This document shows, one piece after another, positions 1 to 64,000 of a stretch of DNA of 64,000 nt (position 1 is its first letter; each line of letters opens with the position of its first letter). The notes under the pieces are model-generated. The model did no database searches, was not told the DNA's origin, and was given only the letters and a program-made list of their open reading frames with translations. Location of the stretch: positions 44,750,101-44,814,100 of the forward strand of contig CM069872.1 in assembly GCA_036172665.1 (NCBI GenBank), written 5' to 3'. A program made the translations under genes and the position numbers. The stretch is from Prosopocoilus inquinatus. Its lineage: Eukaryota; Arthropoda; Insecta; Coleoptera; Lucanidae.

Positions 1-85
1 AATTGCATAACGATCTGAAAAAAGAATTCATAGGTAACATCCATCAACAGCTGCATTTTTTGTCGTTTGATTGAAATTGTTGTAG

Positions 86-1456
86 GTTTTACTTTTCCAA
101 AATTACCTGGTAAATGGCCTTTCACGTTGAGTGAACAACAATTGGATGGTAGAAGACGAGGTCTTGAGCAATATTTAGAGCGAGTATGTGCGGTTCGAGT
201 GATTGCAGAATCAGACATAATGCAAGAGTTCTTAACGGATCAAGATGATGAGAACAATTGCAGTCCCGTTGATCTTAAAGTAAATTAAACAGGTTGAAAT
301 GTAACGTTCAGATTTAAACCTACAGGTTGAATTGTAGGTGTTGCTGCCGGACAGAGAAGTGGTGACAGTTTCGCTCAAAAAAAGTGCTAACGCTGATGAA
401 GTGTATACGGCCGTAGTTAAGAAAATAAACATGAACAAAAATACTGCAAAATACTTTTATCTCTTTGAAATAGTCGAATATAATTTTGGTAAATTTAAAA
501 CAAGGTCGTGTAGTATCATAATTCACGTTGTTTTATTTTTTAGAAAGAAAACTCCAGCCTAACGAATACCCACATAATCTGTACATACAAAATTATAGTA
601 CTGCAACAAGTACGTGTTTATGTGTAAGAAAATGGTTGTTTTCAATTTCAAGAGAGCTGACCTTGATGTGTGACACTCAAGCTACGTCGTATATATTTTG
701 GCAGGTACGATTTTTACAAACTAATTGTGTGAAGATGTTTATTTAATATTAAATATAGTGATTCATAGTTGAATTATCATTAACATTTTGCAAATACTGA
801 TTCAAGGCAAACATAATACAATATTACGTTTTCCAATTCACAAATTTTTATTATTTGATCAGTAGGTATAAAGAACAGAATAACTAAAACTTGAAGGACA
901 ACTTAGTACTTTAAATTAGATGTCATAAAACTTCAACTTCCCGTTGGTGATATATTTCAGGCTGTAGATGAGGTAAATAGGGGCTGCATACATGCAGGTG
1001 AAAGACTGTACCAATTAAAGGCTCTACAAGATAATACAAGGGCAACCGAATATTTAAAATTGGCACGGGAATTACCTGGTTATGGTGATGTAGTATTTCC
1101 TCACTGCGGATGTGATTCAAGAAAAGGTGGGCATGTTGTGGTGGCTGTGGGGAACACCAGCTTGAAACTGCATGCATGCAGAGAAGATGGTACATTAGAA
1201 AGCCAGGTGGTAGAACTGCAATGGGATAGCGTTGCGCAATGGGAAGTTGATGATGAAGGGATGGCATTCTGCGTCAAATATAACAGGCCAGATAAGTCGC
1301 CTAGATGGGTTAAAATTTACACACCATATGTAAGTTTCTCGACAAATTTATTTTTGTGTAGAATTTCATTTTCCTGTTTTTTTATAGTACATGTACCTTC
1401 TGGATTGTTTCGAAAGGATAGTCGAGGAATCCAAGTGGGTCGATACCGGAGAATGA
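86..1456 (+). CDS. SNX27: Sorting nexin 27, 3' part (partial, five exons)
   Basis: Endosomal sorting protein (PDZ-PX-FERM family) that helps retromer return membrane receptors to the cell surface. Only the 3' part is here; the PDZ and early PX exons lie before base 1, and bases 1-85 are intron. Coding exons I traced: 86-279, 338-488, 544-704, 961-1329 and 1388-1456 (stop TGA). All have GT..AG borders and the frame is continuous. The first exon carries the end of the PX domain, with [10 protein letters not shown] followed by a QYLERVC helix and SDIMQEFL, which is near-diagnostic for SNX27. The rest is the FERM-like module, including [25 protein letters not shown] and [10 protein letters not shown]. 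The protein ends shortly after a [11 protein letters not shown] stretch, as in vertebrate SNX27. Symbol assignment is from recalled family similarity; a search against SNX27 and SNX17 would confirm it. Confidence 0.92.
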
Positions 1457-4400
1457 TTTATTTTCGGAAGTCGTTGCGAGCTTTAAACCTTCTCCTTGTA
1501 CTATATATCAAATGTTTTTCCATTATTAGTTTTATGAGAGTTGTAATTTAAGCAGATAAAATATTTGATTGTAGAGGTAATTTATTTTCTCGTTTCATAG
1601 AATACACAAGCTGCTCTATGGTAATCGACTTAAGTGTTCTTTGTGATAGTTATTAGCTATAGTGAATCACATAGAGAAATTTTTCAATTTTTCTTTTCAT
1701 TCAAAAAAAAAAACATTTGATATTACTCAAAATAGTCAATATTTTTCACTTCTGCCATTAGATTTATATATATTTTTTTTATTCAATTATAAGATCGCTT
1801 ATGGCTTTATTTAAAATCACATTTCTTGCATTTATACAAGACTTTAATACAAGAATATCAGAAGATACATATTTGTAAGACTAGTGTACAAAAATAACTT
1901 GTATAGATGAATTTCCATGTTAAAGTTTTGCATTGAATCGCATTTACAAGCAATTTATTACATACGACTTTTGTGATTTTTTTTTCAATCACCTTTCTAA
2001 AAATATTTCATTATTTTATACTCTTGATACACATCATTGCATTCACGGCAAATAAAAATAAGCCAATCATTTAGTCAATAACTGGTTCAAAAGCACAATT
2101 CATAAAAAATATCGAATCCTATTAAATAAAGCAATCTTTGTGTGTAAAAATTTTAGGTAATTTAAACATTAAATTGATGATTTTTTCTAAACGACTATTA
2201 TGATGCTTTGCTGTGCTCGTATCAAATTCAAAGTTAGAGTGTAAATATGATTTGTCTCTCTTAGGTTAATTCTAATAGAAAGAAAATTGCTGTAAATAAT
2301 TGTAATCAATTTGTTGATTAGGCTCAATAATGTTTTATAATTTAAGATTCTTTTGCTCAGCGTTCTCATTTTACTTTTCAAATTACTATTGTGATATAAA
2401 ATAATTTCGTTCTGTTTTTTGTGTGTAGTTGTAAAAATATGTATATTTAGAGAGAGAGAAAGAAATCGTCGGCTGCTTGTCTCGTCCGACCCCCACGTAA
2501 AGTCAGATTATTTCGTCCTTCCCTTTGCCCTTGTTGAGCGTTAAATCTTAGCGAGTAATTCAATAGAATTAACTACAACTAGAAATAGAGTGTTCCTTCT
2601 ATCAGATGCATTAATTTACGTTAAAAACTAATAATTATAAATATATATATATATATATTGTTAATTGAAATTTGTGGCTGTTACGCACCTAAATTCTAAA
2701 AATAAATATTTAAAGTATTTTTATGGTTTTCACTGGTGTTTAGAATTTTTTTAAAAACAATTTTATTTGTAAATACAGCAATATGCTCACGAATCTTGAA
2801 CAATTATTGTTTATTTTTTTCCTCTTTTACAAAATTGTTTCATTTAAAACTCATATTTAATGTTTAGCAGAGCAAGAAGCTTAACGTAATAAAATACTGC
2901 TAGTTATAATTCCAAGTCATTAGACTAATAAAGAAACTCCCCGAAGAAAAGTTGTCTGTTTTTTCGATGCCTTAACTTTTGCCATTTTTATTGCAAGCAG
3001 TGGGTACAAACTGCAGAAGCGGTTCATTTCAGTGGTGGTTTAGATTTAATTATAAAATTTTTGACAATGCATAAATAGCCCAAGGACAAGTGATTTAAAA
3101 ACATTTTGTGCTGTGATTATTTGAAGGATTGAAAATTGATTTAATTTTTATCGCCTACAATATTTATAATTTAATAATTTTCCGCATTAGTTTTGAATGT
3201 TTTGAATATTAAAAAAAACAGTAAAACTGCATAATCTCAATGAAACATGTTAATCAATCATTATTATTGACAGAGAAAAATATTTTTAGAACCTTTACTA
3301 TAGGCAACCACACAAGCGATTGTGTTTTTCGGGTTACCTATACTAGTTTTTTTTTTAAACATCCATATTATTATAAAAATTAATTGTTAAAAAGGTAAAT
3401 ATAATTTTCTTTATTATTATACGTGAAAACTAAAAGATTTTTAACTTTTTAAATTAAAAAAATAAATTACTAATTTTTCTATATATGCTATTTCTATTCT
3501 GCAATCAGGAAGAAGGGGGGAATTTCAACAAAAAGAGATGAAATTTGTAAAATTTAGTAAGTTGCATAATCGCAGTCAATTGTGAATGTTTTTTTGGGGA
3601 AAAGTTAGAGAAAAATCAAGGAATGTTTTAATAAAAATAAGGTGATGGAAGTTGATGTATATTTTTTTTTGAAATTGGCCAGTTGTGGATTTAAAAAACA
3701 CAACTATTTTTAAAAGTGTTTTATTTTGGTTACATTGTAAAGCTCAGTGTACAAACTACATATCTTGTTTATTAAACAATTTGATTCTAATGCCGAACAT
3801 ATCCTTTACAGAAGCAGAAGAAATTAAATGCAGACACGACTTTGAATTGAGTTGGTGCAAATCAAGGTGGTCTAAGCCACAAAACTATATTTCGTAAAAA
3901 ATATCGACCTATTGATAGTCGATTAAAAAAAAAATCTTCGGTACTAAATCAAATTTTACAATGTTTTACTTTTTGTAGTGAAAAACTAGATTGATTAGCG
4001 TCAGGACTATACGATTTTAATGATAGGTCAACTTTAGGACCGGTATTTTCACTTTCTTGTAAATTTATCTTCCCTGTAGTATCTTTGGAAATCATTGTTG
4101 ATACAATCGTCTCCAAGGATTTTATGGGATAGATACATTTACAAGGAGATTAAAACGCCGGGTCTTAAACTGCCATCTTTCAAAATAAAATGTTTAGAGA
4201 TCTGTTTTTCAATACATCACTTAATAAATACATAATATAAAATGTCTCTCCTGATTTTGTTATTCATGGAAAAGTATATATTCTGCATTAAAAACAATTG
4301 CACATCGCAAATGATTTATCTACGTAAATAATACTGAAAAGACGATGTAATAATTATTATTAGGTAAATGGACGGTTAATATGGACGGTTCTTATGATTT

Positions 4401-4656
4401 TTTTTACAGTAAATCGAGACATATTTACACTGACTATCATAGTTATCATGAAGCTTCTAAATTGTGTCTGTCTCAATTTTGAATTTCGGTTAGAATTGCA
4501 ATGTGTAAAATATTAAAAAAATGGCAGTGAAATATGAACCGTAAAAATGAACACAATCATTGCGCAAACAGTAACCTGAGGGTTGAAGGAAACTCTGGAC
4601 TAGATTACTGATTACGCAGTGACACAGCAAATCTGGATTTGAGGTGAATGAAGAAT
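1457..4656. other. SNX27 3' UTR and intergenic spacer
   Basis: No supportable coding exon. The first 1.2 kb is probably the SNX27 3' UTR, since a polyadenylation hexamer AATAAA lies at 2701-2706. A short AT dinucleotide run lies at about 2641-2658 and an AG-rich run at 2449-2463. The 3.2-3.35 kb part carries a hairpin element listed separately. The remainder is AT-rich sequence in which I see nothing else. Since rootletin is transcribed toward SNX27, the two genes are convergent. Confidence 0.6.
3199..3346. repeat. Dispersed hairpin element, copy 1
   Basis: This stretch resembles 62,992-63,140 over roughly 150 bases. Both have a TTTTGAATATT/TTTTAAATATT run followed by A's, then TGCATAATCT, then a hairpin opening TATAGGCAACCA and closing with GGTTACCTATA (here) or AGTTGCCTATA (other copy). 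Within the hairpin this copy has a second small stem, CACAA/TTGTG, around the loop. It looks like a small dispersed repeat or structured element. No ends or target duplications are clear. Confidence 0.5.
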
Positions 4657-7600
4657 TTATTTGTGCGGTTGAGGAGTGGTGGATCGTCTGTCGTAAGATC
4701 CCAAAGCTGGAGGTAGACTGGCAGTGGTAGACAAAGTGTTATCCAGTTTTCTGGCTTCGTGTTCTAAGAGCAGAGCGTCGAGAGAAGGATCTTGAGATAC
4801 TGTTCGTAAAGAATCGCCAAGGGCCTGTCGCAGTTGTTGCATTTCCCGCCCTGCTCTTGAACTGCGTAGAACATACTGCTGACGTCGTTTGATTTCCTGA
4901 TTTAATTGTTCTCTCAACATGGTAACCTAATTAAAAAACAAAACTATTACAAAGTATTCCAAAACTAGGCTGGTCTTTATTTAAAAATATGAAAAACTCG
5001 GCTTTACCTGATTTTCTAATCTCTGAACTTGTTGCCTATGGCTTTGCTCTCTTGCTTCTAACAACCTTTCAGCTTGCAATTGGGCGGCCCTATAACGTTC
5101 AATTTCCGCCCGGTCGAATTTAGTGTCTAGCGACACGGAAGGTCTTTGTGATTTTAGTCGCGCCAACTCTGATTCCTTTTCGCCCAATTCGTTTTCTAAA
5201 CGAGCAATCTTCAGCCGCAGCTCCCGGTTTTCTTGCTCCAAACGTCCATCTCTGTCAGAACTGCTGATCGTCTCCAGCTCGTACTTTTCTGGACGTTCGA
5301 AGGACTTACTGCGCACGCCGGATTTGGCGACGCTTCGTTCTAAATTTCGCTTCTCTGTTTCCAGCTGTCGCATCTGTAGACAAAAAGATAGTACGAATTG
5401 GTCCTCCCTAGAAGAAGTTAATGAGTTTGTTTACTTTGCTAGCCAAAGAATCGACTTTAGATCTAAGCTCGCTGCGTTCCCTCTGAACCGATTGTAGTTG
5501 TCTCATCAGTTCTTCTTCGTGGTGGGATGAACCAGGACTTTCCGCTGGCCACTGGGCAAGTCTCAGCTGGGATTCCAGGCCCGATCTCTGGACTTCGTTG
5601 TTAGCAAGTTCGTTGTTCAGACGAGCAATTTGGTCTTGAAGCACCTGATTGTTCCTTCGGAACTCGGCAACATTTTGTTGGCATCCTTCAAAACGTTCGG
5701 TTAGGACTCTTCTTTCATTTTCACTATTTGCCAAAGATTTTTGAAGCTGTAATAGTATTATTTTAACTACATTTAGTTGCAGGTTACGATTGGACTTACG
5801 TGTTTTAGTTTCTCAGCGCTGGTATGCGATGTTGATGTGGTTTCCATCAAGGATCGGTGCAGACTTTGTAGTTCCCCTTTTAGGTCCGACTCGGTGTTTG
5901 CGGCTCTTTCCAGTGAAACATTCAATTGGTCTATGGTCGATTTCAGAGAAACGCATCTCTCTTCAAGACTTGCCACCGTTCTTCCTTGCGCATCACACTT
6001 TTCTTGAAGTTTCTGGATGTGCGCGTCTTTTTCCTGAAGCATCATTTGGAGGCGTTGGAGATCGCCTTCGGCTGACATGCGTTGTAACTCCAATTTTGTT
6101 GATCTGTTTTCAGTTCGGTTTAATTCTTCCTGGAGGTTTCTTTTATCTGCTTCTAAGCGTGCCAAAGCCATCTTCAACTTCTCTATTCTATCCTAAAAGA
6201 AATAAATGAATCATTGTTGTTGTTTGAGATTTGCCCACCTCGTATTGCAATTTTTCTTCATTCGACGAACTGATGGAAAGTTCCAACGAAACGATTTTGT
6301 CTCTCATTTGCTGTGATTCTTCCGATTTCTTTTGTAAAGCCTCTCCCTGAAAGATGAAACCAAAATATCTTCCTTAAGTTCCACATAAGTAATTTTCTAA
6401 TAACCTGCGCTTGCAAAGCTTTGGCTTTTTGGCCTAATTTAGCCTCCAACATTCCCTTTTCGTCTTGTATACTTCGCAAGTTTGCCATTACTTTGGTCAA
6501 TTTATTATCGCCTTTACTCTGCGTGTCTTGAGCTTCGTGTAGTTGTTTCTTAACGGTGGAAACTTGCGTTTTTAAATCATCCTGCAAATCGTAAACACTT
6601 TTGATAAGTCGTTGTTAAACTGATGATTAATTACCCTTTCTCTTTCGATTTGGGCGACTTGTTGCATCAGGTTTCGTACTCCCTTTCTTACGACTTCCGG
6701 ATCGACGTCTACTGCACCGTCTCTTCCGTCGTGATCTTGCGCTGCACGCAAAGATAACCAACAATAAACTGAAATACTTTGTTATAAGTTCAACTTACAT
6801 CTTGCTGGACTCCATCTTCTTGAAGGACTCATCAGTCTGTAAGGCATGGTTACAGTACCATCCAATTGGATTCCCGCGATTCTGCGTAATGTCGAAATGA
6901 CGCTGCTTAATTTTTGTTCAACGTCGCGTTTCGAACACTCCATTTGGGCCAATTGGGCGTCCAAAGCTTTGACACGGCCTTCAGAACCGCCTAGTTTTGA
7001 CTGAAAATCAATTGGTGACTTTCTAACATCGACTAGAATGACGCAGTGCGTACCTTCAGTTCTTGAATTTGTTGAGTTGCATCAACCAAACAAACTTCTA
7101 AATTATGCTTCTGATCTTCAAGTCTCTTCTCTCTTCCTCTGCTGTCCTCTAAGTGCACTAGTAAGTCCTGTTCCCTTGCATGCCATTGTTCCTCGTGGTG
7201 AGCGCCGTGCGAACGCGTTCTGTTCAATTCTTGCCTAGTTTGTTCCAGGTTTCGTTCCAGCTCGGCCATTTGCTTTTTAAGTTGGTGCACTTCTTGATTG
7301 GCCCTCTCTCGTTCTTCCACTTCGTTCAACAAACGTGCTTGTAATTCTTTCTCTTCCGCTTGCTGTTGCGTGCTCGAGGATTGTTGTCTCTGCAATTCTT
7401 CTTGCAACGACTGAACTTTCTGTTCAGCTTGCATCTGGTCTTTCTCTGTGTCTTTTATTTGGCTTTGCAATCTCGTTCTTTCCGCATCGAGTGATTGCTT
7501 GATTTCGTCCAGACCTGTTTAAAAAATATTTCGCTTAATTCGATTTACTTATTCTATGATCGGAGTGTTGCGAACGAAGCACCTACTTGTAATTTTCTGA

Positions 7601-10600
7601 AACGCTTCTTCCAACTGTCTACCAACTTCTCTCTTCTCGGATTCAGTTCGTTTAACGAACTCTCGAAGTTCCTTGTTCGTGTTGTGGTATTTCTCTTTCT
7701 CGAAGTTACTGTCCGTAAGTTGTCTTCGAACGTCGGTCAAATCTTTTCTCAAACTTTCCGAATTGTTTTCAGCTAAAACAAAAATAGCACAAAAGTTAAA
7801 AGAAAGCGGGGGAAAACCAAACTTGAAACGCACTTTCTTTCAGTTTCCGGATGGTTTCGTGTAACTGATTGGTGACATCGTCGGCTTTATCTTCCGTCAA
7901 GTGCAGTTGCACCTTGAGGTTTTCCACCTCGGTTTGGGCGGCTTCTCTTTCATTCCGGAGCTCGTCAATCCGGTGTTCCAGTTTGCATTTTTCGTCTTCA
8001 CACCGCTGTTTTGTTTCTTCCAGTTTGGTTTTGAGTTTGTTTAGTTCGTCTTTAAGCTGATTGATTGTTGACCTGTCGGCTTCAAATCGTCCATTTGCTT
8101 CTCGCTTCAAACGTTCCAGCGCGTCTTTTTCAGTTTCCAGCTCGCGCTTCGTGGCTTCTAAACGATCATGCGTGGCCTGGTGGTCATGATGAGCTGAAAC
8201 AACCTAATCTGCAAAATGACCTCAGACTTTTCACGACGTTACCTATCAGCAGGGCTTGTTGTTTGTCGTTTTCAGCTCGTAACATCAGTTCTTCGTGTTG
8301 TTGGCAAACGTTTTCAATGTGATGTTGAAGACTGTCTATTCGTTCTAGTAACTTTTCGATTTCCGCGTCTTTTTCGTGGGTGAGTTGCTGGAGTGATTGT
8401 TGCAGGCGCTTTTCCAAAGACATCCTAATTTTCTCGCGCTCTTCCGTCAGCTTCCTCACGTTATCTTCGTTTTGCTTCTTCAAGTTATTAATTGCGATCG
8501 TAAATTCAGCTTCTTGGTTACCAGCCTGCTGCGACAGGGAACTTTTAATTTCCACGCAGCGTTTTTCAGATCTCTCCAAGTCTTTAGTGAGTCTAGCGAT
8601 TTGCCCTTTGAGCGCTTCCTGTTTGACCAAGAGTTCTTGCTGTTCTTTTTCCAGCTGAAGTTTTTTAACATCAGACGCTTCCAAGTTGGTTTGAGTATCG
8701 AAAAGAACGCCTTCCAGGGTTTCCTTTTCGGAACGGACGGCCGCGAGTTGTTCTTGAAGGCGTTGAATTTCTTTGTCGAACGCGTCTAATGTACACTGAA
8801 TTTTTTGGTTAATTACGAAATTATAAAAGAAATTAAAGAAATCACCTGTTTTTCTTCACACTCCCGAACTAGCTCTTCCAGATTTCTGTTGATTCTTGAG
8901 TTGGTTTCATTGGATTGCTCGAATTTTTGTCGGGTTCTGAGTAGTTCTTCGTTAAGTGCGTCCTTTTTTCTTCCCATCACCGTCAGCTGGTTACTGAGGT
9001 CCCCTCTTTCTCTTATAATTTGGCCAAGTTCCATTTCGATCTGAAATAATAATTGAGTAAGCGTTCCCAGGCAAGTAGCTTGGGATTTACCTTTCCCTTC
9101 TCGATCTCCAGAAACTTTGTTTTCTCCGTGAGCGACACTTTATCCGATTCCAAATCGAGTCGGGCTTGTTCTGCCTGAAGCAGCTCTTTTCTCAGCGATT
9201 GTATGTCGTTTTGGTGATCATTGCACTGTGTTTGTAAAGCCATTTTTTCTTCTTGAAGCTGAAACATTTTACGGATATTTGAAGTGCTTCAAGTTAGCTT
9301 CAGATTTTGCGATCCAAACCACTTACTAATTTGATTTCATCTTGCAACCTTTTTTTATCTTGTTCCAAATTTGCTGCGGCGTTTTCTTTTTTCGCCAAAG
9401 AATCTTGCACGTTCGTCCGTTCGCCCAAGATCCTTTCTAGGTCCATTTCGCAATCACCTAGAGCAATCAAAATCTCATTTGCAATTAAACTATTAAACTA
9501 TAATTCCAGAATTTTTAGACCTTTAGATTTTTCTAACGCAGTGATTAAATTATCTGCTTCGAGTTTTTGTTGCTCCAACATGTCGTGAGATAAGTATAAC
9601 TTGTTGAGTTCCTCCCGCACTATTAACAGTTCTTCACGCATTCGACTGCATCTGTCTTCTTCAGCGCGAAGATTCATCTCTCTGTGATCTGCGTTTTGGT
9701 TGAGTCTATCGACTTCAGTTTGCAGGAAGATTTTTTCATCAGTTAACACGTCCACTTCTTTCTGCAGTTTCATGTTTGCTTTTTGCAGTTTCTCGTAGTC
9801 TGCGTTGAGAGTTTCGATCTAAAAAGATGACGTACCTGGATAGGTTTTCTTCTGCCAAAGTGTTAGAGAAAATATTACCATGCAATTAATTTCAATTCTA
9901 TGTTTCTCCAAGGCATATTTTTCAGCCCTGACACCTTCAAGGGCTTTTTGAAGCGAATCTTTCTCTTGCACTAATTGGGAACAATGTGTGCGACTAGCAT
10001 CAAGCTGTGCCACCAGTTCCTTTATTTTTTGTTCAAGGGAGGCCGTGTTGTCTTCGCAGTTATCATATTGTTTGCGAACTAACATCAGTTGCTCCCTGTT
10101 AGATTGGAGTTTCACCTGTAAAATGAATTATGTGAGCTTTATTCAAGCCCAGGGCAGAAGCATCACCTGTAGTTCATGAATTAGCGATTGATACTTGTGC
10201 AGAGCTGCTTGAACGGCGGAAATTGTGCTTTCTGCAAATGCTGCTGAAGTCATTGTACGCATACCACCTCTTTTTGGAGATCTACAAAGGAACACTTTTG
10301 CTTGCTTGTACGCTTCATTTTTTTTTGACTTATTTACTTTTGAGGGATGGGTGTTGATGCACTGAGGTGCACGTGAGTGGCAGGTGTAAGCTCAGGATCT
10401 TTAGTTTCTGCGTCCTGGATGAGGGCATGTGCAATATCCCTGAGTGCACTCTGAAGGAGTTCAACTTCATCCTGTAACCTCACAGCTTGAGACACATTGT
10501 GCTCTGCGTCACCACATCGTTCCTCCTAAAACAGCAGAACTTCAAAAGGCAAATCAATTTAAAGTGAGCGCCCTACTAAGTTTTGCATATCTCTAAGCAG

Positions 10601-11781
10601 CTGTTGGATTCGCTCTTCCTTCATCCTAATCTCAGCCTGGCAGTTTTCGTGTTGCATACGAAGCGTTTCAATTTGCGCTTTTAAATCCCTCGATTCCTGA
10701 TCGCACATCATCCTAATCTAAAACAACACGTTGAGAAAATGTTAAGTTGTAAAAGTAAAGTTGAGTTTAGTCACCCCATAACAAGGATCGGGTGAAACTA
10801 CGGCGGTGGTCCGATCAGCTCTACTGCAAGCAATCAGAGCGTCTCTCCCCATGTTGTTCACGTCGGATTTCAGTCTAGATAAGTCTCGTTCCGTCGACGA
10901 TTGAATATCCATGAAGAGTCTTTTGATTGACACGACGTCTCTCCATAAATTCAGCAAACGATTGTGCTCTGTGCTGTAGTAATCATTGAACGCTTGCTCC
11001 TCGTCTTTCCATTCATCCTCCTTGATGATCATTTCCTCCCTCAACTCTTCCCAATCATTGGTGAGTTTCTGCAAATCAGCAGTGAGTGCTTCGTTGGTTT
11101 GGCGTGATTCCTCCAGCTGGTCTCTCAGTGTGTTGTTCAACTGCATCAGTTTTTCACATCTGAAACATGATTGTCAGAGACGTGAAGAAGAGGGTGGTTT
11201 TATGGTGTTACTTTCTGCGTTCCTCTTCTAAACGTGACAGGGCGGTGTCTAAATCAGTGATGCGTTCTTCTCTGATATCCCTAAGGTGCTGCTGGGCTTG
11301 TTCTAGTGCAGAACTAGCGGCAGCTGGTACGTGCAAACTAGTTGGTCTGGACGGGGTGATCAGTTCGTGAGGTTGCTCTGTTACGTGTGATTCTAATTCC
11401 GCGCATCTCTGTTTATACTGTAGAACCTAGGCAGGGAAAAATCACTATGTGGTTGTTTGAAGAACTTAATATTTACCTTGGCTTGAAGGCGACTGACTAG
11501 GGCAGCCTGGTTCTGTTGAGCCTGCTTGTAAGTATCTAGCCTTCGTCGGTAAAGAGCAGCTTCATCTTGCAGACGTTGCCTTAAGTCTGTGTTTTGTCTG
11601 GCGAGGTCTTCGTCGCTGCTTGCGCCACCGTCTCCCCGCAGACGACTTTCCATCCGACTTGTGCTTGGCTATAATGGTCCATTTATTTTGATGGATGTTC
11701 ACTATTTGGATGGTAAGTACTTACTTCGGTTCTAGATTTGGGCCGATATATTGGAGGCCTTCTGCGATCTGGGAGACTCAT
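4657..11781 (-). CDS. Root: Rootletin (ciliary rootlet coiled-coil protein), 24 coding exons
   Basis: Structural coiled-coil protein that forms the striated rootlet at the base of cilia and links centrioles; in insects it matters in sensory neurons. I traced 24 coding exons: 11781-11725, 11668-11477, 11426-11212, 11159-10775, 10717-10577, 10525-10338, 10281-10167, 10115-9879, 9818-9521, 9457-9327, 9258-9091, 9040-8846, 8795-8243, 8193-7834, 7772-7587, 7514-7054, 7000-6799, 6741-6635, 6581-6405, 6346-6239, 6192-5800, 5746-5435, 5373-5008, 4926-4657. They total 5817 bases, exactly 1939 codons (1938 residues plus stop), close to human rootletin (about 2000). The N-terminal third has rootletin-type motifs such as LTNDWEELREEM, EEQAFNDYYSTEHNRLL and RDVVSIKRL. 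The rest is nearly continuous heptad coiled coil, and VISTLRRIAGIQ near residue 1600 is a conserved island. The start is uncertain: the first exon is open upstream to a possible acceptor at 11811, so a further 5' exon may exist. Confidence 0.93.
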
Positions 11782-11811
11782 TTTCGGTGTTTCAGGCTTC
11801 TTTATCGGTGG

Positions 11812-14800
11812 CTTAAAATACAAAAAAAAAACTATTAGATGAGAACTATACCAGCTCGAAGAAAAACAGATGTGTCGGCACAAAGAGCAAAGTTACACTT
11901 TTTCTCTCTTAGGAATAGGGAAAATTGTGATAATCAAATTCAAATAGCTTAAATTTTTACTTATTATTCCTCCTTTAATTATTGTTTAATGAAAGTTTTT
12001 GAAACGGACGCGCATATTTGTCTGGACAAATCCCATGTAAACTCGACAATTTTGTCATTAACAGGGTGCAGGAATATCAATTTAGTTGGACGCAATTGTA
12101 CATAATGTATTAGTAAATAAAATTAACTATCAGTATCAGGAAGTATATTCTAAATTTACTATTCTAAAGAATTTGAGAACTCTTGATTTTCTTCGTGAAA
12201 GTTTTGCATTTCCTCTTGTTTGTTTCCGCCTGTATCACGGAAGTAAAATTTCCGCGGACATTTCCAGCATTCGTAACTTGGCAGTCGTAAAGTTTACGGG
12301 CATTTCTATGAACCGGAGACGGCGGGTGGATTAAGAACTCCGGGGACGGCGACACGCAGGTGCCGCCACCTGGTACAGGACGCCCTATCTCTGTCACTGT
12401 GTCTTAAGGCGAAATTCGCCGTGCACGCACAAAAAGTTATACTTGATTATAATGGGTTAACGACCGCATAAGACAAAAGTTTGGCAACAATTTTACGATG
12501 ACAAATATTAAAAAGTATAAGAAATTTGGGCAAGCTACATGGAATTAGTTTCCTAAATTAATATTCACTAGCGCTGCCGCCGGTCTCTTATTCACCGGGA
12601 TTATCCCGGAATCTGATAATCATATCCAGTTAAAAAAATATTCAACTTGGAATCGTCTCGGAATTCCAAATTTCAGAATTTCCACTATCTGAGATCGAGG
12701 AATCGGCTTTAAACTGAATTAGATTATGCACCATCGTTCGTGTGGAATATACCTAAACAAGAATTCCCTCAACAATGTGAAAAAGTCTCATTTGAAATTT
12801 AAAAAAAAATCATGCTTGCCACTTTTTTTACGGGACCCTATATATGTAATTTTAGCTTTAAGGCTTAATAGGCAGAAACTTTGTGAAAAAAAAACTCTAT
12901 CTCGTTCTATAAAGGGGGTATCGACGGAAACGCACTTACATTATGACTGAATATATTTTTTTTAATTATATAATACGGCTTTTCTGAGTGGTCCCGAAAA
13001 TTCTGCTGAAATTGTACGTTTTCTTGGTTCTTTTAAAAGAGGCTGAAAATTAGTGAAAGTGTAGTTATTTTAAAATAGGTAGAGGCTGAATATTCAGTAA
13101 AATGTAGAAAAATCCTTGTAATTTCTAGTACTGCAGTAAACTAGGCTAAATTTAATGGAAATCGAAATCTGTGAGCACATTAATCTGAGGACCAACCAAC
13201 TTGAGCTTCAGTTTCGGCGTTCTTGAAAAATGTTCCTCAATCTACACGGAAAGTAATGTACAGTCGCGAACAGAAAATATAAAAAAATTAAAAAAATCTT
13301 TTTTTTTTTAAGTATGGCTTAGTGCAATAAGAATACTACGGGATCGAAAACAAAATGATTCGAAGTAAGCCTTGAATATTTCAGTAAAATAACAGATCAT
13401 GGCTTATTCTGAATTATTTTCCTATCGATCGCATGGTGCACTTATGAATACATAATTATAAACATGTGCTTTTGAAAAATGATCAATTAACAAAAATATA
13501 TTACGTCATCATCGAATGATAACCGATATAAATATTCGGAAAACTAAAAACATTGCTTGAACCAAATTTGCAGTTAATAATTTAAAATATTTAAAGTTCA
13601 AATGTAAATTCAGTTTTTAGGAGGTCCATACACCCAGAGTCTTTTCGGGTAGCCACATTTCAACGAACAAAAAAATATTCGTGCGTTTTTATTTGTTCGT
13701 TGTAAATCATACACAGAAAGAGATTCGAATTTTATAGTCAACAGTTTTTAGAAAAAAAATATCTAATTAATTAATTAATTCAAGTGCTGTTAATCACATA
13801 AACTTTGTCGACTATAAACATTCCTGGACGTCATTTTCAGAAATTTATATTTTATAATCAGTTCTAAAAAGTGTGTTAAGCCAAGCTACTGTTAAAGTTG
13901 AACTTTTGCAAAAAAATACCATCCTAAAGAAATGAGACAAACAATTTATATCCTAAGCAATTGAGACCAAATGAAATTAGCTGACTAGAGTAATAAGAAT
14001 GAATACAAACCATACAGTGTGCGGTGAATCTATCTGATATTTCTCATTTTTACGTTATACACACACACTGTGCTATGCCATAAGTAAAATTAGATTTGAT
14101 TTATTGATTTATTTGTTTATAAACATTCTGCTCGAAATTGATTTCCTAGCTGATTAAGACAAGTATCAAAATACGTATTATTGCTTTCTATGGTTCGAAA
14201 CGGTAGTGTCGGGAATAAACAGTTCTGATAAGTTGGGAAAAAGTCTGCACGAGTTTCCCGGCACCATTAAACATCAGATGTTAATGAAGTGAGACGTAAA
14301 TAAAGAACGTACGAATATAAATAATTGGTTTAAGAACAGATCACTTTGAAATTTTATATTAAAATAAATAAAGCCTCTGAATTGTATGTTTGACTTTTGT
14401 ACATTCAGAATTAAAAGTAATGTCACAACTACGAAAATGTAAATGCGTATAATAGTGTTATCTGTTTTGATCACTGTAAGAAGCAGGCGGCCAAGCAAAC
14501 ATCAATAAAATCGAAGCGTATCTGTCCACAATTCCGCATACTCGTTATTGCTATCAAAAGTCATTAAGCTGCAATTTAACTTTTTGTTGGGAGACATTAC
14601 CTTTAACTGTGATTGTACATGTACTAAGGTTCTTAAATAAGTGTGATGATGCCGCTTTATACTCTTTCAGAAGTACTGACGACTTGTTTTTTTTTTTGTA
14701 ATTACCTCTTTTTATGTTAAATTTTTTACTTTTTAATCTGTGTACATGAGTTTAATCCTTTCTTTTTATTCTGCTTGAAAGGTTCCTTTCTCCAGCAAAA

Positions 14801-14985
14801 TTTTTATAATTTTATTTTCTCTTTTATTTATCCTGTTTGTCAAAATTTGTCCGACTCACTTGAGCCTGCTAAACACTGGCTACAGTTTGAAGTAGGGAGA
14901 GATCTCGCACTTCGAGATTGAACTGCTCCCCATTCCTACTGGCCAGTCTTTTTAGTAAGCACTACTCGAACTGGAACTGGAACGA
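11812..14985. other. Intergenic region upstream of rootletin
   Basis: Probable 5' flank and UTR of rootletin, then AT-rich intergenic DNA. A GC-richer patch at 12,300-12,400 has a minus-strand reading frame starting at 12,397 (residues include GRPVPGGGTCVSPSPE) that could be a 5' exon of rootletin, but I cannot show a splice joining it in frame. A perfect palindrome CCGGGATTATCCCGG lies near 12,596-12,610, and a TAAT-type simple run near 13,765-13,782. Nothing else recognised. Confidence 0.45.
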
Positions 14986-14994
14986 TTCCAGTTC

Positions 14995-15890
14995 AATTTT
15001 GTATCTCTTAGGTCCAGTTTTACAAATGTGGCTCAACTTTGAGCTGAGGTTTAAACCATTAGCAACGATTATTTCAACAATTGTTGTGAAGGATTTAAGC
15101 TTCGGCTCAAAATTAAACCGTCATTGTAAAACTGGGCTTTACTCTAATATTTGTTGCGATACTAAGGCCCAGTTTTACAATGATGGTTTAACTTTGAGTC
15201 GAAGCTTAAATCCTTCACAACAATTGTTGAAATAATCGTTGCTAAGGGTTTAAGCATCAGCTCAAAGTTGAGCCCCATTTGTAAAACTGGACCTTAAGGC
15301 AACTTGTTCAAAGTTTGAACCCACACTTCATCTCTGAACTTGGTTCAATTACTATGGCAACAATTGTAAAAGTGTGTGTTCCAATGGTGTTATGATCAAT
15401 TTCAAAGTTGAACGACGTTTGAACAACTGACCCTAAGGCCCAGTTTTACAATGACGGTTCAACTTTGAGCCGAAGCTTAAATCCTTCACAACAATTGTTG
15501 AAATAATCGTTGCTAAGGGTTTAAACCTCAGCTCAAAGTTGAGCTGCAATTGTAAAACTGGACCTTAGGGTCGGTTTTTCAGTCAAGGATTAACTTTAAA
15601 CATTGGTTTATCCCATGTTACAGTCATTAAGATATTTGCCTCTAAGGGAATAAACCAAAGTTTAAAGTTAGTCTGCGACTACAATATCCGTCATGTGTGT
15701 GTTCCAATGGTGTTATAATCAATTTGAAAGTTGAACGACGTTTGAACAACTGACCCTAAGGGTCGGTTTTTCAGTCAAGGATTAACTTTAAACAATGGTT
15801 TATCCCATGTTACAGTCATTAAGATATTCGCCTCTAAGGGAATAAACCAAAGTTTAAAGTTAGTCTGCGACTACAATATCCGTCATTAGT
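14995..15890. repeat. Nested cluster of short inverted-repeat elements (MITE-like)
   Basis: At least three families are packed together. Family A, about 130 bp, has ends of the form GGCCCAGTTTTACAATG / TGTAAAACTGGACC and an internal CAACAATTGTTG. Copies lie at about 15,010-15,140 (inverted), 15,164-15,297 and 15,434-15,569. Family B, about 125 bp, begins AGGGTCGGTTTTTCAGTC and ends GTTTAAAGTTAGTCTGCGAC. Copies lie at about 15,567-15,695 and 15,756-15,888 and are nearly identical. A third piece, with GTTCAAAGTTTGAACCC and AAAGTTGAACGACGTTTGAAC, lies at about 15,298-15,435, and its tail recurs at 15,722-15,755. CTTAAG or CCTAAGG motifs recur at the junctions. These are likely non-autonomous DNA transposons inserted into each other. 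Confidence 0.75.
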
Positions 15891-18640
15891 TGGTTCTGAT
15901 TTGTACCTATTATTATTATTATAGTGCTTCAGATAAAAATAATTATCTGGATCCTGATTTTAGTCGACGGTATTATAAACGAGTGCATTTTTTTATTTGG
16001 GTCAGGTCCGCTTTTCAATTCTATGTATCTCTTAAGTTTGAACTTTGATCAGACGAAACCGTCGCAAACATTCCAATGTGAAATAATTAGCAAGATGTCT
16101 AAAATAACATAAACAGAGATAAGGGCAGCATTTTTCTGGTTTAATCGATAATTTTTGAAAATTTTCTGGTGGCGCCTAATTAAAAGCGACATTGGAATTT
16201 GGTCGGCGTTTTACAAATTTTGTATAATAACATTCCAGCAGAGTTAATTAAGATAATGATTACGACATAATATTAAAAAAAAACGAAATAATATAGAAAA
16301 CAAGTTGTTATAAATGATAGAGGGGGGATAATTGGATATCAGATCCTAAACTAATAAGGTAACCAAATGCTATTGTTCCATTCTATTCGAAAGATAATTT
16401 AAATAAAAGTTTCAAAGGAAAAAGATAATGAAAAGGTCTGATTTATAAAAATATTATTATTCAATTACTTTAACCTAGAGTATCCAGTGATTCGACATAT
16501 TTATTCCCAGCAAAAAGGAAATACATTAATTACCTAACTTTTATTCTGGAAACACTTAATTATAATTTAATTCTTAAAAATGTAATAGCAGTAAAATAGT
16601 AATTAATAATTTCCTTTTGGTCTTTAGTCTTTGTCAAATTGGGTACGATTTTGTGTGAAACTCTTAAGAAATCAGGAATGTTTTAACATTTTCAAAACAT
16701 TTTGAATTCTTATTTTGTATGTTCTATCGGTTCTTGGTGTCTAGATTACAAAATTTTTGGGTCACGCATAAATGATTCACTGAATATACTTAGCGGGAGT
16801 TCCGCCTTTTTCTGAATGTGAAGTTACTGTATGCCTGTGTGTTCCATATTTTGTTATTGCTTATTTTGCTCATACGTTGAAAAATCACCGTATTTCACTA
16901 ATTTACATTTCAATCGCGGTATGTGAGAAATCAATCAATCCAGACGTTCATGGTTCATGTAATTAGGATATTGTGATGACTAACACTATTGTTAATAAGC
17001 GGCAAACGTTTACTTTTTTTTATTTTTCAGAGGTCACTGGACCAGTGATGATCATTTATAACAACTGTCTATTAATAAAGTCTGTGATGTTAATACTTAC
17101 TCTAGTACGCAATATGTAATATAGAATCTTAATTTTTTACTGACATTTTAATCTGCTGTTTGGAGAATTATGTAGAAATTTAAAATAATTTTATTATCTT
17201 CGTCTTTGTACATACATTAAATTATGACAATCTAACTATAGATAATAGTTTCTGACTAATTCGAAACCGCCAAAAGGATGCTTCAACACCGTCTTCAAAA
17301 GCAGGCCTGAGTCTTCACGTAGGAATATCAGACCTCAGGGTGTTATCCAGTTTTTGGGGATTTCGACGAAAGCTGTTGAGCTGTGAAAATCTATGCGCTG
17401 TACTTACTAATAAGCACGGAAAGATAACTTAAAATGGTGGTGAATTTCTGTGCTGGACCGCATTTCAGAAGAATCAATTTTGAAGTCGGGGCATTCTCCT
17501 ATCTGATGAATTAGGCCTGTATGAAGTGGGCGTTGGATGTATTCATCAGAGGTGTACATTTGATGGCGTTGTTAAAATCAGTCGTTACTGGACAATTATT
17601 TCAATTAGCCAAAAAATGCTAGGGAACAAATTTTACAAAAATTAACTATCTACCCGTTCTAATTCTGTAGGCAAAAAAGAATCTTAGAGGATAATTTTCA
17701 CGAGTGCAAATTAGAACTAGTAAAATATTAAAGACAAAAACATGAAATCTAGCCATTTAATTCTTAATTATAAAAATTACGTAGAACAGGAAAAAAATTC
17801 TGCAACTTAATAATCTACTCTCTTTCGATTTGCCCTGAGTTTGCGACGCTAATTTATTTCAGTAGTAAAACGAGTTTACTGTTTAGTTTCTCTTGCCATG
17901 CAAAAGTAATTAAGGGGGAAGTCCTAAAAAAATACGCGTTTAAGCGCACGCAAACGACCGATTTCCCCCCCGATAAATAATTTGCGAATCATTTAGAAGT
18001 CTTCATCCTCTAGCTCTAGAACATCGTAGTAGTCGTAGTTCCCCCAGACTTACACTTTGCCTTCTTGTGATTAAGATCGTGTTCAAAGTCCAGCAGAGAT
18101 TGTTTGTCCACGGACGGAATTCAAGGAAATGTTGGTCAGAATTGGTGAACTCAATCTCGTAAAGTAAAGATTAACGCCCCGAGAGGCGAGTAAACAAAGT
18201 TCTTTGGGAGGGAATCCTCCCGGCCGTGACAAAAGTCACATTTTACTATGACAAGTCTAGACGGTCAAAGTGCAAGCTGCGGCAATCCAGGCAACCACGA
18301 GGTTTGCGGCACGTCTTAACACGAGAATTGTGTCTGGCTATCACTGAACTATCTATTTACTTGCATGCTCTTCAAGGATGTAACTGTAAAAATTTCCAGT
18401 GATACATGGTGTAAAATTATAACACTCTTCTCGCAAAAAATGTAAGATGGTGAAACCCATTCTTTATTTTATATTAAGCTTGTTTATTACTTATGTATGT
18501 ATATCTTATCCGTCACTTTCAAAAAAGTTTATTGTAAATACTGCAACTTCGTAACTATAATTTGATGTCTAAATATTCCGGTTTCACTTTAAATCATCAC
18601 CTTTTTGCAACCTACGGCATCATTAAATTTGACAGCTTAA
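15891..18640. other. Intergenic, no gene recognised
   Basis: AT-rich sequence with no open frame resembling a conserved protein. A minus-strand stretch at about 17,985-18,130 contains two short protein-like segments in different frames, ending in an acidic tail and stop. I did not find splice sites joining them, so it is not called. Confidence 0.5.
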
Positions 18641-18642
18641 CT

Positions 18643-18654
18643 TAAAATTCAAAA
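18643..18654. repeat. Left direct repeat flanking the 312-bp array
   Basis: TTAAAATTCAAAA (18,642-18,654) is repeated exactly at 21,070-21,082, immediately outside the two ends of the array. The most natural reading is a 13-bp target-site duplication, made when the array inserted as one unit. The sequence is AT-rich, so chance identity is not excluded. Confidence 0.5.
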
Positions 18655-18834
18655 TATAAAATAGCGACATCTTACTATCGCTTTTTGACCTAACATTGCA
18701 GTAGGATAGAAAAAATTGAAGCGGGATTTGCTCCTAATGAGTCACCCATGCAAGGCGGCCATGCTTGCTGTCAAAGCATAATGAAAGATTTTAGAAAAAA
18801 TTTGTGCAAATCGTTTCTGATTGCAGTGAGAACC

Positions 18835-18899
18835 TCGAGCAGCCTCTGGACAGCTGTTTCAGCCCTGCTTGGGGCTTCTTCAGCAGAAACGTAGCTCGA
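18835..18899 (-). ncRNA. Hammerhead ribozyme motif, minus copy 1
   Basis: Read on the minus strand: core box CTGAAGA (18,883-18,877; consensus CUGANGA), helix II AGCCC/GGGCT, GAAA box, then helix III with the palindromic ACAGCTGT and predicted cleavage after the C at 18,849 (GUC). Helix I inner strands are GTTTCTG/CAGAGGC and outer strands TCGAGC/GCTCGA. Confidence 0.75.
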
Positions 18900-19146
18900 C
18901 ATTCCCACTGCAGACCAAAAACGACTTGCCCAATTTATTCGCAATTGCGATGTAAGAATGATGAACATATAAAATAGCGACATCTTACTATCGCTTTTTG
19001 ACCTAACATTGCAGTAGGATAGACAAATTGAAGCGGGATTTGCTCCTAATGAGTCCCCCATGCAAGGCGGCCATGCTTGCTGTCAAAGCATAATGAAAGA
19101 TTTTAGAAAAAATTTGTGCAAATCGTTTTTGATTGCAGTGAGAACC

Positions 19147-19211
19147 TCGAGCAGCCTCTGGACAGCTGTTTCAGCCCTGCTTGGGGCTTCTTCAGCAGAA
19201 ACGTAGCTCGA
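19147..19211 (-). ncRNA. Hammerhead ribozyme motif, minus copy 2
   Basis: Same motif as minus copy 1, shifted by exactly 312 bases, with predicted cleavage after 19,161. Core boxes, helix II and both parts of helix I are unchanged. Confidence 0.75.
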
Positions 19212-19458
19212 CATTCCCACTGCAGACCAAAAACGACTTGCTCAATTTATTCGCAATTGCGATGTAAGAATGATGAACATATAAAATAGCGACATCTTAC
19301 TATCGCTTTTTGACCTAACATTGCAGTAGGATAGACAAATTGAAGCGGGATTTGCTCCTAATGAGTCCCCCATGCAAGGCGGCCATGCTTGCTGTCAAAG
19401 CATAATGAAAGATTTTAGAAAAAATTTGTGCAAATCGTTTTTGATTGCAGTGAGAACC

Positions 19459-19484
19459 TCGAGCAGCCTCTGGACAGCTGTTTC
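19459..19484 (-). ncRNA. Truncated hammerhead motif at the inversion point
   Basis: Only the 3' half remains: outer helix I strand, cleavage site and the CAG/CTG of helix III. The sequence breaks in the GAAA box, where the plus-strand block starts. It lacks the CUGANGA box, so it cannot fold as a complete ribozyme on its own. Confidence 0.7.
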
Positions 19485-19715
19485 AAAAACGATTTGCACA
19501 AATTTTTTCTAAAATCTTTCATTATGCTTTGACAGCAAGCATGGCCGCCTTGCATGGGGGACTCATTAGGAGCAAATCCCGCTTCAATTTGTCTATCCTA
19601 CTGCAATGTTAGGTCAAAAAGCGATAGTAAGATGTCGCTATTTTATATGTTCATCATTCTTACATCGCAATTGCGAATAAATTGGGCAAGTCGTTTTTGG
19701 TCTGCAGTGGGAATG

Positions 19716-19780
19716 TCGAGCTACGTTTCTGCTGAAGAAGCCCCAAGCAGGGCTGAAACAGCTGTCCAGAGGCTGCTCGA
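19716..19780 (+). ncRNA. Hammerhead ribozyme motif, plus copy 1
   Basis: Core CTGAAGA at 19,732-19,738 and GAAA at 19,755-19,758. Helix II is AGCCC/GGGCT with a CAAGCA loop. Helix III is A-U and C-G pairs closed by the self-complementary tetraloop AGCT. Predicted cleavage follows C 19,766. Helix I is 7 bp (GTTTCTG/CAGAGGC with two G-U pairs), an internal loop, then TCGAGC/GCTCGA. Beyond it GCAGTGGGAA (from 19,704) can pair with the segment ending CACTGC at 19,792, with an internal mismatch. The base pair closing helix II is A-U where G-C is usual. Confidence 0.8.
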
Positions 19781-20027
19781 GGTCCTCACTGCAATCAAAA
19801 ACGATTTGCACAGTTTTTTTCTAAAATCTTTCATTATGCTTTGACAGCAAGCATGGCCGCCTTGCATGGGGGACTCATTAGGAGCAAATCCCGCTTCAAT
19901 TTGTCTATCCTATTGCAATGTTAGGTCAAAAAGCGATAGTAAGATGTCGCTATTTTATATGTTCATCATTCTTACGTCGCAATTGCGAATAAATTGGGCA
20001 AGTCGTTTTTGGTCTGCAGTGGGAATG

Positions 20028-20092
20028 TCGAGCTATGTTTCTGCTGAAGAAGCCCCAAGCAGGGCTGAAACAGCTGTCCAGAGGCTGCTCGA
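20028..20092 (+). ncRNA. Hammerhead ribozyme motif, plus copy 2
   Basis: CTGAAGA at 20,044-20,050, predicted cleavage after 20,078. Identical core to plus copy 1. One change, C to T in GAGCTACG/GAGCTATG, falls in the helix I internal loop. Confidence 0.78.
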
Positions 20093-20339
20093 GGTTCTCA
20101 CTGCAATCAAAAACGATTTGCACAAATTTTTTCTAAAATCTTTCATTATGCTTTGACAGCAAGCATGGCCGCCTTGCATGGGGGACTCATTAGGAGCAAA
20201 TCCCGCTTCAATTTGTCTATCCTACTGCAATGTTAGGTCAAAAAGCGATAGTAAGATGTCGCTATTTTATATGTTCATCATTCTTACATCGCAATTGCGA
20301 ATAAATTGGGCAAGTCGTTTTTGGTCTGCAGTGGGAATT

Positions 20340-20404
20340 TCGAGCTACGTTTCTGCTGAAGAAGCCCCAAGCAGGGCTGAAACAGCTGTCCAGAGGCTGC
20401 TCGA
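20340..20404 (+). ncRNA. Hammerhead ribozyme motif, plus copy 3
   Basis: CTGAAGA at 20,356-20,362, predicted cleavage after 20,390. Core unchanged; the only nearby difference (GAATT for GAATG) lies just outside helix I. Confidence 0.78.
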
Positions 20405-20651
20405 GGTTCTCACTGCAATCAAAAACGATTTGCACAATTTTTTTCTAAAATCTTTCATTATGCTTTGACAGCAAGCATGGCCGCCTTGCATGGGGGACTC
20501 ATTAGGAGCAAATCCCGCTTCAATTTGTCTATCCTATTGCAATGTTAGGTCAAAAAGCGATAGTAAGATGTCGCTATTTTATATGTTCATCATTCTTACA
20601 TCGCAATTGCGAATAAATTGGGCAAGTCGTTTTTGGTCTGCAGTGGGAATG

Positions 20652-20716
20652 TCGAGCTACGTTTCTGCTGAAGAAGCCCCAAGCAGGGCTGAAACAGCTG
20701 TCCAGAGGCTGCTCGA
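20652..20716 (+). ncRNA. Hammerhead ribozyme motif, plus copy 4
   Basis: CTGAAGA at 20,668-20,674, predicted cleavage after 20,702. Core and helices unchanged. Confidence 0.78.
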
Positions 20717-20963
20717 GGTTCTCACTGCAATCAAAAACGATTTGCACAAATTTTTTCTAAAATCTTTCATTATGCTTTGACAGCAAGCATGGCCGCCTTG
20801 CATGGGGGACTCATTAGGAGCAAATCCCGCTTCAATTTGTCTATCCTACTGCAATGTTAGGTCAAAAAGCGATAGTAAGATGTCGCTATTTTATATGTTC
20901 ATCATTCTTACATCGCAATTGCGAATAAATTGGGCAAGTCGTTTTTGGTCTGCAGTGGGAATG

Positions 20964-21028
20964 TCGAGCTACGTTTCTGCTGAAGAAGCCCCAAGCAGGG
21001 CTGAAACAGCTGTCCAGATGCTGCTCGA
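20964..21028 (+). ncRNA. Hammerhead ribozyme motif, plus copy 5
   Basis: CTGAAGA at 20,980-20,986, predicted cleavage after 21,014. A G to T change gives CAGATGC in the 3' strand of helix I, replacing one G-U wobble with a U-U mismatch, so this copy may be weaker. Confidence 0.74.
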
Positions 21029-21069
21029 GGTTCTCACTGCAATCAAAAACGATTTGCACAAATTTTTTT

Positions 21070-21082
21070 TTAAAATTCAAAA
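21070..21082. repeat. Right direct repeat flanking the 312-bp array
   Basis: Second copy of TTAAAATTCAAAA, directly after the poly-T end of the array. See the left copy at 18,642-18,654. Confidence 0.5.
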
Positions 21083-23835
21083 GTTGCCAATTTGTATCTA
21101 TGATGTTGCTGATGAATAGGTTTCGTAAAGAAGACCAAATTTTTTACAAAATCCAGAAAACAAGCATTAATTAATTCTCAGTCTCGATTTTTCAACTTAC
21201 TTTCGGTTTTCCTTTTTGTCATTACCGCCAATTATATTTGTTGATACTACCTTTACAGCCTACTTTCAGACATTATTCCTCCAACCAAGATTATTTAACT
21301 TGCTTCCAAAAGAGATAAACAGGTTGGTAGTGTAGCAATTATAAAAAGAAATGAAAGAGAAGTTAGTCAACATCAGAAAGTACCTTTCAATAGTGCTAGG
21401 TTTAGAACTGAAAACTTTGACATTTGGCACACGCAAAAATCATTGGCAAACGACCAAATATAATATGAAACTATCAAAAAGAAGAAAGAGTTCATAATCC
21501 TTTAAAATACCCCATTTTTAGACACCCCAAAAGCACTTCAAGATCTATAATCCACCAAAAATTGGACACACAAAATATACCTAAAACTCACCAGAAATTT
21601 GAGACATTTTATTTTTAAGTATTCAACTCTTGCTTTTACACACACCAAAATGGCTTTTCATTTATGGACCAGGGCATTGAACACTGTAGAATCCTTGTAA
21701 AAAACGAAAAGTTTAAGTAGCGACATCCTGCGATCGCTTTTTGACCTGACATTGAATTAGGATTGATAAATTGAAACCAGTTTGCTACATAATAAGTTAT
21801 CCCATACAATGCTCGAGGGATCCACTGCAAGAAAAACCGATTTGCAACAAAATTTTTTGAAACTTGTGGAAGCAAGGAAAATGAGCCCCAAATGTTATTA
21901 AAATAATTGAAAAGGAAATCAAAATCTTTAATTTTTTAGACATTGGTCTTATTTCTGGAGCAGACCGATTGGATACATGAAGAAAACGATTAAAAGTTCA
22001 CCTATAAGCCTCAGAAAACCTTCAATCAAAATTAATTTCTTGACCGGAGCAATTACAACAATAGTTACAATTACAATAATAGTTCAACATCTGTTGAATT
22101 GATCGAATCCATTTTAGGATAAAACAGACTGGTCAATGATTGGTTCTTAAAGAAATTATTTGTTTCACATTAATTAATCTGAGCTTTCTTTAATTAGACA
22201 AATTTTATCTTCTTTTGAACAATAATCTGTCCCATTCTGAACTTTGTCTTGTACGATACATTAAGTAGGCGATTAAGAATAACAAAACTCTGTTGTTATT
22301 ATGAAGAACAAACATTTGTTTCCCTTTGCGAAGAGGGATTACGACATTACATTCAATGTGTGCAGTAACATAAATAAAAATAACGTAACTAGATTAACTC
22401 GGTTTATCAATAATTTATTATAAACATATATAAACAAAATAACCGGTATGAGGCGGATTTGCGAACTGTTTGTATGCAGCTCGTCCTTGCTTACCATTGA
22501 TTAACGACTTTTAAGTTGTTAACAACAGTTAGGAAGTTATTTTTAGCTGATTTTAGCAGTCGAGTGAATTTTTCTTGTAAAATGCGTTCTAATCGATTTA
22601 AGTGCGTCAGAGGAGACAATGCCTTTGAAAGATAAACACTTCCGCTTACCTAACGATATCGTAATTGCGTCAAGATTTCGTATGTCCTCAATAAAGTTCG
22701 TAGACGGTCAAGTTTCGTGTCGTTTCATTTAATTTGTTAAAAAAATCACACTTTCATTTTTTGAATTATATATAGTTTACATCATCTGTTTCAATTCGCT
22801 GGACCAGTTTTAGTAAATTTATAAATAAAATAAATTTCTTAATCACGTTAGAACTTGAAGACATAGCAGAATAGCTTCTGGTGTACCGCATTATTAATTC
22901 TTTTATTGTCGATGTTTCGTTTTCGTTGACGACGCTGCGACTCTTCTTATCGCTAAAGATTAAGCCTCTGCGACACACTATTTAAAATATCAGCAGGACA
23001 GCAAGCACCAACTTGAAGAAGGCTTCTGTAACAAGTATGAAACGTTGGCAATGAAAGAATGAATAACGCGATACTCCGGAAGCCCTATGCATATAATTTC
23101 TTGAAATACTGCTGGCTTGTTTCTTTATATTTGAAAGGAATTAGCTCTAAGTTTTAATCAAAAATTGCAACATTGCTTTTTGAAATAATTGTATTACTTT
23201 TATTTTTCGCCTTTTCTAGTTTTTGTTTCTACTGAAATTATGCGAGAATTAGAAAAGCTTATTCCGATTCACCATTCTATCCCATATTTAAATTCACTAT
23301 TAAAATCTGCCTCTGCTTTAATGTTTTGACATCGGATTCAAAATTTTCCCGGTCTACTTTTTGATTTACAATTTTCACAAATAAATATAACAAATTTGCT
23401 GAGTTGAAGCAACATTAAAAGCTGTACAAAGGTTGTATGAAGAAAAATAAGAGTTTGTATTGTTAAAATAACGAAGTCTAGGAGAAGTTCAAAACAATTT
23501 CAGGATTCAGACAAGGATGTATTTTAAGCTCTCTGTCGCTCTCACTTGTGTTGGATAAGACTTCAAGAAGCAAGAGAAAGGCATCCCAATACGAAGTTGG
23601 AAGATAGAAGAAATGTTAGTATCAAACATAAGTTCTGCTGAGGCTTGGGTAATATTGACAAAACGAAAATCGTGATGATGAGAAGAAAAATGAAACAAGA
23701 AATTTTTAGGAAACAAGGAAACGCCAAACGCAACCAAAATGGAAATATTTAAGACAGTGGTCACTGTAATTAATTAATATATGCTTCGGAGTCATGAGCT
23801 TGTAAGAAATAACAAAAAAGAAAAACCGAAGGTGA
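21083..23835. other. Intergenic, one repeat relic
   Basis: AT-rich sequence without a recognisable gene. A diverged relic of the 312-bp repeat sits at 21,713-21,855 (listed separately). The short open frames here have no conserved features. Confidence 0.5.
21713..21855. repeat. Diverged relic of the 312-bp repeat, ribozyme lost
   Basis: Bases 21,713-21,815 match the minus-orientation part of the unit (GCGACATC..., CGCTTTTTGACCTGACATTG). From about 21,816 the sequence switches to the plus-orientation part just 3' of the ribozyme (TGCTCGAGGGATCCACTGCA, then CCGATTTGCAAC). The catalytic boxes are absent. It is therefore another inverted junction of the same family, older than the array. Confidence 0.7.
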
Positions 23836-23839
23836 AGTA

Positions 23840-25020
23840 TCTGTGATTCGAGCCATCCGAACCGCAAAGTCAATCGCGCAAATTAAAAAAAAATCGCCGC
23901 TCCTTTGTTTGAAGGCTGAAGGGGGAAGTGGCGCCCTCGTCGCGCGTATTTGGGTGGGATCCCATCGTCCGGTGAAATCCCGGATATTCTTTAAAATTTC
24001 TGAGATTTCTTCCGCGTCGATTACCCTTACCGGACGAAATTCGGGCCGGTCCTGTGCACTCGAGCGGGACGACGCCTTCAACCGACGCAAAGAGCACGCC
24101 CTCCTACCTCGAAAAACCCGGCGTCCAGGTGGAAGAAACCGCAAATTTTCCGTGCCTTTCACGTTCGTCCACTTAAAATACATGGGTACGCACTTCTCGA
24201 TTCCGGGCGGGTCCTTTATTTCCTATGGAGCAAAGCCATTCGGGACCCGCAGGCCTGTCTAAAGGGAGGAGGAGCTCCCGACGGCCCGCGTACACTCTCC
24301 GCGTTTCGTCCCAATAGAACAAAAAACGCAACGCAAGGAATTTTTTGATGGTCGAAAAAGGGCCCTTTAAATAAGGATCTGCGCCCGTACTTTCCGGCGC
24401 CGAAACGTTGATCGGCCGCCACCATCGCATTCCCCGTACTTTTATTCGGCCGTGTCTTACTAAAAAACGAGAGCGCTCTGATTTCGTCCGGGGATGGAAA
24501 AACTTTTTGGGAAAAGTGGGCTGCAAAGTGCAATTCCTTTGCATGTCCATCCCTGACGAGATCGCGCAGCCTCTGATGGCTCCGGGAGCCCAGTCAAAAG
24601 TCGTCCGAAGGATCGTTCTAGAATGCGTAGAAATTTGCAAATCAGTTTAATTTAAATGAAAAAAATTGAGCTACATTATTCCAACGATTATTTTTTCCAA
24701 AATTTAAAAATGACCGAGTTCTCGGCCCCCTCTCACCCCCCCGGTAGAAATAAGCTCGATTTTTTACCGCCGAGGCATTTTCGGGGCCGTTCGTAATACG
24801 TCTGCAAAATTTCAATCTTCGAGTTCGTCGGGGAACCGCCGAAACAGCCCTTAAAAAATCTTACTACGAAAGGGAACTCCGTGCTGACGTCACGAGCCGA
24901 TTTACTATTTTTCTCGGAAAAAAAAGTAGGTCGCAAGGACGCCGGGGTGTTATGAATGGGTATGAATGGCCGTCCGGCGATTGTTTTTTGTAGAGTACGA
25001 CGGTCCTCCGGAGGCACAAA
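23840..25020. other. GC- and CpG-rich island of unknown nature
   Basis: About 1.2 kb with clearly higher GC and many CpG pairs than the surrounding AT-rich DNA. Several long frames overlap on both strands (for example 23,843-24,262 plus and 24,173-24,640 minus), which is expected where stop codons are rare. None resembles a protein family I know. I see no clear inverted ends or target duplication. It could be an unmethylated promoter/enhancer region, a 5' exon of an unseen transcript, or a foreign insertion. Confidence 0.4.
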
Positions 25021-26085
25021 AAATTATTTAATAAAGCGTAAATGACGCAACAAAGGCTTTATAAACTTGAGGAAGTTCGTTTTAATTATGATTTAAATGA
25101 GAAAGTGGTCCTGGGAGTTGCATTTTGACGGAAACTATGATTTCCATATTCGGATGTTTCAGGTTAAGAGGTTGGTAGCAATATGTTACTATTTTGACGT
25201 CCGGAGGTTATCGTTCGAAAGAAATCGCTTTATTTTATTTATTTTCGTTAAATATCATGTAATACTGATCGGGAAAGTCTAAAAAGTTAATTTTTAATCT
25301 TTTACTCTTTCTTGCAGGATTGGTATTGGGATTAAGACGCATTAATTTTATACATAACCACAATAAAAAGGAATCAAGAATTTACTTGTACTGAAGACAC
25401 CGAAGGGCTAAATGATGGTTTTCTCTTTGCAAATTAGAGTAAAAACTTGGAGGAGGAAGTGTCTGTTGAGCTGACAATCTGTTTTGTAGTTGTGAATTTA
25501 ATTTAATTCAGTAAATTTGGTTTTCTACTTGTAACGATGAGTTTGATCAGGTGAAGTTTTCTTTCAGTCCTTTGTATTGTTCACAACCTCTTCCCAGAAC
25601 GTTTTGTACAATACCACTTGTGTGTGCCGGAAGGATTTTATATTTAATTTGCTTCGGGACTCTCAGTTCATCTTGGATTTTCTAACAAACTTCTCAAACT
25701 CCGGTAAAGTGGAAAAGACATATGCAAAAGCAGGCGAGAAAGAGTGTTTTTGGGGGGCGAAATCGATATCGCATAAAAGTTATGCCTCAAGTTCGCCCTC
25801 GCTTAATAAGGCCGTGGTTTGGAAAAAAACTTGGGTAACACTTGTTTAATATTAATCTATTGATTTAATACGCGTTCCTCATTATCAGGGTTATTCGAAA
25901 TCTCCGCTATCATATTATCACAGCTCCATTGTGATTTTACCCTAATAGGATGCAGGATTTTTTTCTAGATAAACTTATTTTTTATATAAAGTGTTTGAGA
26001 CTAAATACTTGTGTAACCCTTTTTAACATTAAACCACTACATATACAACGATATTTATCTAAATCGATATGACTCAGCAACCCTT
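25021..26085. other. Intergenic, no gene recognised
   Basis: AT-rich; no conserved coding segment or repeat family recognised. Confidence 0.5.
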
Positions 26086-26200
26086 AGGCCCGGTTTTTCC
26101 ATCACAGTTTAACTTTAAGCTTCGCTTTATTCTCACGGTAACAATTATAAGGGCAACGGAGTTTAAAGTTAAATCCCGATTGAAAAGCTGATCTTTAGAG
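26086..26200. repeat. Short inverted-repeat element (MITE-like)
   Basis: Starts GGCCCGGTTTTTCCATCAC and ends GTTTAAAGTTAAATCCCG followed by a GAAAAGCTGATC terminus, so its halves are roughly inverted copies. It resembles family B of the 15-kb cluster (TTTAACTTTAAGC core). Confidence 0.6.
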
Positions 26201-26247
26201 GGAATTTCTTATTTTCCGAAAAATAAACACGCTCATTTTGTAACTTT

Positions 26248-26395
26248 AAGGCTGGGTTGCATAAAAGATTTAAGTCAGAATTAAATTTAATCTTGATTTG
26301 GAATGTGACAGACAACATATTGTGTCGTCACAACCTAAGTTAGGTTTAAATTTGATTCGGGTTTAAATCATCTTTCCAATCCATCCTATATGATA
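26248..26395. repeat. Short inverted-repeat element, GGCTGGGTTGCATAAA family
   Basis: Begins GGCTGGGTTGCATAAAAG and ends in an inverted, diverged version (CTTTCCAATCCATCC). The halves carry inverted AACCTAAGTTAGGTTTAAAT-like runs. The same family occurs at about 37,475-37,692. Confidence 0.6.
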
Positions 26396-26399
26396 ATTC

Positions 26400-27580
26400 C
26401 TCATCTGACAATTTTATTTTGTTTTTAAAATATTTGTATAGAGATAAAAATACTTAACATTACATATTCAAATATTTAAAAAAAAAATAAATTATCTTTT
26501 ATTATACAGGTTGTATCAGAAATGCAGACAAAGTTCATTCGATTCACAGAAGTATACCAAATAAACTAGTAAAATACAAAACAAAACAAATAATTATTTT
26601 GCTGTACTCGGTTTCTATGTTTTTAATCCATCATGTCATGTTAAATTGTGCTAAAATTATGTATATTCGTTAACGATAGAGATTCGCTTACGCATATAAT
26701 GACAAACTATTATTCATTTAAAGCTATTTTCTCGCAGTTTTACGTTAAAAATGGTATATTTGACTGGTTCGCGTGAGTAAAGTATCGTGCCTTCAAATGA
26801 ATTCCAGATTAAAGTTGGCGACACTGAATACACGAGTGAGAGGACAGATATCAAGAACTGTCAGTGTTTGTTTTGTAATCTATCAGTTCGAAAATAATTT
26901 TCAATAATTAAATTTTGTATCGTGTTATAAATTGAAAATACAAAGAATCACAATCTGGCATTTACTTAATTTAAATAATTGAATAAATGTCAGTGTTACA
27001 AACTATTATGAGAAAAGAAACTTTGAAACCATAGCCTGCTTTAATTCGAAATTCTTTTCAAAGCACGGTACATCTCCAAAAGCTATTTGCAATTTTAGAT
27101 TCAGGATGTGTAGAGGAATACGTTTGCCTGAAGCTTTATAGGCATTTCTGGGACACTCTATATATTTTTCTCTTCAGAAAATTATAATATAAAGTATTCT
27201 CTTGCAAATGTTGCCCCCGCCCACCAGAAATATTCATACACCGCCACTGCTGCAAATGTTTCTTTTTAATAATACAAAGAAGAGACGCAAGAGTTTAAAT
27301 TTAGTCTAAATTAAAAAAAATAATAATTAATAGAATTAATGAATACTATCATCGGAATGCAAACATTTTGTGAATTTAACAGCGAGTGAAACAAACATAG
27401 AAAATCAATTAGCTGCATTGACTCAGTGCAATCAAGACCTATTAAGTGTTGTACTTAAGGTGAAATGGAAAAAGTACGCAAAAAATAAATTGCAAAAGTG
27501 AACTTAATGCTATTCGAGTTTTTTTCTGTGATGATAAGCAACAATAATTGTTGTGCGATTATACTTATAATATGCGACTT
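26400..27580. other. Intergenic, no gene recognised
   Basis: AT-rich sequence with no feature I can support. Confidence 0.5.
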
Positions 27581-27584
27581 ACTC

Positions 27585-27785
27585 GGGGCATGTCTGGACG
27601 GGTAGTTGCGGCGGGAAACGGTGGACGCGACGGAGGAGACGCGTCGCGACGGCGGATTCGCGGCGCAGTGTGCTGCTCGGCGATCAGCAGTGGCTCAAGC
27701 GAAGGGATGTACACGGTGGCACGCGAACCCGCGGAAAGACGTCCCAATACCCCTCCTTCCATCTAACACGCAAGCCCCATGCGAT
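27585..27785. promoter_or_regulatory. Compact CpG island, possible promoter or 5' exon
   Basis: About 200 bases with very dense CpG (for example GGACGCGACGGAGGAGACGC) inside AT-rich DNA. It is open in three overlapping frames, including a minus-strand frame from 27,762 and plus frames from 27,548 and 27,606. No protein family recognised. Density and small size suggest a transcription start region or the 5' exon of an unseen gene; I cannot tell which strand. Confidence 0.35.
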
Positions 27786-28185
27786 AACAGGTTGCCGATG
27801 AAAAAATGTTGCCGATGTGTAACATTTTATTTTGTTGTAAAAGTTCGTTTTTGGAAAATTTTGTTAGACATTCTACTTTCATTAAAACTAACTTAGATTC
27901 GAGAAAAAACAAGAAAAAAATGATTGACTCAAGTCAAATAAAAGATTTACTTACATCTACATACATAAGCGATTAAGTTTGCGTGTGTATAGATAATAAT
28001 CATCTCATAATTGATTATTTATTAAACTGTCGAACTTTTATGGCTGAATCATTTCTATTGTATATAATATATCCCTTATTTCAGGTTTGCAAGGTTAATT
28101 TTGGAGTTTTGTCACACACAACCAGTGGTGTAGTTTTTGAGTTTGTAGGAATTGCAATGCAATCCGACGTTAAGTAGCCGTAGGC

Positions 28186-28366
28186 CAGGGCCGCAGCTAG
28201 GGGTCCCAAGGGAGGCTGAGCCTGCCCTGGATAGCCTTTCCTGCGATGACCCAACTTGACATGAAAGCACTTTAAAAATATGTAAAAATATTGGAATAAA
28301 AACTTATGGAGCCTGTCCTGTACTACGATAAGCCTCCCTCGAATATTTAGTCTGGCTACGGCCCTG
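28186..28366. mobile_element. hAT-type MITE with 8-bp target duplication
   Basis: A 181-bp element bounded by CAGGGCCGCAGCTAG at the left and, inverted, CAGGGCCGTAGCCAG at the right end. It is flanked on both sides by the exact 8-bp duplication CCGTAGGC (28,178-28,185 and 28,367-28,374). CAGGG ends and 8-bp duplications are hallmarks of hAT transposons. It has no transposase, so it is non-autonomous. Confidence 0.88.
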
Positions 28367-28374
28367 CCGTAGGC

Positions 28375-29500
28375 ACTTGCACTATTGCACTGCGAAACCA
28401 AGATATAAAAACATTTGATTTTTTATGTATATGTATCTTAAATTTAATTAACACGGCCCTAAGGTACTGAAGCCTTTTCTACATTCCACCGCTGCCACCA
28501 AAAATGTAACGGACTGATAAATAAAATAAATGATAAAAGAAGGTGGATAAACAGACAACTTCTTCTTCTTTATTTTTTTCTTCAGGGATGTACACACACA
28601 TCCCCATGATTTCAAAACTTTTTCTCACGTTTGGGTTTTGATTCCGACATCACATCAAAATCTTATTAATCCTTTATATTCCGTCTGTTTTTGAGTTTCC
28701 TGTACAGGCCTCTTTTTAACTTCTCTGCATTTCTCTCGAATACTTTCTTAATATAAACAATTTTGACAGCTCTGTCACCTCTGTAATATATTTATTAAAA
28801 ATTGGACTTCTAATTACTAATGGTTGTGTTGTAGTTATAAATAATTCATTATTTAGTTGTAACCGCAGTAGACCGTAATTTTATGTTAACAGTTTGGTTT
28901 GGCATTTTAAATAAAACAAATTTAATTTAATGTAATTATATTATACGTCAAATTGTGACAATTCAAGTTCGATTGATAATAATAATTGATAAATTTGTAC
29001 GTGAATGTACCTCGTTATGAAAAGAAAATATTGCAACGTTGTCTACTTCGGACTGTACGTAGTAACCTTAAAATTCAAAATAAAAGTACATTCGTTGTAA
29101 AAATTTAGTTATATGTATACAGTTGCGAGCAATAAATTTTGGTCAACATCTTCAATGATTTTCAATTGTCAAAGATGTGTATTTAACTTATATTTTATTA
29201 AAAATAAGGAGAATCATGTATTAATTTTGAGTACTGGGAACGTTTCTTAAAAATGTAATTTATTTTCGGCGCTTTTTGGGGAAAAGACAGGATATTTATA
29301 TGAAAATTTTAATTTTTAAAATGAAACCTGACGTTTTCATTGACAGCGACGACCAAAACTTATGTCTCGCGGCTGTACTTTATACTACATTCACTAGAAT
29401 TTTACAGCATACTGCGATTACAAATAAATAAAGGTATACAGCCGTATTCGTAAAGAATTCTAAATAATATGACTATAAATGATTTCAATTATTAAAAATC
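28375..29500. other. Intergenic, no gene recognised
   Basis: AT-rich; nothing supportable. Confidence 0.5.
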
Positions 29501-29502
29501 TT

Positions 29503-29690
29503 GTTGCAAATCGTTTTTGATTGTAGCGGATCCCTCGAGCATCCTCTGTACAACTGTTTCAGCCCTATTTGGGGCTTCATCAGCAGAAACATACATAGCT
29601 CGAGAGTTCCACTGCAAACCAAAACAATTGTCCAAGGAAATTCGCAAAAAAAGCGATCGTAGTATGTCGCTTATTTAAGCTTTTAATTTT
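29503..29690. repeat. Solo diverged copy of the 312-bp hammerhead repeat
   Basis: Bases 29,503-29,645 match the unit in minus orientation, from TTGCAAATCGTTTTTGATTG through the ribozyme to CCACTGCAAACCAAAAC. From about 29,646 the sequence turns to plus orientation (AAAAAAAGCGATCGTAGTATG). So this copy also has an internal inversion junction. It differs from the array units at many positions and is therefore an independent, older insertion. Confidence 0.82.
29535..29603 (-). ncRNA. Hammerhead ribozyme motif, diverged solo copy
   Basis: On the minus strand the core reads CTGATGA (29,583-29,577), the textbook sequence. It is followed by helix II AGCCC/GGGCT with a CAAATA loop, GAAA, and helix III AC/GT closed by the loop AGTT. 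Predicted cleavage follows A 29,549 (GUA, allowed by the NUH rule). Inner helix I is TTTCTG/CAGAGG and outer TCGAGC/GCTCGA. The core is kept although the rest of the repeat has diverged. Confidence 0.75.
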
Positions 29691-29699
29691 ATTGATATA

Positions 29700-32600
29700 A
29701 ATAAAGTGCTGAATCAGATTTTATTTATAAATGGTTTGATTTTATCTGTTCTTCACTCTTCATTTAATTATTTTTCAAAAAGAAAATTGTTGTTAATATT
29801 AATGCAAAATCAACTTGTGTTATAAAGTACCCTAGTTAAAGTTTGTATATAATTTTATTTAACTTTATTCCAAAAATGTCAGATAAATCGCTCGTACAAG
29901 ACGAATTTATAAACAGTTTCATTTATTTGACATTAATTAACTAAAGATGCTAAATGAAGCTTTATGAATACGAAAAGCGCCTAAATCATTCATGTAGCTT
30001 CTGTTAATTTTTTTTTAATTTATTAACAATTCATTTTTGTATTTCTGATTCTAATTGATTATTTATTACCTAAAATAGGAATTATTTGACATGTCTATTG
30101 TTCCTGTATATATCTTTCTTTGTATACTGACAAGAGACAAATACATTTATTATTACTAGCAGGGAACGGAATTATATTCGATTAAATACAAACGAGGCGG
30201 CAAACGTATAACGCTGTAGCGACGTGCGAATTCACACACTGTCGTTGCCGCCTCGTTCGAAATAAGCCCAACAAAATATATAATGCCGTCCTGTAATTAT
30301 TAGTATTAAATCAAACTTAAATGGACGATTTATAAATCATCACCAACTATTAAAGGGAGCATTTAACGTAAATAATGCTTTGCGAACAGGACCCGTAAAT
30401 GTTTTTGATATCTGCTAGAGTTGAAATTGAAACAACGTGAAAGTAAAAACAAATCTTGACTTGTAACTAATTTAAGCAAAAGGTGAGATGAATCTTCATT
30501 TTTTTCGAATTCTGGACTGTATTTATATCCTCAAGGATTTTCGGATTTCTCGATTGTACAGTCAATTGTAACAAAAATGCCAAAACCATCTCCAAACCGT
30601 ATCTGCAATCCAAAAATAACTTGTTTCAAATATGTATTGCAGTTGAGTTGTCGAAAACGATCTTAAATAATATAAAGCTCGCCTATTACACACATAAAAC
30701 GTTATATAAATGACAAAAATTTATCATAAAACCATTAGTAAATGACGTCGTTATCCTCCACCGAAATCCTAAATAAAATCCTAAATAAAATATTCCGTAT
30801 CCTGTTACAAACTGTCGTGTCATTCGTCCAATATGGAGTTCGTCAAGGAAACCGTAGGATTTCGCGGTCGATTCTGTCGGCCGACCAAAGTTGCGTGCGA
30901 TGATCAAATCAATATTTCCGGCATTGAAATTTTGTTTGTGTGTATAAATATATGCGTAATATTATAGCCATTGAAAACTGAAATAGGAGGACAATTTACA
31001 TGCGACACGAATTTATGCCAAAGGATGAGCGAAAGGGAAATTTCACTTCTTCATGTCGCAAGTAAACGCGAGCACGATTCAATTAAGGGCAACTTATTAG
31101 ACCTTCTTGTAAATAAAACTCAAATGATATTGTCTCCCTGAAAAGATTATTTATGGTAACACTTTACTGAAAACGAGAGTTTATTTTAAGGCAAATGAAA
31201 TACTTAGAAACCAAATCGTACATTAACTATGTATTTTTGCTGACTTGATCTGATGATTGGAAACTTAATAATAAAAATCTTTTTTAAATCTTGATGCTAC
31301 TGACTACTGATTCGGTCGGCAGTTTAAAGTTATGTCTGACCTTCGCAGGACTTTATCTGGCAAACAAGCTTAGACTAAATCTCAACGTGTTTATATTTCA
31401 CATGAAGTCAACCGAAGAGCAAAACATGAGTTTTTACGAATAAAAACATCCACTACGAAACAAGCACACGAGTGTTACCCCAAAATGGGTATAAAATTTG
31501 GACGCGCACCGTCTTTGCAGAAGAATTATTAACACGCAACTGAAGTGGTGTAAGTCGAAGGAGGAATTCGTTCGCGTATGTGCAAAACATCATTAATTAG
31601 GTGCTGACAGGATAACAAAACCGCGATCTAAGGATATTGATTTCTTGGTGGAAACTTTGCCGAAGTTACCTGGACTTACGTAATCTACAAGTTCATTGAC
31701 TGGGTTCATTCAGGTCCTACACGTGCAAGTCTTTGTTAATATATGAATTGAATTGAATTATAGGCAAAGCAATCAGATTAGTGTTATTAAAATATAAATC
31801 GATCGAGAACTCCTAACAGAAAAACCACTTAGAAGACGAAAAAAACTAATCCTCCGTAAGTTATTGGCCCTAAAAAATCAAGAGACATTTCGGATCAAAG
31901 TTCTCTTGGCAACTTAGACATCTGTAAAGGATCTCATGTCATGGTAGGCATCGATTACATGTTTAAAGAACCACTAGGTGCGTATCTATTACTTACTCCC
32001 TTCCTTCTCTCTCCTTCACTGAAAAATCACAACTTCAACAGAAAATCACCACTAACAAAGCTGTGAGTGCTTACGACTTTTCTTTTCTGAAGAAGAGGGA
32101 ATACTAGGCAATGCCACACATGACAAGTCCAATCGACAACATCATCACTTGCTTAGTAAGCACGTAGCCTTTCATAACTTCCTTCGATCTATTTTTTCTA
32201 GTCCAATTCGTATCTGCATATGCGAAAACTAATTCATCAGACTTTGTATTACCTTTTGAGTTATACAGAATTGGCAAAACTGTAACTGAACAAGCTCAAT
32301 AATGCATGCGACAAGGAACGCATTATAAAAATGAAAAAGAAATATGACTAGTCACGCCCATGTGTGTCAGAGACCGGTTGGCGGAATTCGTCCAAGAAAT
32401 CGACGAAGCCCCTATGTTTAAAAGTCGACTTGCCAATGCTGTATATCCCGTGTAACCAAAATAATCATTTATTAGTTGGATAAAATTCAGAAAGCTCTGG
32501 GTTGACGGTGCTATAAATTATTATATTGTTAGTCGCCTAACTATTAAGCGGAACTTAAATTATGAAGACCCTGTATTTCCTTTCTATAAAATTTACATTC

Positions 32601-34870
32601 ATTTTTTAAAACACCTTAATCTAGAAACATCCTGTACATTTCGCCTAATAATTTCCCGAGCTTTTCAAACGTTTAGCACGGCATTACCTACCCAAACTGA
32701 TTAAATCGTTAATGTTTTTCGTAATTGCTGCGAAAGTAGGTGAAAGTATCTTTTTTTTTCGTAGTTGTACGTGCTAAATAATTGTTGCGGTCGAAATTTT
32801 GAGTGAAACAATATATCGAAGACAATGGTGATATCTCCGGGCGTCGCGTGCTTCCGTGACTGTTCCGGGCAAATATTTTCCAGTTCTTTCAGAGGCGGTG
32901 GATTATTCCGAATCTTCGACGTTTCACCATGGAAACATATAAGAGAGTGCCAATATCAGAATGCGAGAAAAACTCCGAGGTTATCTTTGTTGTTTTTTTT
33001 TCTGGATCCGCGACGGATTTTTCCTTTTTTTTTATTTTCGTGATTACATCGGCGTTCAAATGAGATGAGAGAGATGAGAAGCACTTGTAAACTGCATGTC
33101 AGCGAAATCAATAAACGAAAGCTGCGACTATCTGTATTTATTTCGTTTTAATTAGTCGCCGTTAACATAATAATTATTTTCCGTTGATAGAAGTTTCGCA
33201 GACTTCGTTAACACCGAAGACTAGACCACAGATGACCTCTAGAGACTTACGGACTCTGGACTCTGCGATTATTGCAAATTGCGGTGATCTTCAGGTCAGC
33301 TGTGTTTTTTCTCTGATTCAATCAGTTATTCATTGCGGCCATTTTTCAGAGACTCTTCATTAATCTCATCTCGGATTTAATATATAGGTACCATAAAAAC
33401 AAATGCAACTAAACAATTATACAATATATTATCATACTCTAGGTATAAGCAAAACGCTAATCATTCGATAACTCAATTAATATGGGAAATATTTAATTGT
33501 ATATGTAACTGACAGAATGCAGACAAGGCAAGGCCCAGAGCAAGGATATAAACTAATAATTTATTTCAATTAAATTGTGGATTGGCTACAATTCTATAAA
33601 CACCCGGTACATAGTTTATACCAGGACTACAAATTTCAGCGAAATCTTTGATATGAGTTTGGAAGTATCTAGATTCTCATGAAACTTGCAATTAATTTTG
33701 GTGCTACACAATTAATGTGAAGGATGTTAATTACGTTCTAGATGGTTCAGATAGTTCATCGAATAATCAAAGTCTATGATCGAAATAAATAACGAGTTAA
33801 ATCGAGGTATGACTCATTTCAATCCTTTAAAACAAATATTAGGAGCCAAAAACCAGAATCAATTAATATTAGACTGGATTGGTTCATTGAGTTGTATTTA
33901 AACAAAAAAAAAACATATTTTGCTTTACAGAAAACTTCATTTCACAAAATATCTTTTTCCATAACTAAATGCCAATTGTTTCTTTACTGCACAAATATAA
34001 TAACAATTTTTTTTTTATAAAATGGAAAGTGATGTAATGTTTCATATCTTTTGTAAGTTCAAAAAAATACGTTCTGTAATGGCGATTTCTTTTTGGTTAT
34101 CGTTACCCTTGCATGCTCTGAAACGACCTGAATGATGACACACATTCAGCACATTTTCCTTTCAAAAAACCAACACGAATTCTATTCGTGTTCTCTTTCT
34201 TTCTCGTTTCGGCGTGAGATGCACGCATAATTATGTGCAAGTCACAGATAAACCCCTTATCCTGCACGCTGATGATTTTTTTCTTCTCCAAATAAAGGAA
34301 AAATAAAATGAGTCAAGATGACCTTTGTCGCAAAAATAATATTGCCAAACTTGATTTAATTAGGCAGATAAAGTAGATGCGATTTGGACGTACGCAACTC
34401 GAGGAATACGAACCGGACAGAAGATGTTTATTTAAGATGGAGGTTTAAATATTTAATGTTTTGGAATGGTAGATTAGTGCGGAAGTAAATATTTTCTTAT
34501 TTTTAAATAAAAAAAGTGTCCAGTTATACATAGAACTTCTAAATTCCTACAATAAGAGGCTATCTAAATACACAAAAGTAAATATACAGCGACATTTTTT
34601 TTATATCTTAATAAAAAAATATTTCATTGTTGTGTACCCCTAATTAAATATATCCTTATTACATTTAATTGATTTTTAGTTAGGAGTTCAAGAATTAGTT
34701 CAATTTCTTCAATAACATTGCAGCAAGAGCTTTCCGGATGTTTAAAAATACAGAACACGTTATATTTTATGGTTCAATCTAATTTTTGTTAAAATTTACT
34801 CTATTATAGAGTATAATTTATTTTTTTAAGAAATTGAATTAAACCACTTACAAAAATGAACGTTGCTTTG
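29700..34870. other. Intergenic, no gene recognised
   Basis: Mostly AT-rich sequence. It contains the hairpin at 30,191-30,257 (listed) and a modestly GC-richer patch at about 32,820-33,050. The stretch 31,360-32,460 is less AT-rich and may be eroded transposon sequence, but I could not recognise a protein in it. Confidence 0.45.
30191..30257. repeat. GC-rich hairpin
   Basis: Arms AACGAGGCGGCAAACG (30,191-30,206) and CGTTGCCGCCTCGTT (30,243-30,257) are complementary with a single bulged A, around a 36-base loop. The arms are far more GC-rich than their surroundings. It could be a small foldback element or part of a structured RNA; no known family recognised. Confidence 0.55.
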
Positions 34871-34877
34871 ACTTTCT

Positions 34878-35044
34878 AATTACAGCATTTTTCTTTTGGT
34901 TTTCCCCTTTTGTCAATTATGTTTCTCAATTTGTCAAATGACTCTCCTAATTGACATACGACGTAATATTTCAAAAAGTGGAAAATAGTTTGACGAATTG
35001 GGAAACATAATTGACAAAAGGGGAAAACCAAAAGACTGTAATTA
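34878..35044. mobile_element. Foldback MITE with 46-bp inverted repeats
   Basis: Inverted arms at about 34,893-34,937 and 34,989-35,034 begin CTTTTGGTTTTCCCC and contain TGTCAATTATG; they differ at only a few positions around a 51-base centre. TAATTACAG outside the left arm faces CTGTAATTA outside the right arm, so the true ends may lie slightly further out. Confidence 0.75.
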
Positions 35045-35721
35045 TTAGTTAGTTGTTAATGTATCAATTAATCTCGGGTTTGTCTGCTTGAAGCTTTTTT
35101 GAATTTAATTAGAAATTTCTTGGAATTATGAGATGTGATGGAAGATATTGTTCTGAAACGACCGTTTTACGATAATGAAAAATAAAATAAAAAAGAATAA
35201 AATAAAACGGGCAAAAGTGTATCCGGCTAGTGTTTATTATATGTCTCATTCGCGTTAATTGCTGAACTGATAACGACAATCACATATCTTTATCGTGGTG
35301 GAGCATTCGTCCAGAGTGTGCACCCGATTCGGGTTGCGTTCTTCTCGGTCACGCTCATTGCAAATTACATAAACCAATTAAAATTGTTTACATAGTTTTC
35401 GCTAATTGCTGACTGGAGACATAAGCAAACTTAAAATGTGTTCAGGGGGTGATTTTTACTGCCACGGTACAAACTCCGTCACATTAGTATGTAAATAACA
35501 GTAAATAAATAATAATTGTTAGTAAACATGTTAAATTATCAACTAAAAGGTCCTTAAGAGCCATATGACAGGACGATAATTAAAAAAAAAAAAATGCAAA
35601 AATTCGTTACAAAGTGACAAAGACCATAGTACCATAGCGAATGTTTATTGGTTAATTTGATACTTCCCTGTTACTTTTTGCAAATTTGATACAAGAAACA
35701 TCAAAATTTTTCACTTCTTCA

Positions 35722-36480
35722 ATTATTCAAGGTATCCAATAGTTAGAATTTTACCTTCAAGCGGTCATACTACTTGTCCGAGAAATATTTGCTGATTTTA
35801 GGATACCACACGCATGTATATCGAACCGACAAACGTCCGCTTTTCAATAGTGAAGAGTTTAAATTTTTTTCCGACGAGCTTGGTTTTAAGCACAGAGCAG
35901 TAACTCCACTATGGCCCGAAGCAAATGGGAAAGTGGAAAGGTTCATGAGAACGTTTTGAGAAGACCATTTTAACAAGAAGCATCGCTACAGGAAAGCAAT
36001 GGTCCAATGACCTTCACTAATTTCTAATCAATTATCGTAGTGCACCATATTCTATAACTGGACAAGTCCTGCAGAAGTTTTGTCCTCTAGAAAATTTCAT
36101 ACTAAGTTTACCATTACCAACTAAACACCATAAACTCTGATATTAGAAAAAATGATGAAGCCATGAAAGAAAAAATGAGAACGTACGCCGACGGAAAAAG
36201 ACATGCAAAAGCTCATCAATTGCTAGTGGGAGACAAGGTTCTATTGAATCAGAAAAAACTTCGCAACTTAATTAAGAATTAAAGGAACGCAGATAACTAT
36301 AAGGCGAAGAAGGTAAGTTTTGTTACGAAATTCGTCGTCGTTGATGACGTTGTATTAGCCAGAAGAAGAAGAAGAAGAGAAGAAAGAAAATCATTACTGG
36401 AGCAAATAGAGAAAGAGAAGACCGAAAAGGTTCCTTATACTACACCAGTGCGTGATAAAGAAATACCAACAAAATTTAAG
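35722..36480 (+). pseudogene. Decayed Ty3/Gypsy integrase fragment
   Basis: Remnant of the integrase and C-terminal pol region of a Ty3/Gypsy LTR retrotransposon. Recognisable pieces are FNSEEFKFFSDELGFKHR and TPLWPEANGKVERFMRTF (about 35,840-35,957), an NYRSAPYSITG stretch near 36,025, and MRTYADGKRHAKAHQLLVGD near 36,175. They are in different frames separated by stops and shifts. Reverse transcriptase, gag and LTRs were not found, so this is a dead fragment. Confidence 0.85.
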
Positions 36481-36754
36481 AACTAAAAAAATTGTTAACT
36501 TTAAAGTTTAGTTGATTCTTTTGTATTCTCTAAATTGTATCCTCCTGTTGACGTTGAGACCACAAGACAACGACTAACGAGAAGTAGCACCACCATCACC
36601 AGCACCAGCCCTGGGGGAGTTTTTCTGCAATGAAGAACGAAACGTCGGCAGTAGAAGAAATCCGAGACACGCGGTTCAAACCGGAAGCCCAAAATTCAAC
36701 CATGGACGACGGCCATCTAAAGTTAAATCATGAATAAATAAATGGCCGCATTGA

Positions 36755-37475
36755 CTTCTCTTGCCATTCTTTTGAGGAAATTTTCTGCTGTTCAATTGTT
36801 ATTGTTCTTTTAGCCCAGAATTTATCCTTAACGTATCCCCAGCGAAAGAAGTCCAACGGATTCAATGATTCATGAACTAAGCGGCCAATTAATATCTACA
36901 TTCTGCGAAATTACTTTTCTGTGATAGGAAGTTTTTCATGCAATAGGATAATTATTTGACCATTTATATGGCATGTAGCTCCGTCCTGTTAAGAAAATAA
37001 ACTTAGTTCATGTCGAGAGCTTCCACTTCAGGTCAAAGAAAGTCGGTCAGCATCGTTCGATAACGCAATAACGTTTGCACCACCGTCATTTTCAAAAAAA
37101 TTCGGATCAATGATGCCATCAGTCCAAAAACCGCACCAGAATGTTTTTCACAATTATTCTTGGGTTTTCAGAGCCCCAAATGCGACAATTTTGGTTACTA
37201 ACATCAAGGTGAAAGAGGGTGTCGCTCCTCAGAATGATTTTCTTGAAACTTGCATTTCCAACATCCAGTCGACGAACATATGGCGTTGTCCACGCTCTGC
37301 TGGTTTTAATTCTTGTGTCAAGTGAACTTTGTAATGCTTTAGGCCAACATCTTTGTGCAAATTACGGTGCAAACTGGGTCATGATATGCCCAATTCCTGT
37401 GGAGTGGATAAACGAGGGTTTTCTGCCACACTTGCAGCTACAGTGGGTGTGTTTTCAGCTGGTCTTGCTGATTTA
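36755..37475 (-). pseudogene. Decayed mariner-type (DDE) transposase
   Basis: Read on the minus strand, pieces of a Tc1/mariner-superfamily transposase appear in the expected order. They are QNCRIWGSENPRIIV (about 37,150-37,200), a DGATCH-like catalytic segment, and LNPLDFFRWGYVKDKFWAK (about 36,800-36,870), ending in a REVNA-like tail. Frameshifts and stops break it throughout. Related intact insect elements have about 350 residues. No ends identified. Confidence 0.8.
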
Positions 37476-37692
37476 ATTTTAAACCTAAGTTAGAATGTAA
37501 CACACAACATACCGTACGTCGTGTCGTAAATCTGTCTCATTCTTAACTTAAGGTTAAATTTAATCCTGGTTTACATTTAATCCTGAATTAGAATAAAGCA
37601 GACACAATGGCGCACTTCATATTACATATCAAATTCTAAGTTAGGTTTAAATGTAATCTTAGATTAAAAAATGTTTATACAATCCAGCCCTA
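37475..37692. repeat. Short inverted-repeat element, GGCTGGGTTGCATAAA family
   Basis: Ends TTTATACAATCCAGCC, the inverted form of the start of the 26.25-kb element. It contains repeated AACCTAAGTTAGAATG and CTAAGTTAGGTTTAAATG runs. The left end is unclear because it abuts the transposase remnant. Confidence 0.55.
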
Positions 37693-37699
37693 GAGTATC

Positions 37700-40600
37700 A
37701 AGAATATTACGAAGGCAGAGGAACCTTCTGACATTATTGCCTTACTATAAGTGGCTGAACTTCAAAAATGGGTGGTTTTATAGATTTCGACTAACTATTT
37801 TATGCAAGGGGATAGTTTCTTAAATTTTTGTTTTTCAAAGAAAATATCATACAAAATTAATTAACCGGCTTATCACTGCTATAGTTTCAAGTTTTTCTTT
37901 CTTCTCTTCCCTTTTCAATTTTCCTTCCTTATAATCATTTTTTTAACTTAACATTTCTTATCTGTCTCTGTCTCGAAATATAATATTTGGATGGTTTTGT
38001 TAATATTGCTTTGCTTAAATGTTCATAGTCTAAATAAGTATTTACATCATAATTAATATATTACGAAATTGAATCTAAATCTGCATTTACTTAACAGAAA
38101 TAGAATGAAAGAGATAGTTTAACGTATTGTTGTTACTATTAGAAATCAACAATTTTTCCGTATAACTGATTATAAATAAATTTAAAAATTATTTTTGACA
38201 CTCTTAGAATACACGCGGACGTTGTTCCTATGTACATACAACGTTGCATGCAAAATGCAAAACTTCGAACGAAAACGATACCAAATGCAAGTTATCTAGT
38301 AGCTGCGGTCAAGTGACCTGAAAGTCGTGTTGATTCACTGCTGATTAGTTCCAATTCGATAGAAATAAACATGTCTATAAATCTGCCAAATTTCCAATAA
38401 AAAAAGTCATCGTCGATGTCAAAGAACGAACGCGAACGTTAATTAACAAGTGCAATAATCAGGCCTCCGTGCGCTTTATCTCAGGATAAATCTCGGTTCG
38501 ATACGCGGTTCATCCCCATTCCGAGCTTTGGATTCCGGGTTCCGGGGATTGGTCGTGCCAGTCACTGCTCGTAAGATATGATATAATATGTGGGATAATT
38601 TACTAGTCGGAGAAAAAACGCCTACCCCAGTTCGCATTTTTCCTTTTCTTTTCGAATCGTTGTTATTATGTCGATATTTATTACATCGTTACGTAATGAT
38701 GTCCCGGAAACTAAAATAGAGCCAGCCGTGGTGCACGCACCGGAATACCGGATTGTAAAACAAATGAAATTATGTTAAGCGCATTCCATGTTTTTGTTTT
38801 ATTATTGTTACTAAATATGAATAATCATCGACCAAACAATTAATTAAATATAGCTTTTAGCGTTTCTTAATATATCGGATATATTTCAAATTTATTATCA
38901 TGCTTAACTCATGAAAATATTTGTTAGATTGTTCAGGGGGAACGTTAGAAAAAATGTAAGTGTCTCGTAATTTTAATAAAATAATTTTATCTTAATTAAG
39001 GGAAGAACCTTCAAAGTATTTGTCTTAACAATAAACAAGACATTTGACGAAATATTTCTTGTTGTTATTTTTTTTAATTAGGCAAAAATTGGAATTTGTA
39101 CCGTAATAATTATCGTTCTTAATAACCAATAGTATTTGGTGACAAAAATGGCTTTTTGGACTTCGCCCTGTAACCAGAGTTCAATTTGAATTTTGATAAA
39201 AATCTTGGATAAATTGATTTTGTAATTTCATCGAAACCATCTTCTGCGCAGTTAAAAAAATATTTCAAAATAATATATATAATTAATTTTCTATATTTTG
39301 TTAATTTCAAAGAAGCGTACGTTTTGTTTGTCATTTTTAGGAAGAATTGATAGAATTTACTTTCATGAATTGTCTCCAGACATCTTTTTATTAAAAGAGA
39401 GGCAATTTCATCATGATATACATTTTCAACGTACGTTAATTAAAAAAATAAATATTAAAATATATGAAACTAATTAAAAAATTCTTTACTGCGAGTTAAT
39501 AATTTAGAATTTCAAACATCGCAACTTACCTCCAAAAAAATTTATTGAACGTTAGGCAAAATTATAATGCAAATCAATTTTGAGTCTGGGGAAGTCATTA
39601 ACTTACTTATTTTGAATTTAAATGTCTAAATAATAAAGTTTTGAGATTTGCTTCTTGTTCTTTTCGTCTTCAATGTCTTCAACAGTTTTTCTTTTTTTTT
39701 ATAAAACTATAGAACCAATAATAACATTTCGGTTACTTTGGTTAACCAAACATTTTATTTTGAAAGTAAATTCAGGTATCTAATCTTCTGTACATTAGAA
39801 AACTGCACTTACGTTAACAGTTTATTCCTTCTGATCTTTAATTATACAGTTTCCTTTTCGGTTTTCAGTGAATGTTTTCTTTGACCTTCATTATTGTAAT
39901 GAACTACTTTTGCGAGTTCCATCTGAAGGTGACTGTTATAAAAACGTTAATCACATCAGATGTTTTTAGTTTCGTTAATTATTCTAATTGTTGTTTTTCT
40001 GCTTCTACTTTAAAGGCATTTATCATGTATGTCTATTATATATTATATATCACTTTATAAAGCTAACTTAATTGGTAAAACGCTTTCAAGTATTATGTTT
40101 TTTTTTTAAATAATTTTTAATCATTAATTTAAATCATCATATTTATTTTCTAAAATTCTTTTAATTATACAATAAATTGAGAATGATGTGATTAATACGT
40201 ATTTTTTCAACAATTAAAAAAGATTTGGAAGATGAAGTTTTTGAAAAAAGAAACTCTTCTGTGGGAGTAAATTTTGAATTTGTTTTTTTCTTGCAGTTTT
40301 TGCTTATTTTAAAAAGCGTTCCTTTTCTTATCTTTTTGGACTTATTTTCTATTTTTAAGTATTTTCTTGGTTGCCGTGCTATCAGATGGTGATACGTGCA
40401 TTCTCAATTTTAGAAATAATTTATAAATTCGAAAACATCAAAATCACCTGTATTTGCTCACATCAAATTCTGTACGCAAAACAACTTCGTATAATTCATG
40501 TCCTTCAAAGTGTGTGTTTAGAAACATCTAGTAGTCAATGTTCTCTTATCACATCATGTTTGTTTAATTTTTTTTTTTTAATTGTTGAAATGTGTTTTTT

Positions 40601-41279
40601 TCTAATCTTGACCGCATTTGTTTAGGACTGGTCAAGATTAAAATAAAATTCTGAGTAAAGGCAACAATAAATTTTCTTTTTATTAAAAGAAGAAGAAGAA
40701 AAAGGCCGATTTATTTTCCTCTGATTAATTGCGCTAGTACGACTGATTAGCGTATTTGCGAGGACTTTGCAATAAATAAAAGACAGAATGTTTTGTAACA
40801 CTTGGAGTATATTGTTTTTGTATCATTGATACAATGGTACTGATCTGTTCACATAAAAAAAATAAACTAAATCCGTTAAGTTGTTAATATAACGTACAAT
40901 ATACATAATGCAGCTATTATATACTGAAATCGTCTAACGTCGACAATATAAGATACAACAATTACTACATTAAAAGCAACATTTGTACAAAGCTATCATA
41001 ATTATAAATAACCTTTGCAAAAATAGATAACAAAATACATAAATATACATTTATCCATAATATTTAATGAGGCATTCAAGCACAACTTTACCTTATCACT
41101 ACAAAAGTTAAAATAAATAACAATAAGGCTGGCATACGCATATCCTTTCCTCTTATCTTACAATTCGAATTATTATTTTTATTACTAAATATTTGTTTGC
41201 CATTTCGAAAGGACATATCTTTCTCACCCTTACGATTACAACAGGCTATTTTCTCTCTCCTAAAGAGGGGCATTAAATG
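37700..41279. other. Intergenic and 3' flank of the ATP-grasp gene
   Basis: AT-rich with no recognisable exon. A GC-richer block at 38,460-38,600 stands out but has no open frame of note. A TTTATT near 41,176 is a possible polyadenylation signal for the minus-strand gene that ends at 41,280. Confidence 0.45.
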
Positions 41280-42980
41280 TTACTGAAAGGGTGCCGCTGC
41301 TGGCCTGGGAAAACTGTCCTGCCGTCTTTGTACAAAGCCAAGGACGTTTTGGAAAGGCAATTGCATGTGATAGTAGGCACAGTAAGGCAAAGGATCCCAA
41401 ATCGTAAAAAGCGCCTCTCTTTTATCCAAAACCGTCCCGATCAATCGGGTAACCGAATCAACGCTGGGATTCTTCAGAGTATCCCGTATAGTTTCTGACA
41501 TCCAATATCTCCCGTTCTCAGAGACAATAGGTCCAGAATTCTGACGGCTGAAATGACGACACGGTTTCCACAATAACCTTGGATGGACGTTGGTGTAGCA
41601 GATGTAGGGCAAAGAAATTCCAACTCGACTGCTCAGTGGCAAAATTTCCTTGGTATCTTTGCAAACCACGAATCTAAAACTGATGTGGCCAGTGATGGAT
41701 CGCAGCAAATTCAATTTGCTGAAGAAGTGGTTCAGCCACATATTGATTTCCTTGTGTTCGACTGGAAGCAATCCATTAACATCTTTATCCATGCGGCAAG
41801 TCACATTCGCAATGACTTTGGTCTCTTTAATCGTAGTGCAAGTTAAAAAGTGTTCTCCTTCAACGTCTCTCACCACGACCCAAGGCCTCTTCTCACTGAT
41901 GTCGTTGGGAAGTTTCAGATCGTTCCTGGTGAGGGGCAAGACAATTTTTGCTCTTTCACGAAGACCACTGGGGCCGGATGTAGACATGACGTAGCGTCCA
42001 TTAACTATCGCCCCGGTTTCGTACAATTGCAAGACGTCTTCTTTGGAGGTGATTGCGTGGTATGTCGGTGTTGAAATTCCCAGTTTTTGGCATCGTTTTA
42101 AAACTTCCAGTGTGTCGTCTAAAGCCCAGACTTCTTTGATTCCTGGGCAAAAACACGTGCATCCTAATAACTCCAAGTGGGGTTTGGCAACTGCATCGTA
42201 ATAAGCTGAAGTCGATGCGCTCACAGGGATGTAATAGACGGCCTGTTCTTTATCGACGATTTCGCAGAGCGCGCGAACGTAATTTTGCAGTTGGTCGCTT
42301 GTTGGTTTTGGTACGGTGTAGAATTTGCTGACGGCCGTAGAAAAGCGGGCCAAGGTGAAAAGACCATCAACTTCGCAAACCACAACGCGTGCTCCAGCGG
42401 AATAGAAATTCCTTGCCAAGTGCAATGCTTGAATCGTGCTTCCTCCACTAATTAACACCGTGCGTTTCTTGCGGAGCCTCTCTGATGGTGGGGTAAAAAG
42501 GAATGAGAGGAACATATTAATTATTGTCAGTGGTAGTTGAATGAATTGCCAGAAAATCCAAATCCATAGTGAAATCCAAAACATGGGCACAGCCAACAGG
42601 ATCTGCTTCCAAGTCTGGGGCAAAATTGCTATGATGATGGCTTTTGCAACTCGCAGCAAAAAGGCTGGGTACCATCCAATCAGTTCTGCTAATGCTGAAA
42701 CGCATGGTTCTTCCTGAGGTTGCAGACTAATGGGACTTTGACTACGTGAGTCCCTGCAGTCGGAATGTATGACGAAGGGTTCTTGAATTACCGATCCTGC
42801 AGAAGACGCCCGGCGTATCCTGCGCCTTCGTAAGGTATTATCCGGGGATGTAGAGTACGGTGACATCGAAATCGGCGATGTAGGGCTTTGGAAGCCAGAA
42901 CTGTTTCCACTGCTACCCGCGTGCACACTTTCGCTACTGGGCCACATTCGCGTTAAACTTTCTGTTGTACAAGCGGGCAT
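41280..42980 (-). CDS. Membrane-anchored ATP-grasp family protein, intronless
   Basis: Single uninterrupted frame of 566 residues from ATG at 42,980 to TAA at 41,280. The frame is open a little further upstream, but no ATG occurs there. Residues 1-90 are Ser/Pro-rich with a basic RRRRIRR patch. About residues 95-170 hold two or three hydrophobic segments around QTWKQILLAVPMFWISLWIW. From about 180, VLISGGSTIQALHLARNFYSA starts a nucleotide-fold preATP-grasp domain. Then come CFCPGIKEVWALDDTLEVLK and an ATP-grasp-like region resembling carbamoyl-phosphate-synthase-type ligases. This suggests an ATP-dependent carboxylate ligase facing the cytosol from a membrane. Substrate unknown; I cannot name the gene. 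The catalytic metal ligands need an alignment to judge. Lack of introns is unusual next to its intron-rich neighbours. Confidence 0.8.
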   Translation of the reverse strand: MPACTTESLTRMWPSSESVHAGSSGNSSGFQSPTSPISMSPYSTSPDNTLRRRRIRRASSAGSVIQEPFVIHSDCRDSRSQSPISLQPQEEPCVSALAELIGWYPAFLLRVAKAIIIAILPQTWKQILLAVPMFWISLWIWIFWQFIQLPLTIINMFLSFLFTPPSERLRKKRTVLISGGSTIQALHLARNFYSAGARVVVCEVDGLFTLARFSTAVSKFYTVPKPTSDQLQNYVRALCEIVDKEQAVYYIPVSASTSAYYDAVAKPHLELLGCTCFCPGIKEVWALDDTLEVLKRCQKLGISTPTYHAITSKEDVLQLYETGAIVNGRYVMSTSGPSGLRERAKIVLPLTRNDLKLPNDISEKRPWVVVRDVEGEHFLTCTTIKETKVIANVTCRMDKDVNGLLPVEHKEINMWLNHFFSKLNLLRSITGHISFRFVVCKDTKEILPLSSRVGISLPYICYTNVHPRLLWKPCRHFSRQNSGPIVSENGRYWMSETIRDTLKNPSVDSVTRLIGTVLDKREALFTIWDPLPYCAYYHMQLPFQNVLGFVQRRQDSFPRPAAAPFQ

Positions 42981-45900
42981 TATGATCGAACACTTTTCGA
43001 ACTGAGCGTACTTACACTTACTTTGATGCAATAATCGCTTTTGTTGCCGGTTTATTGCTTATATGAACCGGCTTTGTACTCTGCCCTCTGTCCCCTACCA
43101 CATGCTCAGAGATGAATTTGTTAATTCCGTTGAGGTAGTCTTGATTCACTTTGCGTTTTGACAACGAAAGTGAATCAACTTTACTTGGACTTTACTGTTT
43201 CGAAGTACCTGCGTAAATTGATTGTGTTCCTGCGATACGCACACCAAATATTTATAATCCAACAATCGCGGTGACAAGAATTTAAACTTATAATAAATCG
43301 TTATCTGCGATTTTTTTCGGTTTATTTATCAGTTACAAATATGTGTTGATGTAACATTACAACTATATCCGTCTATAAACAGTAGAAAAAATACATTAAA
43401 ACTGTTGATATTCTTTTGAACATTGTTATTTTGTACGCACTTACTCGAAATTGTCCTGGAATATATAATTTAATATCCTGAAATGTAGTACGTTCCTTCC
43501 TTAAACTATTTCTAAAACTTTTACTCAACTGAAATTGATTTTTTAAACTTGTTTAACAAATTCTTTTCAACTTTTTAACGAACACTCTGAAAAACTGCTT
43601 AATTATTCACCGTTTCACATAGGTTGAACGAAATGTACTTTACTTATCAGAAGGTGAAGTCAATAAACAATGACTAATATATTAGGTGACGCCACATAAG
43701 CACTCAGCCGGTGTGTGTTGATATGTGCATGAAAGCGCTAGATCAATTGCGAGAGGGACAGCTGAAAGAAGGGTTCAAATATCAATGCGCGAGAGAGAAC
43801 GGTGTTTAATCCTTCAGTATGAGATAACATTAAAATAGTTCCGAACGCCCGCGCAACTACCTATTGATTCTTTACTGTGGTCTTGACGTATCTATTAACC
43901 ACCAATTATTAAAATATCTATTAAGAGATTAAAAATAATGTATTATGAAGTTTTACGAATTTAAAATGTATTTTAAATAATAAAAACTCAGTAAAAAGAA
44001 ACTAATTTATTTTATACCGTATCTTGAAGTTGAAACAGAAAGAGCATTCACCTTGTTCCTTTTAAATTTAATTTTTTATTTAACAGATATGGCTGAAGTA
44101 TTAATTAAACAAAAATATTTATCCCTGTATTTCATTAGCATTATAACAATTTTGTGGTCCTGGAAGGTGATTTTTAACTGACTATTGTTTTAAATTGCAA
44201 TAAAATATTAAATACGTAAACAAGAATATATTTGTAATGTTCGACAGTCAGTATTTAAGACGTCAATTCAACGATTCGAAGTGAGAATTGACATTCGTTT
44301 TGATTCCGTAGCCACCCAGGACTTCAATAATTGTTGGACACTCGTTAGATGCCAAGTTATTTTTCAATTAACGTGAAACATTTCATTTAACTTGAAACAT
44401 TTCAGATTTGATTTAACGTTTTCATAAGTAGTTTAATTGACACAAGTAGCAAACTAGAAATTTAATAAAACTATGGTCCCCAAATGTGAACTTACTTGAT
44501 AAAATTTGGAAAAAACTTTGTCATCAGAGTATTTCTATCTTGTTTTAACCGTACCGAAAATTAGGTATTGTTTCTATTCGTTTGCTTTTATTTTATTCGA
44601 TAAAATAATTTTTCTTTTGAAAGTCTTTTTCAATACATAATATAAAGTCCAAAATCGTGTTTAGTTTCAAAATATTGTTACGAATTTAGGTTTCGTTAAA
44701 TTTTATTTTAATGTAACCGTAACACCATATACTTAACAAATTAACGTAATATAAAACACTTGGATTAATAAATTCATTTCAACATGAGCTGAGCGTTCAA
44801 GTTTACAAACTGTGGCGTTCTGTTCTTTCATCCACCGGTCGATCGTTTTTATATCAGCGACTGGTCACGCGAAAGCTCTTCGCCGAGAAAATTCTAACGA
44901 ACGAAAATGATTGTTCTGACTGGTGCGCTTTTAGAGTATCTCCGTCTTGTTCTAATCTCATGGAAAAATAGAAAACAGAGTGCTCCAGAGTGGTAAGTCG
45001 AAAACGGCATAAGCAGAAAAATAACTGCTCACACACAGCAGGCCCTATTCTGTATCAAAACCGTTAAATTTGGGTTATATAAAGGTTGTTACATTTTGTT
45101 GCTACGGTAACAACCAATCATAGAACTGTATTTTAAATTTTAAAGGACCTCTACATTTTAACAGCCCGTTATAAAGTCACAGAATACGCCCCAGCATGTG
45201 TTTATTTGTAATAAATAATACTACTATTTTACTTGGCCAGTCTTTTTTGCATAATTTACATTTTTTTTTTAATTCACTAAGAGTGATATCACTACTATTA
45301 ATCTTCACCTACTTCTTCTGGCTGTAATTGATCGTCCATTGTATTTAAATACCCAAAGAACATATTCAAAATTTTCGAAATTGAGAATTTTCAGTTTTTC
45401 TGAAGATGTTCCGCAAAGTATGTAGACAAACAAGTTATTTTAATAAGTCCCACATTGCACATCTTGCTTGTTATTTAACCGTCTTTATATCTTTTAGAGT
45501 GTACGTTACTAGATTCTCATTAATTGTGTCTATGTAGTGGTGATTTTTCATTACCTGTGACTGTATATTATGCAATTTTAAAATTCGCGCCGTATCCCGA
45601 ACAACGTATACATTGTTGCCTATGGCAATAATCACAGGTAATAATTATTTCTTCTAAAATGTCTACTCCATTGTATTTTAAAAATAATAAAAATTATATC
45701 AATAATAACAACTTAATATTACATATTAAGTGCGCAATTTACACTTGAATAACAAATTAATAGATTAATATAATTTTCCAATTTTTCTGCTAAGAGTTGG
45801 TACGCTTGTGTGCTCATATGTTGCCTGTCTTCTAACGTCAAAACAGTTCAAAACATTTTTTTATAATAATTGTTATTAACAAATATCACCTACCTTCTAT

Positions 45901-46037
45901 GTGAGGTCCATTGTGGGATGTCGTGCGGTTTATTTATGGTTACTGTCTGTGAGTGTTGTTAAAGTTCGTTCAATACAAACAGTGGTTGCCTTGCCATCAA
46001 CATACATAACCTCATTCCGGGAGGGAAATTTAAAATC
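42981..46037. other. Divergent intergenic region
   Basis: Separates the minus-strand ATP-grasp gene from the plus-strand TTI1, so it should hold both promoters. A sequence AAGTAAGTGTAAGT upstream of the ATP-grasp ATG (minus strand, about 43,005-43,022) could be a 5' UTR splice donor. One inverted-repeat element at 45,041-45,192 is listed separately. Nothing else recognised. Confidence 0.5.
45041..45192. mobile_element. MITE-like inverted-repeat element
   Basis: Left end GGCCCTATTCTGTATC is mirrored by the right end, which reads GGGGCGTATTCTGTGAC inverted. An inner hairpin GGTTGTTAC/GTAACAACC lies around 45,086-45,118. Short CAGCA direct repeats flank both ends. A partial similarity (CTATTCTGTATCAAT) occurs near 55,008 in the EMC2 intron. 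Confidence 0.6.
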
Positions 46038-49000
46038 ATGGAGCTGCAAGCAGGAGATTTGGAAAAGTTTATCATGCTGAAGACGCTGTGCATGAAAATA
46101 GATAAGAATCCGAAAGATTCCACAGAGCAACTGAAAGAATTTCAAAATTTATTGGTCACTTTTCCACTACACCTGCTTAAGTCAACAACTCCGTTGATTC
46201 TTACAACATTATTCCCATTTATAAAGCCACCAGAGAATAAAATAAGGTAACCCACGTTTCAGTTTAGTTTGAACTTAGTAAAACAATCACTTTTTAGTTT
46301 TGATGAAAATCAAATGGAAGTTGTGATTGAAACATTGACGATTGTATTTAAAGGAATAACAGTGGAGAAACTTGGACTCTTTTATAATATTTATGCTTTT
46401 TTGCTTAATGAAATTTACGATCCAAATAAAAAGAACTTAGGTAGCATTAATTAGTTTAGAGTAAACCTGCACTTGTGCAAACTTTTCTATTTTAGTTAAA
46501 AGTGTACGCGAAGAGTACAAATTAAGTATAATTAAATGTATGATAGTACTAACTGATTCATTATCATGGGATTTACTGATGAACGTTTATAGTAAGGAAA
46601 ATGCCCCGAAACTTAGTCAAATTTTGTATGTTGCACTAGAGATAGCTAAAACAGAACGACTGCGAAGTTTAAGGTGAGTCTGTTCATGTTACTGTGTCCG
46701 GAGTTTCAATTTAGATTTTAGAATAGCGGCTATAGAATGTATTATGTCGATAGCCAAAATTAAAAACGAGGCAGATTTAAGCGACGTGGAACTAAGCAAT
46801 CAAATTGCCGACATATTTATGTTCTTTTTACCTGGACTTTCCAGCGGCTTAAGGCACATTGCCCTAGAAGATGAAAAAGTGGGTCATAAAATTATACAGG
46901 TGAAATTTGTGTAAGTTGCACTGCTCTATTTGTACTTAATTACTTATATTAAGATGGCAGTGAGAGCATGGGGACGAATTGTCAATCTTTTAATGAAAAG
47001 CTATGATCCTGTTGATCAAAAAATTACTATAATAGAATTGCAAACCATGGTAAAACGAATGTCGTCCAATGTGGAAAAAAATTTGAACAAAGACGAACAA
47101 ACCAGGAGAAAGAATGATGCTGAAATCAAAGATTACATAAAAAATTCTAAACGATCATCGGAATGGTATAGAGAATCGGATGAAAAGCTTCAACTTATAA
47201 TAATTTCAATGAGGAAGTTGTTGCATCATTCCCATCAAAGTGTTCGATTGGAACTAGCAGAAATTTGCATATTATTGCTGCAAAATTGTAGCAAGTACTT
47301 ATAGATTAGTTTGTATTTGAAAGGGTATTAAAATCCATTTTTGTAGTACAATGCCAAAATCGATGGGTTTTGTAGTAGAAATGTTAATCACTCTTTCTGA
47401 AGATGAAAATCAAAATATTTCTGAAAAGTGTGCGTCGGCTTTGAGTGACTTGTCTGCTCAATTTTCTTCAGATCTTTTAAAGACTTTGCTTGAAAATCTG
47501 GAGGAAAACTTCTACAATACAATCAACACAATGCCGAGGATATTTAATGGAATAGATGAACAAGAGCAATTGGCCGCTTTAAATTTATTGAATGGCTATG
47601 TAAAATTGTTTGGCAAGTACAAATTAGCAGAAATTTTATATTCACCTTCACATGTCCAGCATTTATTATTAGCTTTGTTACATATTTGTGAATTAGAAAA
47701 AACAGAGGTGTGTTTGCTGGAGGAATATAGTATACAGGGTACTGAAAATTTCTAGTTAGTTAAATCACTTGTTTACGAATTAGTATTATTTTAGAATTCG
47801 ATTTAGCCAATGATTTACGTACACCATGGAAACAATTTCGTTATTTTACTAACGACTTAATAAAGAAGAAAATAGAATTACTTTGCATGTCCCTTTCACA
47901 GCCAGTAGTGATAGATATTGTAAGTGATTTCCTCATTAATGCATTTTTAAATGCCCCTGAGCATCGTAAGGAAGCTACATTAATTTTGAATGAAATTTTG
48001 TCAGGTTTGTATTATCATATGTGCAAATGGCAGACAACAAAAATCCTATGTGATTGTCTATTTAGATAATGGCATAGAAAACTACCATGTCATCAAAACT
48101 GTAATTTACACTTATCTTGATCCCGTTAATTGGGACTTACCAACCGTTGTTGGTTGTGACGCTTATGGTAATACTCCTGCTTTATCACAAATACAGAACA
48201 ACATCATACAAATCTGCTTGCAAGTTGAAGGCATTGGTAAAATGGCTTTAGCACTAAGAACAAACTTTCAGGAATTTTTATTAAGGACGTTGTATGCAGT
48301 TTTGGAAAGAGCAGGTGAATTCATCCAATATTTTTTTTTTTAATAAAGAACTACCGAAATGATTCTAGGTTCCACTCAATCATTAATAAAAGCTGCTGGA
48401 ATACATGCAGTATCCAATATTTCCATAGCCTGCGGTTACAAAACTATTACAGAACTGATCAACATGAACGCAGATTATTTTTCCTTCTTCGTTATGAGAA
48501 AATTAAAATCCTCCGAGTATGATGAGAATGTTTTGAATGTTTTAAGCATTGTTATGAGGCACAGCACAATGGATGTGTTACCGTCAATTTCTTCAATAAT
48601 AGACGGGGTTTGCTTTTAGTATTATGCGATAAGTTTTTACTGAAATATAAATTTATAGGTTTTGATGCAATCGCTTGATGAACAACAAGGCAAGAACACA
48701 AAAGCTTTTCTAAGAGTATTCAATATTTTTGTTAAATGCCTACTCCACTGGCTTAACATCAAATCAGAAATCACAGCAATCAAGAGCAAAGTGCAAAAAG
48801 AAAAAGAACTCCATGAATATCAGATCTCTGCTTTACCAAATATTGAAGAAGATTATTCAGATGATGTAATGGGGAAGACAGCAGAAGAAATGTACAGGGA
48901 AGACATGCAAAGAGAAAAACCAGTTTTAGATGAGGAATTTGAACCTCAGTGTAAGTGATTTAACATAAAAAAGTGGATTATATTTAATGTCTTTCAGATC

Positions 49001-49845
49001 AAGAATATAAAAAGCCTGATCCACCCATGCATGTACAACTAACGATTTTAATTCTTAAACGCAGTCTGAATTTTTTACCATCTAAAGATAGAGAGCAAAA
49101 AATAATCACATTGGAGATTTTAAAGAATGGTCTAGAGATTATAAGAGATTGGGAAGATGACTTGCTACCAATAGTCCATGAGATTTGGTCGCCTCTCGTG
49201 GGTCGATTTAAAGAATTCAATGAGCCTTTAATAATTAACCTCAGTTTTCATTTGCTGGTAGTCCTTGCACGATTGTCAAAGGATTTTATACATTCCAGGA
49301 CTGTAAAGTATTAACTTATATTCTTTTTTTTTTGTTGATGTGTACAATTTTCTCTTACAGGGATGTTTTGCCATCTTTGCTTGATGTTTTGCGTAAATCA
49401 TCAAAGGAAAGCTATCTTAAGGATAAAGGAGCAGCATACCGTTACACACAGGCTTTTAAATTACAAATAGAATTGCTGCAAAATCTAGGTCGAGTGGTGT
49501 CTGATTTAGATATTTCTTTTGATGAAATTAAATTGATCATGGACGTTACTTTGTTGTATTTAAGTGACAAACAGCCACTTCCATTACAGGTAAAGATAAA
49601 AGTAATAAATAAGACAGACTAGTAACTTAATATTTTAGAAATCCTCTTTGCATTTCTTCAAAATGATAGGAGATTATGATGTGAAGCTCTTTAAGGAAAA
49701 AGTTTTAGAAGTGAAAGAAACTCTTCAGAATAAAACTGAATATGATAAAAATGTACAAATACTAATAAATCATATTTCCACACTTGAAAATACAGAGAAT
49801 GAAGAGTATGTTTTTTGTTCTGAATTTATTCCTTTATTTTCCTGA
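46038..49845 (+). CDS. TTI1: TELO2-interacting protein 1 (TTI1), 13 exons
   Basis: HEAT-repeat subunit of the TELO2-TTI1-TTI2 co-chaperone that stabilises PIKK kinases such as TOR, ATM and ATR. Exons: 46038-46246, 46298-46440, 46496-46673, 46722-46899, 46954-47294, 47347-47738, 47795-48004, 48066-48314, 48369-48607, 48659-48950, 48998-49307, 49361-49589, 49639-49845. They sum to 3177 bases, 1058 residues plus stop, close to human TTI1 (about 1090). The whole protein is helical repeats. The C-terminal part, including YRYTQAFKLQIELLQNLG and LLYLSDKQPLPLQ, matches the conserved end of TTI1. An acidic linker EEDYSDDVMGKTAEEMYRED is encoded in exon 10. Introns are about 47-61 bases. The exon 5/6 junction (donor GTACTT) and the last exon end are the least certain. 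It converges on the zinc-finger gene. Confidence 0.88.
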
Positions 49846-50584
49846 ATACGAAGCAAAATAATAACACTGAGCTTGAAGATAATCTTTTATTCTTAATAAT
49901 TATAGTTTTAAGTATACAGTACTGAAGTATGAAACTTAATTGCACACCAGAATACTTACACTAAAAATTATATATATAAAAAAAATTGCAGTATACTGCA
50001 CAGTTATATACATATAACGTGTAAACTTGAAAGAGGTACTACGTACCTGAAATTAAAAAGTTTCTAAAATTAACATAATAAACTAAAAGAGCAAGTATTT
50101 AAAATCATTTAATACCAAAGTAAAGTTCTCATGTTGCCAGTCTTACCGTACGATTTTGAACCGCACTTGCCTTGGTATATACAAATTATGACTGTAAATT
50201 GTTTTATTGATTCTAAAATTCTAAAAACTATGTAAAATAAACAAAATAATCATAGATACTTGTTCATTCCATCAATATAATTATGAACACAACTAAAATG
50301 AAGATTATATATAAATTGCATTGTACTGAACTTAACAGTAATCGAAGAAAATATTAATTTAGCTGCTATATGTTTTTTTTTAATAATCAGAAAGTGCAAA
50401 TTAAAATTATCAATCACAGTACGTATAGTTAAATAATGCTAAAAATATTAACTTAAAATAAGTTTCAAAGCAAGAAACTAAATAGCTCTAATTCTCTAGT
50501 AATTACATAAGAGTGACTACTGGAGGATTAAATACTTACAGCTGTTAGCTTCTTGGTTTGAATTGTTTAAAAAAAAAATTTCTC
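49846..50584. other. Convergent 3' flank between TTI1 and the zinc-finger gene
   Basis: AT-rich, presumably the two 3' UTRs. TTTATT near 50,200 may be the minus-strand polyadenylation signal. Nothing coding seen. Confidence 0.5.
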
Positions 50585-53500
50585 CTAATTTTCTGTACTA
50601 ACCGGTTCTCTGGCATGGTGTATTCTAACGTGTTTATTATGATTCGACTTAGTTGTGGATGTTTTCCCACAAATATGACATGCATAGGGACGTAAACCAC
50701 TGTGCACTCTCATGTGATCCTTAAGGTAGTAGGACCTGTGAAATGTTTTACCACACACTTGACAAGAAAATGTTTTATCCTTCTCATGCTCCCTAACATG
50801 TCTCTGACAGTTGTACTTCCGAATAAATTGTGCTCCACAATAGTTGCAAGTATAAGGTTTGATGCTCTTATGGGAGTTCATATGGGCTACATAATCGGAT
50901 TCTCTTATAAATGCACCTTTACACTGATCGCACCTGAATGGCTTGGACATGCGTGACGCGTGGGTCCACTTATGCAACTTTAGGTTCCACTTAGTTGTAA
51001 AATCTTTGTTACAAATTAGGCAAGTGAAAGGTCGCTGCCCACTGTGATTACGAATGTGAACATCAAGAGAAGAACGTAGATATACACCCTTGCAAATGGG
51101 GCACTCCACATTTTCATTGTGGCGTTCCTTGTTTGGCACAAAACGTTCATTATGTGCTCGCCTCATGTGCCTGGTTAAGCTTGACATGTGAATAAATTTT
51201 TCACTGCACTGAGAACATGCTTTAGGTTTTGCGTCATGTATCTCTTTGTGCCAAGCTAGTTTCTTCTTTGAATGGAAAATTTCCCCACAGAAACATACAT
51301 AATCCTTTAGCTTTTTCTTCAAATTGAAATGATGACGATTCCTATGCTGGACCAAGTTTGAATGCCTTCTGAATGTTTCTTCACATAAATTACATTTTAT
51401 TGGTGCGTTACCCGTGTGAATATTTTTGTGCTCATCGTGTTTCTGCTTGGTAAGAAATGCCTTCTGGCAAATGTTACACTTGTAAGGTCTAATCCCCAAG
51501 TGACGTTTCATATGCAACTGCATGTTAGGTCTCCTGTAAAAGTACTTTCCACACAAGCGACATTCTAGAGGATGCACTTTCAAATGCTCGGTATATTTAA
51601 TTTCATTTGGAAATGATTCACCGCAGGTGCCACACTTGTGTCTTACGTCAGAAGAGAATTTGTGTACTTCCAGCTGATGTTGTTTAAGAGCGTTATTGTC
51701 TGAAATGACTGTGTTGCACATGGTGCAAATAAGTGGATCATTCACAAGGACTTCATCTGATTTCTGAATTTCTACTTGCGAATTGTTCGGGGGTAGAATC
51801 ACGGAAACTCGATCGTAATTTTCATTTTCTAAATTGCTTTCAATTTTTAGTTTATTGGTAAATACATTATCGAAATTATTCTCAGTTTTAATGTCTGACT
51901 TTTTTGGCTTAATTACAAGTTTCTTTACGCGTTTAGTCCCTAATTGTGAACCGATTACATCATTTGACTTAGTTTTGTCTTCAAGTTTATCATGTTGTTC
52001 CTTTTGATGTATGCGGCGTTCCTTGGGACAATTGAAGGACTCGTTGCAGGTTGGACACTTGTACGTTATGGGTGGCTCTCGAAAACCTGACACTGTCGGT
52101 GTATCATCATTATCATATGAAATATAAGCAGGTGGAGAACTTTGATTTTGTACCGGTTGCGCTTCTGTATCTGATACATCAGACCCATCCCAAGTTTCTC
52201 TGGCGATGAGGTCATAAGAAGTGCAAACGGACATGCCACAACTACCCTCATGATACTGAAGGCGATTCCAATTTAAATCGCTCGTGCCTCCGTTGCTCTC
52301 TTGGCCTGAGAGTTCACCACGAGGTGGCATGTGTTCATCTGCTCTTATATTTGTGCTTTCTCTCGACAAACTCTCGTCGCCAACTTCCCTGTGATCTGCA
52401 AAATTTGTTTCTATACCTCCAATATTCATTAAAACCCTCGGTCTTTCAGAACTTACGCAATCAAAATCTTCCACTTGTGACACAAGCTGATTGTTCAAAA
52501 ATTCATTGCTTATCAATAAATTCATCCCGTCCATGTCAATTATGTTGTTAGAATCTTGTGCGTGCGTACCGTACACATTCTCATTATGGCTTTCAGCTAC
52601 TGTGTACGTAGGTTCATGTTGACTGTAACTATTCTGCAGCACAGCATAATTGGCACTGCTCACAATAGTATCTGTATAATAACAATCAGGCTTGCATTCC
52701 ATCTGTTGAGAAACTCGTTCAATATTTTCAGGCTCTTGGATGTCAGTGTAATTATTAATTTGTGTCTGACATGATTTGTCCAGCTCATTGCTTACACGTA
52801 TGTTCCAATCTAAGTCGCCATTTGAATGCGGAGAATTTGAGTTATGCTCAGCATATTCATCTGCTGTTAAATTACAGTCAGAAGTACCAGTTTCACAATC
52901 AATGGTTTTCTTACACTCGTTTTCTTTATTATCATGGGAATATTCAAATTTATTCGGCTTCAAATCAATTTCATCCTTTGGTCGATCTAGTATTTGTTCA
53001 TCTTGTTTCGGCTTGGTTTCGACACTGATTGTTACAGTAGTCTTTTCAATGTCTATTTCAACCAAGTCCGGTTCGTCTTCTTCGTTATCTTCATTTTCTA
53101 TTGTAATTGAACTACCGCCGTCTTCCACATGTTCTTGCAAATTCGACGGAGATGATGCCGGCAATTCGATGGGTAAGGTACGTGGCAAAAGTGGCATTAT
53201 AGATGGTCCACTGGACATTATCACTTGCTGTTGTTGATACACATATGGAGGGCACATCATTTGTGAATTAAATACAGCTGGAATAGTTACAACTTGTTGT
53301 GTCAGTGGATTTATATTCAGCACATTTGTTTGGGGACTTGTTGAGCTCATAAACTGTTGGTAAATAAATGAGTGATTACCTGGTATTCCGCTGAAATTTG
53401 GTGTGGGTGAATTAGCCGGGAGCACATTTTGATTCCACACAGTGCTATTCGTAGAATTGCTTGTCGATTGTGAACTTGTTTCGCTATGATTGACATTTTC

Positions 53501-53650
53501 TAGCGTCTTCTGAGAACTTTCAGGGTTTGATAAACGGACAAGCGCTTCGATTACTTTGTGTTTCGGATGGCTGGTCAGATGTGACTTTAACGTGATCCCC
53601 GGACGCAAAAATAGGGTACAGACAGGGCATACTACGTTTTCTGAATCCAT
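50585..53650 (-). CDS. C2H2 zinc-finger protein, 1021 residues, single exon
   Basis: Probable DNA-binding nuclear transcription factor. It is one uninterrupted frame from ATG 53,650 to stop at 50,585. Residues 1-35 hold an isolated finger-like motif (CPVCTLFL then HLTSH). A long, Ser/Asn/Glu-rich, probably disordered middle follows, with an acidic patch ENEDNEEDEPDLVEIDIE. From about residue 535 to the end there are about 14 C2H2 fingers. The last ten or so are close together, and some are joined by TGEKP-like linkers (HSGLRPY, HTGNAPI, HSGQRPF). The penultimate cluster includes FSCQVCGKTFHRSYYLKDHM. Some fingers (for example YVCFC-G) have shortened Cys spacing. I do not recognise a specific orthologue. 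Its start is 855 bases from the divergent EMC2 start. Confidence 0.9.
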   Translation of the reverse strand: MDSENVVCPVCTLFLRPGITLKSHLTSHPKHKVIEALVRLSNPESSQKTLENVNHSETSSQSTSNSTNSTVWNQNVLPANSPTPNFSGIPGNHSFIYQQFMSSTSPQTNVLNINPLTQQVVTIPAVFNSQMMCPPYVYQQQQVIMSSGPSIMPLLPRTLPIELPASSPSNLQEHVEDGGSSITIENEDNEEDEPDLVEIDIEKTTVTISVETKPKQDEQILDRPKDEIDLKPNKFEYSHDNKENECKKTIDCETGTSDCNLTADEYAEHNSNSPHSNGDLDWNIRVSNELDKSCQTQINNYTDIQEPENIERVSQQMECKPDCYYTDTIVSSANYAVLQNSYSQHEPTYTVAESHNENVYGTHAQDSNNIIDMDGMNLLISNEFLNNQLVSQVEDFDCVSSERPRVLMNIGGIETNFADHREVGDESLSRESTNIRADEHMPPRGELSGQESNGGTSDLNWNRLQYHEGSCGMSVCTSYDLIARETWDGSDVSDTEAQPVQNQSSPPAYISYDNDDTPTVSGFREPPITYKCPTCNESFNCPKERRIHQKEQHDKLEDKTKSNDVIGSQLGTKRVKKLVIKPKKSDIKTENNFDNVFTNKLKIESNLENENYDRVSVILPPNNSQVEIQKSDEVLVNDPLICTMCNTVISDNNALKQHQLEVHKFSSDVRHKCGTCGESFPNEIKYTEHLKVHPLECRLCGKYFYRRPNMQLHMKRHLGIRPYKCNICQKAFLTKQKHDEHKNIHTGNAPIKCNLCEETFRRHSNLVQHRNRHHFNLKKKLKDYVCFCGEIFHSKKKLAWHKEIHDAKPKACSQCSEKFIHMSSLTRHMRRAHNERFVPNKERHNENVECPICKGVYLRSSLDVHIRNHSGQRPFTCLICNKDFTTKWNLKLHKWTHASRMSKPFRCDQCKGAFIRESDYVAHMNSHKSIKPYTCNYCGAQFIRKYNCQRHVREHEKDKTFSCQVCGKTFHRSYYLKDHMRVHSGLRPYACHICGKTSTTKSNHNKHVRIHHAREPVSTEN

Positions 53651-54505
53651 TTTGGCTTGTTGCTTTTGAAATGCCTCAGTTTTAAACCATATTGGTATGT
53701 TTCATTAATGACTTTGGTGGTACACTCCTTCCAACAAACCTATTGATCTGTTGAAACAAAATCAATGTTCAAGGAAATGTTTGAACTGCAGGCAAACAAG
53801 AAATCACTGGTTGTAATGTTGAAAGAAAGGAGGTGGATTTTTATTACGAGTGTTTAATGTAGGCATAATGTATGAGTAAATAAAAAAAGAACACATATCA
53901 ATAAAACTTAGGTATTTGTGCGGAAACGTAAGATGACCGGACTGCGCGAATTTCATGAGTTATCTTTAGGAGCGTGTAGATGCTATTTAACTTACCTTTT
54001 TTTGTGTCAACTGCTTGATTTGGTATTGAAATTAAACATTTCTGGCGAATTCAGCTAGCCACAATGCCAGCCAGCCCTTTCTTTCAAGTCGTGCAGCAGG
54101 GAATTTTATCTGTCATTTTCACCAGTAAACAGTTATGAACATGTCATAGAAAAATTATTTCTACCAACAGAAGAATTCCACATTCAAAATTGTTCTTAAT
54201 TGCATTAAAAAAAAAATTATTACAAAATTCATACAGGTTTGAAAGATAAAATTTTGTTACTTAACAAATTGATATTCAGTAATTAATTTGCTATAATTAA
54301 CGAAATACTGGTTGGCACTGTTGGTAGCCATGATGAACTGCTTTATGTTTGTACAGTTTGTCGCATGTCGCCACTTGTCGTTGTCAAACTTCATGTATTG
54401 TCGTATGTCATTGCAAGTTTCCTTAAATAATTAACTTTAAAAGAATAATTATTATTTTTAATACACGGTGCTTGTACGAGCGCAATTTTACGCGTGGAAC
54501 AAAAA
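53651..54505. promoter_or_regulatory. Divergent promoter region, zinc-finger gene and EMC2
   Basis: 855 bases between two start codons on opposite strands. It must contain the 5' UTRs and promoters of both. No TATA box can be singled out with confidence. Confidence 0.45.
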
Positions 54506-57006
54506 ATGAACGACATTTGTTGGCAAGGTTAGTTACCGCACTTTCATCATAATTATGAATTATTTACATTGTAATTTAAATTCACAGAAGCACGAGATTT
54601 ATTTCGTACGTGGCGAGAAAACGGTGATCGTAAAAGCGAAGATGTGGTTTATATATGGAAAGCAGTTTTGGAATACAATATCCATAAATTAGGAAATGAG
54701 AGTAAGCAAAAATAAAAATAAATGTTTTTGGATTACATTCCATGTGTTATGCATTCTACCCATTGTACAATACAATTCAGGGATCTTGTCGATCATTTAA
54801 TGTAAAATGCAGTATAAGTTCAAAAACTTTTGCCTCTTCATCAAGCCAAGTCTAATACACAATTCAGCTCTACCTACCTTGTGAAAACCGGCCCAAAAGA
54901 GCAAAGGTTTTCTTTAAATGCAGTCTTTTGGATAAAGAAATGGTTTTTTATTAATTAAGACAGCCTGGTTTCAACAAATTTCTACTTTAGAATAATACAG
55001 CGTGCTCTATTCTGTATCAATTTGTTACTTGACAGCTAAGCTTTAAATTCACAAGTTTAGGGAGACCAGATTCTGTCACAGCCAATGCTGGATGCTGGAT
55101 GTAACATAATATGTGTATAACTGACATGTGTCTCTTACCTGCTTGATTATTGCCTCATTCTCGTCTGAGCACTTAAGCCCTCGTAGTTGTAGATTGGAGG
55201 GAACTTTACTATACACTAAACACTAAGCATAATATGCAAAAGCAGTACAGCCATTTCTCATATTGATGAAGTATGTTAGGATAATTATTGCATTAATTTG
55301 GTGTTACTAGTGAAGTGCCAGATTTTATTGAATAGAGTCAAGCTTACGATAGAGTCAAGAAGGTTAAATATGCAACAAGCAAAAATTAGGGTAAAAGTGA
55401 AACGAGCGTGTATTAAGAAATTAATTTTTTGTAAAACCGTTTTTCATAATTTTATAGGGTTTGGTGTTGTTTTGTTGACTGTATTTTTAGTTTATTAAGA
55501 TAGTTTTGATTGATTTTTGTTGTTTTTAACAAAATAATAAACTTGTACTTTGTAAAAGTAGCCAGAATTGTTCTTGACCTTGTTCTTTGCCAAAACCAGA
55601 AAAAAATCAGGATGCCCCATTAAGAGCTGCAGCTCTTATAAAATAGGTTGGTAAATAGAAATTAGAAAAGGCTTTTCTGAAATTCAGAAGAAAATGAAAC
55701 AGTTTTATAATCCAGTCCAAAGGAAAGTGAGTCAAAAAGTTTAGATGATGTTAAATGACAGAAAGAACGGAGAAACGTTTCTTTATGGCTTCCTTCCAAA
55801 TTTTTTTTCGTGTTCCACCAACTGGAAAAAACAAAAAAAAGGTTTTTATAAAATCCAGAAAGATAAATTATTCGTGCATAGCCTTTATAAAGGGTCTATC
55901 AGAAAAGTAAAATAAAATACAAGTAAAACTCTAAAATAAGAAGTACTTCAGACAGTTATAAAATTACTTTTTTTCTAAAATTCAAAAGAAAATGTTATTT
56001 TTGATAATGGAAAGGGAAAGTAGCAAATTTTCTAGTTTTTCTTTGTATATAATAAGAATAATAATAATAAACGGTAAGATACCTTGGCAATAAAAAAAAA
56101 ATTATGAATTTTGAATAACAGCTGTTGCGTCTGAAGTGTGTAAGAAAATAAGGATAATGTTATGTATTATGTAGTACGTTTGTGTTTTCAGAATTGCTAG
56201 CATTGGAACAAGTATGTATTGCTGCGTTAGACTGCAACAGAATAGAAATAGCTGATAACTGCATCAAGTTGCTGAATAAAGAATTTCCACACAGTCTACG
56301 AGTTCAGAAGTACAAGGCGATGCTACTGGAAGCGCAAGAACTTTATGAAGAAGCGTTAGACGTATTAGAAAAAATAATAAAAATCGACAAAACCAACAGC
56401 GCAGCCAAGAAGCGAATAGTAGCCATTTACAAGGCGCAGGGAAGAAATTCTGATGCTATTAGGGAATTAACAGAATATTTAAAAACGTAAGCGTTTTGGT
56501 TAAAAAAAAAGTTTAACACATGTAATTTTTTTGTGTGAAACAGGTTTATGACTGACACAGAAGCTTGGCAGGAACTGAGCGAATTGTACATGGCTGAACA
56601 AGATTTTTCTAAAGCTGCATTCTGTGTTGAAGAACTTATATTGCATAATCCGCATAATCATTTATTGCATCAACGCTATGCAGATATTCGTTACACTCAA
56701 GGAGGAATAGAAAACATGGATGTTGCTCGCGCATATTATTGTCAGGCTTTAAAATTGAATCCACATAATATGAGGGCCCTTTATGGATTATATCTAGTAA
56801 GGTAATTTGACGACTCTTAAATATTTCAATAATGTTTTTATTTGTAGACCACAACGAATATAATTTCAAGTCAGAAGTGCAGTGGACAGAAGAAAAAAGA
56901 AGCCACGAAGCTAGCTGAATGGGCGTTCACGGAAATTAAGCAGCGATATAAAGAGAAACGAATTTTCAATTTGGAGGAATGTCTTGCTGCATTGCAAATC
57001 AGTTAG
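54506..57006 (+). CDS. EMC2: ER membrane protein complex subunit 2 (EMC2), five exons
   Basis: TPR-repeat cytosolic subunit of the ER membrane complex, which inserts tail-anchored and multi-pass proteins into the ER. Exons: 54506-54527, 54588-54701, 56192-56486, 56544-56796, 56848-57006, which total 843 bases and 280 residues (human about 297). Recognisable segments are [29 protein letters not shown], the TPR block around [18 protein letters not shown], and [20 protein letters not shown] with [17 protein letters not shown]. It ends with a C-terminal helix [10 protein letters not shown]. The first exon is only 22 bases. Intron 2 is about 1.5 kb, unlike the others near 50-60 bases, and holds AT-rich repeats. 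The loss relative to human is in the segment after ALYGLYL. Confidence 0.92.
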
Positions 57007-58215
57007 ATGTAATAGGTTGTTTCAAGTTATTAGGTAATTGTAATTGTTGGTGTACAAACTTAGATATTTTTGCCCCACAGGTTTTAGTGTGTGATATTGT
57101 TCCAATATGTATTTTCCTTTTTATTTTGTTATGAAATGTCCGTATCACTTGTAATAATCAGTGATTAAAAATTTAGTGTTAATTGATTAAGTTTTGTGTA
57201 TTAAATTATGATTGAGGTAAATACTGAAAGAATCTAAATATTAGTTGTGTATAAGAATGTATTAATCAAAGTTTTGCATTACTTTGAACATGTTTGAATC
57301 GTTTATAAAATGGATATTTACAATACATATTTCACTTACAGCAAAATAGGATAATTTTTTATTTCATTTAATTAATTTAATTAATTAATTTGTGTTAATT
57401 GTATATATTCGACCAGCAGTTCTACCTATTCTTATGTTACTGTAATAGCTACTGAAAGTATCAAAATTTAGTAGGTAATCATCATCACTCTAAAAGTACA
57501 ATTTTCAATGATTAATGTATTTATTGCCACTTAGAGATTAGATATATATTATAACATATTATAACATATTTAGACTAGTTTTTTTTTTTTTATATGGAAA
57601 GCAAGAGAAAATTGTAAGCAACATAATTATATAATAGAAAAGAATTATACAGGCTGATTCGGGTAGCTCATTCATTAAAAGTTTATGAAATTCTCATATG
57701 AATTACAATTATCAATCCAAAATTATTTTTTAATGAAACACGATTTTTTAACTTAATTTTGACTCCATTTCCAAGAAATTAACAAAAATGTCATTGTTTC
57801 ATGTCTTACTCTAAATGCCAAAAGATCGTGAACGGAAAATATTTCGTTTTTTCCCTAAAATAAAAAAAAATAATTTTAATTTGTTCGGAATTAACAATTA
57901 TGGGTTAGTTCCTCTATAGAACGTTGGCGACAGTTGGTTGGAAAGTGTTGGCGACGCTGGTTGCGACAGGTTGGTGTCACTGCAGAATAGTTTCGTTTCT
58001 GCTCACAGCCAACCAGGGGGCGCTCGATCGAAAACATAACCTTATTTGAGGTTAAGTTCATATTTTTCTTTTGATTTTCTTGTATATTCTGCAAGATATT
58101 TTGAGTGTTTATTCCGTGATATCGCACAGAAACAGCATTCGAGATTCAGTTTAAATAATTTTAATTACTTCGGTCGTTTAAAAACCACACTGTTCGTTAC
58201 TTGTGAATTTAAATA
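57007..58215. other. EMC2 3' flank and ELP4 promoter region
   Basis: AT-rich 3' UTR of EMC2 followed by intergenic DNA. A GC-richer stretch at 57,900-58,140 lies just before ELP4 and is probably its promoter/5' UTR. Short duplications occur at 57,551-57,572 (ATTATAACAT twice). Confidence 0.5.
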
Positions 58216-59987
58216 ATGGAGAAGAAAATGAGGGGAATCGCAGATATTCCCGGTGTTCTACCGAGTTTTCACAACGCACAGCTCTTGGTCTCCACAGGAA
58301 TAGCATCTTTAGATGAATTTATAGGTTAATTGTTAAAAATATGTTTACTAATTTGTTTAATGAAAAGTACTTGTTTTAGGAAATGGTATACCCGTAGGAA
58401 CAGTTATGTTGATAGGTAGGTCATCGTAGAGTATAAGGTACAGATAGTGTAGAGTTCTAGCTGCATTAAACTTGATTACAATGAAACACTTTTATAAAAA
58501 CTCCAATGTGATATTAACCTGAGTAGAAATGTATGAAGAATGTAAGAGAGAACTTGTAGAAGCTTAGCGAATGTCAGAGTGAGAAAAATAATGATCGGAT
58601 TAATCAGATTAGAGTTTCTGTAAATGCCTTAAAATATAGTTTAAATACTAAATGAAATTCACATTCTTTGTGTAGGTACGTCAAGTCACATCTCAAAGTA
58701 GATGTTTTCTCTTTCTCTGGTTAGCTTTTATCATCTGAGATATATTTAAATCCATCGGAGTTAATAATAGTTAATAATAAATAATTAAAAATTTTTTTAG
58801 AGGAAGATACACAGGGTGTATACTCGAAGATAATCTTAAAATATTTTCTCGCTGAAGGCATTGCTAGCAAGCATTCAACTCTGCTTGCAAGCTTAGATAT
58901 TGATCCTCAAAATATTGTGAGTAATTTTTTTAGAAAGATGGAAAGGAACTCCTGAATTAATAGCCATTTTCTAGATAAATCAATTGCCTGCACTTATTGC
59001 TGGTGACACTGAATCTGAGACTACATTACAGAATAGTGATAAAATGAAAATTGCATTCAGATATCAGAATTTGCCAACATCAGAAAAAACATTATTGCAA
59101 AAATTTGGACACTATTACGATCTTTCCAAGCACATGTCGCAAAAAGAAATAGGTAGTGCTGATGTTAATTATTGGAGCAAATCCGCAATACATGATGGTA
59201 TAACGAAAACATTACTTTGTTCATTTCAGTACCTAAATAAATAAGCATTCTCTGGACGAGTGAAAAGGAGTTGATGTTTCTTGTAGGTAGCAAGATTTTT
59301 AAAAATTCGTCTTACTGTGATTTACTAAAAACAATAAAAGAAAAGATTCACGCAGGAAAATTTCTTTTAAGTGATACTCCGAAAACACGATCAATTTTAA
59401 GAATTGGTATTCATGCATTGGGATCACCAATGTGGTTTGCCGAACAACACTCTCTATCAGCAGAAATTCAAGACCTGAATTTATTCTTTATTTCTTTGCG
59501 AGCTCTGATGAGGTCTGCATTTGCTGTTGCTCTTGTAACCATCCCCTCTTATCTCTATGAACCGGTAATATATTTTACATAGATGTTTTGGAGTTATTAA
59601 AAGTGTTATTGTTACAGCACACATTTAAAAGATGTGTGCACTGCAGTGATACCGCAGTCAGACTTCAAGCCTTTTCTGGAACTGAATTAGAAAACAATCG
59701 ATACCTCTCTGATTATCATGGTTTCTTTCACTTGGACAAGTTGGCTGCAATTAACTCTTTTGTATCGAAACATCCTGGTTCTGTTGAGCTCGCTTTTAAA
59801 CTCAGAAGAAAAAAATTCGTTATAGAAAGATTACATTTACCTCCTGGTAATTCATTCCTTTCTTATTTAGACACTTCAATTGACTTATTTTTTTAATTTA
59901 GATATTGATAGTGGTGATAATAAGAAAAAGGTTGAAATTCCAAGGACGGGATGTGGGGGCAGCGGAGGGCATTTGTTGGAATTTTAA
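58216..59987 (+). CDS. ELP4: Elongator complex protein 4 (ELP4), seven exons
   Basis: RecA-like subunit of the Elp456 ring of Elongator, which modifies wobble uridines in tRNA. Exons: 58216-58324, 58380-58415, 58801-58916, 58975-59197, 59287-59564, 59618-59846, 59902-59987, which total 1077 bases and 358 residues (human about 424). Diagnostic pieces are GVLPSFHNAQLLVSTGIASL, GNGIPVGTVMLI followed by EEDTQGVYSKIILKYFLAEG (degenerate P-loop region), a LGSPMWF motif, and VTIPSYLYEP. HCSDTAVRLQAFSG and the glycine-rich tail GCGGSGGHLLEF complete it. Exon 2 is only 36 bases. A polyadenylation signal AATAAA lies at 60,038-60,043. Confidence 0.92.
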
Positions 59988-61629
59988 TTAATTCATTGTA
60001 AGTATGTAAAAAATGAAAATTTTGTACTGAACTGCCAAATAAAAAAATTAATATACGCAAGTATTTTATTGAACATGTAAATGCTAGTAATAAAATTCCA
60101 TTATTAAAAAAAAAAATGTTTATTGAAGTTAATATATCTTAAATAATGTAACATTGATATGACATGAATACATATAACTTTGTATTTAAAATAGAGCTAA
60201 GATGCATTATATATTAATATATTATTGGCTGTTATACAAGCAAAAAATAAAATGTTAATATTGCTTTCAGTACAGCAGGTATAATGGTAGTAATTGTTTC
60301 ACCAAGTTTTAGATTACGTGAGTCTTACAATTTATAAAAAGTAAGAGAAACATCAGCGTTCTCGCTGCAGGTCAATTCGCCAACATTTTACAAATTGCAT
60401 TTCTTATTCAACAATGCGTGACAATATATCGCGAATATATAAGTATGTATATTTACTAAAAAATATATCAAAAAATTGACGTGCAAATATTATAAAATAT
60501 ATTCTTTGGTGACGGAAGAAGGGCTTAAAAAGTATTTACAAAATGTGCAGTTTCCGTAATTGCTGATTATACAAGTTTTTAGATTCGAATATCAAAATTT
60601 CGATGTCGCTTCAAAAATTATCCTTGCTTCTTTCTCCTTTTTCAAAAAATCAATCATACTAGTGAGTAACGATCATTAGTCTAGTTCTAATTTTTGACAA
60701 TACTGATTGAAATTTAAATCTATTAGAATTTTAACGAATCAACTCTGAAGACAATCACTTTGGCACATAGTTAGAGTGCTTGTTAATCACTGATGCAAAC
60801 AACATTCAGGCTATATGTAGTTGAGAGATGATAGAATACAACATTAACGACATGGCGCAGTATTTATTAAATTACAAATCAAAATGGAATATTTTATTTA
60901 CTTTTACAATTAATGGGCGGATAGTTCATACTCTAATGTGTGTACATACACAATTACATTATAAAAACGTCACAGGGAACAGCCAATTTATAACAATTTT
61001 TTATACAACTTTAAAATAAGTTACGCTTCATTTAATATCATAATTATACTTGCTTTAAAGTTATATAACAATATTAATTCTACCGTGGCATGAAAATGAC
61101 ATGATTTTTGCTTAAAAAGAAATGATAAAATTACAGTTTCAGTGTCGTTAAGTTCTAAAAAACTTGATAGATGTTTTAATAAAATTTAAAAAGATCAAGT
61201 TGATGCATTACAATTTGTACAGTTCTTTGATTTTCAGATTGTATGGAAGAGTAGTTTTTTAGAACTTTCAGTAGGTATTGAAAATCACTATGTTGTCACC
61301 TCTATTTCATTTAAAAAACGTACTTTAAATACTTGCGATTAATAAATAGCCTGTTTTATTGATTGTTCTTTTTCTTTGTTAAAGTCTCCGCGAGAACACT
61401 AGAGATCTGATAATGCAGCCTGTATTTGTAACAACCTAATTTTTATCAAGCGACTGACTAGATTTTTTTTTTCAGTGCACCGTTATATCCTAGATCAGTT
61501 TTAAACATTTATGTACATAAATAAAATTAAGAAACAAACACGTTAGTCTTTGGCATTTTTTTCTTTCTTTGGTAAACTTAGATTAAGACTAATCACAACA
61601 CTTTCCAGGTGTGGCGTTTAACGCCTGTC
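59988..61629. other. Convergent 3' flank between ELP4 and the macroglobulin-type gene
   Basis: AT-rich, no coding exon. ELP4 probably ends just after 60,043. TTTATT near 61,352 is a possible polyadenylation signal for the minus-strand gene, which would give it a UTR of about 270 bases. Confidence 0.5.
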
Positions 61630-62764
61630 TTATGTGAAATTCTGATTTTTGCGCTTTTGTACGTCGAGCATTTTTGAACTGGTTTTCTTGATTTCGTCAC
61701 TAACGACTTCTTTCAGCATACCCCACAGTTCCTCTTTGTCCAAGAGGATGTATTTGTCGTTTTTCTCTTCTGGGGCAAAAGTTATTGGATCGTCGTCGTT
61801 GATTTTATTCTTATCGAGGTATATCAACGGAACTTCTTGCTTTTCCGTGTTAACATGCTTAGGTGGTGCGACGTTCATATCAACAATCAACTCTTGTGGT
61901 TTAGTCGAAACATCTGTTAATTTTATACTGGCCTCTGTACTCGTTGAAAAATCTGTTATATTTTTCGCTAGTTTTTGCTTCGTCGGTTTAACTTTCTTTC
62001 TGTCGACCGTTTTCTTAGTGAAATTCTTCTGTGTGGAATTCGTCAAATCATTCTCCACAGTAACATTGTGAGTGTTTTTGATTTGCAAAATGATTTCGTC
62101 GCTGCTCTGCAGTTTAATTTCGGTGACGTTAGCATCGAGTTTATCGTTTTCATGTGTAACAGCCGCCACCGGTTCTATAATTACTTTGTCGCTCTCAGAT
62201 AAATTCCTTCGACCTTCCTCAACGTTGATGGTATACGTGACGATAGTTAAGTTTTCAACCTTGTGTGGATACGGCGTGTTTAAATCAATTCTTTCCATGA
62301 CGGTTGTTTCTGTGGTTGAGTCCTCCCCAGGAGCATTTGTGCTATTTTCTTGTAACACCTTGCACTTATCTTCAATTGGAATATCGTTTATGATCGTTAC
62401 GTTCTTGCCAAACCAAGTAATGACGTCGTCGTCGGCGATGCCTTTCAACAAATAGCTTCCAGATTGGGTGTGGAAGAAGGTTTCCGCTGCTAGATCTTCC
62501 CTGGTTGCTGGATAGATTCGAGCGTATGCTGGACGAAGTGCAGAAATCACGAACGCGCTTCTTGCTAAATATTGAATGCAAATTGGACAGGCGTTCGATA
62601 TGTTTGCGAATATGAACCAGAGATTGTTGCCGCGACTGCCGTGTTGCATCTCCAGAATGTTTTCTTTGTTGTCGAGGAGGGACGGCGGTGTCGATGCCAA
62701 TTCGAAGCCGGAGAAGAGGGACACTTCCAGACGGAGTACTCCAGAAGGTTCTTCATTCTTCCAG
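61630..62764 (-). CDS. Alpha-2-macroglobulin/thioester-protein family, 3' exon (partial)
   Basis: Last exon of a larger gene whose upstream exons lie beyond 64,000. It begins after a splice acceptor (TTTAG at 62,769-62,765) and ends at the stop at 61,630, about 377 residues. The first about 95 residues look like an A2M receptor-binding domain: GVLRLEVSLFSGFELAS, a FIFANISNACPICIQYLA strand pair, LRPAYARIYPATREDLAAET. Insect proteins of this group (TEPs, macroglobulin-complement-related, CD109-like) act in extracellular defence or junctions. The remaining about 280 residues are Thr/Asn/Lys-rich with several N-glycosylation sequons (NLT, NFT, NIT) and no domain I recognise, an unusually long tail for the family. 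Which member it is cannot be decided from this exon. Confidence 0.7.
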
Positions 62765-64000
62765 CTAAACATAAAACTTATTCAATAAGAATCAAAATAA
62801 TCGAGCACTCTATTTTGTCAATTTCGTGGAAAATATCATCTTACAAAATTTAGGGTTCCCACTCACTGAGGAAATTTGGTAAGGTCAAAGAATTGGAAAA
62901 GTTTGCTTGTCTTAATGCAAAACTAAATTAATTGATTAGCTGGAAATCTGAATAGAAAATTGCCTTCTAATATAAAAAATAAAAAAAATGGAAAGTTGTT
63001 TTAAATATTAAAAAAATAAGAGGAGAATTGCATAATCTAAGTGATTTGTAAAAAAGTTGATCACGTTGTTAACAATTATTTTTGTCTTCGATATAGGCAA
63101 CCATAGAAACGAAGCTATATATTGAGTTGCCTATACTATACTGTACTTAAGACATCTTGCTTTTTTTATTATTTTTTTTAAACAAATAGGCATGATATTA
63201 AAGTTAATTGCCCATAATTTTTAAAGGTAATTCAACAAATTTCGTAGTGTCGAAAGCAAAAAAGAATAGACAAAAACTGTTTCCTGTAATTATTATTTCT
63301 CGAAAAGATATTGATCAATAACGACTTCACAAAAGACATTGAAGAAATCTAAAAGCTTTCGAATTTAACAAACTCAAGGCTTTGGTAAAATATGTGAAGT
63401 CGTCCTTTAATCAATACCGTTTTGAGAAATAATAATAAATAATTTAGACAGAATTGTTTGCGTATTCATTACTGTAATTCTTTGATTTTTCTTTAATTAT
63501 TTAGCTCATTCATTGTGTGTAAAATTTTGTAAAGTTTTTTCTTTCTCACTCTCTTGTGGCATCAAAAGGAAGTTTGTTCTATTAGCATCTTTTCAACCCC
63601 CGTTCGTACGTTACGTGAAAACACTCTGTCAGTTGCATTTTCAAATGCGGTTACTCGTTACTCATTTACAGGAAAAAGGCTCGGAGTTAGGAAGATGCGA
63701 CTTTCACTGTTACTTAGCCCTCAGAGCCCCGCGTAGGACGGAAGCAATTTTTTCCGGAATTGTTGAAAAGCAGGGAAAATATTAAGTTTTAAATTGAGAA
63801 AAAAATGTGTTTGTTCAACAAGTAAATGATTTCGCTACAGAATAATGGCACCCTTATTGGATCATCATACAGTAAAAACCCCATCAATCTATCTCTTTTC
63901 GTTTCTGAGTTTTCGCGATTTTTCTTAGAAAATATGGTGGAAGTGCCGCCCGGAGCGAAATAAAATAATTAATATCTCCGGAACGGTTAAAGTTAGGAGG
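62765..64000. other. Probable intron of the macroglobulin-type gene
   Basis: No exon recognised. It carries copy 2 of the dispersed hairpin element at 62,992-63,140. The segment 63,540-63,790 is less AT-rich with a short open plus frame lacking any recognisable similarity. Confidence 0.4.
62992..63140. repeat. Dispersed hairpin element, copy 2
   Basis: Counterpart of 3,199-3,346: same order of an A-rich lead, TGCATAATCT, and a hairpin from TATAGGCAACCA to AGTTGCCTATA. Between the arms this copy has its own small stem (TTCG/CGAA). Sequence between the conserved blocks differs, but a pairing core is kept in both. Confidence 0.5.

Follow-up and report, generated by a model that had tools for sequence, protein, structure and literature searches.

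A 312-bp hammerhead repeat array is one head-to-head insertion of a dispersed, retrozyme-type retroelement

The stretch of DNA analysed here, a window of 64,000 nucleotides on contig CM069872.1, contains at positions 18655-21069 a 312-bp repeat that represents a single insertion of a dispersed retroelement of the retrozyme type and not satellite DNA. Exactly one element fills this span, whose bounds are those that a preliminary description of the same DNA had given, and the units are numbered here from the first base 3' of the predicted GUC cut (u1). Two arms make up the element: a left arm on the minus strand (18655-19485), with 2.7 units, an outer end at u197 (end B) and an inner end at u300, and a right arm on the plus strand (19483-21069), with 5.1 units, an inner end at u29 and an outer end at u60 (end A), the two sharing 3 bp of overlap, or microhomology, at their head-to-head junction (19483-19485). 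Tandem Repeats Finder reports two arrays of period 312, at 18654-19485 (2.7 copies) and 19483-21076 (5.1 copies). On either side stands a copy of a 13-bp target-site duplication, TTAAAATTCAAAA, the left one at 18642-18654 with AAC directly before it and the right one at 21070-21082 with GTT directly after it; a third copy of TTAAAATTCAAAA in the window, at 29068, is unrelated to the insertion. The GC content of the unit is 0.429 and that of the whole element 0.427, both under the 50% that bounds retrozymes. No open reading frame of 150 aa or more was found in 18655-21069, the structure of the element shows no LTR, and none of the best 150 of 2232 GIY-YIG candidates in the genome falls in the window. 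A variant at u147 alternates every second unit in the right arm (C T C T C), the left arm reading C C C. This alternation, which covers part of the right arm, is most readily taken as the result of a later duplication of two units; a dimeric circle as template, which was considered for the same alternation, is not favoured because the left arm does not alternate and the duplication explains the pattern. The window also holds old relics of the same family, one at 21715-21857 (79-81%; minus arm with outer end u189, then plus arm with outer end u54), which stops short of the hammerhead core, and one at 29494-29677 (82-83%; minus arm with outer end u53, then plus arm with outer end u191), in whose minus arm a diverged CTGATGA hammerhead can be read from the sequence.

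The 35-nt core CTGAAGAAGCCCCAAGCAGGGCTGAAACAGCTGTC, with CTGAAGA, helix II, GAAA, helix III and GTC in that order, occurs in seven exact copies, two on the minus strand (18849-18883 and 19161-19195) and five on the plus strand (19732-19766 and 20044-20078, with predicted cuts after 19766 and 20078, followed by 20356-20390, 20668-20702 and 20980-21014). The preliminary description had claimed a tandem array of seven type I hammerheads spaced 312 bases apart. The hammerheads themselves are borne out by the seven exact cores and by covariation, and the spacing of 312 bp and the direct order of the units hold inside each arm; the copies do not, however, form one series but five on the plus and two on the minus strand. 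That one arm is inverted, and that the element is dispersed and flanked by a target-site duplication, had been missed. The accompanying prediction of self-cutting transcripts that yield 312-base monomers applies, from the positions of the cores, only to each strand separately: with five predicted cut sites a plus transcript would release four full monomers, and with two such sites a minus transcript would release one, while RNA spanning the junction could fold into a long hairpin. A scan of the window for the motif with its stems returned eight matches (five plus, three minus), the eighth being by its sequence the relic near 29.56 kb; when one strand of 30 shuffles was scanned, 29 gave no match and one gave a single match. 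Read by eye, the core consists of CUGAAGA, helix II (AGCCC/GGGCU), GAA, helix III (ACAGCUGU, that is, 2 bp and a palindromic AGCU loop) and the cleavage C, with a helix I of UUCUG/CAGAG extended by an outer CGAGC/GCUCG stem.

Covariance models score this motif low. At gathering thresholds no Rfam family was reached anywhere in the window; a search of 3.8 kb gave HH9 as its top hammerhead match (16.4 bits, E 2.5), and RF00163 (Hammerhead_1), applied to 71 nt alone, scored 23.8 bits (20038-20084, E 2.8e-4), below the gathering threshold of 34. The same model has eight matches in the genome, seven of them over the cut-off, among the 74 of 83220 candidates that were scored, and two relatives, L064 and L065, pass it with 42.6 and 40.1 bits on re-scoring, so that the covariance-model check proposed in the preliminary description succeeded for relatives in the same genome and fell short for the window motif itself. 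An alignment of five diverged hammerheads (the array, the two RF00163-matching relatives, a relic beside a Penelope-like element (PLE) and the hammerhead of the PLE itself) has 85.3% of its cells paired, compared with at most 46.4% in slid versions, and compensatory changes at 8 of 14 pairs. On four of five measures none of 500 shuffles was as high, while on the fifth, the number of pair types, 62 of 500 were; on our reading the PLE row of this alignment has its helix II displaced by one position, which counts against the structure and not for it. Covariation among diverged relatives thus supports the hammerhead fold. In predicted folds, the active form of the monomer hammerhead lies at -16.1 kcal/mol, about 11.5 worse than the minimum free energy of -27.6, whereas the minimum free energy structure of the dimer is a double hammerhead at -59.1 kcal/mol (compared with 2 x -27.6 for monomers), in which helix I and an 8-bp palindromic helix III form between the strands. 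The fold thus looks weak as a monomer and like a double hammerhead as a dimer. A short helix III and dimer action are known from repeats of newt and axolotl (PMC7229834; PMC6155905), the axolotl retrozyme having, as here, a short helix III with a palindromic tetraloop (PMC7229834). The 312-nt unit as a whole folds with a z of -6.06 relative to shuffles, 0 of 100 being as low.

Copies elsewhere were sought with a one-unit query in the 650-Mb assembly (173 contigs), and 141 matches among the best-scoring 40 of 1475 candidates were grouped by hand into 33 loci, the window and 32 others of the same genome, which by this selection represent the younger copies. A minus arm followed by a plus arm is present at all 33 loci, with 41 such pairs in all when pairs are defined as minus and plus pieces in that order abutting within 80 bp; single pieces in L015 (two), L025, L026 and L040 and the edge pieces of L041 and L042 stand outside this count. 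Removal of three pairs as duplicates, two of them with 24-bp repeats that are duplicated sequence and not target-site duplications, left 38 insertions, in which L018 and L040 are both counted, having a common target in the same host repeat and different junctions. At L027 and L028 elements abut, including one plus-then-minus contact, with an 86% copy against a younger one. An old relative, L065, gave one full-length match and otherwise fragments of 69-85%, because of which its ends cannot be defined.

The outer ends of the insertions are fixed and unlike. End A falls within u54-65 in 35 of the 38 insertions and end B within u194-204 in 34, and no pair of like outer ends occurs among the 41 pairs or the 38 insertions (end classes u40-80 and u165-240), an outcome with a chance of 3.6e-12 among 38 under free choice at each end. 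The left outer end is B in 23 insertions and A in 15. Inner ends, by comparison, are scattered over the unit, and the junction is variable: a distance of at most 10 nt from the two sites is found for 70 of 76 outer ends, compared with 4 of 76 inner ends. Junction overlap amounts to 2-15 bp in 21 insertions, 1 bp in four, none in two and more in two, and the other nine carry 1-6 extra bases; simulated random joins overlap by a mean of 0.69 bp, by a measure not exactly that used for the real junctions. The median total length of an insertion is about 3.1 units, and arms exceed one unit in 33 of 41 cases for A and 27 of 41 for B.

An exact common stretch of at least 11 bp is found across the element in 30 of 38 insertions, compared with 22 of 1406 mismatched left-right pairs, and in 25 of these 30 it measures 12-14 bp, where retrozymes are expected to have more than 4 bp. 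With these 25 insertions oriented so that end B is on the left, the left flank ends in RAC (A at -2 in 23/25, C at -1 in 15/25) and the right flank begins with GTT (G in 12/25, T at +2 in 18/25, T in 15/25), while the duplication itself has an AT content of 82% as against 66.6% in its surroundings. The target resembles AAC, 12-13 AT-rich base pairs and GTT, and the site used in the window, AAC-TTAAAATTCAAAA-GTT, agrees with this pattern. When the flanks of L018 were joined with one copy of the duplication, they matched 40 places (the best 40 of 591 candidates) at 96-98% over the full or nearly full length, and in one of these that was aligned, L035:303-513, the insertion is absent. Such an empty site indicates insertion into a pre-existing repeat and not local amplification.

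Units within one insertion tend to be alike. Away from the ends, the site that varies most is u216 (T or A). Of the 31 insertions with two or more copies of the unit, 26 have the same base there in every copy, compared with a mean of 9.2 and a maximum of 17 in 2000 shuffles, and the two arms carry the same base in 22 of 27 (binomial p 0.0008 relative to an expectation of one half). The exceptions comprise two insertions that differ between arms (L011 and L037) and three cases that differ within an arm (the second insertion of L039, L041 and L042, the last two being the same insertion). Agreement at u203 is also 26 of 31 (shuffle mean 19.4, maximum 24), whereas at u198, u147, u261 and u31, which have rare variants or lie at end B, it does not exceed that of shuffles, and with all sites pooled the copies of one insertion differ by 0.63-0.74% compared with 0.80% between insertions. 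These figures, chiefly those for u216, fit one template per insertion in most cases, and uniform units would fit either one circular molecule read repeatedly or a linear oligomer derived from a uniform source array.

The genome also contains PLEs. Its GIY-YIG domains (PF01541) number 2232 candidates, with reading frames of up to 788 aa among the best 150 scored, and endonuclease neighbours within 10 kb among these 150 form 48 pairs, of which 47 are minus-then-plus, none is plus-then-minus and the remaining one is minus-minus (2604 bp, one tandem unit). One copy, L043, encodes RVT_1 (E 5e-15) and GIY-YIG (E 9.5e-7) in a single frame of 787 aa; its left arm has a 187-bp repeat present twice, its duplication measures 12 bp and, as read from the sequence, it carries a minimal hammerhead in which helix III is palindromic. 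Fifteen copies, L043-L057, were compared, and since 14 of them were picked, in addition to L043, for head-to-head endonuclease matches, only unlike ends and duplications count as evidence there. The ends are unlike in all 15, one ending in ..CTATTTAT and the other in a 39-nt tail that finishes with ..TTGTGATTA, and the duplications of 11-17 bp reach at least 11 bp in 15 of 15 copies compared with 0 of 210 mismatched pairs. The PLE and the retrozyme obey the same insertion rule, that is, head-to-head order, two fixed unlike ends and duplications. Site spacing and target preference differ somewhat between the two: the start sites lie 39 nt apart in the PLE and about 138 nt apart in the retrozyme, and the 15 PLE copies favour AAC/GTT less strongly. 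The start-site sequences of the two show no convincing likeness (p 0.26 over the whole unit, 0.015 for a selected part).

A purified PLE protein, that of the anole element PAc, has been reported to cut and extend both strands and to begin synthesis at two internal sites of the RNA (PMC11167929). In the same in vitro work the start sites were alike on either strand, which leaves unlike ends unexplained by it, and insertion was equal when the hammerhead was mutated, its cleavage being unnecessary. The typical Penelope structure, as described for Adineta, consists of inverted pLTRs, a tail on one of them and duplications of 8-10 bp, although some Adineta copies are without duplications or inversion and the pLTRs of Pen1 are mostly direct (PMC3846280).

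The 312-bp retroelement is small, parasitic, non-autonomous and of high copy number, with an RNA that probably undergoes self-cleavage into circles. The best explanation of its insertions, to which we assign a probability of about 0.77, is that a Penelope-type reverse transcriptase cuts both target strands and extends both target ends from two fixed internal sites in the retrozyme RNA. A minus-plus product carries cDNA on both target 3' ends, which means that priming took place on either strand; the two fixed outer ends imply two fixed start sites; and since the ends are unlike in every case, the choice of site on one strand is not independent of that on the other, as would be expected if a single enzyme dimer gripped one RNA at two different sites. 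In terms of insertion anatomy, the Penelope-type mode of insertion, with both strands extended, two internal starts and a head-to-head product, is what is found. Hammerheads acting in pairs, as dimers, would cut the retrozyme RNA into 312-nt units, which would then be circularised, and the Penelope-type enzyme, to judge from the anatomy, would make two staggered cuts on either side of the 12-13 bp between AAC and GTT, thereby freeing two target 3' ends. Each end would prime reverse transcription at a site of its own, A (about u60) or B (about u199), on a circular or oligomeric retrozyme RNA round which each polymerase may travel for more than one unit, and the two cDNA ends would then be joined, often at microhomology, to give a head-to-head array with a 12-13-bp duplication. 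We infer the circular, cut RNA, an L043-type PLE family as the source of the enzyme, and present activity. A placement of both start sites in one RNA loop failed, with 3.8% of samples and 17 of 150 control pairs as high. More tentatively, and with slightly less than an even chance of being correct, the process may be a double rolling-circle target-primed reverse transcription, in which one circular ribozyme RNA is held by a reverse transcriptase dimer with its subunits on A and B. Both halves of the insertion would then be written from RNA onto the cut strands with no second strand templated by cDNA, and obligate asymmetric loading would show itself in ends that are never equal.

Several other explanations bear on parts of this reading. 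The hammerhead might be weak or vestigial and the element might move as a linear oligomeric transcript, with no circles, a course that is compatible with dual-strand priming by a PLE. The low Rfam score, the poor monomer fold, the equal insertion of the anole PLE with a mutated hammerhead (PMC11167929) and the uniform units that a uniform source array would also give all speak for such a transcript, which we nonetheless consider unlikely, though it is the strongest of these alternatives, in view of a core that is exact in seven copies and covaries among relatives and of a dimer hammerhead that is predicted to be active. L1 twin priming yields head-to-head 5' inversions with target-site duplications and microhomology, as seen here, and a LINE moving the RNA by ordinary target-primed reverse transcription in this manner would account for those three features. 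In L1, however, inversion is not obligatory and affects a minority of insertions, and one 3' end is fixed while the second end is variable, whereas every locus here is inverted and both outer ends are fixed. LINEs as well as PLEs have been named as possible enzyme sources (PMC7229834), but a PLE with the same insertion rule is present in this genome, and we regard the LINE as improbable.

Self-priming, in which a single cDNA folds back and copies itself, was the mechanism favoured on the basis of junction palindromes for head-to-head Adineta Penelope copies, with an antisense template (PMC3846280). A fold-back predicts inner ends close to each other, yet these lie within 20 nt in 2 of 38 insertions compared with 5.0 expected by chance, with a median distance of 86, and the second outer end is fixed; on these grounds self-priming is rejected as very improbable. 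Equally remote is satellite DNA with a hammerhead, of the newt or cave-cricket type, spread by unequal exchange and inverted later by chance. Its tandem 312-bp units and the every-second-unit variant at u147 in part of the right arm would suit such an origin. What was found, however, in place of the long, boundary-free direct arrays of a satellite, are short head-to-head arrays over 33 loci with fixed ends, mostly with target-site duplications and with an empty site, and a satellite origin is rejected. The 'tandem repeats' arise as single insertions, and the array form is explained without satellite amplification.

The preliminary description had suggested that a unit of this kind might be undescribed. 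The class to which it belongs is already described as metazoan non-LTR retrozymes (Acropora, Mytilus and Ambystoma), which have type I hammerheads in repeats of 150-450 bp, as here (PMC7229834). Self-cleavage, circular RNA in tissue and the lack of LTR, PBS and PPT are further marks of that class. Its members form direct tandem multimers, whereas here the units are direct within each arm and the arms are head-to-head at 33 of 33 loci; the words 'inverted' and 'head-to-head' do not occur in the main text of that 2020 paper, as distinct from its supplement, and in passages of a review of the same year 'inverted' occurs in a reference title only (PMC7761336). In the literature searched, supplements apart, no retrozyme with twin priming or head-to-head arms was found, and the architecture may already be described. 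Newt satellite hammerhead repeats are similar in their units of about 330 bp, weak helix III and dimer hammerhead, but are described as a tandem satellite, and in the text examined no head-to-head insertion appears (PMC7229834; PMC6155905). The PLEs (Adineta Pen families, PMC3846280; anole PAc, PMC11167929) share with the array inverted head-to-head pLTRs, a tail at one end, short duplications, a minimal hammerhead, two internal starts of reverse transcription and the cutting and extension of both strands; the array differs from them in its lack of a long ORF, in its start-site spacing and, with duplications of 12-13 bp, from the 8-10 bp of Adineta (PMC3846280).

Transport of animal retrozymes by PLEs was proposed earlier, PLEs being named as a strong candidate without evidence from insertion ends in the text examined (PMC7229834). 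Here a retrozyme and a PLE occur in one genome under a common rule of head-to-head order, two fixed unlike ends and duplications of about 12-14 bp. This rule is a simple signature that can be sought in any assembled animal genome, which makes the question of movement testable, and the retrozyme is a defined RNA with two start sites that can be used with purified enzyme. The beetle-type genome assumed in the preliminary description agrees with telomere-like repeats but is unproven by them, since TTGGG telomeres are found in some beetles (scarabaeoids, Attelabidae) as well as in species of Neuroptera, Odonata and Hymenoptera (PMC8233369; PMC12564400). In the present assembly, TTGGG repeats stand at five of six contig ends.

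The insertions at two other retrozyme loci of the same genome, L018:3006-3017 and L040, use the identical target, TAAGCTTAATGC between AAC and GTT (as the reverse complement in L040). Because these insertions occupy the same site of one dispersed host repeat with different junctions, an endonuclease with a sequence preference is suggested.

Within the window insertion, unit position 147, counted from the first base after the predicted GUC cut, alternates as C T C T C along the right arm (19483-21069), with a linked change at position 48, while reading C C C in the left arm; the right-arm alternation probably reflects a two-unit duplication of later date. A transcript crossing the junction would form one long hairpin, a possible source of small RNAs. 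The junction palindrome (19403-19534) matches the Rfam mir-335 model at 46.2 bits against a gathering threshold of 64, and is probably not a microRNA.

Two older relics of the family, both with head-to-head arms and unlike ends, lie at 21715-21857 and 29494-29677 of the window, the second retaining a CTGATGA hammerhead. At another retrozyme locus, L035:4899-5664, a mini-hairpin of the family (36 bp minus, 207 bp plus) stands in three tandem repeats spaced by about 262 bp. Other, older type I hammerhead families of this genome share the CTGAAGA...GAAA core of the window retrozyme, at L043:154-188 (minus strand; a Penelope-like element locus), L064:593-626 (minus) and L065:657-690 (plus), two of the three passing the RF00163 gathering threshold. 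Apart from L059, which lacks them, the contig ends inspected (five of six; L058 and L060-L063) carry telomere-like TTGGG/CCCAA repeats.
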